A program made the position numbers and the translations under genes. 64,000 bases of DNA from Bacteroidota bacterium. Its GTDB lineage: Bacteria; Bacteroidota; Bacteroidia; 2-12-FULL-35-15. Numbering within the stretch: position 1 is the first letter of the stretch; the number at the start of each line of letters is the position of its first letter. Under the pieces are notes generated by a model. That model had not been told where the DNA came from, ran no database searches, and worked only from the letters and a program-made list of their open reading frames with translations. Below, one piece after another: positions 1 to 64,000 of the stretch. The DNA is taken from NCBI GenBank assembly GCA_947449315.1, contig CANFRC010000007.1:1-64000 (forward strand), in the 5' to 3' direction.

Positions 1-348
<348 letters not shown>

Positions 349-464
349 CCCGTTAGCTTTCTTAATAAGCTTCGTATCTCTTAATTTATTGTTTTTATTA
401 TTGTTGTATTTTCTTTCTTTATTATGTCAATCTTATTATGTTTCGCTAAAACGAAACGATGATT

Positions 465-575
<111 letters not shown>

Positions 576-583
576 TTTAAATT

Positions 584-616
584 AGCCTCAATTCTTTACT
601 GAATTGAGGCTTTTTT
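584..616 (+). terminator. Rho-independent terminator of the rRNA operon
   Basis: GCCTCAATT (584-592) and AATTGAGGC (602-610) form a 9-bp stem followed by TTTTTT. It lies directly after the 5S gene. The right half also carries the TTG box of a promoter for the next gene, so the two signals are interlocked. Confidence 0.9.
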
Positions 617-636
617 ATTTTATAATGCTATTTTTG
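604..636 (+). promoter_or_regulatory. Bacteroidota-type promoter for the porin-like gene
   Basis: TTG at 604-606, 22 bases, then TATTTTTG at 629-636, which fits the TAnnTTTG -7 element. Initiation would be near 642, so a GTG at 636 would not be transcribed and the ATG at 657 is the likely start. Confidence 0.6.
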
Positions 637-656
637 TGAATAATCATTCCTATATT

Positions 657-2513
657 ATGCGAGGTAGTATCATCCAATTATTTATCCTTCTCTTATTTCC
701 ACTCCTTTCCTTTTCCGAAAATGGTGACTCCCTTCTTCTTTTTAAAAAAAATACAACAACTAAGTTTTTTACTGTAAACCAATTTGAATTCACTGATTCT
801 GTTAGTGAAGTAAATAATTCAATAACCGATTTTCAAAATTATCTAGAAAGAAACCATTTAGGTAATAGTGGATTACCTTTTAACTCCTTATTTTCTTCTC
901 CCTCTTCTGGTAGTGAAATTTTTAACTATTCGAAAAATAATTATCAGAATTACTTTTTTTCTCCTGAAAAGCTTAAGTATTATAATACGAGGACTCCTTT
1001 CACCGATTTGTTTTATATCATAGGTTCTAAAAAAGAACAGGATTTTAAAATGACCTTTTCTTATAATGTAAAGAAGAATTGGAATGTCACAGCTGATTTT
1101 TTTCGGATAAGATCTGTAGGGTTTTATTTCAGACAAAATACGGATGATAATTTTATTGCTCTTTCTTCTAATTATAAATCCACTACTAATAGGTATTGTA
1201 TTCTTGGTAGTTTAATCTATAATTCAGCAAAAAATTTCGAAAATGGCGGTATTACAAGTGATTCGCTGTTTGAGAATCAAAAGAATACTGATAAAGGATT
1301 GTCGGAGGTGAATTTAGCATCTGCAAAACGGAGTAATGAAAACAGAAGTTTCTTTATTAAACAGTATTTCAATTTTGGAAGAAAGGAAAATGATTCCGCT
1401 TCGTCAATTATTCCTAGTAGCCGAATCATCTTAAGTTCCTTATATGAGGATAATTATTTAAAATATCAGGATGAGAATCCTTCATCAGGATTTTATGCGA
1501 ATGTTTACAATGATTCTCTTCAAACTTATGATATGACAATTTATTCAAAGATTGAAAACGAATTAGTTTGGAAAAGGGTTGATAATAGACAGCATAAAGG
1601 CTTACATGATATGTTAGGGGTTGGATTTAGTTTGAAAGATCAACTAGTGAAAATAAAACAGAAAGAGATTGATTCGCTATTCAATAATGTAGTTGCTGGT
1701 GCTCAGTTTTTTAATACATATTCGAATAACAAATTTTCGTGGCTTATTTCAGGGAATTATTGTTTAAGTGGCTACAACAAGGACGATTATTTTGGAAATG
1801 CAGTATTAAAAAAAGGATTACTGGATAGTGGAAATGTGTTTGCTTTTTCGGTTTCCACAAAACAGCATGCTCCTGATTTTATTTATAATAACTATTCCTC
1901 TAATAATTTCAAATGGAATAATAATTTTCAAAAAGTTGGAGAGAATAGCATTCAATTATTTTTTAGTAGTAGAAAGTATTCTTTTTATACCGGATTTAAT
2001 TTTATTACCTATTCGAATCCTTTGTATTTTGATAATTATGCAATCTCGAAACAGTATGTTGGTGTAATACCTGTAATAGCAGCATTCTTGAAGAAGAATT
2101 TCTCTTTTCACAACTGGCATCTTAACAACAAAATAAATTACCAATATGTTCAAGATTCTTGTGTAATACGGTTGCCACAATTTGTTTTAGAACATTCGTT
2201 TTACTATGAAAATCAAGTGTTGAAAAATGCTGCTCGTATTCAGGTTGGAGTTTCTATGTTTTATACGTCATCCTATTTTGCAAATGCGTACATGCCTGCT
2301 ACGGCTCAGTTTTATTTGCAAGGCGAAAAAAAATACGGGAATTACCCATTTATCGATTTCTTCTTAAACGCTCAGGTTAAAAATATTCGAATATTTTTTA
2401 AAGTTGACCACTTGAATAGCGGCGTGATGGGAGATACATATATTCAAACCCCTGGAAATCCTATGAATGGAAGAGCATTTAAAATTGGGTTTTCCTGGAG
2501 ATTTTTTGATTAA
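657..2513 (+). CDS. Putative porin, outer-membrane beta-barrel protein
   Basis: A 618-residue protein with an N-terminal signal peptide (hydrophobic run IIQLFILLLFPLLSFS). The rest is rich in alternating aromatic/polar stretches typical of beta strands and ends in GFSWRFFD, an aromatic C-terminus common in outer-membrane barrels. It resembles the Bacteroidota 'putative porin' family (PF14121). Substrate is unknown. A GTG at 636 would add seven residues, but the -7 promoter box overlaps it, so I chose the ATG at 657. The stop codon abuts the end of the convergent DUF5916 gene with no base between. Family assignment is by recognition of overall pattern. Confidence 0.75.
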   Translation: MRGSIIQLFILLLFPLLSFSENGDSLLLFKKNTTTKFFTVNQFEFTDSVSEVNNSITDFQNYLERNHLGNSGLPFNSLFSSPSSGSEIFNYSKNNYQNYFFSPEKLKYYNTRTPFTDLFYIIGSKKEQDFKMTFSYNVKKNWNVTADFFRIRSVGFYFRQNTDDNFIALSSNYKSTTNRYCILGSLIYNSAKNFENGGITSDSLFENQKNTDKGLSEVNLASAKRSNENRSFFIKQYFNFGRKENDSASSIIPSSRIILSSLYEDNYLKYQDENPSSGFYANVYNDSLQTYDMTIYSKIENELVWKRVDNRQHKGLHDMLGVGFSLKDQLVKIKQKEIDSLFNNVVAGAQFFNTYSNNKFSWLISGNYCLSGYNKDDYFGNAVLKKGLLDSGNVFAFSVSTKQHAPDFIYNNYSSNNFKWNNNFQKVGENSIQLFFSSRKYSFYTGFNFITYSNPLYFDNYAISKQYVGVIPVIAAFLKKNFSFHNWHLNNKINYQYVQDSCVIRLPQFVLEHSFYYENQVLKNAARIQVGVSMFYTSSYFANAYMPATAQFYLQGEKKYGNYPFIDFFLNAQVKNIRIFFKVDHLNSGVMGDTYIQTPGNPMNGRAFKIGFSWRFFD

Positions 2514-4724
2514 TTAAATGTTGAACCAGTAGATTAATTTAATGACAAGCTCTCTGTTTTTCTTCCCAAAATTATAAGAATCATAATTATCTGTATATAC
2601 TAAATACAGATCCGACATCGGTTTAAATCGCCATTGTAACCTACTATTTATGTTTACGTTTTTAATTTGAGTATTGTATTGAACAAATGTTGTGAAGAAA
2701 ATACTTTTGGTAAAAGAAAGTTCTATCCGTGGACCTATCAACGTGATGTAAGCGTTGGAATAAGGCTTTGGAAGTCGGATCTCATTTTGTGAAAAGGCAA
2801 GTGCAAATATTCCCCAAGGTTGTTTTCTGAAATCCAATTCTCCGCTGTAGGTGAATTTGGTTCCATTATAGAAAGTTCCATAATCGAACGTTATATTTCC
2901 AAACAAGTGTTTTATTGAACTTGATGTATAGCTGAGTGTAATATTATCAAAATAATAATTTCCTGCTGGTATAGCTGTCTTTCCTGTAAAGGAAACATCC
3001 AATGGGTATCTCAATTTACTGTAGTTGTTTTTTCCTTTTAAAGTAATATTGCTTGCGTTCTGAAAGTTAATATAATAGCCTATCTGATTAATATATTCAG
3101 TCGTCTTGATGGAAGAGTCTAAATAATTACTTACATAACCTTCAATATAATGGTTGTTAATGATCTTGGACCTTGGATAAAACTTATACCTTGCTGAAGG
3201 TTCGAACCGAAGATATGATTCAGTCACTGTTTTTCCGGTGGTTGGATTGTAATTATATATTCTTGGTACAAATCCTATTTCAGCCATATAGTTTTTTTCG
3301 ACATATTCATGATTCCATTCGAATGAAAATTTAGGAGTTGCGTAGCTTAGAAATGTAGCATTTGCTGAAGAATAAGCCTCCTGATGAGGCGTAAAAGCCT
3401 TGTGATAAAAAGCTTTTCCAAACCATTTATTATCTTTTGATTGTAAGTTATAATCAATTCCAACAACACGATTGTATGATGCATAGTTTATACCTTTTGT
3501 TGTTGCTTCTTGTCGGTTAACAAAGATGACTGCTATATTGGATCGTTTGAAAACATTTCGTGAAATTGCAGCAACAGAATAATTTTGACTTTCTAATCCT
3601 AATTCATGCTTGTGTTCGGTTTGCATATTCATGATACCGATCCTCCAGTTTTTATTGATATTTCCACTTAATCTGAATCCACCAATAATAGGAATGATCT
3701 GCCCTTTGAATAATCCAATATTCCTGGAGAAAAAGGGCCGTATTTGTGTAAAACCAAATCGGTCGAAAAGGTCGCTGTTTTCGATAAAAAAAGATCTTCG
3801 TTCAGGAAAAAAAATGCTGAATCGGGAAAGGTTGGTTACTTGTCTGTCAACTTCTACTTGAGAAAAATCAGGGTTGATTGTTACATCTAAGTTTAGAGAA
3901 CTTGTAACAGCAATTTTAGCATCTAAACCTCCATTGTATTTGTATTGGGCTTCTTTTTGTGAAATATAATCCCTCGAAGTACTGCCTGTTAAATAGGGGA
4001 TAATCGCAACATTCACACCCGCTTTTTTAGGTGCTACATCCCAATTAAGATCACCTGTGAATGCTAAAGATGCAACATTAAAATTTCTGGGTACGGGAGA
4101 CCAAGAAGAATTTTCATTTCGTTTGAGATCATTTCTGGAAAAGTTAATGTGCCAATTGCTTATTCCATTTTTATAACGAAGTGTTTTAAAGGGAATAGCC
4201 ATTTCAACAGTCCAACGATCGGAATAATGTTTTACTTTCGAGTACCATTTGCTATCCCAAATAGTTGTAACACCTTGTCCGCCACCATTTGAAATTAAAC
4301 CTTCTCTTTGAACTCCTAGCGGATTTACTCCAAAACAAAATCCATTTGTTTTATCATTTATTGGATCTATGTATACAGCAAAAGCATCATTTATAGGATA
4401 GGAGAAATCTCGTTTTAAAGACTGAACAATATAATTGCCTATTAAATCATCAAAACAGTTTGCTGCTATATAAATAAATTCATCATCATATGTGACACGA
4501 ACTTCTGTTTTTGTTTTTGCGTAAGAAGTATCGGAAGGGAAGATCTCAAAAAAGTTGTCTGCAACATCCGCTACTTGCCAATCGGGCTCATTGATATCGC
4601 CATCAAGTATTATTTTCGCAGTAGCTTTTTTTATTGATAAGGTAGGGGTTTCTTTTTTTGTTTGTGAATAAACAGTATTTAGTAATAAAAAGAAAAATAG
4701 GGTAAGCTTTAAACGCGACATCAT
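2514..4724 (-). CDS. DUF5916 protein with N-terminal CBM9-like domain and C-terminal barrel
   Basis: A 736-residue protein with a signal peptide ending near VYSQ. Residues ~30-200 resemble a family 9 carbohydrate-binding domain (LDGDINEPDWQVADVA, then VTYDDEFIYIAANCFD), as expected at the start of DUF5916 proteins. The remainder, including FSRFSIFFPERRSFFIEN-like text near residue 300, matches DUF5916 and looks like a large outer-membrane barrel ending in LIYWFNI. Role unknown; CBM9-like domains suggest glycan contact, which is inference. It is monocistronic and convergent with the porin-like gene. A TACCTTTG -7 box lies ~20 bases upstream of the start. Confidence 0.85.
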   Translation of the reverse strand: MMSRLKLTLFFFLLLNTVYSQTKKETPTLSIKKATAKIILDGDINEPDWQVADVADNFFEIFPSDTSYAKTKTEVRVTYDDEFIYIAANCFDDLIGNYIVQSLKRDFSYPINDAFAVYIDPINDKTNGFCFGVNPLGVQREGLISNGGGQGVTTIWDSKWYSKVKHYSDRWTVEMAIPFKTLRYKNGISNWHINFSRNDLKRNENSSWSPVPRNFNVASLAFTGDLNWDVAPKKAGVNVAIIPYLTGSTSRDYISQKEAQYKYNGGLDAKIAVTSSLNLDVTINPDFSQVEVDRQVTNLSRFSIFFPERRSFFIENSDLFDRFGFTQIRPFFSRNIGLFKGQIIPIIGGFRLSGNINKNWRIGIMNMQTEHKHELGLESQNYSVAAISRNVFKRSNIAVIFVNRQEATTKGINYASYNRVVGIDYNLQSKDNKWFGKAFYHKAFTPHQEAYSSANATFLSYATPKFSFEWNHEYVEKNYMAEIGFVPRIYNYNPTTGKTVTESYLRFEPSARYKFYPRSKIINNHYIEGYVSNYLDSSIKTTEYINQIGYYINFQNASNITLKGKNNYSKLRYPLDVSFTGKTAIPAGNYYFDNITLSYTSSSIKHLFGNITFDYGTFYNGTKFTYSGELDFRKQPWGIFALAFSQNEIRLPKPYSNAYITLIGPRIELSFTKSIFFTTFVQYNTQIKNVNINSRLQWRFKPMSDLYLVYTDNYDSYNFGKKNRELVIKLIYWFNI

Positions 4725-4742
4725 CTCAAATTTGAATTAAAT

Positions 4743-4750
4743 CAAAGGTA
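4743..4750 (-). promoter_or_regulatory. -7 element (TACCTTTG) for the DUF5916 gene
   Basis: CAAAGGTA on the + strand reads TACCTTTG toward the gene starting at 4724, a good match to TAnnTTTG. No TTG at the usual distance was found, so this is a partial promoter call. Confidence 0.4.
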
Positions 4751-4894
4751 CTAAAAACACAATATTATTCTATTAATATAATTTTAAAGAATCAATTAAT
4801 TGACTTTAATTAGTAAAAGGCGGATATGACTTTAAGAAAATGGTTTCGAGCAAAACGAACATGACAGGTTTCTAGATCAACCCACTTCATATAA

Positions 4895-6163
4895 TTAGGT
4901 TTTTTGTTTTTTCTTTTTTGCTGCAGGAAACAATATATTATTCAAAATGAGTCTGTATCCTGGAGAATTTGGATGAAGACTTAGATCTGTTGGAGGGTCC
5001 TCCACACGGTGTTGGTAATCTTCTGGGTCGTGGCCACTAAAGAATGTAAACGTCCCTTTTCCATACTCACCATGAATGTAGCGGGCTTCGTTGGCTGCTT
5101 TATTTTCACCTAAAATTAATACGTTAGGTTTTATATACGTTTTATCGAAGCCAACGGTTTGTCCCCAAAAGCCTTTTATTATTTGTTCATGATTCTGACA
5201 CAGCATGGTTGGAATTACATCCCATTTTGCAGAATATTCGAATAAAGTAAATAAGTCGTTTGTTTTGGTAATTCCGTATTTCTGTTGACGGGTATTGTAG
5301 GTATCAATGTTTGATTTAGCATATTCAGAGGGATTAGTGCTTAATGTAAAATTGGTGAATGCAAATGTTTTAGAAAAATCAAGTTTTTGATTGTAGTTAG
5401 ATGTCGTCCCATCACCATCAAACATACTTTCACAAATATCAAGACCATCAGCGGCAAGAGCAATATCATAGCTGTCAGGAGCTGAACACATGGCAAATAA
5501 AAATCCACCACCTGCTGTAAAGTCTCTGATTTTTTTTGCAACGGCCAATTTCATTTGGGAAACTTTTTCGTATCCTAGGGCATGTGCACTTGTTTCTAAC
5601 GTTTGTTGTTGTTCCTGATACCAAGCCGCGTTTCTGTAACCCGACCAGAAACGACCGTATTGCCCAGTAAAATCTTCGTGGTGTAAATGGAGCCAGTCGA
5701 ATGTAAGTAATTTATCTTTTAGAATATCTTCGTCATAAATTACTTCATAAGGGATTTCAGCATAGGTCAAAACCAGTGTTACTGCGTCGTCCCATGGTTG
5801 TTTCATTTTAGGTGAATACACCGCCACTTTCGGTGCTTTTTCAAGTTTCACGTCTTCCATGTTCACTTCTGGATTGGAGATCTCTGTGAGGATGGCTGTT
5901 GATTTTGCATCAGCAATAACTTCAAATGTAACGCCTCTGATGGTGCATTCACTTTCAATTTCTTTTACATCCTTTACCATAAAACTACCACCGCGATAAT
6001 TCAGCAGCCAATGTACTTCTAGGTCATGCTTTAGCACCCAATAGGCAACTCCGTATGCCTTCAGGTGATCCTTCTGATCCAGATTCATAGGGATAAGGAT
6101 ATAGGCCGCCTGAGAGAATGTAGCGATTATGTTGAAAAAAAAGAAGATAACAATTCGCTTCAT
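4895..6163 (-). CDS. Conserved periplasmic protein of the 'asparagine synthetase B' label family
   Basis: A 422-residue protein with a signal peptide (MKRIVIFFFFNIIATFSQA). Close Bacteroidota relatives are often labelled asparagine synthetase B, but I see neither an N-terminal Cys glutaminase nor an ATP-pyrophosphatase SGGxDS motif, and the protein is predicted exported, so that label looks wrong. The layout (KVAVYSPKMKQPWDDAVTL, FTAGGGFLFAMCSAPDSYD, YGKGTFTFFSGHDPED) recalls class I glutamine-amidotransferase/ThuA-like folds; catalytic function is unproven. The C-terminus is a lysine-rich tail. It follows dnaB by nine bases and is probably cotranscribed with it. Confidence 0.7.
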   Translation of the reverse strand: MKRIVIFFFFNIIATFSQAAYILIPMNLDQKDHLKAYGVAYWVLKHDLEVHWLLNYRGGSFMVKDVKEIESECTIRGVTFEVIADAKSTAILTEISNPEVNMEDVKLEKAPKVAVYSPKMKQPWDDAVTLVLTYAEIPYEVIYDEDILKDKLLTFDWLHLHHEDFTGQYGRFWSGYRNAAWYQEQQQTLETSAHALGYEKVSQMKLAVAKKIRDFTAGGGFLFAMCSAPDSYDIALAADGLDICESMFDGDGTTSNYNQKLDFSKTFAFTNFTLSTNPSEYAKSNIDTYNTRQQKYGITKTNDLFTLFEYSAKWDVIPTMLCQNHEQIIKGFWGQTVGFDKTYIKPNVLILGENKAANEARYIHGEYGKGTFTFFSGHDPEDYQHRVEDPPTDLSLHPNSPGYRLILNNILFPAAKKKKQKT

Positions 6164-6172
6164 GGTTTAAGT

Positions 6173-7714
6173 TTAGAAAGGCTGATCTTCTTCAATGTCA
6201 TTCATTTTTGATCCACGGATAACAGCGTTTGACGGATTGTCGAAATCGTTAGAAGGAGAAAGACGGTTACTTGTTGAACCATAATCCACATTCTGATCCA
6301 GAATGTCGAGGTCGGTAAATTTGGTGAACTGACCGATATAACGAGTTTTAGCAGAATCAACCGGACCGTTACGATGTTTTGCAATAATAAGCTCGGCCAT
6401 ACCGATGGTGGAAGCACCATTTTCATCTTCTGTGATATTGTAGTATTCAGGTCGGTGAATGAACATGACCATGTCGGCATCCTGCTCGATCGCACCAGAT
6501 TCACGTAAATCGGAAAGTTGTGGTCGTTTATCTCCTCCGCGGGTTTCAACAGCACGACTCAACTGAGAAAGTGCGATCACCGGAATTTCTAACTCTTTTG
6601 CCAATCCTTTCAATGAACGCGAGATGGTTGCAATTTCCTGTTCTCGATTTCCTTTTCCTTCGCCACCTGCAGTCATCAACTGAAGGTAATCCACTATAAT
6701 CAATTCAATATTGTATTGTTCTTTTAATCGTCTTGCTTTAGCACGTAATTCAAAAACAGAAAGTCCGGGAGTATCATCAATAAAAAGTGGGGCTTCTGCC
6801 AGTTTTTTTATCTTATCATTTAATTGTTGAAACTCATAATCTTCTAAATTTCCTTTTTTTAATTTATCGGAAGACAGTTCCGATTCACTTGCAATAAGAC
6901 GTGTTACTAACTGCAAAGATGACATCTCTAGCGAGAAGATAGCAACAGCTTTGTTGAAATCAACAGCCGCATTACGCGCCATTGTTAACACCAATGCAGT
7001 TTTACCCATTGCAGGACGAGCAGCAATAATTACCAGGTCGGATTTTTGCCAACCCGATGTTAAGCGATCTAATGATGTTAAGCCGGATGCAACACCTGAA
7101 AAATTTCCTTTGTTGTTTTTTGTGATCTCGATTTGATCAATTGCTTTACGGATGAGCGTACTCATTTTGTCGTAATTCTTTTTGATATTCCCTTCAACGA
7201 TAGAAAATAAATTTTTCTCCGCATTATCAAGCAGGTCGAAAACGTCAGAGCCGTCTTCATAGGCATCATTGATGGTTTTTGTGGAAATACGAATCAATTC
7301 ACGTTGAATGAATTTTTGTGCAACGATACGTGCATGGAATTCAGCATTTGCTGCAGAAGCCACACGGTTTGTAAGTTGCGTGATGTAATAGGCTCCACCT
7401 ACCAGATCCAACTCACCTGTTTTTTTTAATTCCTGCGTAACAGTAAGAATATCGACTGGTTCGGAGCGGGTAAATAATTGTTCAATGGCATGAAAGATCC
7501 TTGAATTAGAATCCTTATAAAAACTCTGAGGTTTTAAAATATCAATAACATTGGTTAAAGCGTCTTTTTCCAGCATTAATGCTCCTAATACGGCTTCTTC
7601 CAATTCAACTGCTTGTGGGGGCATTTTTCCAATGTCCATCAACTGCTGATTGGCATTAGCTTTTGTTACTCTTCCTCTTGAAGATATATTGTTTTTTGTA
7701 GTAAAATCCGTCAT
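6173..7714 (-). CDS. dnaB: Replicative DNA helicase DnaB
   Basis: A 513-residue hexameric replicative helicase that unwinds DNA at the fork. It has the DnaB N-terminal domain (LEEAVLGALMLEKDAL near residue 38) and the RecA-like C-terminal domain with Walker A (RPAMGKTA, ~233-240), Walker B (LIIVDYLQLM) and the SRSLKGLAKEL region. Length is normal for Bacteroidota. It is the first gene of a likely two-gene unit with the downstream periplasmic protein. A TAAATTTG sequence (7719-7726, minus strand) lies only a few bases before the ATG, so if it is the -7 element the message is nearly leaderless or starts at a later ATG (residue 25). Confidence 0.97.
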   Translation of the reverse strand: MTDFTTKNNISSRGRVTKANANQQLMDIGKMPPQAVELEEAVLGALMLEKDALTNVIDILKPQSFYKDSNSRIFHAIEQLFTRSEPVDILTVTQELKKTGELDLVGGAYYITQLTNRVASAANAEFHARIVAQKFIQRELIRISTKTINDAYEDGSDVFDLLDNAEKNLFSIVEGNIKKNYDKMSTLIRKAIDQIEITKNNKGNFSGVASGLTSLDRLTSGWQKSDLVIIAARPAMGKTALVLTMARNAAVDFNKAVAIFSLEMSSLQLVTRLIASESELSSDKLKKGNLEDYEFQQLNDKIKKLAEAPLFIDDTPGLSVFELRAKARRLKEQYNIELIIVDYLQLMTAGGEGKGNREQEIATISRSLKGLAKELEIPVIALSQLSRAVETRGGDKRPQLSDLRESGAIEQDADMVMFIHRPEYYNITEDENGASTIGMAELIIAKHRNGPVDSAKTRYIGQFTKFTDLDILDQNVDYGSTSNRLSPSNDFDNPSNAVIRGSKMNDIEEDQPF

Positions 7715-7842
7715 ACCACAAATTTACCAAAAATTAAAAGATTCTCCATGGAAATATAATTTTAAACACTCCATAAACATCTTATTAACATTATTTAGGA
7801 TCGACTCTGGCTATTATTAGCGTAATTGTTTAACTTTATAAT

Positions 7843-9150
7843 ATGATTGTTGTGCAAAAAAAATATTTTACGCTGATCGGTTTGTTGCTTTTATTTCTTC
7901 TTTCCTGTAAAAAGGATAGTGATGGAAAAAGCCCTTTGGTGATATTTAATACACCGCACGAAAACCAAACGTATGCTGTTTATGATTATGTGACTGTAAA
8001 TGCATCCGTTAGTGACGAAACAAAATTAACCTCCCTTTCTGTGAGCTTATTGGATGCGCAGGAAGTTCCTGTTCATGTCACTATTCCGGTTTCCGTTTCC
8101 GCTAATTCCATGACCCTTAATTTACTGTATGATCTCGATAATATCCATTTGGAAAGCGGTACTTATTATATTCTTATCACTGCTTCAGATGGAACGAATG
8201 ATACACATGCTTATCAGAAGATAGGGATCATTTCGGTTCCAAAAGTGTTGAGCAAAGTATATGTGACCAGCAAAACATCTGCTTCTCAAACTAATTTGTC
8301 GGTTATTGACAGTGCTTTTACTTCCATTATTCCGGTCCATAGTTTTTTTGGTGATCATATAGGTTCTTCTGTGAGTAGCTATTATCAGCAAGCTTATATG
8401 TGCGGAAACTACACTGGGAATTTTTCTGGACTAGAGCTTAGTAATAATAATGTGAAATTTTCTATTGCTCCTTTCGTTTCACCGAATCCTTATTTCACCG
8501 GTTTTTATACTGATGATAAAATAAATTATGTAAGTCGTTATGATGGTAATATAAAAGGATACAACTATTTAGGGAATATTACTTTTGGTGCAACTGCTAT
8601 TGCAGGTTATTATTCGGAACATATTTGTTTTAACAATGGATGCTTAATTTCTGAGCAGCAGGATAAAACTGCTGCAACAAAAATGCTTACAACTTATTAT
8701 TCCACTAACACTATTGAAAAAAATTGTTTGCTTAATCAGGATGTTGTTGCTTTTTGCGAAAAAGATTACGCCAATGTTTTTGTTTTCGGAAACGCAGGCG
8801 GGCAAGGTGTTATTCAGTTGTTCGACAGAGTGAATAATAATTTGTGGAGTCCTTATCCTTTTCCTTTAGCAACAGGTGCTATTTTAAGTGCGCTGAAGAT
8901 CAATGCGGATACCTATCTGATCGGTCATTCAAATGGGACAATCTACCGCTACAATTATTCTTTCAATAGTTTAACGACTTATTTAACAGGTTATACCGCT
9001 ATTCAATTGAAATATGATGATTTGAATGATGAGCTTTATGTCGTAGAAGCAAATAAGATTAGTTCATTCAGCTATACCGCCGCATCGTTTAATCATTCAG
9101 TAATCTCACCGGAAACTATTTTAGGGATTAACTTATTGTACAACCGATAA
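7843..9150 (+). CDS. Putative lipoprotein, Ig-like N-terminus and propeller-like C-terminus
   Basis: A 435-residue protein with a lipobox LLSC (Cys22) after a hydrophobic leader, so probably attached to the outer membrane. After the Cys comes KKDSDG, the charged spacer usual for exported Bacteroidota lipoproteins. Residues ~30-120 look like an Ig/cadherin-like domain (PHENQTYAVYDYVTVNASVSD). The rest has repeated beta segments (VYVTSKTSASQTNLSVID, YNYLGNITFGATAIAGYYSE) compatible with a beta-propeller. No enzyme motif seen and the family is not recognised. Convergent, with one base between stops, with the gene at 9152. Confidence 0.7.
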   Translation: MIVVQKKYFTLIGLLLLFLLSCKKDSDGKSPLVIFNTPHENQTYAVYDYVTVNASVSDETKLTSLSVSLLDAQEVPVHVTIPVSVSANSMTLNLLYDLDNIHLESGTYYILITASDGTNDTHAYQKIGIISVPKVLSKVYVTSKTSASQTNLSVIDSAFTSIIPVHSFFGDHIGSSVSSYYQQAYMCGNYTGNFSGLELSNNNVKFSIAPFVSPNPYFTGFYTDDKINYVSRYDGNIKGYNYLGNITFGATAIAGYYSEHICFNNGCLISEQQDKTAATKMLTTYYSTNTIEKNCLLNQDVVAFCEKDYANVFVFGNAGGQGVIQLFDRVNNNLWSPYPFPLATGAILSALKINADTYLIGHSNGTIYRYNYSFNSLTTYLTGYTAIQLKYDDLNDELYVVEANKISSFSYTAASFNHSVISPETILGINLLYNR

Positions 9151-9151
9151 G

Positions 9152-9622
9152 CTATAGTCTTTCCATTTCATCTTTGTAATCGTATTGAAGATCTTCATGC
9201 AACTTTGAAAAAGCGGTTTGAATCTTATCTTTTTCTCGGTAATATAAATTGCTGATTACATTGCTGGAATCTAAATTGATACGTGCGGATTTAACTTTAG
9301 AACAAAAATAGATTCTTAATTCTATTTCTGTTTGTTTGTTGTCAGAATATTTAATGAATTTATTCATATTCCTGACCGTTTTTTGCAACCCTTTTTTTGT
9401 GGTATAGGTTGTCTGGCGGTTTATTTCATGAAACAAGTTGTCTATTTCCTTTTTTACATTTTCCACATATCTTTTTTCATCAATAGCGTCGAACAAAAGA
9501 TACGAGAGTAGTTCTTTATTTTCTTTTTTGTACTTCGCTATCCGCATACAAATTTCCTGCACTTGTTTGGGTTCAAGAGCTGTTAATTCTTTTTGTATCT
9601 GACTGATGGTCGCGGATTTCAT
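9152..9622 (-). CDS. Conserved hypothetical protein, helical
   Basis: A 156-residue cytoplasmic protein without signal peptide or membrane segment. It is strongly helical and charged (KEIDNLFHEINRQT; KTVRNMNKFIKYSD). No motif recognised. The start ATG gives a compact reading frame with codon use like its neighbours. It shares an intergenic region with the divergent GIN-domain gene. Confidence 0.65.
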   Translation of the reverse strand: MKSATISQIQKELTALEPKQVQEICMRIAKYKKENKELLSYLLFDAIDEKRYVENVKKEIDNLFHEINRQTTYTTKKGLQKTVRNMNKFIKYSDNKQTEIELRIYFCSKVKSARINLDSSNVISNLYYREKDKIQTAFSKLHEDLQYDYKDEMERL

Positions 9623-9726
9623 TTGTAAGTAAAACTAAATAAAAATTTGTAATGACCTGTAACTTTCTGTTCAACTATCCGTCCCATCCATAAAATCAGC
9701 TTTGCACATTCATTAAACCTTAAAAA

Positions 9727-10485
9727 ATGCTCATGAAAAAGATCCCTTTTTTTAACGGCTTATCGGCCATATTCAGTGTTTTGTTTTTAGTTAGTTGTAA
9801 TAATATGACGGTAACCACCGGTGATGGATCAAATAAGGTTGTAGGAAACGGGAAGTTAGTTTCAGAAAAAAAAGACATTAACTCATTTGATCAAATTGAT
9901 ATCGAAGGAGTTTTTAATGTTATTCTTACCCAGGGCGATCATGAAGCAGTAAAGGTGGAGACAGACGAGAATATTCAACCATTGATACTCGTGAGCATTG
10001 ATAATAATGTATTGTCTGTGAAGATGAAAGATAGTATATCGATTGACAAGATGAAAAAGATCAATGTATTTATCACCTTGGTTAACATAAATAAACTCAG
10101 TTCAGTAGGAGTAGGTAGTATAAAATGTACGAACCGATTAATGCTGCAGAATTTTGAATTTATAAATAAAGGGGTAGGAGCAACGGAGTTGAATGTGAGT
10201 GCCGATAAATTTACTGTCCGTTCCGAAACGGTTGGTGCTTTGTTTTTATCCGGTGAGGCCAAGGATGTGGTGATAAAAAATGAAGGAGTAGGAGTGATCA
10301 AGGCTTTTGATCTGAAAGCAGAAAAAGTGAGTTTGCATTCAGATGGTATTGGAGCAGCAGAAGTATATGCTTCCGATGAACTCAGCATTCATGCAAATGG
10401 TATGGGAGGAATACAATACAAAGGACATCCAAAGGTAAAGAATATCAAGAATGAAGGATTATGTAAAGTAGAAGAAGTAGAATAA
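9727..10485 (+). CDS. Head GIN domain lipoprotein (DUF2807)
   Basis: A 252-residue lipoprotein with lipobox LVSC (Cys24). The mature part (DINSFDQIDIEGVFNVILTQ, then repeated short beta segments such as INKLSSVGVGSI and VIKNEGVGVIKAF) matches the putative auto-transporter adhesin 'head GIN domain' (DUF2807), a right-handed beta-solenoid-like fold. GVG/GIG/GMG triplets recur about every 20 residues. It is likely exported; a role in adhesion is only the family label. It ends just before a bidirectional terminator shared with the next gene. ATG codons at 9727 and 9733 are both possible starts. Confidence 0.85.
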   Translation: MLMKKIPFFNGLSAIFSVLFLVSCNNMTVTTGDGSNKVVGNGKLVSEKKDINSFDQIDIEGVFNVILTQGDHEAVKVETDENIQPLILVSIDNNVLSVKMKDSISIDKMKKINVFITLVNINKLSSVGVGSIKCTNRLMLQNFEFINKGVGATELNVSADKFTVRSETVGALFLSGEAKDVVIKNEGVGVIKAFDLKAEKVSLHSDGIGAAEVYASDELSIHANGMGGIQYKGHPKVKNIKNEGLCKVEEVE

Positions 10486-10500
10486 TAGATGTGTTAAAAA

Positions 10501-10537
10501 AAAGAGCCTCGCAAAAAATTGCGAGGCTCTTTTTTTT
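10501..10537. terminator. Bidirectional rho-independent terminator
   Basis: AAAGAGCCTCGCAA (10501-10514), loop AAAA, TTGCGAGGCTCTTT (10519-10532): a 14-bp perfect stem with T-runs in both directions. It lies between the convergent GIN-domain and DUF6340 genes. Confidence 0.93.
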
Positions 10538-11534
10538 ATTCGTAGTTCAGTCTGTATTTTAATTTGTTAGCATATTCTCTTCCAACGCTGTTGCCATAAT
10601 CTTCATAGGCTTTTTTCGCCCATTGAAATGCTTCATTTGTTTTTCCTAACACTTCACAAGCAACAGCCATGTTTACGCATGCTCTCCCGGCATTTTTTCG
10701 GTTATTACTTTTTGTGAGTGGAGTCCATGTTTCCATTGCTCCTTCCCAATTGGATACTTCTGATTTACGGAATCCTGCTTTGAATTGTTGTTTTTCTTGC
10801 CCTTTTCCTCTTTTATACATGTCTCTTTTTACTGTGTAATACCCTGGCAAAAAGCGTTCAATGTATTCTTGTCCTGCAGCATAGGCGGTTTGTGGAAGTG
10901 CTTCTGGAGGAGGGATTGGTAAAACTCCTAGATCAAAATTCAAGTATTTTGTGCTTTGAGAGGCATCTATGATTTTTTGTACAGAAGGGTCATATAATCT
11001 CCAATAGCTTAATACGTTCATTCTAGCCTGACGAACTGGTGGAGGAGGAGACTGGCCTGAAATGACTGCACCAATCTGATTAGAAACATTGCTTAATAAT
11101 AAATCGGAATTAGAATCGAATGTTTCTAGGACTAATAGTGCATCAGCTTTAGAAGAGTCACAAATACTTTTAACAACATCCCAGGTTAATACTTCGGGAA
11201 CTTCACGGGTACCTGTTCCGTAACGTCTGCTATGTGAAGGAATAATGATGCTAATTCCCTGCCATCCATTCATGCGGTCAAAAACTCCTTTTAGACATTC
11301 GTCTGAAGCCTTTTTATCTGAACCAGCAATTTCACCAGACATTACAGCTTCTGCCATAGAATTGTTTTTTTCTTTCGGAGGAAGCGAACGGTTGATCACT
11401 ACAATATTGTGAATGTTATTGGGTAGCACCGCATTGGGTGCTGTCGGGTATTTTAAATTAACGTAACCGTATTTACTGCAACTTGAAAACAGAGCAGAAG
11501 CAATCAGCAGCAGCAGGAAGTAATATCGTTTCAT
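10536..11534 (-). CDS. DUF6340 family lipoprotein
   Basis: A 332-residue protein with a lipobox (ALFSSC, Cys19). Sequence features such as NIHNIVVINRSLPPKEKN, a proline run SPPPPVRQARMNVLSYW near 165, and a C-terminal TPR-like helical part (ACVNMAVACEVLGKTNEAFQWAKKAYEDYG) match the Bacteroidota DUF6340 family as I remember it. Function unknown; probably sits in the outer membrane facing the periplasm. A TAAATTTG -7 candidate lies at 11548-11555 on the same strand. It stands alone between two terminators. Confidence 0.75.
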   Translation of the reverse strand: MKRYYFLLLLIASALFSSCSKYGYVNLKYPTAPNAVLPNNIHNIVVINRSLPPKEKNNSMAEAVMSGEIAGSDKKASDECLKGVFDRMNGWQGISIIIPSHSRRYGTGTREVPEVLTWDVVKSICDSSKADALLVLETFDSNSDLLLSNVSNQIGAVISGQSPPPPVRQARMNVLSYWRLYDPSVQKIIDASQSTKYLNFDLGVLPIPPPEALPQTAYAAGQEYIERFLPGYYTVKRDMYKRGKGQEKQQFKAGFRKSEVSNWEGAMETWTPLTKSNNRKNAGRACVNMAVACEVLGKTNEAFQWAKKAYEDYGNSVGREYANKLKYRLNYE

Positions 11535-11663
11535 GTTTTTTATTTATCAAATTTAGTTAAAAATTCGAATTCTTTTTGAGTGGATGTCTGTAAGCTTTAT
11601 TTATCTCGTTTGGTGAGCAAATACAAATTAATTGGGGTGCTATGGTTAGGCCCTAATTGTCAT

Positions 11664-11696
11664 AAAAAAAAGAGCCTTGCAGCAATGCAAGGCTCT
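11664..11696 (-). terminator. Rho-independent terminator of the alpha-2-macroglobulin gene
   Basis: AGAGCCTTGCA (11671-11681) and TGCAAGGCTCT (11686-11696) form an 11-bp stem with a four-base loop. On the minus strand the stem is followed by a run of seven T, so it terminates leftward transcription. Confidence 0.9.
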
Positions 11697-11713
11697 GTAA
11701 TAAAATTATAAAA

Positions 11714-14700
11714 TTATTTCCCTCCCGGTTTCACTACTTCCACCCATTTACCCGGCTTACGTGAATTGATGGTATTGTCATACATCGCTTCGCAATAAAT
11801 AGTCGGTAAATAAAATCTTCCAATGTAAGCTGCATTCAATACAATTCGGAAGGTTTTTGATTTGTATGGTGAAATATCAAAGTAGGTATACACTCTGTCA
11901 TCACGGATGTCTTGGTAGTTAGGGTAATCACTTTTAATCACACTTTCTGCATCATCCATGCGTGTGTTATGAATTTCCCAACCACTCGGAAAAATCTGTG
12001 TAAGCGCCATCTGTAAATATTCACCTCGCACTCCCGGGTTCGTAATTTGTACTTCTGCAATGAAGTCCGTTCCTTGTTCCAACTTCGTTACATCGATCAC
12101 ACCGCCACTCATATTCGTGTAATTAATCGCTACGTTCAGGTCGTTGTCCACATTTGTTTGATCACCAGTTTCCGGAATCCCTTCTAAGATCACACGTGCA
12201 AAAATAACACCAGTGCCATTGTTGGTGATGGTCACATTAGCCGGTGCAGCACCTTTTAAGGTCATGTCAATTTGTTTCACTGGTAATTGTGTATTCAAGA
12301 TGATAGGCGCATTGGTGTTTATTTTTACATTGTATTTCATTTCTTTGCTAGCACCACCAGCTGTCGCAAATTTAGAAACAGCAATTAAACAATAGGCAGT
12401 TGTTTGTGTGCTCATCCAGTCGTTACGGCTCAATGCAACAGAAATACCTTTTACCAATGGTGCTGCTTTTGCTTTCATATCCAGCAATGTCAACGTTTCC
12501 AGGATCATTGCTTCGTCACGGTCGTTCGAACCATAACTGTAGCCCATTTCACAATACCTCGGAATAGCGGTAGTTAAATTGGAAATTAATTTTTTTGCTG
12601 TTTCCGGTTGCCCCACCTTTACATATGCTGCAGCCAATCGCCATTTCGCAGCCACAGATAAATCACCATATTCTTTCAGTCTATTCATTGCGCCTAGCTC
12701 AGGTGCTTTCGCTAAAGCAAGTGTGTACAAACGATAGGCTTGTTGTAGATCATTGTTATAATAGTAATAATTATCACGTGAATGAGGCGTCCAGTTGTTG
12801 GCCATATTTCGTTGATAACGTTTCCAGTTTTCGATCACACCAGGAGGTAAGGTATAGCCTTTCATTTCTGCTTCAAGCATAAAGTGACCTGCATAACTTG
12901 TTCCCCAATCGTCTGCTTCATATTGTCCGGCCCAATAGCTCATTCCACCGTTGGAGGTTTGGAATTGTTTGATGCGTTCAATACCTGCTTTGATATTTTT
13001 GTTGATGGCAATTTTGAAATCGCTGTTCAGTTCCATGATGTCGTTCAGATACAATTGCGGGAATACTGCTGAAGTCGTTTGTTCAATACATCCATGCGGA
13101 TACTCAATTAAATATTTCAAACGCTCTCCTAAATTAATAGGAGGGATGCTCGATAATTCGATGGTTCCTTTATTGGTTCCGGTCATGCCTGCAGGCGTGT
13201 AAGGTGAAGTCCAGGTCTTGCCTACTTCGATGACACTTTCAACTACATTGATCACTTTCGGATTCGGATTACGCACATCTATTTGAATGTCGTAATTCGC
13301 TTTCTCCGATCCGCTGGTGGCTACAATTTTTACTTTACCAATACCCAATTTAGAATTTACTTTCAATTTGAAAGTGACTACTTCATCACCGGTTTCTTTG
13401 AACGTGATTGGTTTAGATGTGCCATCCAATGCGCTGAACATACCATTCATCTGAATATTCACTTTTACATTCTTCACTTGTTTTTCCATCGCGAACACAT
13501 CAACTGCTAAATCCACTTCTTCTCCTGGACCTACTACACGCGGCAATGTTCCAAGAATCATCAATGGCTTGCGCACAGGTGTTGTTTTTTCGGCAGAGCC
13601 ATAGGCTTGTTTGTAACCCGCTATTACCATCGTTCTTACCGAACCCACATATTGTGGCATCATGAATTCATGTGTTTGTTTTTCTCCTTTTTTTAGGAAG
13701 TAAGGACCCATGAATTTCACCATCGGTTTAAATCGGTTGGCTTTGTTGCCTGCTTTGTTATTAATGTCACCGTCACCACCAATCGCTAAGATGCGCGACA
13801 GCTCTGCTCCGTAAGCACCCATTACTAAATCGAAAAGATCCCATGTTTTAACACCCAATGCTTCATGTGCATAAAAAGCACCCCAAGGATCTGGCGTTTT
13901 AAATCGTGTGATATCCAATAATCCTTCATCCACAATGGCGATGGTATAGGTCATTTCTTTTCCGTCTTTTTCAGAAACCGTTAAGCTTGATTTTGTTTCC
14001 GGACTCCATTTCTCAGGTGTCACGATCACCGGATTCAAATGTGTTTGAGGGTCTTCTACCGAAATAGGGATTACACCATACAAACGAATTGGTAAGTCGT
14101 TGATCGTTTGTGCATGCGGCTGAACAAGTGTTACGTTCACATACACGTTCGGTGTCATGTCAGCGGTCACAGGAAATTCGAAATTCGTTTCTCCTTTTTT
14201 TGTTTCTGCCCAATATGCTTTGATCACTTTCGAACCACTCTCTACACTTATCAATGCGCGACCTTCAGCACTGGAAGGGATTGTTAATTTTACTTTGTCG
14301 CCTACGTTGTATAATTTTTTATCACTCGAGAAGGATAATAAGGTAGCACCTTCATTTCCTTTCGGAGAGGAGCCTGCCCAAGATGGCCAATCGATGTAAA
14401 CGGTCTGTCCGGTGCGGTGTCCGCTTTCTTCATCGGTCACACAAACATAATAGCGTCCCCACTCTGGGCGGTTTACACGCAATACAAATTGTCCTTTACC
14501 ATTGGAAGTAGAGATCCATTGGTCTTGCAAAGGAGCTTTGTATTCATTACCCACATAATTGGCAAGATCACCATCATAGGAATCCCACCACCAGCGCCAA
14601 CCAACTTTATAAACCTGCACATGTAGTTTACTTTTCGAAATTGGTTTCCCATCGCTGTCAACCGTTGCTACTTTAATAATGTGATTGGTATCAGTTAGTA

Positions 14701-17350
14701 GCATGCCGCTGTATTTATTTCCTTCCGGTACTTTAATACCCACATAAGAAGTATAAGGAGAATACGGCATTGAGAATTGATCCACGCTGAAGGCACCGCC
14801 TTGTTCGAACACACGTACTTTAAAGTTCGCACGTAAGAGACCGGGAGCAGCATCTTTTACGGTAATATTCGGTTTGATGCTTGCCTTTCCTTGCTCATCG
14901 GTGTTGCCATCAAAAATAGTTTGCGCTTCCGATGTGAAACTTCTAGCCTGATCATCAAAATTATATTCTTCATATTTCTTGAAAGTGGTTTTTGTCTGGT
15001 TTAAGGTTACTTCCACTTTCGCATTTAAATTTTTCGCTATAGCACCTACCAACCATTTTACTTCCAGTGTTCCATTCTGATCTTTATGCGCAATAGAAAG
15101 TTTGTCCACGCTGAAATCCAATTTCAATTTCAATCGGTTCGGCATAATGGTTTCTATCTTGATGTTCTTTGTGAACCATGCACCGCCTACTTTTACACGA
15201 GCGGTCCAGTTTCCTGTCGGAGAACTTTTCTCGGTTGTTGTTGTAAAATTATAAAAACCATTAAGTCCACTAGTCTTCACCATCTTCCGGAACACTTGTC
15301 CTTGCGGATTTAATAATTCAAATTCAACAGGATGATTTTTTGGAAGGGTGTTTAATTTATCTTCGAGCATAAAGGTTAAGAACAAGGTGTCACCTGGACG
15401 CCATACTCCGCGCTCACCATAAATGAATCCTTTCAATCCTTTTTGTACTTCTTCACCAGACACATCAAACGCACTTAAAGATAAAGCTGAGCCATCATCT
15501 AATTTTAAGTAGCCGCGTTGTTTTCCTGTTTTTGCAACCAATAAGAAAGGTTTCTTTTTGAATGTGGCATTGCACATGCCATCGGCATCGGTCTTTAATG
15601 TCTTGATAACCTGTAGCTGATAATCCAACAACTCCATTGTTACATTCGGCATTGGTTTTGTCGTCACTAAATTAGTAACGATAAAATTCATAGATCCGTC
15701 AGTTCCTCGTTTAGCAATCAATCCAAGATTGGATGCCAATACATTACGACTTACTTCTCTGCTTCTGTAATAATATTTGCTGCAAGGATTATCACGTTGC
15801 TCATAACTGTCGTTGTAATTGTATTCCCCTTCGTCACCTTCATCATAATATTCACTTTCATTATAATAATAATCACCATAGTAATCCCAATCTTTTTCAT
15901 CGTCATCATCGGTGCCGTCATTTTTTATTTCGGTCATGTCGCTGCCGTTATCAAAAATAGCTGAGGACCCAGTATCTGTGCTGTCGCATTTATAGGTAGA
16001 GTATTCTTTTTTGAAACTGATGATGATCTTATAGATTGCACCCGGTTCAGTTTTAATTAACTGTGCTAGATCGAACGAATAGGTGTTCCATTTACCTAAG
16101 TCATTGGCGCTTTTTTGTGTCAGCTGAATTGTTTTCTTCAAAACGACTTTTCCTACGCGTCTCAATTCACGATCACCTTCCATATTATTTACCTGAAGGA
16201 ACTGTGGAATATTTTTTTCGTAGATCTTTAATATTTTCACATCAACAGCTTTTAAACTCACCGCTTTGAATGGAAATATCAAACCGTTGGAGTTTGGAAG
16301 AATCACACCGTTGCCGATTAACTGCACTTCCGGTTTTAGTTCTTCGAACAACACTTCCAACACATAACGTGAACGTAAAGGCATCCCTAAAATATTTTTT
16401 ACACCCAATTCTGCGGTGATGGTTTGTGCACCTACCAGTCTGTTTTGAGGATAGACGCGTACTTCATTGTCGGCAATAATATATTTTAATGGAGCACCAC
16501 CAGTAAGTGAAATCAATCCATCTAAATTTTGATTTTCTAGGATAGGGTCCGAAAACTGTATCACAGCATATTGTTCAGGACTTTGAATAACTTTCACATT
16601 CACTACTTTAAAATCACCTAGCGCAGGAATCTCGATCGTTTTACTTCCTTTTATATTACTCACATCCAATGCGTCACCATTCCAGGAAAGTTCTACTTTG
16701 CCCGGATTTTCAGTGCGTTGAATGCCATCTACTGTAAATCTGGAAACCGTTCTGTTGCCTTCATGGATCCAGGTGATAGGTAGAGATTTTCCATTTTGCT
16801 TTACCGTCACAGTATTTTCTATTGCTCGCGGATCTGCTACATCAGCTGTCGATAGCGTACCATCTAAACGTTGTACACGCAATTGTTTTTTATCTGTAGT
16901 AGTCATTCCATCTACAAAAACTTCAAACGATTGTTGCATCGTTTGAAAATCGAATTTGAATGTTTCAAATTCAGAAGGAACATCTAAGATGTTGGATAAA
17001 TAAAATTCAGCATCGTAGTGTGTCTTAGTAGGCAATGGTTTTTCGGGACGAAACTCAATTGTTCTGCTATCGATCCAAATAGCCACACCTTTTATATTCG
17101 GAGAAAATTCAAACAACGATTTATCGATTGGTTTTCCTATTTCGATTGGAGTAGTATTTTCATTGGTCAATAAAATTCGGATGGTTGATTCACATGAGAT
17201 GATTCCGGATGTATATGCGTTAATATACGCGCTGAATGCAGGATTCGTCTTTTCTTCATGAGAGGAGGAATGCAATTTGCTAAATACGGTAAGTCCAATC
17301 AGGCAGGCAGCAACAAGACCTGCAATGAATAATAACAGTCGTTTCGACAT
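11714..17350 (-). CDS. Bacterial alpha-2-macroglobulin with thioester motif
   Basis: A 1878-residue periplasmic protease trap of the bacterial alpha-2-macroglobulin family (MG domains, bait region, thioester domain). The thioester motif is intact: YPHGCIEQ with Cys1421 and Gln1424, which cross-link to an attacking protease. The N-terminus has a hydrophobic leader; VAAC (Cys16) could be a lipobox, but the next residues are hydrophobic, so a plain membrane anchor is also possible. Typical blocks are visible (KGFIYGERGVWRPGDTLFL; YTIAIVDEGLLDITRFKTPD; KPLMILGTLPRVVGPGEEV). Residues ~470-520 hold an unusual insert rich in Asp, Glu and Tyr. No penicillin-binding protein 1C is adjacent, unlike the enterobacterial arrangement; the divergent neighbour is a Prc-type protease. 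Confidence 0.95.
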   Translation of the reverse strand: MSKRLLLFIAGLVAACLIGLTVFSKLHSSSHEEKTNPAFSAYINAYTSGIISCESTIRILLTNENTTPIEIGKPIDKSLFEFSPNIKGVAIWIDSRTIEFRPEKPLPTKTHYDAEFYLSNILDVPSEFETFKFDFQTMQQSFEVFVDGMTTTDKKQLRVQRLDGTLSTADVADPRAIENTVTVKQNGKSLPITWIHEGNRTVSRFTVDGIQRTENPGKVELSWNGDALDVSNIKGSKTIEIPALGDFKVVNVKVIQSPEQYAVIQFSDPILENQNLDGLISLTGGAPLKYIIADNEVRVYPQNRLVGAQTITAELGVKNILGMPLRSRYVLEVLFEELKPEVQLIGNGVILPNSNGLIFPFKAVSLKAVDVKILKIYEKNIPQFLQVNNMEGDRELRRVGKVVLKKTIQLTQKSANDLGKWNTYSFDLAQLIKTEPGAIYKIIISFKKEYSTYKCDSTDTGSSAIFDNGSDMTEIKNDGTDDDDEKDWDYYGDYYYNESEYYDEGDEGEYNYNDSYEQRDNPCSKYYYRSREVSRNVLASNLGLIAKRGTDGSMNFIVTNLVTTKPMPNVTMELLDYQLQVIKTLKTDADGMCNATFKKKPFLLVAKTGKQRGYLKLDDGSALSLSAFDVSGEEVQKGLKGFIYGERGVWRPGDTLFLTFMLEDKLNTLPKNHPVEFELLNPQGQVFRKMVKTSGLNGFYNFTTTTEKSSPTGNWTARVKVGGAWFTKNIKIETIMPNRLKLKLDFSVDKLSIAHKDQNGTLEVKWLVGAIAKNLNAKVEVTLNQTKTTFKKYEEYNFDDQARSFTSEAQTIFDGNTDEQGKASIKPNITVKDAAPGLLRANFKVRVFEQGGAFSVDQFSMPYSPYTSYVGIKVPEGNKYSGMLLTDTNHIIKVATVDSDGKPISKSKLHVQVYKVGWRWWWDSYDGDLANYVGNEYKAPLQDQWISTSNGKGQFVLRVNRPEWGRYYVCVTDEESGHRTGQTVYIDWPSWAGSSPKGNEGATLLSFSSDKKLYNVGDKVKLTIPSSAEGRALISVESGSKVIKAYWAETKKGETNFEFPVTADMTPNVYVNVTLVQPHAQTINDLPIRLYGVIPISVEDPQTHLNPVIVTPEKWSPETKSSLTVSEKDGKEMTYTIAIVDEGLLDITRFKTPDPWGAFYAHEALGVKTWDLFDLVMGAYGAELSRILAIGGDGDINNKAGNKANRFKPMVKFMGPYFLKKGEKQTHEFMMPQYVGSVRTMVIAGYKQAYGSAEKTTPVRKPLMILGTLPRVVGPGEEVDLAVDVFAMEKQVKNVKVNIQMNGMFSALDGTSKPITFKETGDEVVTFKLKVNSKLGIGKVKIVATSGSEKANYDIQIDVRNPNPKVINVVESVIEVGKTWTSPYTPAGMTGTNKGTIELSSIPPINLGERLKYLIEYPHGCIEQTTSAVFPQLYLNDIMELNSDFKIAINKNIKAGIERIKQFQTSNGGMSYWAGQYEADDWGTSYAGHFMLEAEMKGYTLPPGVIENWKRYQRNMANNWTPHSRDNYYYYNNDLQQAYRLYTLALAKAPELGAMNRLKEYGDLSVAAKWRLAAAYVKVGQPETAKKLISNLTTAIPRYCEMGYSYGSNDRDEAMILETLTLLDMKAKAAPLVKGISVALSRNDWMSTQTTAYCLIAVSKFATAGGASKEMKYNVKINTNAPIILNTQLPVKQIDMTLKGAAPANVTITNNGTGVIFARVILEGIPETGDQTNVDNDLNVAINYTNMSGGVIDVTKLEQGTDFIAEVQITNPGVRGEYLQMALTQIFPSGWEIHNTRMDDAESVIKSDYPNYQDIRDDRVYTYFDISPYKSKTFRIVLNAAYIGRFYLPTIYCEAMYDNTINSRKPGKWVEVVKPGGK

Positions 17351-17433
17351 TTTTTTAGGAAATTTTTTTGGTTAGAATGATGGGTGTATGAATTTTGAAG
17401 TAAATGTATAGCAAAATAACATTCTGTTATAAA

Positions 17434-17465
17434 TTGTTAAATAATATTTTTCGGGTATAACTTTG
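17434..17465 (+). promoter_or_regulatory. Bacteroidota-type promoter, probably for the Prc protease
   Basis: TTG at 17434-17436, 21 bases, TAACTTTG at 17458-17465. Both boxes and spacing fit the consensus. The implied leader is ~240 bases, unusually long for this window. Confidence 0.6.
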
Positions 17466-17525
17466 GGGATATTTGAGCGTTAGGAGAATGGTAATTTGTT
17501 CTTATTGGGATGTATTTAATTTGTT

Positions 17526-17606
17526 CGTCATTGCGAATGAAAAAGCTCAAAATTATACTCGTTTGATCGAATTAGTTGACTTTGGCAATCTCTTTGAAGC
17601 ATCTTA
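17526..17606. repeat. Degenerate dispersed intergenic repeat, copy 1
   Basis: Begins CGTCATTGCGAATGAA and contains GGCAATCTC further on, the hallmarks of the short palindromic intergenic repeats common in Bacteroidota genomes. It shares the first 11 bases with the copy at 24588. The rest has decayed. Confidence 0.35.
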
Positions 17607-17711
17607 AATAATACAACAGAACTGTTCATCATTATTATCGTAAAAAGTGGAGCCCTTTCTACATTTCATAACACGCAGATTAATCGTCTCGATAGTAGTC
17701 GGGACGTAAAA

Positions 17712-19811
17712 ATGTTTAATTTTACCCTTATGACAAGAACTAAAAAATTATTATTCCTGATCCCTGTTGCAGTGGCAATGGTTTCAGCGACCTATATTGT
17801 TCAATCAGATAAAGAAGCAGCCATCGATCAAATTTTGATGCAAAGCCTTAAAAACGTTCATTATGCTCCTATGGAGGTGAACGATAAATTTTCCGAAAAG
17901 GTTCTTAAGCTTTATCTGCAGCGCCTCGATTACAATAAGAAATTCCTAATTCAGTCCGATGTGGATGAACTTCAGAAATTCAATCATTCCATCGATGATG
18001 ACGTTAATAACGGAACCTTCATCTTTTTTGATAAGTCGCTTGAGATCATCAATAAACGTGTGGATGAAGCAAAAAGTTATTACACGGATATTCTCTCTAA
18101 ACCTTTTGATTTTAATTCCGATGAGGAAGTGCAGTTGGATGCCGAAAAGCTGACCTACGCTAAAAACAAAGATTCTTTAAAAGAAGAGTGGCGTAAATCC
18201 TTAAAATACCAAACGCTTTCTCGTGTTATAGAATTGATGGATAACCAAACAAAAGCAAAAGAGAAAAGCGATACGGTAAAGATCAAAACCAGAGAAGAGT
18301 TGGAAATCGATGCACGTAAAAAGATACTAAAGAACAATGACGATTACTTTAAACGAATTAAAGAATTCGATCGTGACGACCGTATTGAAATTTATTTTAA
18401 TGCGATAACAGGAATCTATGATCCGCACACTGAATTCTTCGCACCGAAAGCAAAAGCAAACTTTGATATCAGCATGAGCGGGCAATTAGAAGGAATTGGA
18501 GCTCAACTGCAGGAGAAAGATGGTTATATTAAAGTTAGCAGTATTGTTCCTGGAAGTGCGTCTTATAAGCAAGGACAATTAAAAACGGGAGACATTATCT
18601 TAAAAGTTGGACAAGGAGCTGCTGATCCTGTGGATGTGGTAGACATGAAACTGGATGATGCTGTTCAATTGATCAGAGGTAAAAAAGGTACGGAAGTGAG
18701 ATTGACCGTTAAGAAGCCGGATGGAAGTGCGATCATTATTCCAATCATCCGCGATATTGTTGTTATGGAAGATTCGTATGTTCAATCGGTGATCTTGAAA
18801 GGAAAGAAAAATATTGGCTACATTAAACTTCCATCATTCTATGCAGATTTTAATGGTAAAGGCGGAAGGAGTTGTTCGATAGATATGAAGAAAGAACTTC
18901 AGAAGCTGAATGAAGAAAAAGTGGATGGTATTGTTTTAGATCTTCGTTACAATGGCGGTGGTTCTTTGTCAGATGTTGTGGATATGGCGGGATTATTCAT
19001 TGATACGGGAGCAGTTGTTCAGGTTAAACAAAGAGAGGGGAAAGCACAAGTACTGAGAGACCGAGCAAGGGGTGTTGTGTATAATGGTCCTTTAACGATC
19101 ATTGTGAATTCTAATTCGGCTTCGGCTTCTGAAATTATGGCAGCAGCCATGCAGGATTATCACCGTGCAGTCATTGTTGGGACTTCACCCACATCTTTTG
19201 GAAAAGGTACCGTGCAACGTTTTTACGACTTGGATGATTACGTTCCACCCGCTTATGCAAATGTTAAACCTTTAGGCTCCGTAAAAATCACTACCCAGAA
19301 GTTTTACCGTATCAATGGAGGTGCCACACAGTTAAAAGGAGTGATCCCTGATATTACCCTTCCGGATCCGTATTATTTATTGGATCAAGGCGAAAAAGAA
19401 CAAGATTATCCGATGGCCTGGGACGAGATCAGTCCGGCAGGATACATTCCTGTTAAGCCTTCCTATTCCTTAGAAAAGTTGAAAGCTAACAGTGAAGAAC
19501 GTGTAAAAAACAGCGCAGGTTTTGCGATATTAAATGAAACGGCAAAACGTTTGAAGAAACAAAAAGATGATACCATGGTATCCCTGAATTTTGATAAATA
19601 TGTTGCGGAGCAAAAGCAATACAAAGACGAATCTAAAAAAATGGATGAGTTGGATAAAGAAATCCCTGGATTCGATGTGGTTGCTTTAAAAGCGGATGCA
19701 TTTTCTAATAGCGATACTATTAAAGTTAATCGAAATAAAGAATGGTACAAAGCCATTAAGAAAGATATCTACCTGCATGAAACGATCTCTATCATGGATG
19801 AGATGAAATAA
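17712..19811 (+). CDS. prc: Carboxy-terminal processing protease, Prc/Tsp type (S41)
   Basis: A 699-residue protease with an N-terminal membrane/signal segment (KLLFLIPVAVAMVSATYIV), helical N-domain, a PDZ domain (~264-350, with GSASYKQGQLKTGDIILKVG), the S41 catalytic core and a lysine-rich C-terminal domain as in Prc. The catalytic dyad is visible: Ser473 in SASASE and Lys498 in FGKGTVQ, 25 residues apart as in E. coli Prc. It should degrade or trim periplasmic and lipid-anchored substrates from their C-termini. The first ATG (17712) and one at 17730 are both possible; the later one gives a more usual leader. It is divergent from alpha-2-macroglobulin, itself a protease trap. Confidence 0.95.
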   Translation: MFNFTLMTRTKKLLFLIPVAVAMVSATYIVQSDKEAAIDQILMQSLKNVHYAPMEVNDKFSEKVLKLYLQRLDYNKKFLIQSDVDELQKFNHSIDDDVNNGTFIFFDKSLEIINKRVDEAKSYYTDILSKPFDFNSDEEVQLDAEKLTYAKNKDSLKEEWRKSLKYQTLSRVIELMDNQTKAKEKSDTVKIKTREELEIDARKKILKNNDDYFKRIKEFDRDDRIEIYFNAITGIYDPHTEFFAPKAKANFDISMSGQLEGIGAQLQEKDGYIKVSSIVPGSASYKQGQLKTGDIILKVGQGAADPVDVVDMKLDDAVQLIRGKKGTEVRLTVKKPDGSAIIIPIIRDIVVMEDSYVQSVILKGKKNIGYIKLPSFYADFNGKGGRSCSIDMKKELQKLNEEKVDGIVLDLRYNGGGSLSDVVDMAGLFIDTGAVVQVKQREGKAQVLRDRARGVVYNGPLTIIVNSNSASASEIMAAAMQDYHRAVIVGTSPTSFGKGTVQRFYDLDDYVPPAYANVKPLGSVKITTQKFYRINGGATQLKGVIPDITLPDPYYLLDQGEKEQDYPMAWDEISPAGYIPVKPSYSLEKLKANSEERVKNSAGFAILNETAKRLKKQKDDTMVSLNFDKYVAEQKQYKDESKKMDELDKEIPGFDVVALKADAFSNSDTIKVNRNKEWYKAIKKDIYLHETISIMDEMK

Positions 19812-19902
19812 CCGGATGAGTTCCAATTCATTCAATGAACAAAGACAGGAGTGTATATTTTAAAATAAAATTGTAACAAATGTGAAACTTGATCGTCCAG
19901 TA

Positions 19903-19918
19903 ATTTGATGTATCAAAT
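19903..19918. promoter_or_regulatory. Perfect inverted repeat upstream of the ABC operon
   Basis: ATTTGAT, two bases, ATCAAAT: a 7-bp perfect dyad 29 bases before the ATPase start. The size and place suit a regulator-binding site, but no regulator gene is nearby; this is inference. Confidence 0.35.
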
Positions 19919-19947
19919 ACCCCAACAAAAATTATACAATAAAACCT

Positions 19948-20814
19948 ATGAATTTAAAGATCACAGACCTTTCTAAAACCTATTCGAATGGGTTGAAAGC
20001 ATTAAGCAATGTTAATATAGAGATCGGCAGCGGCATGTTTGGGCTGTTAGGGCCAAACGGTGCAGGCAAATCTTCTTTAATGAGAACAATTGCCACCTTA
20101 CAGGAGGCCGATAGCGGAAGTATAATGTTGGGTGATTTGGATGTGCTAAAACATAAGGATGAAGTAAGAAAAGTATTGGGATATCTTCCTCAGGACTTTG
20201 GTTTTTATCCGAAAGTTTCAGCTTGGGATATGATCAATCACTTTGCAATTCTGAAAGGAATCTCTAATCCAAGAGAACGAAAAGAGATATGTGAAGCTCT
20301 TTTGAATCAAACGAATTTGTTTGATGCACGCAAACGTAACATTGGTGATTATTCCGGCGGAATGCGTCAGCGTTTCGGTATTGCTCAGGCATTACTTGGT
20401 AATCCTAAATTAATTATTGTGGATGAGCCTACAGCAGGATTAGATCCTATGGAACGCAATCGTTTTCACAATTTGTTGAGTGAGATTGGAGAAAATATCA
20501 TTGTGATCTTGTCAACGCATATCGTTGAAGATGTGCGTAACCTTTGTTCAAATATGGTCATCATGAATCAGGGGACTGTGCTGCTTTCCGGAAAACCTGC
20601 GCAAGCGATAGAAGATATGAAAGGGAAGATTTGGATGAAGCTAATCGATAAAGAAGAATTAGAAGCTCATAAAGCAAACCACCGGGTGATCTCAACGAAG
20701 GTTGTGGAAGGTAAAATTCAGATTCATGTATATCATGCATCCCAACCGGATGCATCGTTCATACCATTGATCGCTGATTTGGAAGATGTTTATTTTGCTA
20801 CGATTACTAATTAA
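19948..20814 (+). CDS. ABC transporter ATP-binding protein
   Basis: A 288-residue nucleotide-binding subunit. Walker A is GPNGAGKSS (~34-42), the Q-loop lies in GYLPQDFGFYP, the signature is YSGGMRQR and Walker B is LIIVDEPTAGLD. The C-terminal ~65 residues are an added domain of unknown role. It precedes the permease-peptidase fusion by 63 bases and is clearly its energising partner. The pair resembles ABC-2 systems of Bacteroidota in which the permease carries a peptidase; substrate unknown. Confidence 0.95.
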   Translation: MNLKITDLSKTYSNGLKALSNVNIEIGSGMFGLLGPNGAGKSSLMRTIATLQEADSGSIMLGDLDVLKHKDEVRKVLGYLPQDFGFYPKVSAWDMINHFAILKGISNPRERKEICEALLNQTNLFDARKRNIGDYSGGMRQRFGIAQALLGNPKLIIVDEPTAGLDPMERNRFHNLLSEIGENIIVILSTHIVEDVRNLCSNMVIMNQGTVLLSGKPAQAIEDMKGKIWMKLIDKEELEAHKANHRVISTKVVEGKIQIHVYHASQPDASFIPLIADLEDVYFATITN

Positions 20815-20877
20815 GTAATTGAAGACGCATTGGAACTTACAGCCTTATTTAACCCAATACCTTAATTAACTTTAAAT

Positions 20878-23800
20878 ATGTTCAAAGAAATTTTTCTTTT
20901 CGAATTAAAGCTTTGGTTCAAACGACCAGCCGTATATATCTTCTTCCTTGTTTTTTTCTTGTTCTCTGTATTCGGAATGCTTGCAGCAGGAGGGTTTTTG
21001 GGTAATAGCGATAACGACTCCAATACAATTGTTAACTCCGCAAAAGCGATCACCGATTTTATCTCTAAAATAAATACAGGCTTTGTCGGCTTGATCATTC
21101 TGATCACCATCATTGCTCCAGCTGTTTATAAGGATTTTCAATACAACATGCATCCTTTATTATTTACTAAACCGATCAGCAAATTCGGTTATATGATCGG
21201 ACGATTTGGGGCAGCCTTTCTGGTTGCTTTGTTTGTATTGACCGGTAGTTTGTTGGGACACATGATGATGTGTGCGATCCTTGGTGGATCTGATCCGCAC
21301 AGATTTGGGCCTGTTCATCTGATGAATTATATAGAGCCATTTATTTATTTTGTAATCCCGAATACCTTATTAGTTGGAGCCATTTTCTTTTCATTAGTGA
21401 CTTTCACACGCAATATGATTGCTGGTTATGTAGGATGTATTGCTTTTGTAATCGTGAAAAACATTGCCAATGCTTTGTTGGCCGATATCGATAACCAAAC
21501 ATTAGCAGCTGTGTTGGAACCTTTCGGAGCTCAGGCTTTCCGGAGCTTAACAAAGTACTGGTCGCCCGATGAACAAAATAATTTACGTATTCCTTTTGAA
21601 GGTGTATTGATGTTAAACCGTATGGTTTGGTTGGCGATAAGCATTGGTATCACAGCGCTTACCTATTACAGATTTCAATTCAGTCAGTTTAATAATCCAA
21701 TCTCTTTCTTCAGCAGAAAAAATAAAAAGGAAATGCTTTCGCTGGCATCGGCTCCAGTACTTGCTTTGTCAGATATCCCAAAAGCAGTTCAGAATTTCAC
21801 AACAAAATTCAGTTGGTATCAAACCTGGTTCCTGGCAAAATTTGAGTTCAATAAAATAGTAAAAAGTATTTTCTTTCTGATCATCGCATTATTAGCCGTT
21901 GCTTCACTTATGTTGGTTGTTCCTCTTGGTGGCGCCATTTATGGAACTCCAACGTACCCCTTAACCTATCAGATCTTAGAGGTTGGTGGTGCCTTGTTCC
22001 GTTTATTTTTAAACATCATTATTATTTTTTATGCAGGTGTTTTAGTATGGCGCGAACGTGATGCAAAAGTTGAAGAACTTGTTGGTACAGCTCCGATAAA
22101 ATCGTTCGTGAATTTTACTTCTAAGTTAATTGCGTTGATCATGGTGCAGGCTGTTTTACTTGTTGTGATTATGATCACCGGGATGATGATCCAGATGTAT
22201 TATGGGTATTATAAAGTGGAGGTGTTGCAATACATTAAAGATCTTTTTGGAATGCAACTGATCGGTTTGGCATTGACCTGTGTGCTTACTTTGTTTATTC
22301 AGACTATTTTTAATAACCGATATGTAGGATATTTTATATCCATCCTTATTCTCGCTATTCCTATCGTTTTCGAACTGTTAGAATGGAGAAACCAAATGGC
22401 TTTGTTTAATAGCAGTGGCCCGGAATTGCCTTATTCAGATATGAACGGATATGGACATATCATCTTTTCTTTTTTCATATTTAAGTTGTATTGGGTTGGT
22501 TTTGGAATGATCCTGATTGTGATATCCAATTTAATGTGGACACGTGGAAAAGAAAAAGGTTTTAAAAGTAGAGTGCGAATTGCAAGATCTTTATTTAATA
22601 GAAAAGCAAAAATTGTAATGACACTTTCACTGCTTGTTTTTTTATTTAGCGGCGGTTTCATTTATTACAATACAAATATTCTTAATAAAGTTGTCTCAGC
22701 AAAAGCAGAAGAAAGATCGCAAGCTGAATTCGAAAAAAAGTACAAGCGGTATACAAAAACGCAACAGCCAAGAATTGTTTCAGTAAATTGGAATGTGGCT
22801 ATTTTCCCACAACAGCTGGGTGTTAAGATGAATGGTTTTTATATTCTGAAAAACAAAAGCAACAAGAACGTAGACAGCATCATTTTAAATTTAACTACAC
22901 GTATTCATGTCAATGAATTGAAATTTGAAAAAGCTGCCATGAAAGTGGTGGATGATATTACAAATGGATTCTATATTTACAAACTTTCTCAGCCTTTGAA
23001 ACCGGGTGATTCATTGAAGCTGGATATGTCCATCGACTATTTTCCGAAAGGATTCAAAAGTACTGAAGCCGGAACGGCAATTGTATACAACGGAAGTTTC
23101 TTTAACAGTGAATTGATGCCAAGCTTAGGTTATAATGAACAAGGGGAGTTGACAGAAGCGGCTACCCGTAAAAAATATAACTTACCTAAAAAAGAACGCA
23201 TGTCGAATGTGAACGATAGCATTGCAAGGATGAATACGTATATCAGCAACGATGCCGACTGGATTAATTTTGAATGTGTAGTAAGTACTTCAGGCGATCA
23301 GACTGCAGTTGCTCCAGGGTATCTCATCAAGCAATGGAATGAGAATGGAAGAAATTTCTTTCACTACAAAATGGATTGCAAGATTCTGAACTTCTACTCC
23401 TTTTTGTCAGCGCGTTATGAAGTGAAACGCGACAAATGGATGGAACCATCAACCGGCAAATCGGTTGCTATAGAAATCTATTACAACAAAGGACATGAAT
23501 ACAACTTGGATCGCATGATAAAAGGAATTAAAAAGTCGTTGGATTATTATACCCAAAACTTTAGTCCTTATCAGCACCGACAAGTCCGCATATTAGAATT
23601 CCCACGTTATGCAACATTTGCACAATCGTTTCCCAACACCATTCCCTTTTCGGAAGGGATAGGATTTATTGCGAAGGTGAATGATAAAGACCCGCTGTCC
23701 ATTGATTATCCGTTTTATGTAACAGCACATGAAGTGGCACATCAGTGGTGGGCACATCAGGTGATTGGAGGGAATGTGCAAGGTTCTACCTTGATGTCGG

Positions 23801-24570
23801 AAACAATGGCACAATATTCTGCGTTGATGGTAATGGAAAAAGAATTCGGAAAACCTGCTATGAAGAAATTTCTGAAATATGAAATGAGAAATTATTTGCA
23901 GGCAAGAGCATTGGAAGCAAAAAAAGAATTGCCTTTGAAGTTAGTGGAGAATCAACAATACATTCATTATAACAAAGGAAGTGTGATCATGTATGCTTTG
24001 AAAGATTATATCGGAGAAGATTCGTTGAATGCAGCACTTCGTAAATACATTGCGAAGGTAGCTTACCAGGAACCACCGTACACGAATTCAATCGAATTTA
24101 TAAGTTATCTGAAAGCCGCTACTCCAGACAGTTTAAAATACATCATCAATGATATGTTCGAATCGATCACGATGTATGAAAATAAAACAACTAAGTGTTC
24201 CTACACAAAAACAAAAGATGGAAAATATCTGGTGAAATTCTCCGTGGAAAGCAAAAAGATGAAAGCGGATAGCATCGGAAAAATGAAAGAGGAATTGATC
24301 GCAGATTGGATTGATATTGGAGTGTTTGGCAGCAAAGAAGTGGATGGCAAAAAAACAGATACGGAGTTGTATCTTCAGAAGAGAAAGATCACAAAGAGCA
24401 AAATGGACTTTGAAATCATGGTAAATGAAGAGCCAGTTAAAGTTGGAATCGATCCGTACAATAAATTGATTGACCGTACTCCGGATAATAATATGAAGTC
24501 GTTCAATGGAAATGACAAGGAAGAGAATGATGCAGGAGGAATATCTGTGCAGGTGAGTTCGGGGAAGTAG
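20878..24570 (+). CDS. ABC-2 permease fused to M1 family metallopeptidase
   Basis: A 1230-residue protein. Residues ~15-270 and ~325-560 are two ABC-2-type membrane blocks, each with about six hydrophobic segments (for example FVGLIILITIIAPAVYKDF and YVGYFISILILAIPIVFEL). A further membrane helix near 580-600 (IVMTLSLLVFLFSGGFIYY) leads to a large soluble part with an M1 peptidase domain: zinc motif HEVAHQWW at 951-958 and a downstream glutamate in SETMAQY. The duplicated membrane region can by itself form a full transporter with the upstream ATPase. The peptidase should face the periplasm. Function is unknown: it might process the transported substrate or sense cleavage products. Confidence 0.93.
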   Translation: MFKEIFLFELKLWFKRPAVYIFFLVFFLFSVFGMLAAGGFLGNSDNDSNTIVNSAKAITDFISKINTGFVGLIILITIIAPAVYKDFQYNMHPLLFTKPISKFGYMIGRFGAAFLVALFVLTGSLLGHMMMCAILGGSDPHRFGPVHLMNYIEPFIYFVIPNTLLVGAIFFSLVTFTRNMIAGYVGCIAFVIVKNIANALLADIDNQTLAAVLEPFGAQAFRSLTKYWSPDEQNNLRIPFEGVLMLNRMVWLAISIGITALTYYRFQFSQFNNPISFFSRKNKKEMLSLASAPVLALSDIPKAVQNFTTKFSWYQTWFLAKFEFNKIVKSIFFLIIALLAVASLMLVVPLGGAIYGTPTYPLTYQILEVGGALFRLFLNIIIIFYAGVLVWRERDAKVEELVGTAPIKSFVNFTSKLIALIMVQAVLLVVIMITGMMIQMYYGYYKVEVLQYIKDLFGMQLIGLALTCVLTLFIQTIFNNRYVGYFISILILAIPIVFELLEWRNQMALFNSSGPELPYSDMNGYGHIIFSFFIFKLYWVGFGMILIVISNLMWTRGKEKGFKSRVRIARSLFNRKAKIVMTLSLLVFLFSGGFIYYNTNILNKVVSAKAEERSQAEFEKKYKRYTKTQQPRIVSVNWNVAIFPQQLGVKMNGFYILKNKSNKNVDSIILNLTTRIHVNELKFEKAAMKVVDDITNGFYIYKLSQPLKPGDSLKLDMSIDYFPKGFKSTEAGTAIVYNGSFFNSELMPSLGYNEQGELTEAATRKKYNLPKKERMSNVNDSIARMNTYISNDADWINFECVVSTSGDQTAVAPGYLIKQWNENGRNFFHYKMDCKILNFYSFLSARYEVKRDKWMEPSTGKSVAIEIYYNKGHEYNLDRMIKGIKKSLDYYTQNFSPYQHRQVRILEFPRYATFAQSFPNTIPFSEGIGFIAKVNDKDPLSIDYPFYVTAHEVAHQWWAHQVIGGNVQGSTLMSETMAQYSALMVMEKEFGKPAMKKFLKYEMRNYLQARALEAKKELPLKLVENQQYIHYNKGSVIMYALKDYIGEDSLNAALRKYIAKVAYQEPPYTNSIEFISYLKAATPDSLKYIINDMFESITMYENKTTKCSYTKTKDGKYLVKFSVESKKMKADSIGKMKEELIADWIDIGVFGSKEVDGKKTDTELYLQKRKITKSKMDFEIMVNEEPVKVGIDPYNKLIDRTPDNNMKSFNGNDKEENDAGGISVQVSSGK

Positions 24571-24587
24571 GCAGTAGTTTTTCGGAG

Positions 24588-24670
24588 CGTCATTGCGAGA
24601 GTGGAACGATTGAAGCGATCTCTACCTCTTCATAAGATTGCCACGCCCTTTCTTCGAAGAGGGCTTGAAA
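24588..24670. repeat. Dispersed palindromic intergenic repeat, copy 2
   Basis: Begins CGTCATTGCGAGAG, contains GAAGCGATCTC and AAGATTGCCACGCC, and ends GAAATGA: an imperfect long inverted repeat of the type scattered between genes in Bacteroidota. A small internal hairpin lies at 24645-24664. It fills nearly the whole gap between the permease fusion and the next gene. Confidence 0.5.
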
Positions 24671-24691
24671 TGAACTAAATAAAGTGTTTGT

Positions 24692-25123
24692 ATGAAAAGA
24701 TATTTATCAATAATTGCACTGCTGTTAATTGCTACTTCAGTATTTTCTCAAAAAAGTACTAAAATGAAACCTGTCATCGAAAAGATCATGCATGACCAGC
24801 AATTAGCATGGAACAAAGGAGATCTGGACGGATTTATGTCATCCTACTGGAATGACGACAGTTTGAAATTCATTGGTAAGAATGGAATTACGTATGGCTG
24901 GAAAAGCACCTTGGAGCATTATAAAAAAAGTTATCCGGATAAAGCGACCATGGGCGAATTGACTTTTGCGATCATCAGCGTAGAAGAACTTTCAAAAACA
25001 AGTTGTTATGTAATAGGTAAGTGGGACTTGAAAAGAGAAAAAGGAGATGTAGGAGGATATTATACCTTGCTGTGGAAAAAGATAAAAGGCAAATGGGTAA
25101 TCGTGACCGACCATACCAGTTGA
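24692..25123 (+). CDS. Secreted NTF2-like / DUF4440 family protein
   Basis: A 143-residue protein with a signal peptide (MKRYLSIIALLLIATSVFSQ). The mature part (IMHDQQLAWNKGDLDGFMSSYWNDDSLKFI and TSCYVIGKWDLKR, YYTLLWKKIKGKWVIVTDHTS) has the NTF2-like cone-fold pattern of DUF4440/SnoaL-like proteins. Substrate and role are unknown. It ends shortly before a strong terminator and is probably a single-gene unit. Confidence 0.85.
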   Translation: MKRYLSIIALLLIATSVFSQKSTKMKPVIEKIMHDQQLAWNKGDLDGFMSSYWNDDSLKFIGKNGITYGWKSTLEHYKKSYPDKATMGELTFAIISVEELSKTSCYVIGKWDLKREKGDVGGYYTLLWKKIKGKWVIVTDHTS

Positions 25124-25133
25124 TATAAACATA

Positions 25134-25163
25134 AAAAAACCTTCGAAAGCTCGAAGGTTTTTT
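25134..25163. terminator. Bidirectional rho-independent terminator
   Basis: AAAAAACCTTCGA (25134-25146), loop AAGC, TCGAAGGTTTTTT (25151-25163). It lies between the DUF4440 gene and the convergent accA and can serve both. Confidence 0.93.
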
Positions 25164-25188
25164 TATGGATGTTCGTATAAAATTTTGA

Positions 25189-26148
25189 TTAATCTTCTTC
25201 GTTGACAACACCCATCGCACAGAACTTTTCAATGCGTTTTTCAACACGTTTTTTAGGATCTAGTTTTTCCAAAGTAGCCAATTGTTTCAGGATCTCGTCT
25301 TTCACAAATTTGAATGCTGCTTCATGGTTGGTGTGAGCGCCACCTAATGGTTCTGAAATAATTCCATCAATCAGTTTGTTGCCAAGCATGTCTTTTGGTG
25401 TTAATTTCAAAGCTTCAGCAGCACGTTCTTTATTATTCCAATTTCTCCATAAAATAGAAGAACAAGATTCAGGAGAAATGACCGAATACCAGGTGTTTTC
25501 CAACATCATTACTTTATCGCCAATTCCGATTCCAAGCGCTCCACCAGAAGCTCCTTCACCGATAACAATACAAATAACAGGCACTTTCAGTTGCGACATT
25601 TCCAGTAAGTTACGAGCGATTGCTTCACCTTGTCCACGTTCTTCCGCTTCTAATCCGGGAAATGCACCGGGTGTATCTATTAATGTAACGATAGGTTTGT
25701 TGAATTTCTCAGCAAGCTTCATTAATCGTAAAGCTTTGCGATACCCCTCTGGGTTTGGCATTCCGAAGTTACGGATTTGGCGCATTTTGGTGTTGATGCC
25801 TTTTTGCTGCCCAATAAACATAACGGTTTTGCCATCTATACTTCCAAAACCGCCCACCATCGCTTTGTCATCTTTTACTGTACGGTCGCCATGCAATTCC
25901 ATGAATGTTCCATCCGTTAAATAATCGATATAAGCTAGGGTATAGGGTCTGTCGGGATGACGGGAAACCTGCACTCGCTGCCATGGAGTCAGATTTCCAT
26001 AGATCTCGGCTTGTGCTTTTTTTATCTTTTCTTCAATGTCCTCAATCGTTTTTGAAACATCTACACCACTTTTTTCAGCTACTTGTTTCACCTTTTCTAA
26101 TTGCTCATGCAATTCTTCGATTGGTTTTTCAAAATCTAAATAGTTCAT
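25189..26148 (-). CDS. accA: Acetyl-CoA carboxylase carboxyltransferase subunit alpha
   Basis: A 319-residue alpha subunit of the carboxyltransferase that, with AccD, moves carboxyl from biotin to acetyl-CoA to give malonyl-CoA for fatty-acid synthesis. Typical text: [28 protein letters not shown]-like [15 protein letters not shown], and [20 protein letters not shown] with the oxyanion glycines. Length is normal. It is transcribed alone, with its end facing the terminator at 25134. Confidence 0.97.
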
Positions 26149-26212
26149 CCTTCAAATAGTTTATCGGACGCTAAAATACTAAAATATCTCTAAATTGTGA
26201 TTTGATTCTTTT

Positions 26213-26551
26213 TTAATGGAAGATCATGGCCAATCCGGCCACCAGTATGACTGCACCTAAAGCCGTTAAGCCATAAAGGGCAAAGTCGATGGAGGTGCCG
26301 CTCCCTGTCAGTAAAATGCAACAAATGAACCCTAATCCAAGAAGAAATACGCCACGAAGGATCAAATAGGTCCCGTTTTTTGTACGGGAGGCATTCCGGA
26401 TGTATTTTACCTGCTTCATCACCTCCGCAATAATGGTAGGATCTACACCTTTTTGAATAAGTTGTGCTTTAATAAATGCATTGTCCTTATTCTGATCGAT
26501 CAGCATTTTAGCTGTATTCAGTGATTCATGAAAAGGGAAATTGTGCTCCAT
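26213..26551 (-). CDS. Small membrane protein of unknown function
   Basis: A 112-residue protein starting MEHNFPF. The open frame reaches upstream to 26608, but residues before this Met (a short basic stretch) look untranslated. Residues ~1-55 form a helical soluble head with a short repeat of QLIQKGVDPTIIAEVMKQV type. Two membrane helices follow (LILRGVFLLGLGFICCILL and FALYGLTALGAVILVAGLAM). No family recognised. It lies 64 bases upstream of accA on the same strand and could share its transcript. Confidence 0.6.
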   Translation of the reverse strand: MEHNFPFHESLNTAKMLIDQNKDNAFIKAQLIQKGVDPTIIAEVMKQVKYIRNASRTKNGTYLILRGVFLLGLGFICCILLTGSGTSIDFALYGLTALGAVILVAGLAMIFH

Positions 26552-26654
26552 GTAGTTGATTTTTTTGTAAAGCAAATTAATACAAGTGCTTTTTAAACGC
26601 AATGACATTCGTCATGTTATAGTTTTTGTATATTTACAGAAGACCTAATAAGAG

Positions 26655-28337
26655 ATGAAAAAAATACTTCTATTATCTGTAATAATATTCGCAACATTTA
26701 TTTTAAATGCTCAATCGCCAGCATTTCAATGGGCGAAGCAGATGGGGGGCACATCATCCGAAGTTGCGAGGTCTGTTGCTTCTGATTCGTCAGGAAATAT
26801 ATACACGATAGGGGATTTTTACGGAACTGTCGATTTTGATCCGGGTACAGGAACTTACAATTTGACATCTACAGGGTATAGTGATATCTTCATTTCTAAA
26901 TTAGATAATCTGGGAAATTTTATATGGGCCAAACAATTTGCTGGATCATTAAGTGGCTATGGATATTCTATTTCCATTGATGACTTCGGAAATGTTTATT
27001 CTTCAGGTACTTTTAATGGTTCGGTTGATTTTGATCCGGGTATAGGGACATGCATACTAACAGGTGGTGGTTTAGTAGATCTTTTTATTTCAAAATTAGA
27101 TTCTTCAGGAAATTTTGTGTGGGCAAAAAAAATGGAAGGCGGGGTTTATTATTGCCAGGCCTCTTCGATTGTTAATGATAAGAATGGGAATATTTATTAT
27201 TCGGGTGCTTTTCAAAATTCTGTGGATTTTGACCCAGGTTTAGGTTCATTTTATTTAAATTCGGTTTCAGGAAGCGTAGATATTATTGTTTCAAAATTAG
27301 ATAGTTCTGGCAATTTTATCTGGGCAAAACAAATGGGTGGATCTGGTGAAGAAAATGGAAGTTCAGTTATAGTTGATTCACTTGGGAATGTTTATACTAC
27401 AGGATATTTTAATGGAACTGTCGATTTTAATCCTGGAGCAGGAATATTTAATTTGACTTCTTCCGGTTTGCAAGATATATTCATTTCAAAATTAGATTCT
27501 TTAGGAAATTTTATTTGGGCAAAAAAAATGGGCGGAACTAATAGAGATTTCGGAATGTCTATTACTTTTGACAACAGTGGCGCGGTATATACTACCGGGA
27601 GTTTTATTGGCACTGTCGATTTTGATCCCAGTTTAGGAACATCAAATTTAACCTCTGCTGGTGGAGAAGATATATTCGTATCAAAATTGGATGCCGTGGG
27701 GAACTTTATCTGGGCAAAAAAAATGGGAGGCGCATCCTCTGATAGAGGGGAATCGATTTCTTTAGATGCGAATAATAATGTATATACTGTAGGATATTAT
27801 AATTTGACTGCGGATTTTGATCCAAGTGCTGGAGTCTATAATTTAACAGCTGTTGACAGTTCAGACGTATTTATTTCAAAACTAGATAACTCAGGTAATT
27901 TTGTTTGGACAAAAAGTTTTGGTGGAGTAGCCAATGATTGTGGAAATGCTTTAACAATTGATCCTAGCAGTAACGTATATACGGTTGGGTATTTTGGGAG
28001 TTCGGTCGACTTTGATCCTGGTGCCGGAATATATAATTTAGCTTCAATGGGAGTTTTTGACGTTTTCGTTCAAAAACTAAGTCAAACACCACTTGGTATT
28101 TTAGAAAATTCTCAGCACCAAAACTTCATTTCTGTTTTTCCAAATCCAACAACTAATCGATTAACAATTGAAACAACTAAACCTACAACGATTTCCATTG
28201 TTAATTTATTAGGGGAAGAATTAATAAATTCTAAAATTGAAAAAACAGAAACAATTGATGTCTCGTTTTTATTAAACGGGATTTATTTTGTGAGAGATTT
28301 GAATTATGGCGGGAGTATGAAGTTTGTAAAACAGTAA
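26655..28337 (+). CDS. T9SS cargo protein with seven propeller-type repeats
   Basis: A 560-residue secreted protein: signal peptide (ILLLSVIIFATFILNAQS), seven tandem repeats of ~62 residues, then a C-terminal type A sorting domain for the type IX system (VFPNPTTNRLTIE... GIYFVRDL...KFVKQ). Each repeat contains FIWAKxMGG, GNVYTxGxFxGTVDFDPG and a DIFISKLDxxGN segment, similar to SBBP-type beta-propeller repeats; seven copies would make one closed propeller. The recurring Asp-x-Asp-Pro-Gly could bind metal, which is inference. It should be exported across the outer membrane and attached or released by T9SS. No catalytic motif seen. Confidence 0.9.
   Translation: MKKILLLSVIIFATFILNAQSPAFQWAKQMGGTSSEVARSVASDSSGNIYTIGDFYGTVDFDPGTGTYNLTSTGYSDIFISKLDNLGNFIWAKQFAGSLSGYGYSISIDDFGNVYSSGTFNGSVDFDPGIGTCILTGGGLVDLFISKLDSSGNFVWAKKMEGGVYYCQASSIVNDKNGNIYYSGAFQNSVDFDPGLGSFYLNSVSGSVDIIVSKLDSSGNFIWAKQMGGSGEENGSSVIVDSLGNVYTTGYFNGTVDFNPGAGIFNLTSSGLQDIFISKLDSLGNFIWAKKMGGTNRDFGMSITFDNSGAVYTTGSFIGTVDFDPSLGTSNLTSAGGEDIFVSKLDAVGNFIWAKKMGGASSDRGESISLDANNNVYTVGYYNLTADFDPSAGVYNLTAVDSSDVFISKLDNSGNFVWTKSFGGVANDCGNALTIDPSSNVYTVGYFGSSVDFDPGAGIYNLASMGVFDVFVQKLSQTPLGILENSQHQNFISVFPNPTTNRLTIETTKPTTISIVNLLGEELINSKIEKTETIDVSFLLNGIYFVRDLNYGGSMKFVKQ
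26727..28086 (+). repeat. Seven in-frame tandem repeats, ~190 bp each
   Basis: DNA encoding the seven propeller repeats of the T9SS cargo protein. Units share the codon text for VDFDPG and SKLDSSGNF but have diverged at synonymous sites, so the array is old and not a recent slippage product. Confidence 0.85.
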
Positions 28338-28492
28338 TCTACTTTTCCATCGCGCTTTCTCGATAATGTCTGCTTCAACGCAGAATGCTCGAAATGACAC
28401 CGCGCAAACATTCGGAATAGATTTTATATATGTTTTTCTTAATAATTCTTTTGCGTAGCTTAGTGCCTTAGTGGTAATTTTTATTTTTTATT

Positions 28493-29317
28493 ATGATCAC
28501 ATTTCCAAATGCTAAAATAAATATAGGACTCAACATTATTGAAAAACGGGAAGATGGCTTTCATAATATTGAAAGTGTTTTTTATCCTTTCGGTTTATGC
28601 GATGCGTTAGAAGTAGTTGAAAATACAGAACTAGGAGCCGAGCGTATTTCTTTTACTTCATCAGGTATTGAGATTCCCGGTGACATAACTGATAATCTGT
28701 GTTATTATGCCTATCATTTGGTTTCGGCAGATTATCCTTTGCCGAATGTGAATGTCCATTTACATAAACACATTCCTATCGGAGCCGGTTTAGGTGGTGG
28801 TTCTGCTGATGCGGCATTTTTCATCCGTTTGTTGAATGATAAATTTGAACTCGGAATCTCCTGGGGCGAGATGCACAATTATGCACGTCAGCTAGGAAGT
28901 GATTGTTCTTTTTTTATCAGCAACAAACCTTCGTTTGCTGAGGGCCGTGGTGATGTATATGAATCAACAAAAGTGGATCTTAGTAATTATTATTTAGGTT
29001 TGATCTACCCCAATATTCATATCAATACGGCAAAAGCATACAGTGGTATAAAACCAAAAGCGGCTGTTCGTTCTTTAGAAGAGGATGTTTTAAATTTACC
29101 TTTAGAACAATGGAAAGAGTTTATTCATAATGATTTTGAAGATTCTGTTTTTGCTCAGTTTCCTGAACTAAAGAACATCAAAGAGAAGTTGTACTCGAAA
29201 GGAGCAGTTTATGCAGCCATGAGTGGCAGTGGATCTTCCCTTTACGGGATATTCAAAACTTCGACGGATTTGAAAAAAGAATTTGAAAATTGTTTTGTCT
29301 GGGAAGGGAAGTTGTAA
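28493..29317 (+). CDS. ispE: 4-diphosphocytidyl-2-C-methyl-D-erythritol kinase
   Basis: A 274-residue GHMP kinase that phosphorylates CDP-methylerythritol in the MEP pathway to isoprenoids. N-terminal substrate motif PNAKINIGLNI, ATP loop PIGAGLGGGSADAA (~92-105) and the C-terminal SGSGSSLYGIF are all present. Normal length. The 155-base gap upstream includes text resembling the decayed dispersed repeat (GCTCGAAATGACA near 28387). Convergent with the LptF/G permease gene. Confidence 0.96.
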   Translation: MITFPNAKINIGLNIIEKREDGFHNIESVFYPFGLCDALEVVENTELGAERISFTSSGIEIPGDITDNLCYYAYHLVSADYPLPNVNVHLHKHIPIGAGLGGGSADAAFFIRLLNDKFELGISWGEMHNYARQLGSDCSFFISNKPSFAEGRGDVYESTKVDLSNYYLGLIYPNIHINTAKAYSGIKPKAAVRSLEEDVLNLPLEQWKEFIHNDFEDSVFAQFPELKNIKEKLYSKGAVYAAMSGSGSSLYGIFKTSTDLKKEFENCFVWEGKL

Positions 29318-29327
29318 ATTTCGAAAA

Positions 29328-30404
29328 CTATTTCTGAGCAATCTTCAAAAGGTACCAAGCCAAAAAGCTGAATAGCACATTCGGAATCCAAACAGCGATA
29401 AGTGGAGAAACTAATCCGCTGGCGGCAAAAGTAGTAGTGACTTGCATGAACATAATGAATGCAAAACTGATGAATATCCCCAAACCAATATGCATTCCAA
29501 TCCCCCCTCTGATCTTACGGCTGGCAATAGCAACACCAATAAGTGTTAATACAAATGTTGCAAAAGGGAATGCTGTTCTTCGGTATTTCTCAATTTCATA
29601 AACCTCAATATTGTCGGAGCCTTTTAGTTTTTCAGAATCGATAAAATTATTTAATTCAAAGTAATCCATTGTTCCTACAGTATTGTCCTTCCTTCCAAAT
29701 TCTTTTGTCGTAAAAGAAAAAGTGGTATCAATCGTTGTTCCTTTTTTAATGTATTCGTTCATCCCATTTAAGTAACGGATGTAATAGTTTTGTATCACCC
29801 AATTATTTTTAAGGCTATCCCATTTAATACTTTCTGCCATTAATTTGTAATACAATTTCCCTTTGTTGAATTTCTCGATCGAAAATTTATATCCGATATT
29901 TTCATCCGAGCTGTATCGTTCCATGTACACATAATTTCCTGGGGATAGCTGCAAATGAATATTGCGATCGTTGTTGTAATATTCATTCCGAATATATTTG
30001 TCCTCAAAGGCGATCTGCTTTTTAGTAGCATGTGGAATCACAAAATTATTCAGGTAGAGCGAAAGAATCGCGATGACGGTGGCTGATAGTATGTATGGGA
30101 ATAGTAAACGGTTGTAACTTACTCCACTGCTTAAGATCGCTACAATTTCTGTGCGGGTAGCCATTTGTGAAGTGAAAAATATAACTGCAATAAATGTGAA
30201 AAGAGGGCTAAATAAATTGAGAAAAAATGGAATGAAGTTGAAGTAGTAATCAAAAACGATCGCTTTTAAAGGCGCTTCCTTTGCAAGAAAATCATCAATC
30301 TTTTCTGAGATGTCAAATACAACTACAATAAGTATGATCAGCGCCATGGAGAAGAAAAAAGTCCCCAAAAATTTACGGATGATATATTTATCTAATAATT
30401 TCAA
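29328..30404 (-). CDS. LptF/LptG family permease
   Basis: A 358-residue inner-membrane protein of the YjgP/YjgQ family, which with LptB extracts lipopolysaccharide for transport to the outer membrane. N-terminus MKLLDKYIIRKFLGTFFFSM is typical; three N-terminal and three C-terminal membrane helices flank a periplasmic beta-jellyroll (~120-270). Whether it is the F or G subunit cannot be told from sequence reading alone. It follows tgt by 18 bases and is probably cotranscribed. Confidence 0.93.
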   Translation of the reverse strand: MKLLDKYIIRKFLGTFFFSMALIILIVVVFDISEKIDDFLAKEAPLKAIVFDYYFNFIPFFLNLFSPLFTFIAVIFFTSQMATRTEIVAILSSGVSYNRLLFPYILSATVIAILSLYLNNFVIPHATKKQIAFEDKYIRNEYYNNDRNIHLQLSPGNYVYMERYSSDENIGYKFSIEKFNKGKLYYKLMAESIKWDSLKNNWVIQNYYIRYLNGMNEYIKKGTTIDTTFSFTTKEFGRKDNTVGTMDYFELNNFIDSEKLKGSDNIEVYEIEKYRRTAFPFATFVLTLIGVAIASRKIRGGIGMHIGLGIFISFAFIMFMQVTTTFAASGLVSPLIAVWIPNVLFSFLAWYLLKIAQK

Positions 30405-30422
30405 TTTGTGTGTTTTCTAATA

Positions 30423-31553
30423 TTATAATCTGTTATTCATTTGGGCAACCATTTTATTTTTCCATTCTCTGAATGTGCCTGCTATTATTTGCTTCCGGGC
30501 TTCGCCCACTAACCACAAATAAAAAGCCAAATTGTGTATGCTTGCTATCTGAGCACCTAAATATTCCTGAGAATGCACCAGGTGGCGCAAATACGCTTTC
30601 GAGTATTCTTTATCAACGTAAGAGGTTCCATTTTCATCCAAGGGTGAAAAGTCGTCTTTCCATTTCTCGTTTTTTATATTGATCACTCCATGCTGCGTAT
30701 ATAATAATCCATGACGGGCATTACGAGTAGGTAATACACAATCAAACATATCAATTCCAAGATCTATGGATTCTAAAATATTGATAGGAGTACCAACTCC
30801 CATCAAATAGCGGGGTTTGTCGGCAGGTAATATATTGCAAACAACTTCGGTCATTGCATACATATCTTCAGCCGGTTCACCAACCGATAATCCACCAATT
30901 GCATTTCCTTCTCGGTTTTGAGCAGCAATAAATTCTGCTGATTTTGCGCGTAAGTCAGGATATACACTTCCTTGAACAATAGGGAAAAGGGTTTGTGAAT
31001 AGCCGTATTTAGCTTCTGTTTCATCAAACCGTGTGCAACAGCGTTTAAGCCATCTGTGTGTCATTTCCATGGATTTCTTTGCGTAATTGAACTCGCAGGG
31101 ATAGGGTGTACATTCATCAAATGCCATGATGATATCAGCCCCTATGGTTCTTTGAATATCCATCACATTTTCAGGGCTGAAAAAATGTTTGCTGCCATCA
31201 ATATGTGAGGTGAATTTAGCCCCTTCTTCGGTCAGCTTTCTTTGTCCGGATAGGGAATAGACCTGATAACCACCACTGTCTGTCAGTAGTGGAAAGTTCC
31301 AGCCATTAAATTGATGTAATCCACCAACTTTTTCCAGCACATCCAATCCGGGACGAAGGTATAAATGGTAGGTATTTCCTAGTATGATCTGTGCTTTAAT
31401 GTCATCTTTTAGCTCACGCTGGTGAACGGTTTTAACGGTACCTGCAGTGCCAACGGGCATAAATATGGGCGTTTGAATTGTACCATGGTCGGTAACTATT
31501 TCCCCTGCACGTGCCTTGCTGTTTTTATCGGTATGAGAGATTGTGAATTTCAA
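30423..31553 (-). CDS. tgt: tRNA-guanine transglycosylase
   Basis: A ~376-residue enzyme exchanging guanine 34 for a queuine precursor in tRNA. Family text is clear: MPVGTAGTVK, DSGGYQVYSL, GGLSVGEP and the nucleophile region FDCVLPTRNARHG. The usual zinc cysteines (CxCxxC before YSRAYLRHL) are absent: the segment reads NGTSYVDKEYSKAYLRHL; the later His in SIHNLAFYLWLV remains. The open frame reaches an ATG at 31601, but a TATCTTTG promoter box (31582-31589) lies inside that extension, so the TTG at 31553 (then KFTISHTD, like other family members) is the probable start. Confidence 0.93.
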   Translation of the reverse strand: MKFTISHTDKNSKARAGEIVTDHGTIQTPIFMPVGTAGTVKTVHQRELKDDIKAQIILGNTYHLYLRPGLDVLEKVGGLHQFNGWNFPLLTDSGGYQVYSLSGQRKLTEEGAKFTSHIDGSKHFFSPENVMDIQRTIGADIIMAFDECTPYPCEFNYAKKSMEMTHRWLKRCCTRFDETEAKYGYSQTLFPIVQGSVYPDLRAKSAEFIAAQNREGNAIGGLSVGEPAEDMYAMTEVVCNILPADKPRYLMGVGTPINILESIDLGIDMFDCVLPTRNARHGLLYTQHGVINIKNEKWKDDFSPLDENGTSYVDKEYSKAYLRHLVHSQEYLGAQIASIHNLAFYLWLVGEARKQIIAGTFREWKNKMVAQMNNRL

Positions 31554-31581
31554 ATTGTTAATTACTTTGTTTAAATCATCG

Positions 31582-31589
31582 CAAAGATA
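31582..31589 (-). promoter_or_regulatory. -7 element (TATCTTTG) of tgt
   Basis: CAAAGATA on the + strand reads TATCTTTG leftward, identical to the -7 box of rpmH. A clear TTG box at the normal distance is not seen. It implies initiation near 31575, inside the longest open frame. Confidence 0.5.
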
Positions 31590-31614
31590 ATAGAATACCA
31601 CAGACCATTACATC

Positions 31615-31622
31615 TATTTTTG
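31615..31622 (+). promoter_or_regulatory. -7 element (TATTTTTG) of the glycosyltransferase gene
   Basis: Matches TAnnTTTG; located 25 bases from the divergent tgt box, so both promoters share the same short region. No good TTG box was found. Confidence 0.4.
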
Positions 31623-31682
31623 TGATGTATCGTTACTCCTTTATCCGATAATAATAGTGAGGTGGTTTTTGATAATTATATT

Positions 31683-32816
31683 ATGGATTGGTCAGTTTTT
31701 ACAAAATTTTCGTTTGGTTTAGTTGCTTTTAGTGTTTTTTTTGTTGCACTGATGGTTCAGCTTTGGTATTATTTCGCTTACTTCAGCCGCTTAGCCTTCT
31801 ACAAAAAAAAGGAGGTTCAGGAAAATACTCCACCAGCTTCCATTATTATTTGTGCTCGGAACGAGGATGACAATCTGGTAGAGTTCCTTCCCCGTATTTT
31901 TGAACAGGAATATCCCGAATTTGAAGTGGTGGTAGTAAACGATTGTTCCTATGATAATACGGCAGATTTTTTAAAGGAATTTGCCAAGAAACACGATAAT
32001 CTGAAGATCGTTACTATCAAAGAGGACGAATATTATTCACATGGAAAAAAAGTAGCCTTAATGATGGGTATTAAAGGCGCTACGCATGAGCATTTGTTAT
32101 TGACAGATGCTGATTGCAAGCCCAATAGCAAAGATTGGCTGCGTTCTATGATGCAACATTTTTCTAATGAAACTGAAATCGTTTTGGGATATGGTGCTTA
32201 TGAGAAAAAAGCTGGTTTTTTAAATAAGCTGATACGGTTTGATACTTTTATGATCGCCTTGCAGTTTTTATCTTTTTCCCTTGCCCGTAAAACCTATATG
32301 GGCACAGGAAGGAATTTAGCATATAAAAAGTCGCTGTTTTTTAAAATGAAAGGGTTTGCTTCCCATTATTACATTGAGTCGGGTGATGACGACTTGTTTG
32401 TGAATGAGGCGGCAACAAAGCAGAATTCCAAAATAGAGGTAAGTGTAGATACGCATACCATTTCTAAAGTTAAGAAAACCTTTAAAGGTTGGTTCCGTCA
32501 GAAACGCAGACATATTACTACTTTCAAGCATTATAATGCAGGTAGTAAATTTAGATTGATGGCAATGAGCATGAGTCAGTACTTTTTTTTTATTTCATTT
32601 ATTATTGCTTTAATCCTTCAGTTTCAGCCGCTAGTTGTGCTATCGCTATTTGCTTTTCGATTGTTGATACAAATTATTATCTTTAACAAATCGATGAAGT
32701 TATTGGCTGAAAAAGATCTTTTGTTTCTCACGCCAATCATAGAATTCACATTGCTTATTGTTTATCCGATGATATCGATATCCAATATGTTCATGAAAAA
32801 GAATAAATGGAAATAA
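31683..32816 (+). CDS. Membrane-anchored glycosyltransferase family 2
   Basis: A ~377-residue glycosyltransferase with an N-terminal membrane helix (FGLVAFSVFFVALMVQL), a GT-A domain (PPASIIICARNEDDNLVEFL; VVVVNDCSYDNT; DxD in LLTDADCKPN; FRQKRRHI acceptor-loop motif) and two or three C-terminal membrane helices. It probably builds an envelope glycan or glycolipid at the inner membrane; substrate unknown. A GTG at 31662 would add seven residues; I chose the ATG because it starts with MDWSVF directly before the helix. The sigma-factor gene follows after three bases. Confidence 0.88.
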   Translation: MDWSVFTKFSFGLVAFSVFFVALMVQLWYYFAYFSRLAFYKKKEVQENTPPASIIICARNEDDNLVEFLPRIFEQEYPEFEVVVVNDCSYDNTADFLKEFAKKHDNLKIVTIKEDEYYSHGKKVALMMGIKGATHEHLLLTDADCKPNSKDWLRSMMQHFSNETEIVLGYGAYEKKAGFLNKLIRFDTFMIALQFLSFSLARKTYMGTGRNLAYKKSLFFKMKGFASHYYIESGDDDLFVNEAATKQNSKIEVSVDTHTISKVKKTFKGWFRQKRRHITTFKHYNAGSKFRLMAMSMSQYFFFISFIIALILQFQPLVVLSLFAFRLLIQIIIFNKSMKLLAEKDLLFLTPIIEFTLLIVYPMISISNMFMKKNKWK

Positions 32817-32819
32817 AAA

Positions 32820-33437
32820 ATGGACGAATTAGAATTTGATGGAAATCTTTCAGTAAAAGCTGTACATGACTATCATTTGATTCGTGCAGCGCTTGATAAA
32901 GATGATCAGAAAGCATATGCTGAACTGATGGGACGATATCGTGATTCGGTTTATTTTATGTTGTTGAAGATGGTCAATAACAAAGATGATGCAGATGATT
33001 TAACAATTGAAGCTTTTGGTAAGGCATTTAAAAGGTTAACTCAGTACACTCCCAACTACGCCTTCAGTACCTGGTTATTTAAAATTGCGTCCAATAATTG
33101 TATTGATTTTATTAGACGGAAAAAGATGAATACTTTTTCTATCGACAGGTCTTTTGAGAATGATGAAGGTGGTGAGATGAGTATGGATATAAAGGCCGAG
33201 GGGATGAATCCAGAAGAAAGCCTGGTGAAAAAGCAAAAGGTGAAGCACATGCGCGATGTTGTGGAAAAATTAAAGCCTCGCTACAGAGTGTTGGTAGAGC
33301 TCCGCTATTTTGATGAATTATCGTATGAAGAAATAGCTGAGAAATTGGAGTTGCCCTTAGGAACAGTAAAAGCACAGTTGTTCAGAGCGCGCGAATTTCT
33401 AGCAAATATTCTCAAGAATTCAGAAGGGAAAATATAG
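32820..33437 (+). CDS. RNA polymerase sigma-70 family factor (ECF-like)
   Basis: A 205-residue sigma factor with region 2 (~30-105: AYAELMGRYRDSVYFMLLKM, FSTWLFKIASNNCIDFIRR) and region 4 (~145-198: LRYFDELSYEEIAEKLELPL, GTVKAQLFRARE). No region 1 or 3, so ECF-like. No anti-sigma gene is adjacent; it is translationally close to the glycosyltransferase, suggesting one transcript. The acidic segment between the regions (ENDEGGEMSMDIKAEGMNPEE) is longer than in short ECF factors. Target genes unknown. Confidence 0.92.
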   Translation: MDELEFDGNLSVKAVHDYHLIRAALDKDDQKAYAELMGRYRDSVYFMLLKMVNNKDDADDLTIEAFGKAFKRLTQYTPNYAFSTWLFKIASNNCIDFIRRKKMNTFSIDRSFENDEGGEMSMDIKAEGMNPEESLVKKQKVKHMRDVVEKLKPRYRVLVELRYFDELSYEEIAEKLELPLGTVKAQLFRAREFLANILKNSEGKI

Positions 33438-33570
33438 TCATAATCAGAATATTAATTGTGATGTTACTCTTACGAATGCCAAGAAATCTAATTAGTTTTT
33501 ATCTGCAATTCACAATAGATTTCTCGACTCATTTCGAAATAACATCCAACAAATTATAGTACCAAAAACA

Positions 33571-34203
33571 ATGTCAGATATTGCTATTATTCTTAAGTAC
33601 TTTCCAAACCTTTCTGCCAAACAACAAGAGCAGTTTTCGCAACTACAAGACTTGTATGAACACTGGAATGCACAGATAAATGTGATCTCTCGGAAAGATA
33701 TTGATCTGTTATATGAACGTCATGTCTTACATTCATTAGGGATCGCAAAAGTGATGCAGTTTAATCCGAAGACACATGTTATGGATGTTGGATGTGGAGG
33801 AGGCTTCCCAGGAATTCCACTGGCAATTCTGTTTCCGGAGACGAATTTTTATCTGGTTGATTCTATCGGTAAAAAAATAAAAGTGGTGAATGAAGTTGCG
33901 CAAGCACTCGGATTAAAAAATATAAGAGCCGAACATAAAAGAGCAGAAGAGGTGAAGGAAAAATTTGAATTTATTATCAGTAGAGCGGTTACCGAATTTC
34001 CTACTTTTTATCGCTGGGTTCAAAACAAGATCTCTAAAAATCAATTCAATAATTTACCCAATGGCATCTTGTATTTGAAAGGTGGCGACTTAACAGAAGA
34101 GCTGAAAGAGTTTCAGAAGCGAATTGTTTTCTATAACCTGAAATACTATTTCACGGAAGAGTTTTTTGATACGAAGAAAGTTGTTTTTCTTCCCATGCAA
34201 TAG
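33571..34203 (+). CDS. rsmG: 16S rRNA (guanine527-N7)-methyltransferase
   Basis: A 210-residue SAM-dependent enzyme that methylates G527 of 16S rRNA. The RsmG signature is present: NVISRKDIDLLYERHVLHSL, then DVGCGGGFPGIPLAILFP for SAM binding and ISRAVTEFPTF. Length is normal. Convergent with the ABC exporter gene, two bases between stops. Confidence 0.96.
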   Translation: MSDIAIILKYFPNLSAKQQEQFSQLQDLYEHWNAQINVISRKDIDLLYERHVLHSLGIAKVMQFNPKTHVMDVGCGGGFPGIPLAILFPETNFYLVDSIGKKIKVVNEVAQALGLKNIRAEHKRAEEVKEKFEFIISRAVTEFPTFYRWVQNKISKNQFNNLPNGILYLKGGDLTEELKEFQKRIVFYNLKYYFTEEFFDTKKVVFLPMQ

Positions 34204-34205
34204 CA

Positions 34206-35999
34206 TTACGCTAATTGCATTTGCATATTACTCAAGTTACGGTACATGCCGTTTTCCAATTTCATCAACTCATCATGTGTTCCGCTTTCGCGGACAACCC
34301 CTTTTTCTATAACGATGATTTTATCAGCCTTACGGATGGTAGATAAACGGTGAGCTATAACAAAAGAAGTACGACCAACCATCAGTTTATCGAGTGCTTC
34401 TTGAACAACTCTTTCCGATTCTGAATCCAAGGAGCTAGTCGCTTCATCCATGATCAAAATACTCGGATCTTTCAATACAGCACGTGCAATAGCAATACGC
34501 TGACGTTGTCCTCCAGAAAGTTTAATTCCTCTTTCGCCAACAATGGTCTCAAATTTCTCTGGAAAGGTGTCGATGAATTCCAATGCATTTGCCTTACGAG
34601 CGGCCTCCACAATCTCGGAAATGCTCGCTTTCGGTTTTCCATATGCAATGTTTTCTTTGATGGTACCACCAAACAATAACACATCCTGAGGGACGATAGC
34701 CATGTTGTTTCTGAGTTCTGTTAAAGAATATGATTTTGCATCTTTCCCATCAATGTATAAGGTTCCATTTTCGGGATCATAAAAGCGTAATAATAGTCCA
34801 ATCAACGTTGATTTTCCGGAACCGCTGGGTCCAACTACCGCGATGGTTTCTCCTTTTTTTGCAGCAAGTGTAATATTCTTCAATACTTGTATCTCTTTTC
34901 TGGAAGGGTAGGTAAATGCTACATTTTCGAAATTCACATTTCCTTCTATCCTAGCATTGTTTGTGTGTTCGGATGTGATATCAAGGTCTTCGGGCTTTTC
35001 ATCCAGAATTTCAAAAACGCGTTCCACAGATCCTATCGCTTTTTGAATTTGAGCATATAGTTCAGCGATACCGCCAAAGGAAGCCCCAACAAATGCAGAG
35101 TAAAGAATGAACGAGATAAGATCACCGATCAATAACTGTCCTTTTGAAGCTAAATTAACACCATACCAGATCACGGCAACGATAGAGCCAAACAGGCAGA
35201 AAATGATAAACGACGCAAACCCTCCACGGAATTTACCACCACGGATCGCGTTTTTTACAATCTCTTCTGTACTTTTTTTATAGCGGACATTCTCGAAAAA
35301 TTCATTTGCAAAGGCTTTCACATTGCTAATTCCTTGCAATGTTTCCTCAATAATCGTATTCGATTCAGCAATTCTTTCCTGCACCTCTTTTGATGTTTTT
35401 CTTATAAACCTCCCGAAAACAACAGCAGCCACTGCTACCACAGGCACAATAGCCAGCATCATCAGCGTTAGTTTGGGTGATATAAATAGTAAAAGTGAAA
35501 TTCCGCCGATGACAAGCATGAATTGACGCAAAAATTCAGCAATTGTAGTAGTAAGGGTGTCTTGTATCTGAGAAATATCGGCCGACATTCGGCTATTCAA
35601 GTCGCCAACACGTTGCTGAACAAAATAACTCATGGGTAATGTAATCAGATGAGCATATACAGCTTGACGCAGCTTAGCTAAGGTGTTTTCTGTATAATTT
35701 ACAAAGAGGTAAATACGAAAATAGGAGAAAACCGATTGTAGACTTAAAACAAGAATCAGATAAAGTCCGATATCATTGATCTTCGAAAAATCTTTTTGTT
35801 CAATTGTTTTTACGAGTCCGCCAAGCATCATCGGAAATAACAAAGCCGTGCCACCAGTTAAAAGAAGAAAAAACAGACCTAAATAGAGCTTCCATTTGTG
35901 TTTTCCAACATATTGAAAGATGCGTAATGCCTTTTTTAAGGATGTTTTATTGACTTTCGCTTTCGGTAAATCGTCCGTTTCTTTAACTTTTCTTGCCAT
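34206..35999 (-). CDS. ABC exporter, fused membrane and ATPase domains (MsbA-like)
   Basis: A 597-residue half-transporter. Six membrane helices lie in ~35-325; the ATPase domain has Walker A GPSGSGKST (~387-395), signature LSGGQRQR, Walker B ILIMDEATSSLD and the switch His in IAHRLSTIRKAD. Such proteins work as dimers and export lipids or drugs; MsbA-type lipid A export is possible but not shown. A TACATTTG box at 36018-36025 is a likely -7 element, putting the leader at ~10 bases. Confidence 0.93.
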   Translation of the reverse strand: MARKVKETDDLPKAKVNKTSLKKALRIFQYVGKHKWKLYLGLFFLLLTGGTALLFPMMLGGLVKTIEQKDFSKINDIGLYLILVLSLQSVFSYFRIYLFVNYTENTLAKLRQAVYAHLITLPMSYFVQQRVGDLNSRMSADISQIQDTLTTTIAEFLRQFMLVIGGISLLLFISPKLTLMMLAIVPVVAVAAVVFGRFIRKTSKEVQERIAESNTIIEETLQGISNVKAFANEFFENVRYKKSTEEIVKNAIRGGKFRGGFASFIIFCLFGSIVAVIWYGVNLASKGQLLIGDLISFILYSAFVGASFGGIAELYAQIQKAIGSVERVFEILDEKPEDLDITSEHTNNARIEGNVNFENVAFTYPSRKEIQVLKNITLAAKKGETIAVVGPSGSGKSTLIGLLLRFYDPENGTLYIDGKDAKSYSLTELRNNMAIVPQDVLLFGGTIKENIAYGKPKASISEIVEAARKANALEFIDTFPEKFETIVGERGIKLSGGQRQRIAIARAVLKDPSILIMDEATSSLDSESERVVQEALDKLMVGRTSFVIAHRLSTIRKADKIIVIEKGVVRESGTHDELMKLENGMYRNLSNMQMQLA

Positions 36000-36017
36000 A
36001 TTACTATTTTAGAGCCA

Positions 36018-36025
36018 CAAATGTA
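36018..36025 (-). promoter_or_regulatory. -7 element (TACATTTG) of the ABC exporter gene
   Basis: CAAATGTA on the + strand; matches TAnnTTTG leftward, 19 bases from the ATG at 35999. No TTG at 17-23 bases. Confidence 0.4.
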
Positions 36026-36148
36026 TGATTTTTTAAGGCTACTGTTTCTAATACAAAATATTCTGCCTTTTGTTTGAAACGCTAGAAAGCATAAAATACC
36101 TTAAAAAGGCTTGATTTTGAGGTTTATAGTCAATATTCGAAGAAAAAG

Positions 36149-36178
36149 TTTGTAGAAAAGAAAAAGTTATTATCTTTG
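36149..36178 (+). promoter_or_regulatory. Promoter of rpmH, near-ideal Bacteroidota form
   Basis: TTTG at 36149-36152, 18 bases, TATCTTTG at 36171-36178. It is the best promoter in the window and precedes a highly expressed ribosomal gene. Leader length is about 65 bases. Confidence 0.8.
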
Positions 36179-36251
36179 CAATCCGAATTTAAGAAAAGAA
36201 ACTAACTAATAGTTCTTCAAATTAATCAGAAGGGCATAACATAAGTAAACA

Positions 36252-36413
36252 ATGAAAGCATTACGTACGTACCAACCGTCAAGAAAGAAAAGAGTTAACA
36301 AACATGGTTTCCGTGAGAGAATGGCATCTGCAAATGGACGCAGAGTATTGGCATCTCGCAGAGCGAAAGGAAGAAAGAAATTAACTGTTTCTGACGAAAG
36401 AACTCATAAATAA
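36252..36413 (+). CDS. rpmH: 50S ribosomal protein L34
   Basis: A 53-codon ORF reading [20 protein letters not shown] then [20 protein letters not shown], unmistakable bL34. It is basic and binds 23S rRNA. It sits alone with its own promoter and terminator; rnpA and dnaA, its neighbours in many bacteria, are not here. Too short to be caught by most ORF-length cut-offs. Confidence 0.98.
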
Positions 36414-36415
36414 AT

Positions 36416-36455
36416 CAATTTGAAAATGATTCAATTTGAAAATTAGATAATTAAA
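36416..36455 (+). repeat. AT-rich direct repeat (CAATTTGAAAATKATT units)
   Basis: Two consecutive units, CAATTTGAAAATGATT and CAATTTGAAAATTAGATAATT, start three bases after the rpmH stop. An inverted relative lies at 36561-36595. This wording is common in Bacteroidota intergenic DNA. Confidence 0.6.
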
Positions 36456-36483
36456 TGCTTCTCCAACGAGAAGCATTTTTTTT
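36453..36483 (+). terminator. Rho-independent terminator of rpmH
   Basis: AAATGCTTCTC (36453-36463), loop CAAC, GAGAAGCATTT (36468-36478), then more T to 36484: 11-bp stem plus T-run. Confidence 0.92.
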
Positions 36484-36560
36484 GCCCTAAAATGTTGAAA
36501 ACCTATTATAAAAATTCAGAACAAAAAGACCCGAAAAACAATAATTTCGTACACAATTAC

Positions 36561-36595
36561 AAATTGGTTCATTTTCAAATTTTCAAATTAAATAT
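36561..36595 (-). repeat. AT-rich repeat, inverted relative of 36416-36455
   Basis: Its reverse complement contains AATTTGAAAATTTGAAAATG, matching the units behind rpmH in opposite orientation. It ends at the carB start codon, so it must be the carB leader. Confidence 0.55.
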
Positions 36596-39412
36596 ATGCC
36601 AAGAGATAATTCCATAAAGTCAGTATTAATAATCGGTAGCGGTCCAATTGTGATCGGACAAGCATGTGAGTTTGATTATTCAGGATCGCAATCGGCTCGT
36701 TCTTTAAGAGAAGAAGGCATCAGGGTAACACTGATCAATTCGAATCCTGCAACAATCATGACGGACAAAGTGACTGCTGAAAATATTTACTTGCTGCCTC
36801 TGGAAGTAAAGTCCATCATCAAAATATTAGAAGAAAACAAAGACATTGATGCTGTATTGCCTACTATGGGCGGTCAGACTGCCCTGAATCTTGCAATGAA
36901 ATGCGATGAGATGGGGATCTGGAAGAAATATGGTGTGAGAATGATCGGTGTGGATATTGATGCTATTGAAGTGACAGAAGACAGAGATAAGTTTCGTGCC
37001 CGCATGGAATCTATTGGTGTTGGAATGGCACCATCAAAAATTTGTCGTTCTTTCTTAGAAGGGAAAGAAATTGCACAGGAGTTTGGTTTCCCATTAGTAA
37101 TTCGCCCTTCATTTACCTTAGGTGGTAGCGGAGGTGCGGTTGTGTACCAAAAAGAAGATTTTGATAAAGCGATTGACAGAGGTTTACATACATCTCCGAT
37201 TCATGAAGTATTGATCGACAAAGCAGTATTGGGCTGGAAAGAATATGAATTGGAGTTGTTGAGAGATAATAATGACAATGTTGTTATCATTTGTTCGATT
37301 GAGAATTTTGACCCAATGGGTGTTCATACAGGTGATAGTATTACTGTTGCTCCAGCCATGACACTTTCTGATAGTACTTTCCAAAAGATGCGCACCATGT
37401 CCATCAAAATGATGCGTAGTATCGGAAATTTTGCAGGTGGTTGTAATGTTCAGTTTGCAGTTAATCCCGATGATTCAGAAGATATTATTGCCATAGAAAT
37501 TAATCCCCGTGTGTCCCGCTCATCTGCATTAGCGAGCAAAGCAACCGGATACCCGATTGCGAAGATCGCTTCTAAATTGGCTATAGGCTTCAATTTGGAT
37601 GAATTAGAAAATCAAATTACAAAATCTACTTCTGCTTTTTTTGAACCTACATTGGATTATGTAATTGTAAAAATCCCGCGTTGGAACTTCGATAAATTCA
37701 AAGGAGCTAATCGTGAATTAGGATTTCAAATGAAATCGGTGGGCGAAGTAATGGGAATCGGACGTTGTTTCCAAGAAGCATTGCAAAAAGCTTGTCAGTC
37801 ACTTGAAATTAAACGTAATGGGTTAGGTGCTGATGGAAAAGAAGTAACCAATCAACAAGAGCTTCTGAAAAGTTTAGAGCGTCCGAGTTGGAATCGTTTG
37901 TTTCATATTTACGACTCAATAAAATTAGGGATCTCGATCAAAACAATTCAGAAATTAACACGCATCGATCCTTGGTTTTTGAATCAAATTGAAGAAATGA
38001 TTCTTTTGGAAAATGAAATTTCTAAATACACTTTGCCTCAACTGCCGCGTGAACTATTTTATGAAGCAAAACAAAAAGGATATGCCGATAGACAAATTGC
38101 ACATCTTTTAAAATGTTTGGAGAGTGAAGTATTTAATCGTAGAAGAGATTTAAATATTAATCGTGTTTATAAATTAGTAGATACATGTGCTGCTGAGTTT
38201 GAAGCAAAAACACCTTATTACTACAGTACGTTCGAAGATGAAAATGAATCCATTGCAACGGATAAGAAAAAAATTGTTGTGTTGGGAAGCGGTCCGAATC
38301 GTATCGGACAAGGAATTGAATTTGATTACAGTTGTGTGCACGGAGTATTAGCTGCAAAAGAAATGGGTTATGAAACCATTATGATCAATTGTAATCCTGA
38401 AACAGTTTCAACGGATTTTAATGTGGCTGATAAATTATATTTCGAACCCGTTTTCTGGGAACACATTTATGATATCATCTTAAATGAAAAACCGGAAGGA
38501 GTCATCGTGCAGTTGGGTGGACAAACAGCATTGAAGTTGGCAGAGAAATTGGAACGCTACGGAATAAAAATTATAGGTACCGATTATAAATCATTGGATT
38601 TGGCGGAAGACAGAGGTAGTTTCTCTAACCTTTTAAAAGATAATGATATTCCTTATCCACGATTTGGTGTGATCGAAGATGCTGATCAGGCAGTAGAATT
38701 GTCAAAAACATTGGGCTTTCCATTATTGGTTCGTCCTTCGTATGTGTTAGGCGGACAAAGCATGAAGATTGTAATCAACGAACAGGAATTAGAAACCCAT
38801 GTTGTGAAGTTGTTGCAGGATCATCCAGGTAATCAAGTTTTGTTGGATCATTTCTTAGAAGGTGCGATAGAAGCTGAATCGGATTCAATTTGTGATGGTA
38901 AAGATGTTTACATTATAGGAATGATGGAACACATTGAACCTGCAGGTATACATTCTGGAGATTCGTATGCCGTGTTGCCTCCGTTCGATCTGAGTGAAAA
39001 TGTGCTCAAACAAATGGAAGATCATACCAAGAAAATTGCGATTGCATTAAAGACGGTTGGACTTTTAAATATTCAGTTTGCCATTAAAGATGAGGTGGTA
39101 TATATTATTGAAGCTAATCCTCGTGCATCACGAACGGTCCCATTTATCGCGAAAGCTTATGACGAGCCGTATGTAAACTATGCTACAAAAGTGATGTTAG
39201 GTGCAAAAGTGAACGACTTTAAATTCAATCCTCGTAAGAAAGGATATGCAATAAAAATCCCTGTATTCTCTTATGAGAAATTCCCTGAAGTAACAAAAGA
39301 GTTAGGTCCTGAAATGAAATCGACAGGTGAAGCAATTTATTTTATTGATGATCTTACTGATGAATTTTTTCACACGATTTATTCAGAGAGAAATTTATAT
39401 TTGAGTAAATAA
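36596..39412 (+). CDS. carB: Carbamoyl-phosphate synthase large subunit, short form
   Basis: A 938-residue synthase subunit making carbamoyl phosphate for pyrimidines and arginine. Both ATP-grasp halves are present: SVLIIGSGPIVIGQACEFDY at the start and KIVVLGSGPNRIGQGIEFDY near 560, with the oligomerisation region between. E. coli CarB is ~1073 residues; this one stops after STGEAIYFIDDLTDEFF... and lacks the C-terminal MGS-like allosteric domain that binds UMP and ornithine. The end is a clean stop, not a frameshift. carA is not in the window. Confidence 0.97.
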   Translation: MPRDNSIKSVLIIGSGPIVIGQACEFDYSGSQSARSLREEGIRVTLINSNPATIMTDKVTAENIYLLPLEVKSIIKILEENKDIDAVLPTMGGQTALNLAMKCDEMGIWKKYGVRMIGVDIDAIEVTEDRDKFRARMESIGVGMAPSKICRSFLEGKEIAQEFGFPLVIRPSFTLGGSGGAVVYQKEDFDKAIDRGLHTSPIHEVLIDKAVLGWKEYELELLRDNNDNVVIICSIENFDPMGVHTGDSITVAPAMTLSDSTFQKMRTMSIKMMRSIGNFAGGCNVQFAVNPDDSEDIIAIEINPRVSRSSALASKATGYPIAKIASKLAIGFNLDELENQITKSTSAFFEPTLDYVIVKIPRWNFDKFKGANRELGFQMKSVGEVMGIGRCFQEALQKACQSLEIKRNGLGADGKEVTNQQELLKSLERPSWNRLFHIYDSIKLGISIKTIQKLTRIDPWFLNQIEEMILLENEISKYTLPQLPRELFYEAKQKGYADRQIAHLLKCLESEVFNRRRDLNINRVYKLVDTCAAEFEAKTPYYYSTFEDENESIATDKKKIVVLGSGPNRIGQGIEFDYSCVHGVLAAKEMGYETIMINCNPETVSTDFNVADKLYFEPVFWEHIYDIILNEKPEGVIVQLGGQTALKLAEKLERYGIKIIGTDYKSLDLAEDRGSFSNLLKDNDIPYPRFGVIEDADQAVELSKTLGFPLLVRPSYVLGGQSMKIVINEQELETHVVKLLQDHPGNQVLLDHFLEGAIEAESDSICDGKDVYIIGMMEHIEPAGIHSGDSYAVLPPFDLSENVLKQMEDHTKKIAIALKTVGLLNIQFAIKDEVVYIIEANPRASRTVPFIAKAYDEPYVNYATKVMLGAKVNDFKFNPRKKGYAIKIPVFSYEKFPEVTKELGPEMKSTGEAIYFIDDLTDEFFHTIYSERNLYLSK

Positions 39413-39471
39413 AGGTTCATAAAGATTGGAGTTCCTATCTGAAGTTGGATTTTCATTTTTTATTTTCAATC

Positions 39472-39540
39472 AACACCTGTCATCATTTTATAAAGATTAG
39501 TTCAAGCAGGATGATGGACTGCTTTTTCTTTGTAGGTGTT
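39472..39540. other. Long imperfect inverted repeat between convergent genes
   Basis: AACACCT-2-CATCAT (39472-39486) is mirrored by ATGATG (39511) and AGGTGTT (39534-39540). Inside, GCAG...CTGCTTTTT could act as a weak carB terminator. Its nature is unclear. Confidence 0.35.
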
Positions 39541-39563
39541 AATTCGATAGAGTAACAAACCAT

Positions 39564-40457
39564 TTAATGCTGCGTAATAAAATCACCCACCAGTTTTAAA
39601 TAAGGTTGAAATCCCATCGTTGTTTGAATTGTGCTGTGTCCTGCAGCAGGTATACGATGCGATTCTTTGTATGTTCCGGAGTAGTGACTATAGACAACAG
39701 CTCCATGCGTGTCTATGTTTAGGAAATCATCCGCTTCGCCATGGATCCAAAAGAAAGGTTGAGTAACCGTTTTAATTTCTTCCGCGTTATTTATTTTTAG
39801 TGTTGTGAAAAAATCTCCCGGCATTGCTAAGCCAGAACCATCTTGGATCATTGTTTCAGCGGAAGCAAATGGTGCTTCCAGCATTAATTTGGAAGGTTTC
39901 ATGCTATAGCTCTCCGCACTTAATTTCGTTGCAGGAGCAGTTCCCATACTGAAACCATACATCACCAAGCGGTCGTTAGAAAGGCCCTTGCTTTTCAACC
40001 ATTTCAATGCAGCGTCCACATCTGCATATAATCCATCTTCTGTTGGTTTCCCTTCTGACATCCCATATCCGCGGTAGTCTATCATCATCACTCCAAAACG
40101 ATTCTTACTTTTGGTGTTTGCCAAAAGTTTTGCACGTTGCCAGTAGAAGTCCATGTGATCTTTATTTCCATGGCAATACATGATGACTGTATCAGTCGCT
40201 ATTTTTGATATATCGCCAATATACAATGCGTAAATTGTTGTTGCATTTGATTCATCTGTTGCTTTCGAATTTAAGGTGAATAAATGCACCATCGTATCCT
40301 GGATATAGAAGGAGTTATCCAGATGAAAATCTACATCACCCGAATAGTTATCTAATTTGTATTCGGTCAGTTTGCTTTTGTTAAACAAGTTGTCATCTAA
40401 TGTAAAGCAGCTTGTAAGCCCTGTGATGACTACAGTAATAAGAATGTATTTTTTCAT
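39564..40457 (-). CDS. Alpha/beta hydrolase lipoprotein
   Basis: A 297-residue hydrolase with lipobox LTSC (Cys17 from the chosen Met). The fold is clear: nucleophile elbow GFSMG, oxyanion HG in MYCHGNKDHMDF, acid in HGEADDFLN and catalytic His in AGHSTIQ. DYRGYGMSEGKPTEDGLYAD resembles BEM46/ABHD13-like hydrolases. Substrate unknown; probably periplasmic. Upstream ATG at 40469 would add MKLQ; the second Met fits the leader better. It follows the 40496 lipoprotein gene by ~38 bases and is likely in the same operon. Confidence 0.88.
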   Translation of the reverse strand: MKKYILITVVITGLTSCFTLDDNLFNKSKLTEYKLDNYSGDVDFHLDNSFYIQDTMVHLFTLNSKATDESNATTIYALYIGDISKIATDTVIMYCHGNKDHMDFYWQRAKLLANTKSKNRFGVMMIDYRGYGMSEGKPTEDGLYADVDAALKWLKSKGLSNDRLVMYGFSMGTAPATKLSAESYSMKPSKLMLEAPFASAETMIQDGSGLAMPGDFFTTLKINNAEEIKTVTQPFFWIHGEADDFLNIDTHGAVVYSHYSGTYKESHRIPAAGHSTIQTTMGFQPYLKLVGDFITQH

Positions 40458-40495
40458 TTGTAATTTCATTTTGAATATAGATGTACTTGCTGAGG

Positions 40496-41158
40496 TTAAA
40501 ATTTTCTGGTGCAGCCAAAATAAACACCTAACGCTCCATGCGTTTTAAAAGGTGTTACATAATCCACTACCAGTATTTCATTGGAAATATTTGGAGCGAT
40601 TATTTTTGCTTCCAGATTAAAATTCCACTTTTTATTGTTGAAACTGTGCCCGATCATGGGCATAAATATCCAGTGGTTGGGTTGGTTGATACCATATGCT
40701 CGTTTTGATGACAATTCAAACCAATTATCTAACCCAGCATAAATCAAGTTTTTGTGCTTACCATATTCCCAAAACGCATTAATGGCTAATTGCGGGTAAA
40801 GTTTTTTGGCATCTTTGTTTTTATAAATAATATTTAAAACAGGTGAAATAGAAATCGCAGGAATGTATTTGTTTTGTTTCAGAACTTGCTTTGTTACACC
40901 TAGTTCAACTTGTGCATTACCAAATAGAGCGGCTGTAATATTTGCAGAGCCGAAAGCGGTCAAGGTGCTGTCGATTCCATAACCGTAATTAGCTGTTAGA
41001 AATGGTATAGGAATAGTAGCTGCACCGTATTTTATAAGAGGGCCGCCAAGCGACACATTAACGGCCTGTTGTTTTTTCTCCAGTGGTTTCACATACCTGC
41101 CAGGTGAACAAGCATAAATAAGTGTGGTTATTGAAATTAAAAGAATGTTAGTCCGCAT
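40496..41158 (-). CDS. Putative lipoprotein with barrel-like strands
   Basis: A 220-residue protein with lipobox IYAC (Cys17). The rest alternates polar and hydrophobic residues in strand-like blocks (VNVSLGGPLIKYGAATIPIP; LGVYFGCTRKF at the end), like small outer-membrane or surface beta proteins. No family recognised. First gene of a unit with the hydrolase; a TAAATTTG -7 box is at 41181-41188. Confidence 0.65.
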   Translation of the reverse strand: MRTNILLISITTLIYACSPGRYVKPLEKKQQAVNVSLGGPLIKYGAATIPIPFLTANYGYGIDSTLTAFGSANITAALFGNAQVELGVTKQVLKQNKYIPAISISPVLNIIYKNKDAKKLYPQLAINAFWEYGKHKNLIYAGLDNWFELSSKRAYGINQPNHWIFMPMIGHSFNNKKWNFNLEAKIIAPNISNEILVVDYVTPFKTHGALGVYFGCTRKF

Positions 41159-41180
41159 TTTTTTTATGGTTTAATTAATG

Positions 41181-41188
41181 CAAATTTA
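41181..41188 (-). promoter_or_regulatory. -7 element (TAAATTTG) for the lipoprotein gene at 41158
   Basis: CAAATTTA on the + strand, 23 bases from the start codon. It is paired with a divergent box at 41210. Confidence 0.4.
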
Positions 41189-41209
41189 GAAGTATTTATA
41201 TAAAACTAT

Positions 41210-41217
41210 TAACTTTG
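41210..41217 (+). promoter_or_regulatory. -7 element (TAACTTTG) for the DUF4834 gene
   Basis: Matches TAnnTTTG and lies only 7 bases before the ATG at 41225, so the message would have almost no leader. No clear TTG box. Confidence 0.45.
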
Positions 41218-41224
41218 TTCTATA

Positions 41225-41434
41225 ATGAGAGATGTCTTTTACACCCTTTTAGTGGTTTGGATCATTTGGCGCATCATGAATGGCGTTAATGTTATCCGTG
41301 CGAAGCAACCAACGTCTTCTCAACCTTCATCATCTAAAAAAGAAGGTGAAACTACGGTCAATTTTGTTCCTCTTAAAAAGAAGTCTGTTGCCGATACTGA
41401 AGGAGAATATGTAGATTATGAAGAAGTAAAATAG
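41225..41434 (+). CDS. DUF4834 family small membrane protein
   Basis: A 69-residue protein with one N-terminal membrane helix (VFYTLLVVWIIWRIMNGV), a Ser/Lys-rich linker and a C-terminal motif TTVNFVPLKKK...GEYVDYEEVK. The GEYVDYEE ending is typical of DUF4834, a Bacteroidota family that I recall lying near yfhO genes, as it does here (two genes away). Function unknown. Confidence 0.8.
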   Translation: MRDVFYTLLVVWIIWRIMNGVNVIRAKQPTSSQPSSSKKEGETTVNFVPLKKKSVADTEGEYVDYEEVK

Positions 41435-41459
41435 TGTGCAGATTTGATGATGTGCTTGT

Positions 41460-42254
41460 TTACTCTTTTGTCATTTTTCGCATTAGTCTGTAAAATAGTT
41501 TAGGTAAATACTGTTTTACATAGACAGAAAAAATTTCATATTTGCCCACATACTTGTGGTTTCTGTTACCTTTTAAAGCTTTTACAATGCCTTTTGCACA
41601 ATCCATTGGTGACATTCCTTTTTCTTGTGCATCGCTTTTTACGCCATAAGCAGAGCCGTTATCTCGCAATAGTTTTGTGCTTATATCGGTGTTGATGAAG
41701 CCTGGACTCACGATCAACACTTTTACATTGTCCTTGTATAATTCTTCACGTAATGATTCGAAGTAGCCGTATAGCGCATGTTTTGATGCTGAGTACGTAG
41801 AGTAGAGTGGCATTCCGTATTTTCCCATGATGCTTGAAACAACTACTAGTTTGCCATGTTGTTGTTGTTTCATCAAACGTCCAACTGCTTTTGTAAGATT
41901 GATCGTTCCAAAAAAATTGACCTCCATTACTTTTCTATCTATAGAAGTTGGAGTGCTCAGCGCTTTTGTGCGGTGGCCCATGCCACTGTTGTTGATGAGC
42001 ACATCGATACGTCCGAATCTCTTGATAACTTCATCCGTTTTTTCTTCTACAGTTTCTGTATGTTCTAAATCGAGTGGAAGAATGAAAATGTTTTTAGGAT
42101 CAGTAGTGCAATTCGAGGCAACGCGTTTAAGTTCATCTTCTCGTCTTGCTGATAAAACTAATAAGGCGCCTTCTTGAGCACAAACATAGGCCAATGCTTC
42201 ACCTATACCTGATGAAGCTCCTGTGATCCAGATTATTTTCCCGTTTAGTTCCAT
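41460..42254 (-). CDS. Short-chain dehydrogenase/reductase
   Basis: A 264-residue classical SDR. NAD(P) motif TGASSGIGEALAYV, NNSGMGH, catalytic Ser in VVVSSIMGKYG and the YSASK (Tyr-x3-Lys) pair are all present. The C-terminal ~20 residues are basic and hydrophobic (YLPKLFYRLMRKMTKE), possibly a membrane-surface helix as in DHRS7-like enzymes. Substrate unknown. An inverted repeat lies 8 bases upstream of the start. Confidence 0.93.
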   Translation of the reverse strand: MELNGKIIWITGASSGIGEALAYVCAQEGALLVLSARREDELKRVASNCTTDPKNIFILPLDLEHTETVEEKTDEVIKRFGRIDVLINNSGMGHRTKALSTPTSIDRKVMEVNFFGTINLTKAVGRLMKQQQHGKLVVVSSIMGKYGMPLYSTYSASKHALYGYFESLREELYKDNVKVLIVSPGFINTDISTKLLRDNGSAYGVKSDAQEKGMSPMDCAKGIVKALKGNRNHKYVGKYEIFSVYVKQYLPKLFYRLMRKMTKE

Positions 42255-42261
42255 TTTTTTT

Positions 42262-42340
42262 TTCGCAAAAAGTGCGAAGACGTAACATTTTTTATTTTTT
42301 TATTGTGCACAATTGTCCCAAAGGGACTCCTGTGGAGCAC
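42262..42340. repeat. Cluster of short palindromes upstream of the SDR gene
   Basis: TTCGCA-5-TGCGAA (42262-42278), GTCCC-3-GGGAC (42315-42327), CTCC-3-GGAG (near 42327-42337), and the last two enclosed by GTGC...GCAC (42305-42340). Such nested hairpins may be an RNA element, a dispersed repeat or the end of the transcript of the upstream oxygenase gene. Confidence 0.4.
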
Positions 42341-42357
42341 ACCAACATCTGATCAGA

Positions 42358-43179
42358 TTACTGTTTATCCTTATTCTTATCTTGAAAATCCAAAGACTTC
42401 ACGCCTATGAATTTTAAAAACTTTTTGGCATTTATCTTAATCGTTTCCTTGATTTCAGTGATAGCTGTTTTTGCCATGCCTTCATCAGGACGGGTTTTGA
42501 AACGTGAATCTCGATAAACGAAATCTTTTCCAACAGGAGTATAATAGTAGCAGTAAAAAGACTTGCGGCTTTCACCTTCAGGAATGTTTATCTTTGCATA
42601 GCCATGATAGGATGTTTCATCTGTTACCATGATGGCTGCCTGATTGAAATAAGGCATTACTTTCGACATGCAATTTTTTACATCTTTGTCCCAAAATTCC
42701 AACGCTCCACCGTATTCATCCTTCCAATGTTTGTTAAGGTAAATTAATAAGTTATATCTGCGGTGTAATTTTGCGGCAGTGTTTGAATTTACATCCACAT
42801 GAATATCTACGAAACTACCGGGTCCACCTTGGTGAACACCTGACCCTAATGAATCATAAGTAGAACTTAAGCCTTCCGTTCCGGTTATTTTCTCCATCCA
42901 TTTGTACATTTCCGGAGAATTTAAAAAATCGCGTAACTCATTGAATTGTTGGTGGTATCTGTCTAAGTGATATTCTTCTGATTTATTTTCGTTGATACTT
43001 TTGCGCTTTACGTTCAGGGTTTCCAGCTTTGGAAAATTTTCATAAAGCGTATTTGCTACGTCATCCAATAAAAAATTTGGCAGCGCAATGTGTTTACAAG
43101 GCGTTGCTGATTGAAATTGTTGACGTATTTCTTTTATTTTATCTTCGTTTAAATATTCGGGATTGACAAGGTTCTTCAT
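42358..43179 (-). CDS. 2-oxoglutarate-Fe(II) oxygenase, prolyl-4-hydroxylase-like
   Basis: A ~273-residue dioxygenase. The iron triad and cosubstrate residue are visible: HxD in VDIHVDVNSN, distal His in TSYHGYAKI and Arg in ESRKSFYCYYYTP. The mix of HRRYNLLIYLNKHW and GGALEFWD is typical of enzymes hydroxylating sugars or proteins. The open frame extends to 43212, but a TATTTTTG box at 43200-43207 overlaps that extension, so the ATG at 43179 (MKNLVNPEYL) is preferred. Substrate unknown. Confidence 0.88.
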   Translation of the reverse strand: MKNLVNPEYLNEDKIKEIRQQFQSATPCKHIALPNFLLDDVANTLYENFPKLETLNVKRKSINENKSEEYHLDRYHQQFNELRDFLNSPEMYKWMEKITGTEGLSSTYDSLGSGVHQGGPGSFVDIHVDVNSNTAAKLHRRYNLLIYLNKHWKDEYGGALEFWDKDVKNCMSKVMPYFNQAAIMVTDETSYHGYAKINIPEGESRKSFYCYYYTPVGKDFVYRDSRFKTRPDEGMAKTAITEIKETIKINAKKFLKFIGVKSLDFQDKNKDKQ

Positions 43180-43199
43180 TTTATAGTTGTTTATGAAGG

Positions 43200-43207
43200 C
43201 AAAAATA
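43200..43207 (-). promoter_or_regulatory. -7 element (TATTTTTG) of the oxygenase gene
   Basis: CAAAAATA on the + strand; 21 bases upstream of the preferred ATG and inside the longer open frame. Confidence 0.4.
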
Positions 43208-43257
43208 AACAATTATTGATGATTCTGACCTCTCAGAAGATGTTAATTTCAATGATT

Positions 43258-43291
43258 TTGGTCAGTACTTTTGGTTATTACATTATATTTG
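43258..43291 (+). promoter_or_regulatory. Promoter of the yfhO-like gene
   Basis: TTG at 43258-43260, 23 bases, TATATTTG at 43284-43291; leader of about 20 bases before the ATG at 43317. Confidence 0.55.
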
Positions 43292-43316
43292 TTGTTCAAT
43301 AAATTTATCAAAAATC

Positions 43317-45818
43317 ATGAAGAACTTTAATTTTAAAAATCTTATTCCTGCAGCAGCACTACTAATTTTTATTGCACTCTCTTTCGGATATTTTAGTCCG
43401 CTGTTAAAAGGAAAAGTCATTTCACAAAGTGATAACGTTTTAAATCAGGGTGTTTCAAAGGAGATCAATGATTTCAGAGACAAGAACCATTCGGAGCCAT
43501 TGTGGACCAACTCTATGTTTGGTGGAATGCCAGCGTATCAGGTCGCTATCCGCTATCCGTCTAATTTAATGACATATGTGAGAGATTTTTTGATGTTAGG
43601 TTTTCCAACACCCGCTAATATGGTGTTTTTGTTCATGGCAGGTTTTTATATTTTATTGGTTGTTTTAAAAGTTGACAAATGGTTGGCAATTGTCGGCTCC
43701 ATTGCTTTTGGCTTTTCGGCAGGCTATATGATTATTATCGCAGCAGGACATATCACTCAAGCCTTTGCAATTGCTTATATGGCACCCGTATTTGCAGGCG
43801 TTATTCTTGTGTGCAGAGGAAAATATCTGGTTGGGGGTGCGTTAACAGCATTTGCTTTTACATTGGAAATTCTATGCAATCACTTTCAGATTGCTTATTA
43901 TTTGATGCTGTTTTTGAGTGTATATGTGATTTTTGAATGGATAGAACGTATTCGCCAAAAAAAATATATGGACATCCTGAAAAGTTTTGCTATTTTCTCA
44001 TTGGCAGGTATTTTAGCATTGGGATGTAATGTAGCCAATTTATGGAGCACTTACGAATATGGGAAATTCACAATCCGTGGACCATCAGAATTAACTTCAG
44101 ATAAAGGAAACAAAACAACAGGCTTGGATAAAGACTATGCAACACAATGGAGCATGGGAACATCGGAGACGATGACACTGATGATTCCCGGTTTCAAAGG
44201 GATTTCATCTTCCAAACGAGTTGGAGAGAATAAATCTGCTTTGGATAATGTAGACAATCAGATGAAAGAAAATATTGGAAACATGCCGCAATATTGGGGA
44301 GACCAACCTTTTACGGATGCTCCGTATTCCGGCGCCATCATTATTTTTCTTTTTGTATTTGGACTATTTGTTGTGGAAGGAAGAATAAAGTGGGCGCTTT
44401 TAGTTGCTACCATTTTCTCGATATTACTCTCTTGGGGAAAAAACTTTATGCCGCTTACAGAGCTATTTTTGGACTATTTCCCTGCTTATAATAAGTTCAG
44501 AGCTGTATCGATGATGTTGATGGTAGCTGAGTTTGCCATTCCGATCCTTGCAATTTTAGCAATCGATAAATTGATGAAACAACCGGAGTTCTTTAAACAA
44601 AAAGTAAAGTTGGCATTTGTAAAAAAGGAAATATCAGTTCAGAATATTTTCTTTATTTCTTTTGGGTTAACAGGAGGATTAGCGTTATTGTATTATATGT
44701 TGCCAACTACTTTTGTCGATTTTTTCAGTGCAGCAGAACGTCTGCAGATGAAAACTGCCCAAGGTGATATTAGTGCTACTGTTGATAATATGCAAAATGC
44801 TCGCGTTTCTTTATTTAAATCAAATGCAATCCGCAGCTTCTTTTTCATTTTATTAGGGGCAGGCACCGTTTGGTTGTACCTCAAATCGACGATCAATAAG
44901 ACTGTATTGATTGCAGTGTTAGCAGTTCTGGTTTTATTTGATCTTACACTCATCGATAAAAATTATTTGAATGATAAAAACTTTACTTCTAAACAAGAAT
45001 CGAAAAATCCATTTCCTGCAACAACTGCAGACAATGGAATACTGGAAGATAAAGATCTTGATTACCGTGTATTAAATATTGCTGTGCAAACATTTCAAGA
45101 TGCTAGCACTTCGTATTATCATAAATCGATAGGTGGTTATAGTGCAGCTAAACTGAGACGTTATCAGGAAATGATCGATTCGCATTTACAGAACGAGATT
45201 CAAAATATTATCGGAACGTTAAAAGCAAATCCATCCGATTCAGCGTTGCGTATTACTTTTGCGCAACAGAATGTGTTGAACATGTTAAATACCCGCTATG
45301 TTATTTATAATCCGGATTCACTCGCATTGAGAAATAAATATGCATTGGGTAATGCATGGTTTGTGAATGATGTGAAAATGGTAAAAAATGCAGACGATGA
45401 AATAAAAGCGATCGGGGAAACAAATCTGAGAAATACATTGGTTGTGGATGAAAGATATAAATCAGAGCTAGATGGATTTACTTCTAAAGCAGATGCATCG
45501 TCAACAATTAAGTTGACTGATTACACAGCTAATGATTTGAAATATGAATCGAATACAACATCGGAACAATTAGCTGTATTTTCTGAAATTTATTTTAAAG
45601 ATGGTTGGAATGCTTATGTGGATGGTGAGTTGAAACCTCATTTCTCAGGTGATTGGGTGTTAAGAGCAATGCGCGTTCCTGCTGGAAAACATACGATCGA
45701 GTTTAAGTTTGAGCCGGCAAAATATTATACCGGAGAAAAAATATCTCTAGCTTCTTGTTTGCTTTTATTTGGATTTGTAGGAATGTCATTCTTTATGACC
45801 TGGAGAAAAAAGGATTAA
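43317..45818 (+). CDS. YfhO family membrane protein (GT-C-like)
   Basis: An 833-residue polytopic protein with about a dozen membrane helices (LIPAAALLIFIALSFGYFSP; GFYILLVVLKVDKWLAIVGS) and a C-terminal soluble domain ending in a last helix. The early loop SNMFGGMPAYQ-type text (LWTNSMFGGMPAYQVAIRYP) and the late FSEIYFKDGWNAYVDGE are hallmarks of YfhO. In Gram-positives YfhO glycosylates lipoteichoic acid; in Bacteroidota the acceptor is unknown. It closes against a strong terminator at the edge of the glycan locus. Confidence 0.92.
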   Translation: MKNFNFKNLIPAAALLIFIALSFGYFSPLLKGKVISQSDNVLNQGVSKEINDFRDKNHSEPLWTNSMFGGMPAYQVAIRYPSNLMTYVRDFLMLGFPTPANMVFLFMAGFYILLVVLKVDKWLAIVGSIAFGFSAGYMIIIAAGHITQAFAIAYMAPVFAGVILVCRGKYLVGGALTAFAFTLEILCNHFQIAYYLMLFLSVYVIFEWIERIRQKKYMDILKSFAIFSLAGILALGCNVANLWSTYEYGKFTIRGPSELTSDKGNKTTGLDKDYATQWSMGTSETMTLMIPGFKGISSSKRVGENKSALDNVDNQMKENIGNMPQYWGDQPFTDAPYSGAIIIFLFVFGLFVVEGRIKWALLVATIFSILLSWGKNFMPLTELFLDYFPAYNKFRAVSMMLMVAEFAIPILAILAIDKLMKQPEFFKQKVKLAFVKKEISVQNIFFISFGLTGGLALLYYMLPTTFVDFFSAAERLQMKTAQGDISATVDNMQNARVSLFKSNAIRSFFFILLGAGTVWLYLKSTINKTVLIAVLAVLVLFDLTLIDKNYLNDKNFTSKQESKNPFPATTADNGILEDKDLDYRVLNIAVQTFQDASTSYYHKSIGGYSAAKLRRYQEMIDSHLQNEIQNIIGTLKANPSDSALRITFAQQNVLNMLNTRYVIYNPDSLALRNKYALGNAWFVNDVKMVKNADDEIKAIGETNLRNTLVVDERYKSELDGFTSKADASSTIKLTDYTANDLKYESNTTSEQLAVFSEIYFKDGWNAYVDGELKPHFSGDWVLRAMRVPAGKHTIEFKFEPAKYYTGEKISLASCLLLFGFVGMSFFMTWRKKD

Positions 45819-45836
45819 TACGACTAACTTAAAAAC

Positions 45837-45871
45837 AAAAAAAGCTTTGGTTCATACCCAAAGCTTTTTTT
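45837..45871. terminator. Bidirectional terminator between yfhO and the glycan locus
   Basis: AAAGCTTTGG (45841-45850), six-base loop plus C, CCAAAGCTTT (45858-45867), with A-run before and T-run after. It can end both the rightward yfhO and the leftward pse transcripts. Confidence 0.9.
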
Positions 45872-45874
45872 GTT

Positions 45875-47356
45875 TTACAGATTAATTGAAAATCTTTTTA
45901 GATTCTTTCTAATCTTAGTATTTAATTCAGGGGTCGCTTCCCATTTAAGGCTCAGAAGAATGAATATCCCTCCAACCACCGAACTTCGTACTGCTATATC
46001 TATGTATTTATCATGCAAGAATGGGATAAAAAAACTAGGTAGCAAAGCGACTACAGAGATGAGGATCAATTTCAAAGAGTTTAAATTAAAAGGTTGCATT
46101 TGAAACTTAATTTTTAAAAACAGATATCTGATGGCATTGTTTGCCATCACTGTTAATGCTGTTGCAATGGCAGAGCCTGTTATTCCGTATATAGGGATTA
46201 AAATAAAGTTGGCTGCAACAATGATCGCAACCATTGCAATAACAAAGTAAGCATCGTAACGATAGTATTTGGAGTTGACAATGATCACTTGATTAATTCC
46301 AGTGGCCATTTCAATAAAATATCCAGCGCTTAAAAATAAAATAACATATTTTCCTTCAGCATATGAAGGAGGAATTAGCATCATAATATTGTTGATATTC
46401 GAGTAAATACCAATGAATAGTAATGCGCCAATTGCTAATTGTGTGTTACAGGATTTAATATATAAAGAACTGATCTCTTTTAAGTCATTCTTTTTAAATG
46501 CTTCAGCTACAATGCTGGAGGTTATTCTATACAGCGATCGAGCAGGGATCAGAATGATGGTTCCGAATTGTAATGCAATCGTGTAGATTCCTGTTTTCTT
46601 TTCATCTAATAAAGCATTTACCATAATTGCATCGATATTCAATACAATTGCGCCAGCTCCTCCTGCAAGAATAGAGTACAAACCCAATCTTGTCATTTCA
46701 TTCCTTAACTCTTTACTTACAAATCCTCGTACAGGTTTTACATGCCATTCTTTTTGTTTAATGATATAATATACCAACATCACTGTTGGTAGGCAAGTAA
46801 AAGAAATGTAGAGAAGCATGAACATTTTAAAATCAAAAAAATGGAGGAAATAAAATAGCAAAACCCCTAAAATTAAGACCCTTTGTAAAAATTCTTTTGT
46901 GAATGATCCGATCACAGAGCTATAGCTTGCTCGCAAATAACTATCCAGAATGTTGAAGAACACCGTAAAAAATGTTAGCGGCATTAAATACATTAGATAG
47001 GTTGTAAACAATGGCGACTTCCCTTGATTATTTTCAATAAGGTTAGGTTGGAGAAATAGAAATACGATCCAGCAAATTAAAAAGCCAATGAGCGAAACGA
47101 TCAGTGCATAAAATAGAAACCCATGATGACCCTTGTCCTTATTCCTGAAATATGGAAAGAATCGGATTGTAACAGACGTAAATCCAAGGTTAGCAAATTG
47201 AGCAAACAAGGCTGCATAGGAAACCAATAAACCTCTGGCTCCATTTTCAGATGGACTTAAAAGATGAGAAAGCCACATAATGGTAATAAATCCTAATCCT
47301 GCTCCTATATAGGAGTAGATCGCATTTTTGGTGGCTTGTTTTTCTATTATTCCCAT
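45875..47356 (-). CDS. Oligosaccharide flippase, Wzx/MATE-like
   Basis: A 493-residue inner-membrane protein with ~14 helices that should move lipid-linked oligosaccharide across the membrane. The N-terminal third (SVTIRFFPYFRNKDKGHHGF) is closely similar to the flippase at 58090 (SVTTRYFPFFRNQDKKHHGY), so the two are paralogues. Last gene of the leftward pse operon, three bases after pseI. Confidence 0.9.
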   Translation of the reverse strand: MGIIEKQATKNAIYSYIGAGLGFITIMWLSHLLSPSENGARGLLVSYAALFAQFANLGFTSVTIRFFPYFRNKDKGHHGFLFYALIVSLIGFLICWIVFLFLQPNLIENNQGKSPLFTTYLMYLMPLTFFTVFFNILDSYLRASYSSVIGSFTKEFLQRVLILGVLLFYFLHFFDFKMFMLLYISFTCLPTVMLVYYIIKQKEWHVKPVRGFVSKELRNEMTRLGLYSILAGGAGAIVLNIDAIMVNALLDEKKTGIYTIALQFGTIILIPARSLYRITSSIVAEAFKKNDLKEISSLYIKSCNTQLAIGALLFIGIYSNINNIMMLIPPSYAEGKYVILFLSAGYFIEMATGINQVIIVNSKYYRYDAYFVIAMVAIIVAANFILIPIYGITGSAIATALTVMANNAIRYLFLKIKFQMQPFNLNSLKLILISVVALLPSFFIPFLHDKYIDIAVRSSVVGGIFILLSLKWEATPELNTKIRKNLKRFSINL

Positions 47357-47359
47357 TTA

Positions 47360-48400
47360 TTAAATGTGTTCCCAGTTGAGTGGCGTTCCTGCTTTTAGAT
47401 CTGTTTTCACTTTTTTACCTACAACTTCATCCCAGTGTTTTGGTGCTAAGCCATTTGCTGGTCGTATCACTTTTAAATTTGTGTCATTCAAAATATCTCC
47501 GGCTTTAACATCTTTTGAAATATAGATGGAACGTTTGAACAACAAACTTTTTTCTTCCGCTGGTAGTATTCCTGTTTGAATGATTCCTAATGATAAAAAC
47601 GCTCTTTCAGTTTCTACAACTAATGATTTTAATTCTTCAGGTTCTAAGGAAAATGCACTATCAACACCTCCATCAGCCCTTCGGAGTGTAAAATGTTTTT
47701 CAATGACCCTTGCTCCCAAAGCAACTGCTGCAACAGATGCCCCAACTCCCATTGTATGATCTGATAAGCCGACTGTGCAATTAAATGTTTCAATTAAATT
47801 TGGAATCGTCAGAAGATTCGTATTCTCAGGTGTAGCGGGGTAGGTGCTTGTACATTTTAAGAGAATGATATTTTTGCATCCTGCATTTCTCAATACTTCA
47901 ATACTTTCTGTAATATCTTCACGCGTTGTAACCCCGCTTGAAATGATGACAGGTTTTCCTGTAGCTGCAACTTTTTTTAGTAGAGGATGGTGCGTGTTTT
48001 CGAATGATGCAATTTTATAGATTGGAACATTCAGAGATTCTAAGAAATCAACAGCTGTTTCATCAAAAGGTGAGCTGAATGCAATCATACCTTTTTCTTT
48101 TGCTCTGTCAAAAATTGGTTTATGCCATTCCCATGGTGTATAAGCCATTTTGTATAGGTCATGTAATTCCTTTCCATTCCATAACGAATTTTTATCTTCG
48201 ATGGTATAGGCGCCCTTCATAGTAATGGTATCAGCGGTGTAGGTTTGCAATTTCAGTGCATGAGCTCCTGCCTCTGCAGCTGCATCTACCAGCTCCAATG
48301 CTCTTTCGAGCGATTGATTATGATTGCCACTCATTTCAGCAATGATAAATGGTTGATGGTTAGAGCCTATGGTGTAATTTCCAATTTTTATGTCGTTCAT
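47360..48400 (-). CDS. pseI: Pseudaminic acid synthase
   Basis: A 346-residue NeuB-family enzyme condensing the trideoxyaltrose intermediate with phosphoenolpyruvate to pseudaminic acid. NHNQSLERALELVDAAAEAG, AFSSPFDETAVDFLES, CTSTYPATPENTNL and GLSDHTMG show the TIM-barrel core; the C-terminal ~60 residues are the SAF (antifreeze-like) domain (RSIYISKDVKAGD). The TYPA, not TYPT/NeuB spacing, and the neighbours favour PseI over sialic acid or legionaminic acid synthase. Overlaps the pseGH gene by one base. Confidence 0.93.
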   Translation of the reverse strand: MNDIKIGNYTIGSNHQPFIIAEMSGNHNQSLERALELVDAAAEAGAHALKLQTYTADTITMKGAYTIEDKNSLWNGKELHDLYKMAYTPWEWHKPIFDRAKEKGMIAFSSPFDETAVDFLESLNVPIYKIASFENTHHPLLKKVAATGKPVIISSGVTTREDITESIEVLRNAGCKNIILLKCTSTYPATPENTNLLTIPNLIETFNCTVGLSDHTMGVGASVAAVALGARVIEKHFTLRRADGGVDSAFSLEPEELKSLVVETERAFLSLGIIQTGILPAEEKSLLFKRSIYISKDVKAGDILNDTNLKVIRPANGLAPKHWDEVVGKKVKTDLKAGTPLNWEHI

Positions 48401-49896
48401 TACGGGTTTATTTTTTTGTATAATTTGTAACTTTGATTTCCTTGTTCGGTAGTTAATTCTTCATGGGAGAATCCTGCTTTTTTAAATATGGCTAGCGAAG
48501 CTTTATTCTCTGTTTTTATATATGCTGTTATGGTTGAATTGGAATGTTTTTTTAAATAATCATCGGTTGATTGCAATAGCATTTCAGAGCCAAGTGATTT
48601 TCCTCTGAATTTTTCATCTATGGAGATGCCGATTACAATTTCTTTTTCATTTTTATCAATTCGAACCTGTCCAACAGCTTTATGCTCTGCATTCATAAAC
48701 AAATAAAAAAAACATTCAGGGGAATTAAGTTTATTCAAAAACCATTTTACATGATTTGAATATTCAACTTTATTTTGATTAAAGGAGTTGCTTCTAACCA
48801 GATGATCATTCGTCCATTCATAATAAAGATCAACATCCGATTCTTTTGCAAACCTGAAATGGATCTTCTCTTGGATAAGCTTTTTAAATAATTCTATAAA
48901 ACGCTCCGGTGATCTACCATCAATCATCTTTTTTTGATTCTCGACCATTGCGTTCAATTGCGCTGGATGTGCTGCTAACTTCTCGAATTGAGCTTTGATA
49001 TCTGAAACACTTATCGCATTCATATCACCAATATTTAGAATGGCATGATGATTTGTTAATCCAGATAGTATTCCTAGCTGATTTGCGGCAGAGTATCCGC
49101 AAACCAAACCGGTGCCAATTGCACTTGATTCAATAGAAATGCTGCTGGCAGGGCAAACAACAACATCACACATGCTTATTAAAGCAGCTAATTCTTCCGC
49201 AGAAATATTAAAATGTTTTACAATGTTTGTTTTTTTATTAGCTGCTATGAAGGAATCGATGCTAGCAAGGTTGGGATTGATGGAGCCTAACATCATATGG
49301 ATCTCTTCAATTCCATGAACACCAATAATAGCACTCGCAAATTTTTCAGTAAGATTTCCGATATCTGCAGCACCCATGCTAATGAAGACTTTTTTGATAG
49401 CACTTATTTTTTTTGCTTGTGTGGATTTTAAAAACGTTTTTCTTAATAAGGCATAATTCAGTCCTAAATAAAATTGGGTGTATGGTGCTGCAGCATATAA
49501 AGATCTGTCAACACCTTCTGCATGATTAATAATAGCATCAGCAACAAAATGCCAGTCATGCAGGTCATCGATACAAACTAACTTACATCCTTTTGCTTTT
49601 ATAGCCTTTTGATAATCTGTTTTGAAATTATATCCATCTATCAAAACAATATCTGAATTGTTAAGATAATCTGTAAAATGAACAGCGTCGGCAATATAAT
49701 CAGAAGTGATTGGCAAATGAATAATAGTTTCAGTTACAGTACGTATGATTTTAATGATACTTTCTTTCGGCTCTTGAATTGCAAAAGTGATATTGAAATC
49801 ACTTTTAAGCATCTCGGCTAAAGCAAGGCAACGAACTACATGTCCCATTCCTATTGAGGTGCCGCCATCTGCTCGTATGATTATTGTAGGTCTCAA
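48400..49896 (-). CDS. pseGH: Fused PseG hydrolase and PseH acetyltransferase
   Basis: A 498-residue two-domain protein. Residues ~1-335 are PseG, a GT-B-like hydrolase removing UDP (IIIRADGGTSIGMGHVVRCL; VFISMGAADIGNLTEKFASA; CDVVVCPASSISIESSAIG). Residues ~345-498 are a GNAT acetyltransferase like PseH (IHFRFAKESDVDLYYEWTND; FRGKSLGSEML; NKASLAIFKKAGF). The two catalyse consecutive reactions, PseH acetylating N4 before PseG cleaves UDP. In Campylobacter and Helicobacter they are separate genes. It overlaps its neighbours on both sides by 1-4 bases. Confidence 0.93.
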   Translation of the reverse strand: MRPTIIIRADGGTSIGMGHVVRCLALAEMLKSDFNITFAIQEPKESIIKIIRTVTETIIHLPITSDYIADAVHFTDYLNNSDIVLIDGYNFKTDYQKAIKAKGCKLVCIDDLHDWHFVADAIINHAEGVDRSLYAAAPYTQFYLGLNYALLRKTFLKSTQAKKISAIKKVFISMGAADIGNLTEKFASAIIGVHGIEEIHMMLGSINPNLASIDSFIAANKKTNIVKHFNISAEELAALISMCDVVVCPASSISIESSAIGTGLVCGYSAANQLGILSGLTNHHAILNIGDMNAISVSDIKAQFEKLAAHPAQLNAMVENQKKMIDGRSPERFIELFKKLIQEKIHFRFAKESDVDLYYEWTNDHLVRSNSFNQNKVEYSNHVKWFLNKLNSPECFFYLFMNAEHKAVGQVRIDKNEKEIVIGISIDEKFRGKSLGSEMLLQSTDDYLKKHSNSTITAYIKTENKASLAIFKKAGFSHEELTTEQGNQSYKLYKKINP

Positions 49897-50960
49897 TTTT
49901 TGTAAAGTAATTTTTTAATTTGAACCCGCCCTTTTTCCATGGAAGGTTTTTCAAAATAGAAATATACAAAGTATCCCAAAATAAATGTTCCTATGACAGA
50001 GGCAATAATTGTCAATACTTGATTTACATGGAGATAATGTGTGTTCGCACCATTTACAATAGAAAAAACAATTTGATGCAATAGGTAAATAGAGTAGGAG
50101 GCCTCTCCTAGGAATAACATAAATTTCTTAAACACACCGGTTAATTTGTAGTCATCTTTGTAGATCGAAAACGTGATGAGCAAACAAATTAAGGTAAATA
50201 ACAATCTTTCCATTCCTGAAACAATATTAATTTGGTCTCCGTCAATAGGATAAAAATAAAACAAGCTTAAGCCCAAAATGAGCAATGTTCTGCAAACCCA
50301 TTTGTTTACGTGTGTGTTTTTGAAAAGTATTCCAATCAGGTATCCACCCATAAAAAGATGGATTTGGTTAAATGGATTCACATATGTTTTCCACTGCTGC
50401 GATAGTGTTTGTGTATGATCGAGTTTGTAAAAGGCAAAGTATAGTAAAGCTAGAATGGAGAGTCCGATTATTAAATAGAACAAAGGTTTTAAAAACTTAA
50501 AGGATAAAATAAAAAGTGGAAAAAAAACATAAAACACCAATTCATTTCCTATAGACCATGCTCCATTGCAGATGTATGCTTCTGGCTTAATAAAACCAAA
50601 AAGCCCAGTAAAATTAGCAAGAATGATGTCTAGACCAAACTTTTTCGGACTAATGAAAATTGTAAGAAGGGTTGCAAGCCAAAGCAGCGGAAAAATACGC
50701 ACAATGCGTTTTAAGAAGAAATCAAGAATTGTTTTTAGGTCTTTTGTAATCTTGTCTTGATAAACCACACACATGGTAAGTCCACTCAAAATATAAAATA
50801 CACTTACTCCGTAGATTCCAACTTTTCCCCAAAAATCACCGGCATCGAAATGTCCATAACTCCACGTTAAAAAATGATACATCATTATGGAGGTAGCAGC
50901 AACTCCCCTGAAGTAATCAAGATTTTGAATTCGGGTGGAAGTCGTTAACTGGTTTGACAT
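49893..50960 (-). CDS. Membrane acyltransferase family 3 (OafA-like)
   Basis: A 355-residue protein with ~10 membrane helices and the N-terminal motif NLDYFRGVAATSIMMYHFLT, whose Arg and His are the conserved catalytic pair of acyltransferase 3. GNELVFYVFFPLFIL is another family block. It probably O-acylates a sugar, plausibly pseudaminic acid or the repeat unit. It lies inside the pse operon, overlapping pseGH by four bases. Confidence 0.92.
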   Translation of the reverse strand: MSNQLTTSTRIQNLDYFRGVAATSIMMYHFLTWSYGHFDAGDFWGKVGIYGVSVFYILSGLTMCVVYQDKITKDLKTILDFFLKRIVRIFPLLWLATLLTIFISPKKFGLDIILANFTGLFGFIKPEAYICNGAWSIGNELVFYVFFPLFILSFKFLKPLFYLIIGLSILALLYFAFYKLDHTQTLSQQWKTYVNPFNQIHLFMGGYLIGILFKNTHVNKWVCRTLLILGLSLFYFYPIDGDQINIVSGMERLLFTLICLLITFSIYKDDYKLTGVFKKFMLFLGEASYSIYLLHQIVFSIVNGANTHYLHVNQVLTIIASVIGTFILGYFVYFYFEKPSMEKGRVQIKKLLYKN

Positions 50961-50967
50961 TTTTATT

Positions 50968-51807
50968 TTATATTCCTTGTTCGGGAACTAATTTCATTAC
51001 TTCTACATGTTTTTGTTTTGCAAGATCTAAAGTTGACTGGTCGTATTTAGATGCTTTCAGATGTTCGATCATATCTTCTCGCTTCAAAGAAAACTCTTTG
51101 ATATATCGATCCAGGTGTTTCGTTTTAGTAGAAAAGGCCATAAAAATAGCAATGCGTTCTTTCTGCTCTTCTTTTCTTAAAAACGCAGGAACCAAACCTT
51201 CTCTTGTGGAGCGGTTGATAGAATATTTTGGGAACCACTTTAAACGGACAGCATTTCCGCTGTGTAATGTTTTGTAACTCCAAGCTCCAACATCCCCTAT
51301 TGCACTGTCAACAAAAACAACTTTTCCATCTGCTTTTTTGTGTGATCCTTTTTTCATCTTTACGCCGCCACTAAAATTTTTATGGTCTTGTAAATAAATC
51401 CCTACTCTTAATAATGAATAATCATCACCTTGCCAATCTGGACCCGTTAGGTCTGTTCTATCAATGCTATCGCGATGAAACCCTCGCATTCCTTTTCCTA
51501 TCTGATAAGAGCTGTCCCCGAAATAAATGATATCCGCTGTTCCTAAAACTTTTCTAACAATTTCAAGGATGCGATCATCTAATAAAATATTTTTTAGTTT
51601 CTCTTTGCTTAAAAGATCTCCTTTTGCATATTTTGCTTTCGTAGGCAAATGTGGTAGTTGAAAAGTCAATCCATTCTTTTTATCGATCTCAAATTGTTCA
51701 TATACCAATTTTCGAAAATTTTCGATTTCTTCCGGTGAAAAAACGTGTTCTATCAGCACGTATCCATCTGCATCAAATTGTTTTTTGTCGATCCTTAGGT
51801 TGCTCAT
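50968..51807 (-). CDS. Phytanoyl-CoA dioxygenase (PhyH) family oxygenase
   Basis: A 279-residue 2-oxoglutarate/Fe(II) oxygenase of the PhyH family. Start FDADGYVLIEHVFSPEEIEN, metal pair in GFHRDSID (HxD) and distal His in TLHSGNAVRLK. PhyH members act on many small molecules; the place between pseF and the acyltransferase, with 2-7 bases of spacing, suggests a sugar substrate. Direct hydroxylation of pseudaminic acid or its nucleotide form is inference. Confidence 0.88.
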   Translation of the reverse strand: MSNLRIDKKQFDADGYVLIEHVFSPEEIENFRKLVYEQFEIDKKNGLTFQLPHLPTKAKYAKGDLLSKEKLKNILLDDRILEIVRKVLGTADIIYFGDSSYQIGKGMRGFHRDSIDRTDLTGPDWQGDDYSLLRVGIYLQDHKNFSGGVKMKKGSHKKADGKVVFVDSAIGDVGAWSYKTLHSGNAVRLKWFPKYSINRSTREGLVPAFLRKEEQKERIAIFMAFSTKTKHLDRYIKEFSLKREDMIEHLKASKYDQSTLDLAKQKHVEVMKLVPEQGI

Positions 51808-51809
51808 AG

Positions 51810-52547
51810 TTATACTTTTTTTTGTTCAATATGTGCGTTGATTGAAATTAATTCAGGATGTGAATTTAATACTGCTTCTATTTCGTTGTAGGAAAGTGTA
51901 TCGGCTTTGTATTTTTCGATCAGAACTTTTATTAATTCAAAATCATCTGCCGTATCAACGGTTATTCTTAATCCGCTATTGTTTGCTGTTTGTTTGATGT
52001 GATACAATTCCACTTTTCCAGAACGGTTATTCCAGATGTAGGGTGTTACATGTTCCAGATCAGATTCTGAAATAGCATTTTTAAAGGCCTCGTCTAAAAG
52101 TTGAAACGAAAAGATTTCAAAATCAAACCCTCGGGCAAAAGTCCTTTCAATACTATTACTCATGTATAAATGAGGGTTGTTGAATTTTAAATATTTTTCA
52201 ACGCTGTTTCGTATTAAGTGTGGGTCGATCAGAGGACAATCGGAGGTAACACGTATGATAATATCGAAATTGTATTTTTGTGCCGTTTCATGAAATCGAC
52301 TCAAAACATTGCGCTCACTACCGCGATGAAATTTTATAGTATTCGTTTTTGCATATTCGATAACGCAGTCATCAGTCGAGTTTACAGTAGTTGCAATAGC
52401 AATATCAAATCCCGTTTTTTGAAGCCGATCGATGTGATATTGTAAAAGTGATTTGTTGTTTACTTCCTTAAAGATCTTCCCAGGCAAGCGTGAGCTAGTC
52501 ATACGAGCTTGTGTGATGATGCCAATATGTGGAACAACAGCCGACAA
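51810..52547 (-). CDS. pseF: CMP-pseudaminic acid cytidylyltransferase (SpsF/PseF-like)
   Basis: A 245-residue nucleotidyltransferase: IITQARMTSSRLPGKIFKEV (NTP loop), IATTVNSTDDCVIEYAKT, RVTSDCPLIDPHLI. This is the SpsF/COG1861-type cytidylyltransferase often used as PseF. It should activate pseudaminic acid with CTP. It abuts pseC with no spacing. The specific substrate is read from context. Confidence 0.88.
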   Translation of the reverse strand: MSAVVPHIGIITQARMTSSRLPGKIFKEVNNKSLLQYHIDRLQKTGFDIAIATTVNSTDDCVIEYAKTNTIKFHRGSERNVLSRFHETAQKYNFDIIIRVTSDCPLIDPHLIRNSVEKYLKFNNPHLYMSNSIERTFARGFDFEIFSFQLLDEAFKNAISESDLEHVTPYIWNNRSGKVELYHIKQTANNSGLRITVDTADDFELIKVLIEKYKADTLSYNEIEAVLNSHPELISINAHIEQKKV

Positions 52548-53714
52548 TTATTTTATAAAGTTTAAGATAGTCGTGATTACAAAATTCTGATCCTCATCTG
52601 TTAATGAATGATACATAGGAATACTTAAACACTTATCGTAATAGCCTTCTGCAAAAGGGTGGTCTCCTTTTTTGTTTCCGAATTGTTTGTAATAAGGCAT
52701 TAAATGCACCGGAACATAATGTACTTGCGGAAAAATATTGTTAGCGCGCAGATGGTCGTAAAGCCCTAATCTGTTTTCTATTTGAATAACATATAAATGG
52801 TAGGCATTTCCTTCAAAAGAAATGGGTCGGATCACTTTCGAATTTTTAAATGCCTCATCATATTTTCTAGCAATGGCTCTTCTTCTTTCTAAATTTTCAT
52901 CTGCACGTGTTAATTGAGAAATACCTAATGCAGCTTGAAAATCGGTTAGCCTGTAATTGTATCCTAATTCTTGCATTTCATAATACCAACCACCTTGCGC
53001 TACTTCATTCGGAGTGTTTTGATATTTACTAGCATCTTTGGTAATTCCATGCGTACGCAATAACAGCAGTTTTTCGTAGAGCGTTTTGCTGTTGGTTGTG
53101 ATCATTCCTCCTTCACCTGTTGCAATATGTTTAACAGGATGAAAAGAAAAGATTGCAAGGTCTGCAAAATTCCCATTTCCACAATTCTGTTTTTTATTTT
53201 TACTGTCGATGAAATATCCGCCAGGAGCATGACAAGCATCTTCAATAATCCAACATCCGAATTCATCAGCCAGTTTTCTGAATGCTTCCAGATCTACTGT
53301 ATTTCCTGCAAAGTCGACAGGTATGATTCCTTGAAAATATCCTTTCGGATGCTTTTCTAAAAGCGCTCTTACTTTATGAATGTCTAATAAAAAAGTGGCA
53401 GGGTCAATGTCTGCAAAATAAACTTCTCCATCGCAATACCGCACACAATTGGCCGAAGCAGCAAATGTGATAGGCGTTGTAATGACTCTCGACTTTTCAT
53501 TAACGTTTAATGCCATTGCGCATAGATGCAATGCTGCAGTTCCATTTGATAATGCAATGGCATATTTTGAGCCAACATATTCGGCAAATTTCTCTTCGAA
53601 TTGAGCGATACTTGGTCCTTGTGTTAAAAAATCTGATTTTAAAACAGAAACAACGGCCTCCAGATCAGCATCTGTGATTGTTTGTCGGCCGTATGGAATA
53701 GATTTATGAGTCAT
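52548..53714 (-). CDS. pseC: UDP-4-amino-4,6-dideoxy-N-acetyl-altrosamine transaminase
   Basis: A 388-residue PLP aminotransferase of the DegT family. IPYGRQTITDADLEAVVSVL at the start is typical of PseC; IEDACHAPGG and the PLP-lysine in FHPVKHIATGEGGMITT are visible. It transfers an amino group to C4 of the PseB product. Next in order after pseB, 36 bases away. Confidence 0.95.
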   Translation of the reverse strand: MTHKSIPYGRQTITDADLEAVVSVLKSDFLTQGPSIAQFEEKFAEYVGSKYAIALSNGTAALHLCAMALNVNEKSRVITTPITFAASANCVRYCDGEVYFADIDPATFLLDIHKVRALLEKHPKGYFQGIIPVDFAGNTVDLEAFRKLADEFGCWIIEDACHAPGGYFIDSKNKKQNCGNGNFADLAIFSFHPVKHIATGEGGMITTNSKTLYEKLLLLRTHGITKDASKYQNTPNEVAQGGWYYEMQELGYNYRLTDFQAALGISQLTRADENLERRRAIARKYDEAFKNSKVIRPISFEGNAYHLYVIQIENRLGLYDHLRANNIFPQVHYVPVHLMPYYKQFGNKKGDHPFAEGYYDKCLSIPMYHSLTDEDQNFVITTILNFIK

Positions 53715-53750
53715 TCGTATGGGATGATTTAAACCAGTAATAAAAAATGG

Positions 53751-54767
53751 TTAAGCAGAAAAATTTGGATCAACATGCTCCACAATTAATTTTCTTAATT
53801 CATCAACGCCAACCCATTCTTTGTTTTCACCTGAATTATATTGAAATCCTTGTGGAACTGCTTTTGCATTAAAATGTTTGATATAGTCGTGCATATTGAA
53901 AATAGGAACTTGAGGAAGAATAGCATAGTATTTTCCCAGATCAAATGTTGAAAATGAATCGGATGACGTGATCATCTCTTCATGCACTTTTTCACCTGGA
54001 CGAATACCGATTACTTCTTGCTTACAATTAGGGCCAATTGCTGTTGCTACATCAGTAATTTTGTAGGATGGAATTTTAGGAACAAAAATTTCTCCACCCC
54101 ATGCTGTTTCCAATGCATGCAAAACCATATCCACTCCCCCTTGTAAGGAAATGTTGAAGCGTGTCATTGTTGGGTCAGTTATTGGTAAAACACCCTCTTT
54201 TTTCTTTTTCATGAAGAATGGGATTACTGAACCATTAGATCCCATTACGTTTCCGTAACGAACCACAGAAAATTTTATATCTGTTTTTCCTTTGATGTTA
54301 TTGGCAGCAACAAATAATTTGTCGGAGCATAATTTGGTAGCGCCATATAGATTGATAGGAGCAGCCGCTTTATCCGTAGACAATGCCACTACATTTTTTA
54401 CGCCCATTTCCATACATGCGTTGATAACGTTTTCTGCACCAAGAACATTTGTTTTCACACATTCCATCGGATTGTATTCTGCAATGGGCACATGTTTCAT
54501 TGCTGCCGCATGAATAACGTAATCAATTTCGCTGAATGCTTTTTTTAATCGTTCAAAATCACGAACATCGCCAATAAAATAGCGTATCGCAGGATATTTG
54601 CTGTGTGGAAACTCCTGAGCCATTTCAAATTGCTTTTGCTCATCTCTTGAGAAAATAACAAGTCGTTTAACTTGTGGGAATTTTGAAAATATATTTTTGG
54701 TAAGATGCTTTCCAAGTGAGCCGGTACCACCGGTAATTAAAATTGATTTGCCGTTTAAATCCAACAT
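53751..54767 (-). CDS. pseB: UDP-N-acetylglucosamine 4,6-dehydratase (inverting)
   Basis: A ~338-residue SDR-type dehydratase that begins the pseudaminic acid route. SILITGGTGSLGKHL (NAD motif), YVIHAAAMKHVPIAEYNPMEC (the conserved PseB segment with the MKH residues), and YGATKLCSDKLF are clear. The open frame reaches a TTG at 54794, but the -7 box of the promoter (54792-54799) overlaps that codon, so the ATG at 54767 (MLDLNGKSILI) is the start. First gene of the pse operon proper. Confidence 0.95.
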   Translation of the reverse strand: MLDLNGKSILITGGTGSLGKHLTKNIFSKFPQVKRLVIFSRDEQKQFEMAQEFPHSKYPAIRYFIGDVRDFERLKKAFSEIDYVIHAAAMKHVPIAEYNPMECVKTNVLGAENVINACMEMGVKNVVALSTDKAAAPINLYGATKLCSDKLFVAANNIKGKTDIKFSVVRYGNVMGSNGSVIPFFMKKKKEGVLPITDPTMTRFNISLQGGVDMVLHALETAWGGEIFVPKIPSYKITDVATAIGPNCKQEVIGIRPGEKVHEEMITSSDSFSTFDLGKYYAILPQVPIFNMHDYIKHFNAKAVPQGFQYNSGENKEWVGVDELRKLIVEHVDPNFSA

Positions 54768-54791
54768 ATTGTTTAGTTTAGTAATGAAGTC

Positions 54792-54822
54792 CAAAATTAA
54801 GCAGAGTTTACCGAAAAACCAA
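54792..54822 (-). promoter_or_regulatory. Promoter of the pse operon
   Basis: Leftward: TTG (complement of 54820-54822), 20 bases, TAATTTTG (complement of 54792-54799). Box sequence and spacing both fit. It lies between the CatB-like gene and pseB, so pseB-pseI-flippase can be transcribed apart from the two upstream genes. Confidence 0.65.
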
Positions 54823-54857
54823 AGATTTTACAGAATGGCTTAAAAGGGTTGAATGCC

Positions 54858-55538
54858 CTATTTTTTTGAGTGTTTGGCTATAAAAGCGTCAATTTTTTCA
54901 AACGCATGTTTGTTCGCTTTTATCCACTCCAAATCTTTGTCCCACCATTTGAAGTTCAAAAGGAACTCTATCTGGTCTTGCGTGAAGCGGTATTTTATGA
55001 TTTTTGCAGGAACACCTCCTACAATTGAATATGGCTCAACGTCTTTTGTGACAACAGCTCCAGAGCCAATAATAGCGCCATCACCAATTTTGACCCCATA
55101 TTTTATGATCGTATTATTTCCGATCCAAACATCATTACCAATTTCTGTTGAAGGGAATTCTTCAAATAGATTTTTATCTACAATTACCATTCCGGATGAT
55201 TGTCCCAAGGTTGAGTAAAACAAGGGATGACTGGAAACGAATTCGGAAGATGGATGCGCCCCCATACCTGTATTTACATTAGGCCCGATGCAGGTATATT
55301 TTCCAACCTTTGTGTTGTATATCTGGCAATTCCGTGCGACATAGCTGAAATCACCAAATTGAGAATCTCTTACTCGGGCATATTTGTAAAGTGTATTGTA
55401 ATTGTTGAATTTACAATTTGTCACTTCAACCATATATTCCAATTTCAAATGCTGTTTTCTGTATTTATATTCTAACGACCATTTTTTAAATAGCCATCGA
55501 AGCCAATATGTTGAAGGATTCTGAAATAGTGATCTCAT
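54858..55538 (-). CDS. CatB-related O-acetyltransferase (left-handed beta-helix)
   Basis: A 226-residue hexapeptide-repeat acyltransferase. Repeats are seen in TEIGNDVWIGNNTIIKYGVK and DGAIIGSGAVVTKDVEPYSI, followed by GGVPAKIIKYRF, the usual end of xenobiotic/sugar acetyltransferases. GPNVNTGMGAHPSSEFVSSH is the acceptor-binding loop with a candidate catalytic His. It may O-acetylate a glycan. One base separates it from the DUF115-like gene upstream. Confidence 0.9.
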   Translation of the reverse strand: MRSLFQNPSTYWLRWLFKKWSLEYKYRKQHLKLEYMVEVTNCKFNNYNTLYKYARVRDSQFGDFSYVARNCQIYNTKVGKYTCIGPNVNTGMGAHPSSEFVSSHPLFYSTLGQSSGMVIVDKNLFEEFPSTEIGNDVWIGNNTIIKYGVKIGDGAIIGSGAVVTKDVEPYSIVGGVPAKIIKYRFTQDQIEFLLNFKWWDKDLEWIKANKHAFEKIDAFIAKHSKK

Positions 55539-55539
55539 T

Positions 55540-56451
55540 TTAATTGTATAGTTTTACGCGCTCAAAAGCGTCAATGAATGTGACTTCACTTGCATTGACA
55601 ATTTTACTGTTTTTATAGCGTGCATATTTTTCCAATGCAATATAGCCATAAAATGCTTTTGCCCAAGTCGCAAAGATCTCATGCACCTTAAATGTTTCAT
55701 TCAGATGCACCCCTTTTTTGAATGGAACATAAGTTGTTTTTTCTTCTTTTTCATAGAAATGAAGATGCTTGGTGCAAAGAACATTGTTCTCATCCAGGAA
55801 AAGATCCTGATGCCAGGTATGGTCGGCGCCAACGATCATAATTTTTTTGAAGCCCATGTTTATTGATAGAAAAACAGAAGCTACCAATACATTTTGTGAT
55901 TGCGGCATTGCCAGATTTCTGTTGTAGAACCAATGAGCAATTGAGTCAAATCCTTTAAAAACAGTGTAATTGAAGTAGGTTAGTTTAATATTATTATTGG
56001 CGGCACACAAGTCTGTAAAACGTTTGCTTTTTGATGCCATCCGCGGAACAAACAAGTGAAGTTCCCATGATGTTTTAGTTTTTATGGCTTCTAAAGTTTG
56101 TAGCACATTTTCCCCATCACTCATCCAAAAGCTATAATCAAGGATCACATAATAGTTCGGTTTTAGTTGCACAAATTCTTCAGACATTGAAAAGCTGTTT
56201 ACACAAACCAATGGTTGGCTTTTGAAAACGTTAGGGTGTTTATTCAAAGAAGATTTCAACGAAGGCCCATTGCCTAGAACTATGCAGCTTTCGGCTGTTC
56301 CAGCGGGTAGCTTTGTTCCCCATTTGGAGCGCACAATTACTTTCATCAATGATGCACTTGTATGGATACATTGATTAATGAAGCGACTTGATTTTTTATA
56401 TGTTTGTTCTGCCAACATCCACCACAAATGTAAATAAAATAATGGTTTCAT
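55540..56451 (-). CDS. DUF115 / MptE-like protein, possible glycan transferase
   Basis: A 303-residue protein with the central motif CIVLGNGPSLKSSLNKHP and VCVNSFSMSEEFVQLKPNYY, VILDYSFWMSDG, typical of the DUF115/MptE-like fold. The same fold is found in Maf proteins needed to attach pseudaminic acid to flagellin in Campylobacter and Aeromonas. Residues 150-240 hold MIVGADHTWHQDLFLDENNV. There is no signal peptide. A role in transferring pseudaminic acid is attractive by context but not shown; it could be another glycan-related enzyme. Confidence 0.7.
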   Translation of the reverse strand: MKPLFYLHLWWMLAEQTYKKSSRFINQCIHTSASLMKVIVRSKWGTKLPAGTAESCIVLGNGPSLKSSLNKHPNVFKSQPLVCVNSFSMSEEFVQLKPNYYVILDYSFWMSDGENVLQTLEAIKTKTSWELHLFVPRMASKSKRFTDLCAANNNIKLTYFNYTVFKGFDSIAHWFYNRNLAMPQSQNVLVASVFLSINMGFKKIMIVGADHTWHQDLFLDENNVLCTKHLHFYEKEEKTTYVPFKKGVHLNETFKVHEIFATWAKAFYGYIALEKYARYKNSKIVNASEVTFIDAFERVKLYN

Positions 56452-56474
56452 TTATGGCTTTGAAAAAAGGGTAG

Positions 56475-56504
56475 GGCAGGTATTTAAAATTTCTGAAACC
56501 TGCC
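56475..56504. promoter_or_regulatory. Inverted repeat between divergent glycan genes
   Basis: GGCAGGT (56475-56481) and ACCTGCC (56498-56504), 16-base gap, lie in the 95-base region between the DUF115-like and FkbM genes. Placement suits an operator shared by both directions; no TAnnTTTG box was found nearby. Confidence 0.35.
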
Positions 56505-56546
56505 TAAAAATCATTAATATTGTAATCTAATAATACAGCATTACTG

Positions 56547-57275
56547 ATGAATACGTTTGAACGCGTCACTAAAAAAATATTTCAGAATTTCGGCATCCTT
56601 ATCCGGAAATACAATCCGGCAACTTCAGAAGAATTAAGAAGAATAAAGCTTTTGGAACATTACAATATCGATCTTGTGTTTGATATTGGGGCTAACAAGG
56701 GGCAATACGCTACCGGAATTATGGATGCCGGGTATAAAAATAAAATCGTTTCTTTCGAACCTTTATCATCTGTTCATTCTATTATTGAAGCAGAAAGTAA
56801 AAAACATCATAACTGGACTGTTGCTCCTAGATGTGCAATAGGTGCAAAAAAAGAAGAAATCGAGATCAATATTTCCGCCAATTCTGTGAGTAGTACCTTG
56901 TTGAATATGCTCGATTCTCATATTGAAGGTGCACCTGAATCAAAAATAATAGGAAAAGAAAAGGTACAAGTATATTCACTTGACGACATTGGTTTGAATT
57001 ATACCGCATCAGCTAAAAATATCTTTTTGAAAATTGATGTCCAAGGTTTTGAGCAGGAAGTGTTGAAAGGAGCGCAATCCATGATTGAAAAGGCAAAGGG
57101 AATTGAAATGGAAATTTCATTGATCCCTCTCTATGAAAATCAGAACTGGCTATTGCCAGAGGTCTTGGAATATATGACATCTAAAGGGTTTGTAATGACA
57201 AGTATCGTCCCTGCTTTTACCGATAATACAACTGGAAAAGTGTTACAATGCAATGGAATATTTTTTAGAAATTAA
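56547..57275 (+). CDS. FkbM family methyltransferase
   Basis: A 242-residue SAM methyltransferase: VFDIGANKGQYATGIMDAGY binds SAM, FLKIDVQGFEQEVLKGA and KGIEMEISLIPLYENQ are the FkbM hallmarks. Such enzymes O-methylate sugars. First gene of the rightward arm, immediately followed (no spacing) by a GT2 gene. Confidence 0.92.
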   Translation: MNTFERVTKKIFQNFGILIRKYNPATSEELRRIKLLEHYNIDLVFDIGANKGQYATGIMDAGYKNKIVSFEPLSSVHSIIEAESKKHHNWTVAPRCAIGAKKEEIEINISANSVSSTLLNMLDSHIEGAPESKIIGKEKVQVYSLDDIGLNYTASAKNIFLKIDVQGFEQEVLKGAQSMIEKAKGIEMEISLIPLYENQNWLLPEVLEYMTSKGFVMTSIVPAFTDNTTGKVLQCNGIFFRN

Positions 57276-58028
57276 ATGCAGTTTACTCCTAAGATAAGTA
57301 TCATAACAGTTGTTTTTAATGGAAGATCGTTCATTGAACGAACCATTAATAGTGTGCTTTCTCAAACATATACCAACATCGAATATATTATAATTGATGG
57401 CGCTTCAAATGATGGGACGCTTGAAATAGCTGAAAAATATCAACATCAGATTGCGTTGATTCTTTCAGGGAAAGATAATGGCATTTATGATGCAATGAAT
57501 AAGGGTTTGAAAAATGCAACGGGTGATTACGTTTTATTTTTAAATGCAGGCGATGAACTCTATTCTTTAGATACTCTTTCTAAAGTTTTTGCTCTGACGG
57601 CTGATGCCGATGTATACTATGGAAATACAGCTGTTGTTGATGATGGAGGAAAGGTGTTAGGTGATAGAAGATTGACTCCTCCCGAAAACCTCACATGGAA
57701 AAGTTTGAAATATGGGATGTGTGTTTCGCATCAATCTTTCATCGCGAAAAAATCGTTGTGTGGTTTTTATAATTTAGATTATAAAATAAGCTCTGATATT
57801 GATTGGGTAATTTCTATTTTAAAGAAGTCCTCAACTATCATCAATACTAAAAGCTACATTTCTAATTTTCTGGAAGGCGGAACTTCTAATAAAAGGAGGA
57901 AAAAAGCTTTGTGGGAGCGCTTTGCGATCATGTCGAAACACTATGGCTTTTTTCAAGCGTTGATCAATCATTTGTATATTTTATTTCGCTACCCTTTTCA
58001 TAAAGTGACAAAAAAGATAATGACTTAA
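57276..58028 (+). CDS. Glycosyltransferase family 2 (WcaA-like)
   Basis: A 250-residue GT-A enzyme: ISIITVVFNGRSFIERTINS, IIIDGASNDGT, GKDNGIYDAMNKGLKNATGD and the NAGDE metal motif. The GKDNGIYDAMNKG segment marks the branch that includes colanic acid WcaE/WcaA-type transferases. It probably adds one sugar to a lipid-linked repeat unit. The C-terminal part has a basic amphipathic helix. Confidence 0.92.
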   Translation: MQFTPKISIITVVFNGRSFIERTINSVLSQTYTNIEYIIIDGASNDGTLEIAEKYQHQIALILSGKDNGIYDAMNKGLKNATGDYVLFLNAGDELYSLDTLSKVFALTADADVYYGNTAVVDDGGKVLGDRRLTPPENLTWKSLKYGMCVSHQSFIAKKSLCGFYNLDYKISSDIDWVISILKKSSTIINTKSYISNFLEGGTSNKRRKKALWERFAIMSKHYGFFQALINHLYILFRYPFHKVTKKIMT

Positions 58029-58089
58029 AACATGCAATATAATTTGCACTAACCCGTTTTTTCTTTCTTTCTAAATTTCAGTAATAAAA

Positions 58090-59559
58090 TTGAGCTCAAT
58101 AAAAAAACAAGGAATTCAAAATACACTCATCACTTATGTTGGTGTTGCTATTGGATTTGTTAGCTTAATGTTTATTCAGCCTAATTTATTGAAAACCGAA
58201 GAGCTCGGCCTAACTCGTATTTTGATTGCTTCTGCAAGTTTATTAGCAACCATTTTGCCTTTAGGCGTTAGCAGTGTGACAACTCGTTATTTTCCTTTTT
58301 TTAGAAACCAAGACAAAAAGCACCATGGTTATTTTGGATTCATGCTTTTATTTCCTCTTTTAGGAACACTTGTGTGTGCTATATTGATCTATTCATTTAA
58401 ACACCTTATCGTTTCGGAATACATTGATCAATCTCCATTGTTTACTTATTATTTTGATTTATTGCTACCATTGGCTGCGATAATGGGCTTTAACATGACC
58501 TTGAATGCTTATTCGTCCTCTTTATTCAAAACTTCCATAATTACTTTTTTAGAAGGTATTTTTACTCGGATTCTATTCATTATTTTAATTGTGCTCTATT
58601 ATTTTAAATGGATTGATCTTTCGCAATTCATTTATTTATTTGTTCTGAGTTATTTGATGCAAACAATTATCATGTGTTTGTATTTGATTAAAGTGGGTAA
58701 CGTTTCTTTTCATGTTGATAAAAATTATTTTAGATCGGTAGGCGTAAAGAAGCTGATCGGTTTTGGTTTATTACTTACTTTGACCAATGTTTCTTCATTG
58801 AGTCTGAAACATTTAGATGCTATCCTAATCGGGAAATATTATGATCTTTCTTTTGTAGGCGTATTTGCAGTAGCTGCATATATCTCAGTCATCATCGAAA
58901 TCCCTTTAAATTCATTGGAGCGAATCTCTCATGCAAAAATTGCTCAGGCGTTTGCAAATAATGATCTGGAGCGTGTAAAAAAGATTTACTATCAATCCGT
59001 AAAATATTTAATGTTAATCGGTGGTTTGTTGCTTGTTGGGATTGTTGCAAATATTCATGATTTATTGAGTTTATTGCCTTTGGATTATAGTAAAGGAGTT
59101 TGGGTGACGATTATTTCAAGTTGTGCTGCATTTTTAAATGTAGCTACTGGTGTAAATACATCCATTATTTTTAATTCCTCAAAATACCTTTATGGTACAA
59201 TTCTTCTTTTTGTATTAATGATTTTGGCTTTATTGTTAAATATATGGTTGATCCCAGCATATGGTATAGTTGGAGCAGCATTAGCTACAGGGATTTTAGC
59301 AGTGATTTATAATTTGACCAAATTCATCATTATTCTGGTGCATTTTAAAATGCAACCTTATGACCGATCCAGCTTAATGATCATGTTCGTGATCTGTGTT
59401 TCTTTTTTAGTCAGTTATTTTTTGCCGACATTCCATAACGCTGTTTTTTCAATCATATTGAAAGCGTTTGTTATCACTGGCGTTTACGGAGCAATGACTT
59501 ATTTTTTTAACATCGTTCCTGAGTTTCATAGCTATGTTTCATTTCGAAAAGAAAAATAG
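58090..59559 (+). CDS. Oligosaccharide flippase, paralogue of the one at 45875
   Basis: A 489-residue protein with ~14 membrane helices. The start is TTG at 58090 (giving MSSIKKQGIQNTLITYVGVA); the next ATG would cut into the first helix. Similarity to the 45875 flippase runs through the whole N-terminal third and the YGIVGAALATGI segment (YGITGSAIATAL in the other). It probably exports a different or a further lipid-linked glycan. It ends before a large palindromic terminator. Confidence 0.9.
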   Translation: MSSIKKQGIQNTLITYVGVAIGFVSLMFIQPNLLKTEELGLTRILIASASLLATILPLGVSSVTTRYFPFFRNQDKKHHGYFGFMLLFPLLGTLVCAILIYSFKHLIVSEYIDQSPLFTYYFDLLLPLAAIMGFNMTLNAYSSSLFKTSIITFLEGIFTRILFIILIVLYYFKWIDLSQFIYLFVLSYLMQTIIMCLYLIKVGNVSFHVDKNYFRSVGVKKLIGFGLLLTLTNVSSLSLKHLDAILIGKYYDLSFVGVFAVAAYISVIIEIPLNSLERISHAKIAQAFANNDLERVKKIYYQSVKYLMLIGGLLLVGIVANIHDLLSLLPLDYSKGVWVTIISSCAAFLNVATGVNTSIIFNSSKYLYGTILLFVLMILALLLNIWLIPAYGIVGAALATGILAVIYNLTKFIIILVHFKMQPYDRSSLMIMFVICVSFLVSYFLPTFHNAVFSIILKAFVITGVYGAMTYFFNIVPEFHSYVSFRKEK

Positions 59560-59564
59560 GATTT

Positions 59565-59614
59565 AGTTAAATTAAAAAACTCCCGCATTTCTGCGGGAGT
59601 TTTTTAATTTAACT
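59565..59614. terminator. Bidirectional terminator, 23-bp perfect stem
   Basis: Left arm 59565-59587, loop TTTC, right arm 59592-59614; core ACTCCCGCA/TGCGGGAGT with A/T runs on both sides. The right arm covers the last codons and stop of the TPR gene, so the hairpin overlaps coding sequence. Confidence 0.92.
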
Positions 59615-60359
59615 TCTTAAGTAATTCTTCACAATCTTTTTTTGCTTTGATATCATCATCATTTGAAGGAGTGATCTCTAGTGCTTTTTGAGCCCATAAT
59701 TTTGCTTCTACTGTTTTCCCCATTTCGTAATAGGTTTCAGCTAATTCGTATTGGTGATTCATGTATTTGGGTTCAATACTATATGCTGTCATAAATGATT
59801 TAATAGCATCCGAGTAGGTGCCACCTGGAGGAACACCTCCGAAGAAAGAGTTGATCATTACTTTTTCAAATGCATTGAATCCGGCAATCGTGCGGTGCCA
59901 ACGTCCAAGTATATGATATGCTCCCGCTAATTTAGGATTCAAAACAATGGCTCTGTCTACCTCTGCCTTGATTAACTTAGCATTCGCGATTTTTTGTTTT
60001 GAACTGGCATTCTCGTTGATACGGCCTAAGGCCATTGCGTATGCATAGTGCGCATCTGCACTAACTTCTTTTGTTTTGATCGCTTTTTTTGCAAGGTATT
60101 CTGCCGATTTGTAATAGCTCATTTTACTTGCTTCCGGTGCATAGTAGAATCCATATTTCGAATAGCAATAACTAGCATATTGCAAATAATTCGTATTGTT
60201 AGAATCCAATTTTACGAGTGCCTGAAACATGGGAAATGCTTCTTTGTATTTATACTCTACTTTATACTTTAATGCTTTTGCATATTGTTCTTCCGTTGTC
60301 TGAGAAACTGCTAAAAGGCATGTTGTTATTGCAAAAGATACAAGAAATAGTTTTTTCAT
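59604..60359 (-). CDS. Secreted TPR protein
   Basis: A 251-residue protein with a signal peptide (MKKLFLVSFAITTCLLAVSQ) and helical repeats of TPR type (ALKYKVEYKYKEAFPMFQAL; AAGAYHILGRWHR-like LAGAYHILGRWHRTIAGFNA; YELAETYYEMGKTVEAKLWA). The middle resembles the regulator-of-microtubule-dynamics-like TPR block seen in some Bacteroidota proteins. Role unknown, probably periplasmic. It follows the M1-barrel gene by 17 bases and should share its transcript, which makes it a candidate helper. Confidence 0.85.
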   Translation of the reverse strand: MKKLFLVSFAITTCLLAVSQTTEEQYAKALKYKVEYKYKEAFPMFQALVKLDSNNTNYLQYASYCYSKYGFYYAPEASKMSYYKSAEYLAKKAIKTKEVSADAHYAYAMALGRINENASSKQKIANAKLIKAEVDRAIVLNPKLAGAYHILGRWHRTIAGFNAFEKVMINSFFGGVPPGGTYSDAIKSFMTAYSIEPKYMNHQYELAETYYEMGKTVEAKLWAQKALEITPSNDDDIKAKKDCEELLKKLN

Positions 60360-60376
60360 TTTTTTATTAATTTAAA

Positions 60377-63300
60377 TTAGAATGCTCTGTTGATACCAAT
60401 AACATAACGATATTGTATGTATCCTTTGTCAGTTGCGGGTATTTGATTTAAGAAAAATGGCATATCAAAACGAATCGTTAAAGGATTAACCGTTTGTAGT
60501 GCTCCGAATTTTTTGATTGTTAACGTAAGTCCTAATCCCGCATCAGCATGTATGTCAGCCATTTTTAAAACAACATCCGACAGTTTGTTGTAATTAATGG
60601 TTCCAATATCACCAAATAAATAAGTCGTTAATTGGAATGTTTTTGTCAGCCAGTTTTGTTTATTTATTTTAACCAAACCGCTGAACTCTAATTCAGCATT
60701 AATGGCAGCTCCTGTGAAGCCTTTATAGGTATAAACAACCGTTCCATCACTTTGGATTTGTGGAGCTAGATAACCCGAATACCCTCTCAGGTTAAGTCCG
60801 CCACCTTGCTGGAAAACATTTGTTTTTGATCCGATCTCAGCCCATGCAGGATCAAAAAAGCCTTGTGAGCGGGTATATTTATTATCCATTAATTCTTCCG
60901 GATTTGCTCCAGCTAAAAATAAAGAGGTCTCACTTGCTCCTTTTTGTCCTGTTCCATATTGTCCGAATACGCGGGTGTTTAGCTGTAATTTTCCTAAGCG
61001 TGTGCGGTTAATTACGTTTAATTTGACAGATTGATAATCGTAATCGCTCATGATTGCTGATGTGCGCATGCCAATGTTAATATTACCTGTTCCGGAAGAA
61101 TAAGTATAGGAATGCTCCAAACCTACATTTAAGGTGTTGTTTAATTGAGCAGGCTCCCATTCATTTGGAAGCAATAAATACGGAAGGTCATTTAAGCCTT
61201 TTCTATACATCGATTTAAAGAACAGATATACTTTATTTTTTCCTGAAATATCGGTTCTGTCGAATCCTGCAGTATAGGCATTTAAACCATCTAATGCCTT
61301 GGCAGAAAAATAAACGGCAGACCCTTTCATGAATTTATCTGTCGCTGTTCTGTAATTCAATCTGAAGCTAACATTGTCGTACAAATCCTTAGCCGATTTT
61401 TTTGTTGTAGAATCAAGATAATTTTGACCGATACCTGTATTGAACCAAACTGTTGCATCAAAAATATGTCGGTAGTTCATGTAATTTCCGTTCATATTCA
61501 ATCCTACTTTTAGTCCATCATAACCATTGTACCAAGCTTCTGGTCTAGCAAACAGTTCATATCTGGTCCAGTCAGAAGGATTATAGATTTTGGAGTCGAA
61601 ACGATATTTGATTGGGAATTTTTGATTGTTGTTCAACATATTCACATCTGCCAACCTGGTAGAAGGGTCAATGAGAACATTGGCGATTCCATTCGGTATA
61701 GTCACAGTTGCTGTATATGTTGGTTTTACTTTATCCCAGCCAATCCAGCGGGGAAGCACTTTTGATTTGGTATCTTTTACAAACCAGTTATTGGGGATGT
61801 GATAATTATAAATGCTATCCGTTTTACTTACAACAGCAAAATCTATTGGCATTTGCATTCCTTTTCTTTTAAAGGTGATCTTGTATTCATCCTCGCCTTT
61901 CCCTTTTTTTACTGATACGATCGAATAGTCAATTGTTTTAGATGTTTCCATCCATTCATCAAAAAACCAATTCAGATCAACATGTGTATATTGAATGATT
62001 GAGTTTCTGAAATCTTCCATATAAGGATGTGCAAATTTCCACTGATTAAAATAATGACTCATGGCCGCTTTAAAAAGAGAATCACCTAATGTATATTGCA
62101 GATTGTAAAGCATAGTAGCTGTTTTCATATACACCTGTGAATACCCTCCACCATGCCTGATAGATCCATTGTACATGTCTGAATGCAAACACATAAATGT
62201 TTCTACATCTTTTGCTGCAGAATTCATATACCCATTATATACTTCACTGTTGCGCGTGTAATCAGGTTCTGTAAATCGTTTGACATATGTTGATTTCGGT
62301 TCATACGCGATTCGTTGTCTGCCCTCAATTTTTTCATAGGTCCAGTTGGTTAGAAACTGAGTGAATCCTTCATCAAGAGCAGCTCTGTAGGTTTCATTTG
62401 AGCCAACCATTCCGAAGAACCAGTTGTGTCCTACCTCATGTGTCAACAGATCTCTGTAGTTGGGATCAAATCCTCCGTCCAGTGTAAGCATCGGATATTC
62501 CATTCCGTCTTGCGCATCAGCAACAATCATTTTCGGATATCCATACATCCCAAAATCTTCCGAATTTATTTTAATGATCTTAGCTGTGTATTCAGCTGCA
62601 TTCTGCCATCCTATTGCATGAGGTTCTTGGGCAAGTGCGATACATTTTATTCCATTCCATTCTGCTTCTCCAATTCGATAGGTAGGATCTGCAGTTAAAG
62701 CAAAGTCGTGTACGTTTTCTGCATGAAATTTCCAGGTTTTTGTGGTTCCGTTTGGCTCTATGATAACGGATGGTTTTTCATTCCATGGCTTTTTGCTGAA
62801 ATTTTTTAGATCTAATTTTGCTATTAAATCAGCAGGCAACATTTCGTCTTTGTTGATGAGTGTTCCTGTTGCATCGAGTATGTAGTTATTAGGGAAATTA
62901 AAGGCTACATCATACGTTCCGAAATCGCCATAGAATTCATGATCCATATGTTGATCAGTATCCCAGCCCAATTTTCTGTCGTAAACAGAGATGCGCGGAT
63001 ACCAATGCACCACATCATAATGTTTATAGCCCCATGCATTAAAAAGTTTCATCCGGTTGCGAATTGTACCGTTATCAAAATAGGTTTTGAAATTTAATTT
63101 AAATGTGATGTTCTCTCCTGATTTTAAAGGAGTAGGGAGTGTTACTTTTAAAATGGTATTGTCTTGTTCCATTTGTAACTCAACGTTATTCACGCTAATT
63201 TTTGAAACATTGGTTCCTAAACCTTGCGCTTCATATTTGCCAAATTGCAATTTAATTTTATTGTTTTTGTAAAGATCAGCGAGGTAAGAATCTTTTGCTT

Positions 63301-63577
63301 GCGCATTGCTATACAGATGGAAGTATACGAATGTCAATTCATCCGGTGAATTATTAGTGTAAGTTAACTCTTCTGTTCCGTCAATAATATCTGTTTTGTC
63401 ATCGATTTGTGCATTGATTGTGTAGTGCACATCTTGTTGCCAATACCCTTCAAACGGTTTGCGATTTTTCCAATAATATTGGTTGGTAATACGTTGGTAG
63501 GTGTTTTCAGGAAACTGAGCAAATGTATTGATTGCAAATGCAAGTAATACAATTGAAATAAATTTCGATTTCTTCAT
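60377..63577 (-). CDS. M1 metallopeptidase with C-terminal Omp85-like barrel
   Basis: A 1066-residue secreted protein. Signal peptide 1-20 (ISIVLLAFAINTFAQ). Residues ~45-590 are an M1 peptidase: DGMEYPML in place of GAMEN, zinc motif HEVGH (380-384) and the third ligand Glu403 in LDEGFTQF, exactly 18 residues on. From ~650 the sequence becomes strand-rich and ends in YRYVIGINRAF. It contains GLNLRGYSG (~927-935), like the L6 RGF/RGY motif of Omp85 proteins, INAELEFSGLV, LFGDIGTI, HADAGLGLTLTI and PLTIRFDMPFFL, in the order found in BamA/FhaC barrels. No POTRA domain is evident. It may anchor in the outer membrane and hold the peptidase either outside or in the periplasm. Confidence 0.85.
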   Translation of the reverse strand: MKKSKFISIVLLAFAINTFAQFPENTYQRITNQYYWKNRKPFEGYWQQDVHYTINAQIDDKTDIIDGTEELTYTNNSPDELTFVYFHLYSNAQAKDSYLADLYKNNKIKLQFGKYEAQGLGTNVSKISVNNVELQMEQDNTILKVTLPTPLKSGENITFKLNFKTYFDNGTIRNRMKLFNAWGYKHYDVVHWYPRISVYDRKLGWDTDQHMDHEFYGDFGTYDVAFNFPNNYILDATGTLINKDEMLPADLIAKLDLKNFSKKPWNEKPSVIIEPNGTTKTWKFHAENVHDFALTADPTYRIGEAEWNGIKCIALAQEPHAIGWQNAAEYTAKIIKINSEDFGMYGYPKMIVADAQDGMEYPMLTLDGGFDPNYRDLLTHEVGHNWFFGMVGSNETYRAALDEGFTQFLTNWTYEKIEGRQRIAYEPKSTYVKRFTEPDYTRNSEVYNGYMNSAAKDVETFMCLHSDMYNGSIRHGGGYSQVYMKTATMLYNLQYTLGDSLFKAAMSHYFNQWKFAHPYMEDFRNSIIQYTHVDLNWFFDEWMETSKTIDYSIVSVKKGKGEDEYKITFKRKGMQMPIDFAVVSKTDSIYNYHIPNNWFVKDTKSKVLPRWIGWDKVKPTYTATVTIPNGIANVLIDPSTRLADVNMLNNNQKFPIKYRFDSKIYNPSDWTRYELFARPEAWYNGYDGLKVGLNMNGNYMNYRHIFDATVWFNTGIGQNYLDSTTKKSAKDLYDNVSFRLNYRTATDKFMKGSAVYFSAKALDGLNAYTAGFDRTDISGKNKVYLFFKSMYRKGLNDLPYLLLPNEWEPAQLNNTLNVGLEHSYTYSSGTGNINIGMRTSAIMSDYDYQSVKLNVINRTRLGKLQLNTRVFGQYGTGQKGASETSLFLAGANPEELMDNKYTRSQGFFDPAWAEIGSKTNVFQQGGGLNLRGYSGYLAPQIQSDGTVVYTYKGFTGAAINAELEFSGLVKINKQNWLTKTFQLTTYLFGDIGTINYNKLSDVVLKMADIHADAGLGLTLTIKKFGALQTVNPLTIRFDMPFFLNQIPATDKGYIQYRYVIGINRAF

Positions 63578-63818
63578 ATAGTTTGTGCAATAGTTCTATT
63601 GTAAATATAGAAGATTTTTGGATAATCGGAGGGAAGAATTTTGAAGATTTGTTCATGTTTTTTTGCAATAAAGTGTTGGTAAATTGGTTGGCTTTATTGG
63701 CGAGCGCTCTAGTAGCGAGGATGATATCTAGAACACGTGTAAAAAAACTCGTTTAAACACTCCTATTTACGTCTCTCTGCGGTCGAACTCGAAATGCATT
63801 TGGATAGCTAGAAAAAAA

Positions 63819-64000
63819 TTAATACGCTTTGGAATTCAGATCTTTTATAGACCCAAAGCCAATCACATCTCTTACGTCACTTTCTTCATTCAGCTCCGCG
63901 CCACGAATCAATTTCGTTGTTCCGAATTTATCTTTCAGTGAATAAACCGTTTTACGCAATTTATCTTTTTTGCTGTTGTCCTCAAACATGCCGTATTGAA
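63819..64000 (-). CDS. dinB: DNA polymerase IV (Y-family), C-terminal part, partial
   Basis: Reading leftward from the window edge, the frame gives QYGMFEDNSKKDKLRKTVYS then LKDKFGTTKLIRGAEL and stops after IKDLNSKAY. The pattern (L/M)FED...KKxKLxKxxxxLKDKFGxxxLIRG is the usual end of Bacteroidota DinB/Y-family polymerases, after the little-finger domain. The catalytic part lies beyond the window. Its stop lies 241 bases from the M1-barrel gene start; that gap has no clear gene. Confidence 0.6.
   Translation of the reverse strand, partial: QYGMFEDNSKKDKLRKTVYSLKDKFGTTKLIRGAELNEESDVRDVIGFGSIKDLNSKAY

Follow-up and report, generated by a model that had tools for sequence, protein, structure and literature searches.

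The window analyzed here, a stretch of 64,000 nucleotides from a Bacteroidota bacterium, carries a gene for an ABC ATPase followed by a gene for an ABC-2 permease fused to an M1-fold zinc peptidase, and these two genes form an obligate and widespread cassette. The residues retained in and lost from its active site suggest that the M1-fold domain is probably a working metallopeptidase which does not act as an aminopeptidase. The reading we favor, tentatively, is that of an ATP-driven system which would deliver or expose a peptide-like substrate to this tethered peptidase. Its main rivals are a peptidase gated by ATP without any transport, as in FtsEX, and a non-catalytic docking domain. Databases already contain this architecture, under the name of an aminopeptidase. 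What is new here is the obligate pairing of the two genes, the loss of the aminopeptidase determinant and the association with regulators. In the open literature searched, a body of text which leaves subscription journals mostly outside, no description or functional account of the fusion was found.

An ABC ATPase paired with a permease-peptidase chain

The cassette consists of two open reading frames on the forward strand, spaced by 63 bases, which encode an ABC ATPase of 288 residues and then a permease-peptidase of 1230 residues (Table 1). The translation of the ATPase contains GPNGAGKSS, YSGGMRQR, IIVDEP and STH, which we take to be its Walker A, signature, Walker B and H-loop motifs, respectively. 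Its best PDB matches are ABCA1, ABCA4, ABCA3 and ABCA7, then NosF. Its top NCBIfam match is GldA, yet with 176.1 bits, far under the family cut-off of 402.6, and an assignment to gliding motility was rejected on this basis. A role in a known defence system was also rejected, as PADLOC returned no match for the fusion and only ATPase-type models for the ATPase.

Table 1. Features of the cassette in the window (aa, residue numbers of the fusion protein).
Feature	Position	Strand	Basis
ABC ATPase, 288 aa	19948..20814	+	Pfam ABC_tran (PF00005), E 3.1e-28
Fused ABC-2 permease / M1-fold zinc peptidase, 1230 aa	20878..24570	+	one uninterrupted ORF, Pfam, AF2
Permease block 1, about aa 1-266, six TM helices (read from model)	20878..21675	+	AF2, hhalign to block 2
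Permease block 2 and 13th TM helix, about aa 303-600	21784..22677	+	Pfam, model helices
M1 domain I, N-terminal beta, about aa 630-855	22765..23442	+	model, PepN/LTA4H ranges; boundary approximate
M1 domain II, catalytic, about aa 856-1095	23443..24162	+	Pfam 885-1070; most conserved part of the chain
Loop F914-A-Q-S-F918 replacing GAMEN; Ser917 at the Glu position	23617..23631	+	alignments
Zinc motif HEVAH, aa 951-955	23728..23742	+	translation, MAFFT alignment
Third zinc ligand Glu975, X19 spacing	23800..23802	+	alignment
Catalytic Tyr1031 in Y-N-K-G	23968..23970	+	alignment
M1 domain III, beta-sandwich, about aa 1096-1196	24163..24465	+	model, PepN alignment

Pfam assigns ABC2_membrane_4 (PF12730) to residues 320-491 of the fusion protein with 44 bits (cut-off 27). 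According to hhalign, residues 1-300 share homology with residues 303-606 (probability 98.4, E 6e-15), which indicates that both permease blocks are real. These blocks, together with PF12730, PF00005 and an ATPase gene located upstream in 68/68 frames, identify the pair as ABC-2 permease domains with their ABC ATPase. The AF2 model of residues 1-1196 has a pLDDT of 90.7 and a pTM of 0.89, and we count 13 TM helices on it. In the resulting topology, lysine and arginine number 28 in the predicted inside loops vs 9 in the predicted outside loops, an excess which places the peptidase outside the inner membrane. When the full-length model was used for structure search, the matches listed were all M1 structures, none of them covering the permease fold. 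Collectively, these data bear out what the first-pass annotation had read from the letters, namely a single chain with two permease blocks and an extracytoplasmic M1 domain, preceded by its cognate ATPase.

Spread of the cassette

When the permease alone was used as query against 198 Bacteroidota genomes, it was found at 67 places in 48 genomes, always in frames of 1070-1273 residues, and thus no permease lacking the peptidase was found among these 67 places. As the architecture is identical in 67/67 matches, a chance join or an assembly error was rejected. An ATPase homologue lies upstream on the same strand in all 68 frames read; these frames, which come from 67 stretches and were not selected on the zinc motif, are the 67 permease-only places and locus L049. 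In the sample of the window's own genus, the fusion is present in 22 of the 29 genomes (19 whole copies and three cut at contig ends), and the remaining seven gave ordinary M1 matches only.

Relatives had been expected in Bacteroidota, which is correct and too narrow. Indeed, when GTDB contigs were searched with the pattern AHE[VLI][ASG]HQW, 80 loci came up under titles from Bacteroidota, Pseudomonadota (including Massilia, Xanthomonas, Duganella and Pseudoalteromonas), Acidobacteriota, Myxococcales, Calothrix, Armatimonadetes, Delongbacteria and Planctomycetota, the taxonomy being that of the record title and several records, Calothrix and Planctomycetota among them, being MAGs which could be misbinned. 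Since these 80 loci were chosen by their zinc-motif pattern, they are unusable for measuring zinc-site conservation. Plasmid records, among others from Granulicella, Hymenobacter and Sphingomonas, also carry the fusion, several copies being annotated as "M1 family aminopeptidase", and a distant relative is found in Zymomonas.

Two genomes, G120 and G167, contain four permease-peptidase matches each, which suggests paralogues with different substrates. Among the loci examined, no clear two-gene, unfused version was found. The copy on the Sphingomonas plasmid is annotated as two CDS. A candidate natural split in Hymenobacter coccineus (L107), made of two overlapping frames, was rejected and attributed to a single frameshift in a draft contig.

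Fold and conservation of the peptidase

The Pfam model Peptidase_M1 (PF01433) matches residues 885-1070 with 48.4 bits (cut-off 27.7) and was recovered in 70/70 family members scanned. Residues 603-1196, modeled alone with AF2, reach a pLDDT of 95.3. On this model (Foldseek / VIA-align), E. coli PepN matches over 492 residues with a Z of 30.7, the Z values of LTA4H and of the two-domain Deinococcus enzyme are 28-30, and EryP is also among the structure matches. Similarly, a comparison of profiles (hhalign) against ten solo M1 enzymes gave a probability of 99.9 and an E of 1.8e-37. PepN has about 866 residues and the alignment extends no further than its residue 537, so that the fusion protein retains M1 domains I, II and III but no C-terminal helical domain IV. 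In some members whose length is only about 1050-1100 residues, domain III is absent too.

Mean identity to the window protein is 52% for the catalytic domain, 38% for domain I and 30% for the permease in 117 distant members, and 35% for domain III in 107 members. The 117 are those, out of 129, whose permease identity is under 60% and which have enough aligned columns; many come from the zinc-motif scan, a bias which favors the motif itself and hardly the whole domain. The catalytic domain is more conserved than the permease in 115 of these 117 members, and domain II is thus the most constrained part of the chain, the pattern expected of a domain kept for its catalysis. Within the membrane part, conservation is 0.43 for extracytoplasmic loops, 0.43 for TM helices and 0.38 for cytoplasmic loops, values which would fit an M1 domain docked on the outer loops.

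In FtsEX, ATP hydrolysis mechanically controls cell-wall hydrolases. By analogy, the ABC module of the cassette might transmit a mechanical signal to a periplasmic peptidase without transporting anything, the permease standing in for the lid domain. The obligate fusion, the stronger constraint on the peptidase than on the permease, the absence of domain IV and the conserved extracytoplasmic loops all speak for such gating, and the pTM of 0.89 agrees with a peptidase that sits in a defined position on the permease. However, ABC-2 blocks and the ABCA/NosF matches of the ATPase include true transporters, and we consider this explanation unlikely, even if it survives best among the alternatives. 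About as improbable is an ATP-gated periplasmic endopeptidase in which the ABC module would replace the M1 lid and open, position or feed a zinc peptidase devoid of aminopeptidase specificity. If true, it would be a widespread way to spend cytoplasmic ATP on proteolysis beyond the inner membrane.

Active site and loss of the GAMEN glutamate

The residues expected of an M1 zinc site are all found (H951, E952, H955, E975 and Y1031), with a spacing of 19 instead of 18. The first-pass annotation had noticed that the glutamate following HEVAH lies one residue beyond the usual 18, and E975 is indeed separated from the motif by 19 residues. A lineage oddity was rejected as the cause, the spacing being family-wide: it is 19 in 121 and 20 in nine of 130 aligned members, that is, 129 members and the window protein, with both sample sets mixed and members under 1000 residues dropped. 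The same annotation had proposed that substitution of the catalytic tyrosine or of the GAMEN glutamate would betray a pseudo-enzyme. The outcome is divided: the tyrosine and all zinc ligands are present, and the window protein does not look like a pseudo-enzyme from its sequence, but the GAMEN glutamate is substituted by Ser917.

Three alignments set GAMEN against the loop F-A-Q-S-F and its glutamate against Ser917: phmmer with ERAP2, MAFFT with the solo M1 enzyme of the same genome, and a profile HMM with ERAP2. The loop is thus located by sequence and profile alignment and not by superposition, and hhalign moves it by three residues relative to the other alignments; the window protein contains no glutamate between E907 and E926 (908-925). 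Across the 130 full-length members, the GAMEN-Glu column holds serine in 97, alanine in 25, asparagine in 3, leucine in 2, glycine in 1, threonine in 1 and one gap, and glutamate in none. A glutamate occurs one column ahead in 3/130 members, and somewhere inside the loop 910-923 in 13/130. In the 68 frames found via the permease alone, G(A)ME was not found upstream of the zinc motif in any, vs a Met-Glu of GAMEN kept in 10/10 solo M1 enzymes of the control alignment. Thirteen solo M1 proteins were read for this control, L145, L146 and L153 being left out of the ten-enzyme alignment. L153 carries GGME. L145 (742 residues) and L146 (695 residues) are stand-alone M1 proteins with HExxH-X18-E and without GAMEN, and GAMEN loss is therefore not unique to the fusion family.

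In PSA, GAMENW and Glu180 of domain I shut one end of the cleft and bind the N-terminus of the substrate, as described in the available part of PMC10343166. The region of domain I corresponding to this second anchor is not securely alignable in the fusion protein; N738-G739-T/S-F is conserved there. According to the database reading, the fusion is an ordinary M1 aminopeptidase which would trim peptides arriving in the periplasm, joined to a peptide transporter. This would account for the record names, for the PF01433 score above cut-off, and for a fold and a zinc site as in PepN. We nevertheless find it unlikely: the loss of the GAMEN glutamate argues against aminopeptidase activity, though not against all peptidase activity. 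Because glutamate is absent from this position in all 130 members and G(A)ME from all 68 frames, whereas the ten controls keep Met-Glu, the label "M1 family aminopeptidase" is itself questionable and probably wrong.

In other M1 enzymes, the GAMEN glutamate also takes part in catalysis. In LTA4H, the E271Q substitution abolished function wholly or partly (excerpt of PMC3405069), and simulations of PfA-M1 assign this residue a part in catalysis as well (excerpt of PMC3244404). Its loss could thus entail little or no hydrolysis instead of a new specificity, and the dead or near-dead M1 fold would then serve an exporter for substrate binding or docking. In addition to the loss of the glutamate in all members, two pseudo-enzymes are found among the 68 frames, L053 7467-10745 (-) with RELAK and L197 4948-8709 (+) with QQLAQ. 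In both, the zinc motif and the catalytic tyrosine are lost and the fusion and the ATPase are retained, from which the domain appears useful beyond catalysis in those members. This explanation is, however, no easier to accept than the aminopeptidase one, since HExxH, the third glutamate and the tyrosine are all kept in 66/68 permease-only frames (64 by pattern and two, with Y-A-R-G, on inspection) and since the catalytic domain would hardly be the most conserved region without catalysis. Hydrolysis by a peptidase that is not an aminopeptidase stays our preferred reading.

Gene neighborhood

Neighboring genes were counted at 95 loci with simple ORF calls, which are poor in GC-rich genomes, and the profiles used to detect LytTR and LytS were derived from these same neighbors. 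On these terms, LytS-type kinases account for 21/345 neighbor genes within two genes of the cassette vs 2/780 at distances three to eight (14, 7, 0, 0, 1, 1, 0 and 0 at gene distances 1 to 8). A LytTR regulator lies at most three genes away in 17/95 loci, 13 loci having both LytS and LytTR, and these regulator genes are mostly on the opposite strand (16/22). A DUF2975 gene is found at most three genes away in 8/95 loci. L055 (5077-6872) and seven similar loci have this DUF2975 membrane protein upstream of the cassette, and in L055, the one locus checked, a 68-residue HTH_26 protein lies between the DUF2975 gene and the ATPase. Regulation by LytS/LytTR or DUF2975-HTH fits a signal-switched system, responding for instance to an envelope-active peptide, in the minority of loci concerned. 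Most loci are without any recurrent neighbor, and LytS/LytTR and DUF2975 regulator genes are absent beside the window's own cassette.

In the window, the ATPase gene immediately follows one for a Prc-type tail-specific protease (TSP_NTD, PDZ, S41 and DUF3340; 17712-19811, +), and a DUF4440 protein is encoded downstream of the fusion gene. A Prc homologue is also present in L063, L006, L008 and the Saprospiraceae MAG L070, so this association of Prc with the cassette may predate the genus. Further upstream, the window encodes a bacterial alpha-2-macroglobulin (bMG3, MG2, bMG5, bMG6, A2M_BRD, A2M, TED and bMG10; 11714-17350, -) with CIEQ, presumably a thioester-like motif, which a DUF6340 protein adjoins at 10536-11534.

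Among the first 25 of 131 neighbor families listed (126 neighbors scanned), no precursor, RiPP or biosynthetic partner gene recurs, and membership of a RiPP cluster was rejected. For this reason, and because the GAMEN motif reported for NosP in the available text of PMC13039773 is absent from the fusion family, it is quite improbable that the cassette is a post-export maturase removing the leader of a secreted peptide outside the membrane, as an outside counterpart of PCAT, even if AplP and NosP cleave RiPP leaders (PMC10885120 and PMC13039773, in part).

Proposed mechanism

In the scheme we favor, delivery to a tethered zinc peptidase, two copies of the ATPase would associate with one permease-peptidase chain, a stoichiometry suggested by the presence of two permease blocks in each chain. 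By binding and hydrolyzing ATP, the ATPases would move the permease, which might, with less confidence for this step, expel or extract a peptide-like substrate of hydrophobic or amphipathic character. This substrate would be handed at the outer mouth of the permease directly to the zinc peptidase, and the absence of a lid domain IV would allow export or extraction and cleavage to proceed as one step. With neither a lid domain nor an anchor for the N-terminus, the cleft should take longer chains and cut them internally; the predicted peptidase most likely cuts internal bonds or another non-amino-terminal position. The data establish the parts, their pairing, the conserved catalytic residues and the missing GAMEN, and the topology by prediction; the activity, specificity, direction and substrate of the system are what we infer.

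The fusion is found in 48 of 198 sampled Bacteroidota genomes, in up to four copies each, in addition to titles from other phyla, and some records are named for an aminopeptidase activity to which the active site no longer appears suited. If the scheme is true, the cassette would be a common and unstudied machine coupling cytoplasmic ATP hydrolysis to periplasmic peptide cleavage.

Comparison with known systems

The cassette resembles ABCA-type and NosDFY-type transporters in its ATPase matches and in its two ABC-2 blocks. To our knowledge, neither ABCA nor NosY has a peptidase domain.

With M1 metallopeptidases such as PepN, ERAP, LTA4H and M1dr, the fusion family has in common the fold of domains I and II (and III), HExxH, the third glutamate and the catalytic tyrosine. 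It differs by the replaced GAMEN glutamate, the X19 instead of X18 spacing, the missing domain IV and the attached permease. Deinococcus radiodurans M1dr is also without the C-terminal domain, as stated in the available part of PMC10343166.

The M1 fold is likewise common to AplP, EryP and NosP, proteases of lanthipeptide and microviridin pathways. AplP and NosP have been reported to cut RiPP leaders as endo- and aminopeptidases, a precedent for endopeptidases among M1 enzymes, and the accessible portions of both reports describe, unlike in the fusion family, no fusion to a transporter (PMC10885120, PMC13039773). NosP is reported with GAMEN and HExxH-X18-E (PMC13039773, in part), a combination which the fusion family does not have.

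Finally, PCAT / AMS exporters also combine a peptidase and a transporter in one chain. In PCAT, a papain-type C39 domain is N-terminal to the transporter (PMC10885120, in part), and Pfam found no C39 domain in the fusion protein. In the fusion, unlike in PCAT, the zinc peptidase is C-terminal and extracytoplasmic, and the ABC-2 permease to which it is attached is served by a separate ATPase.
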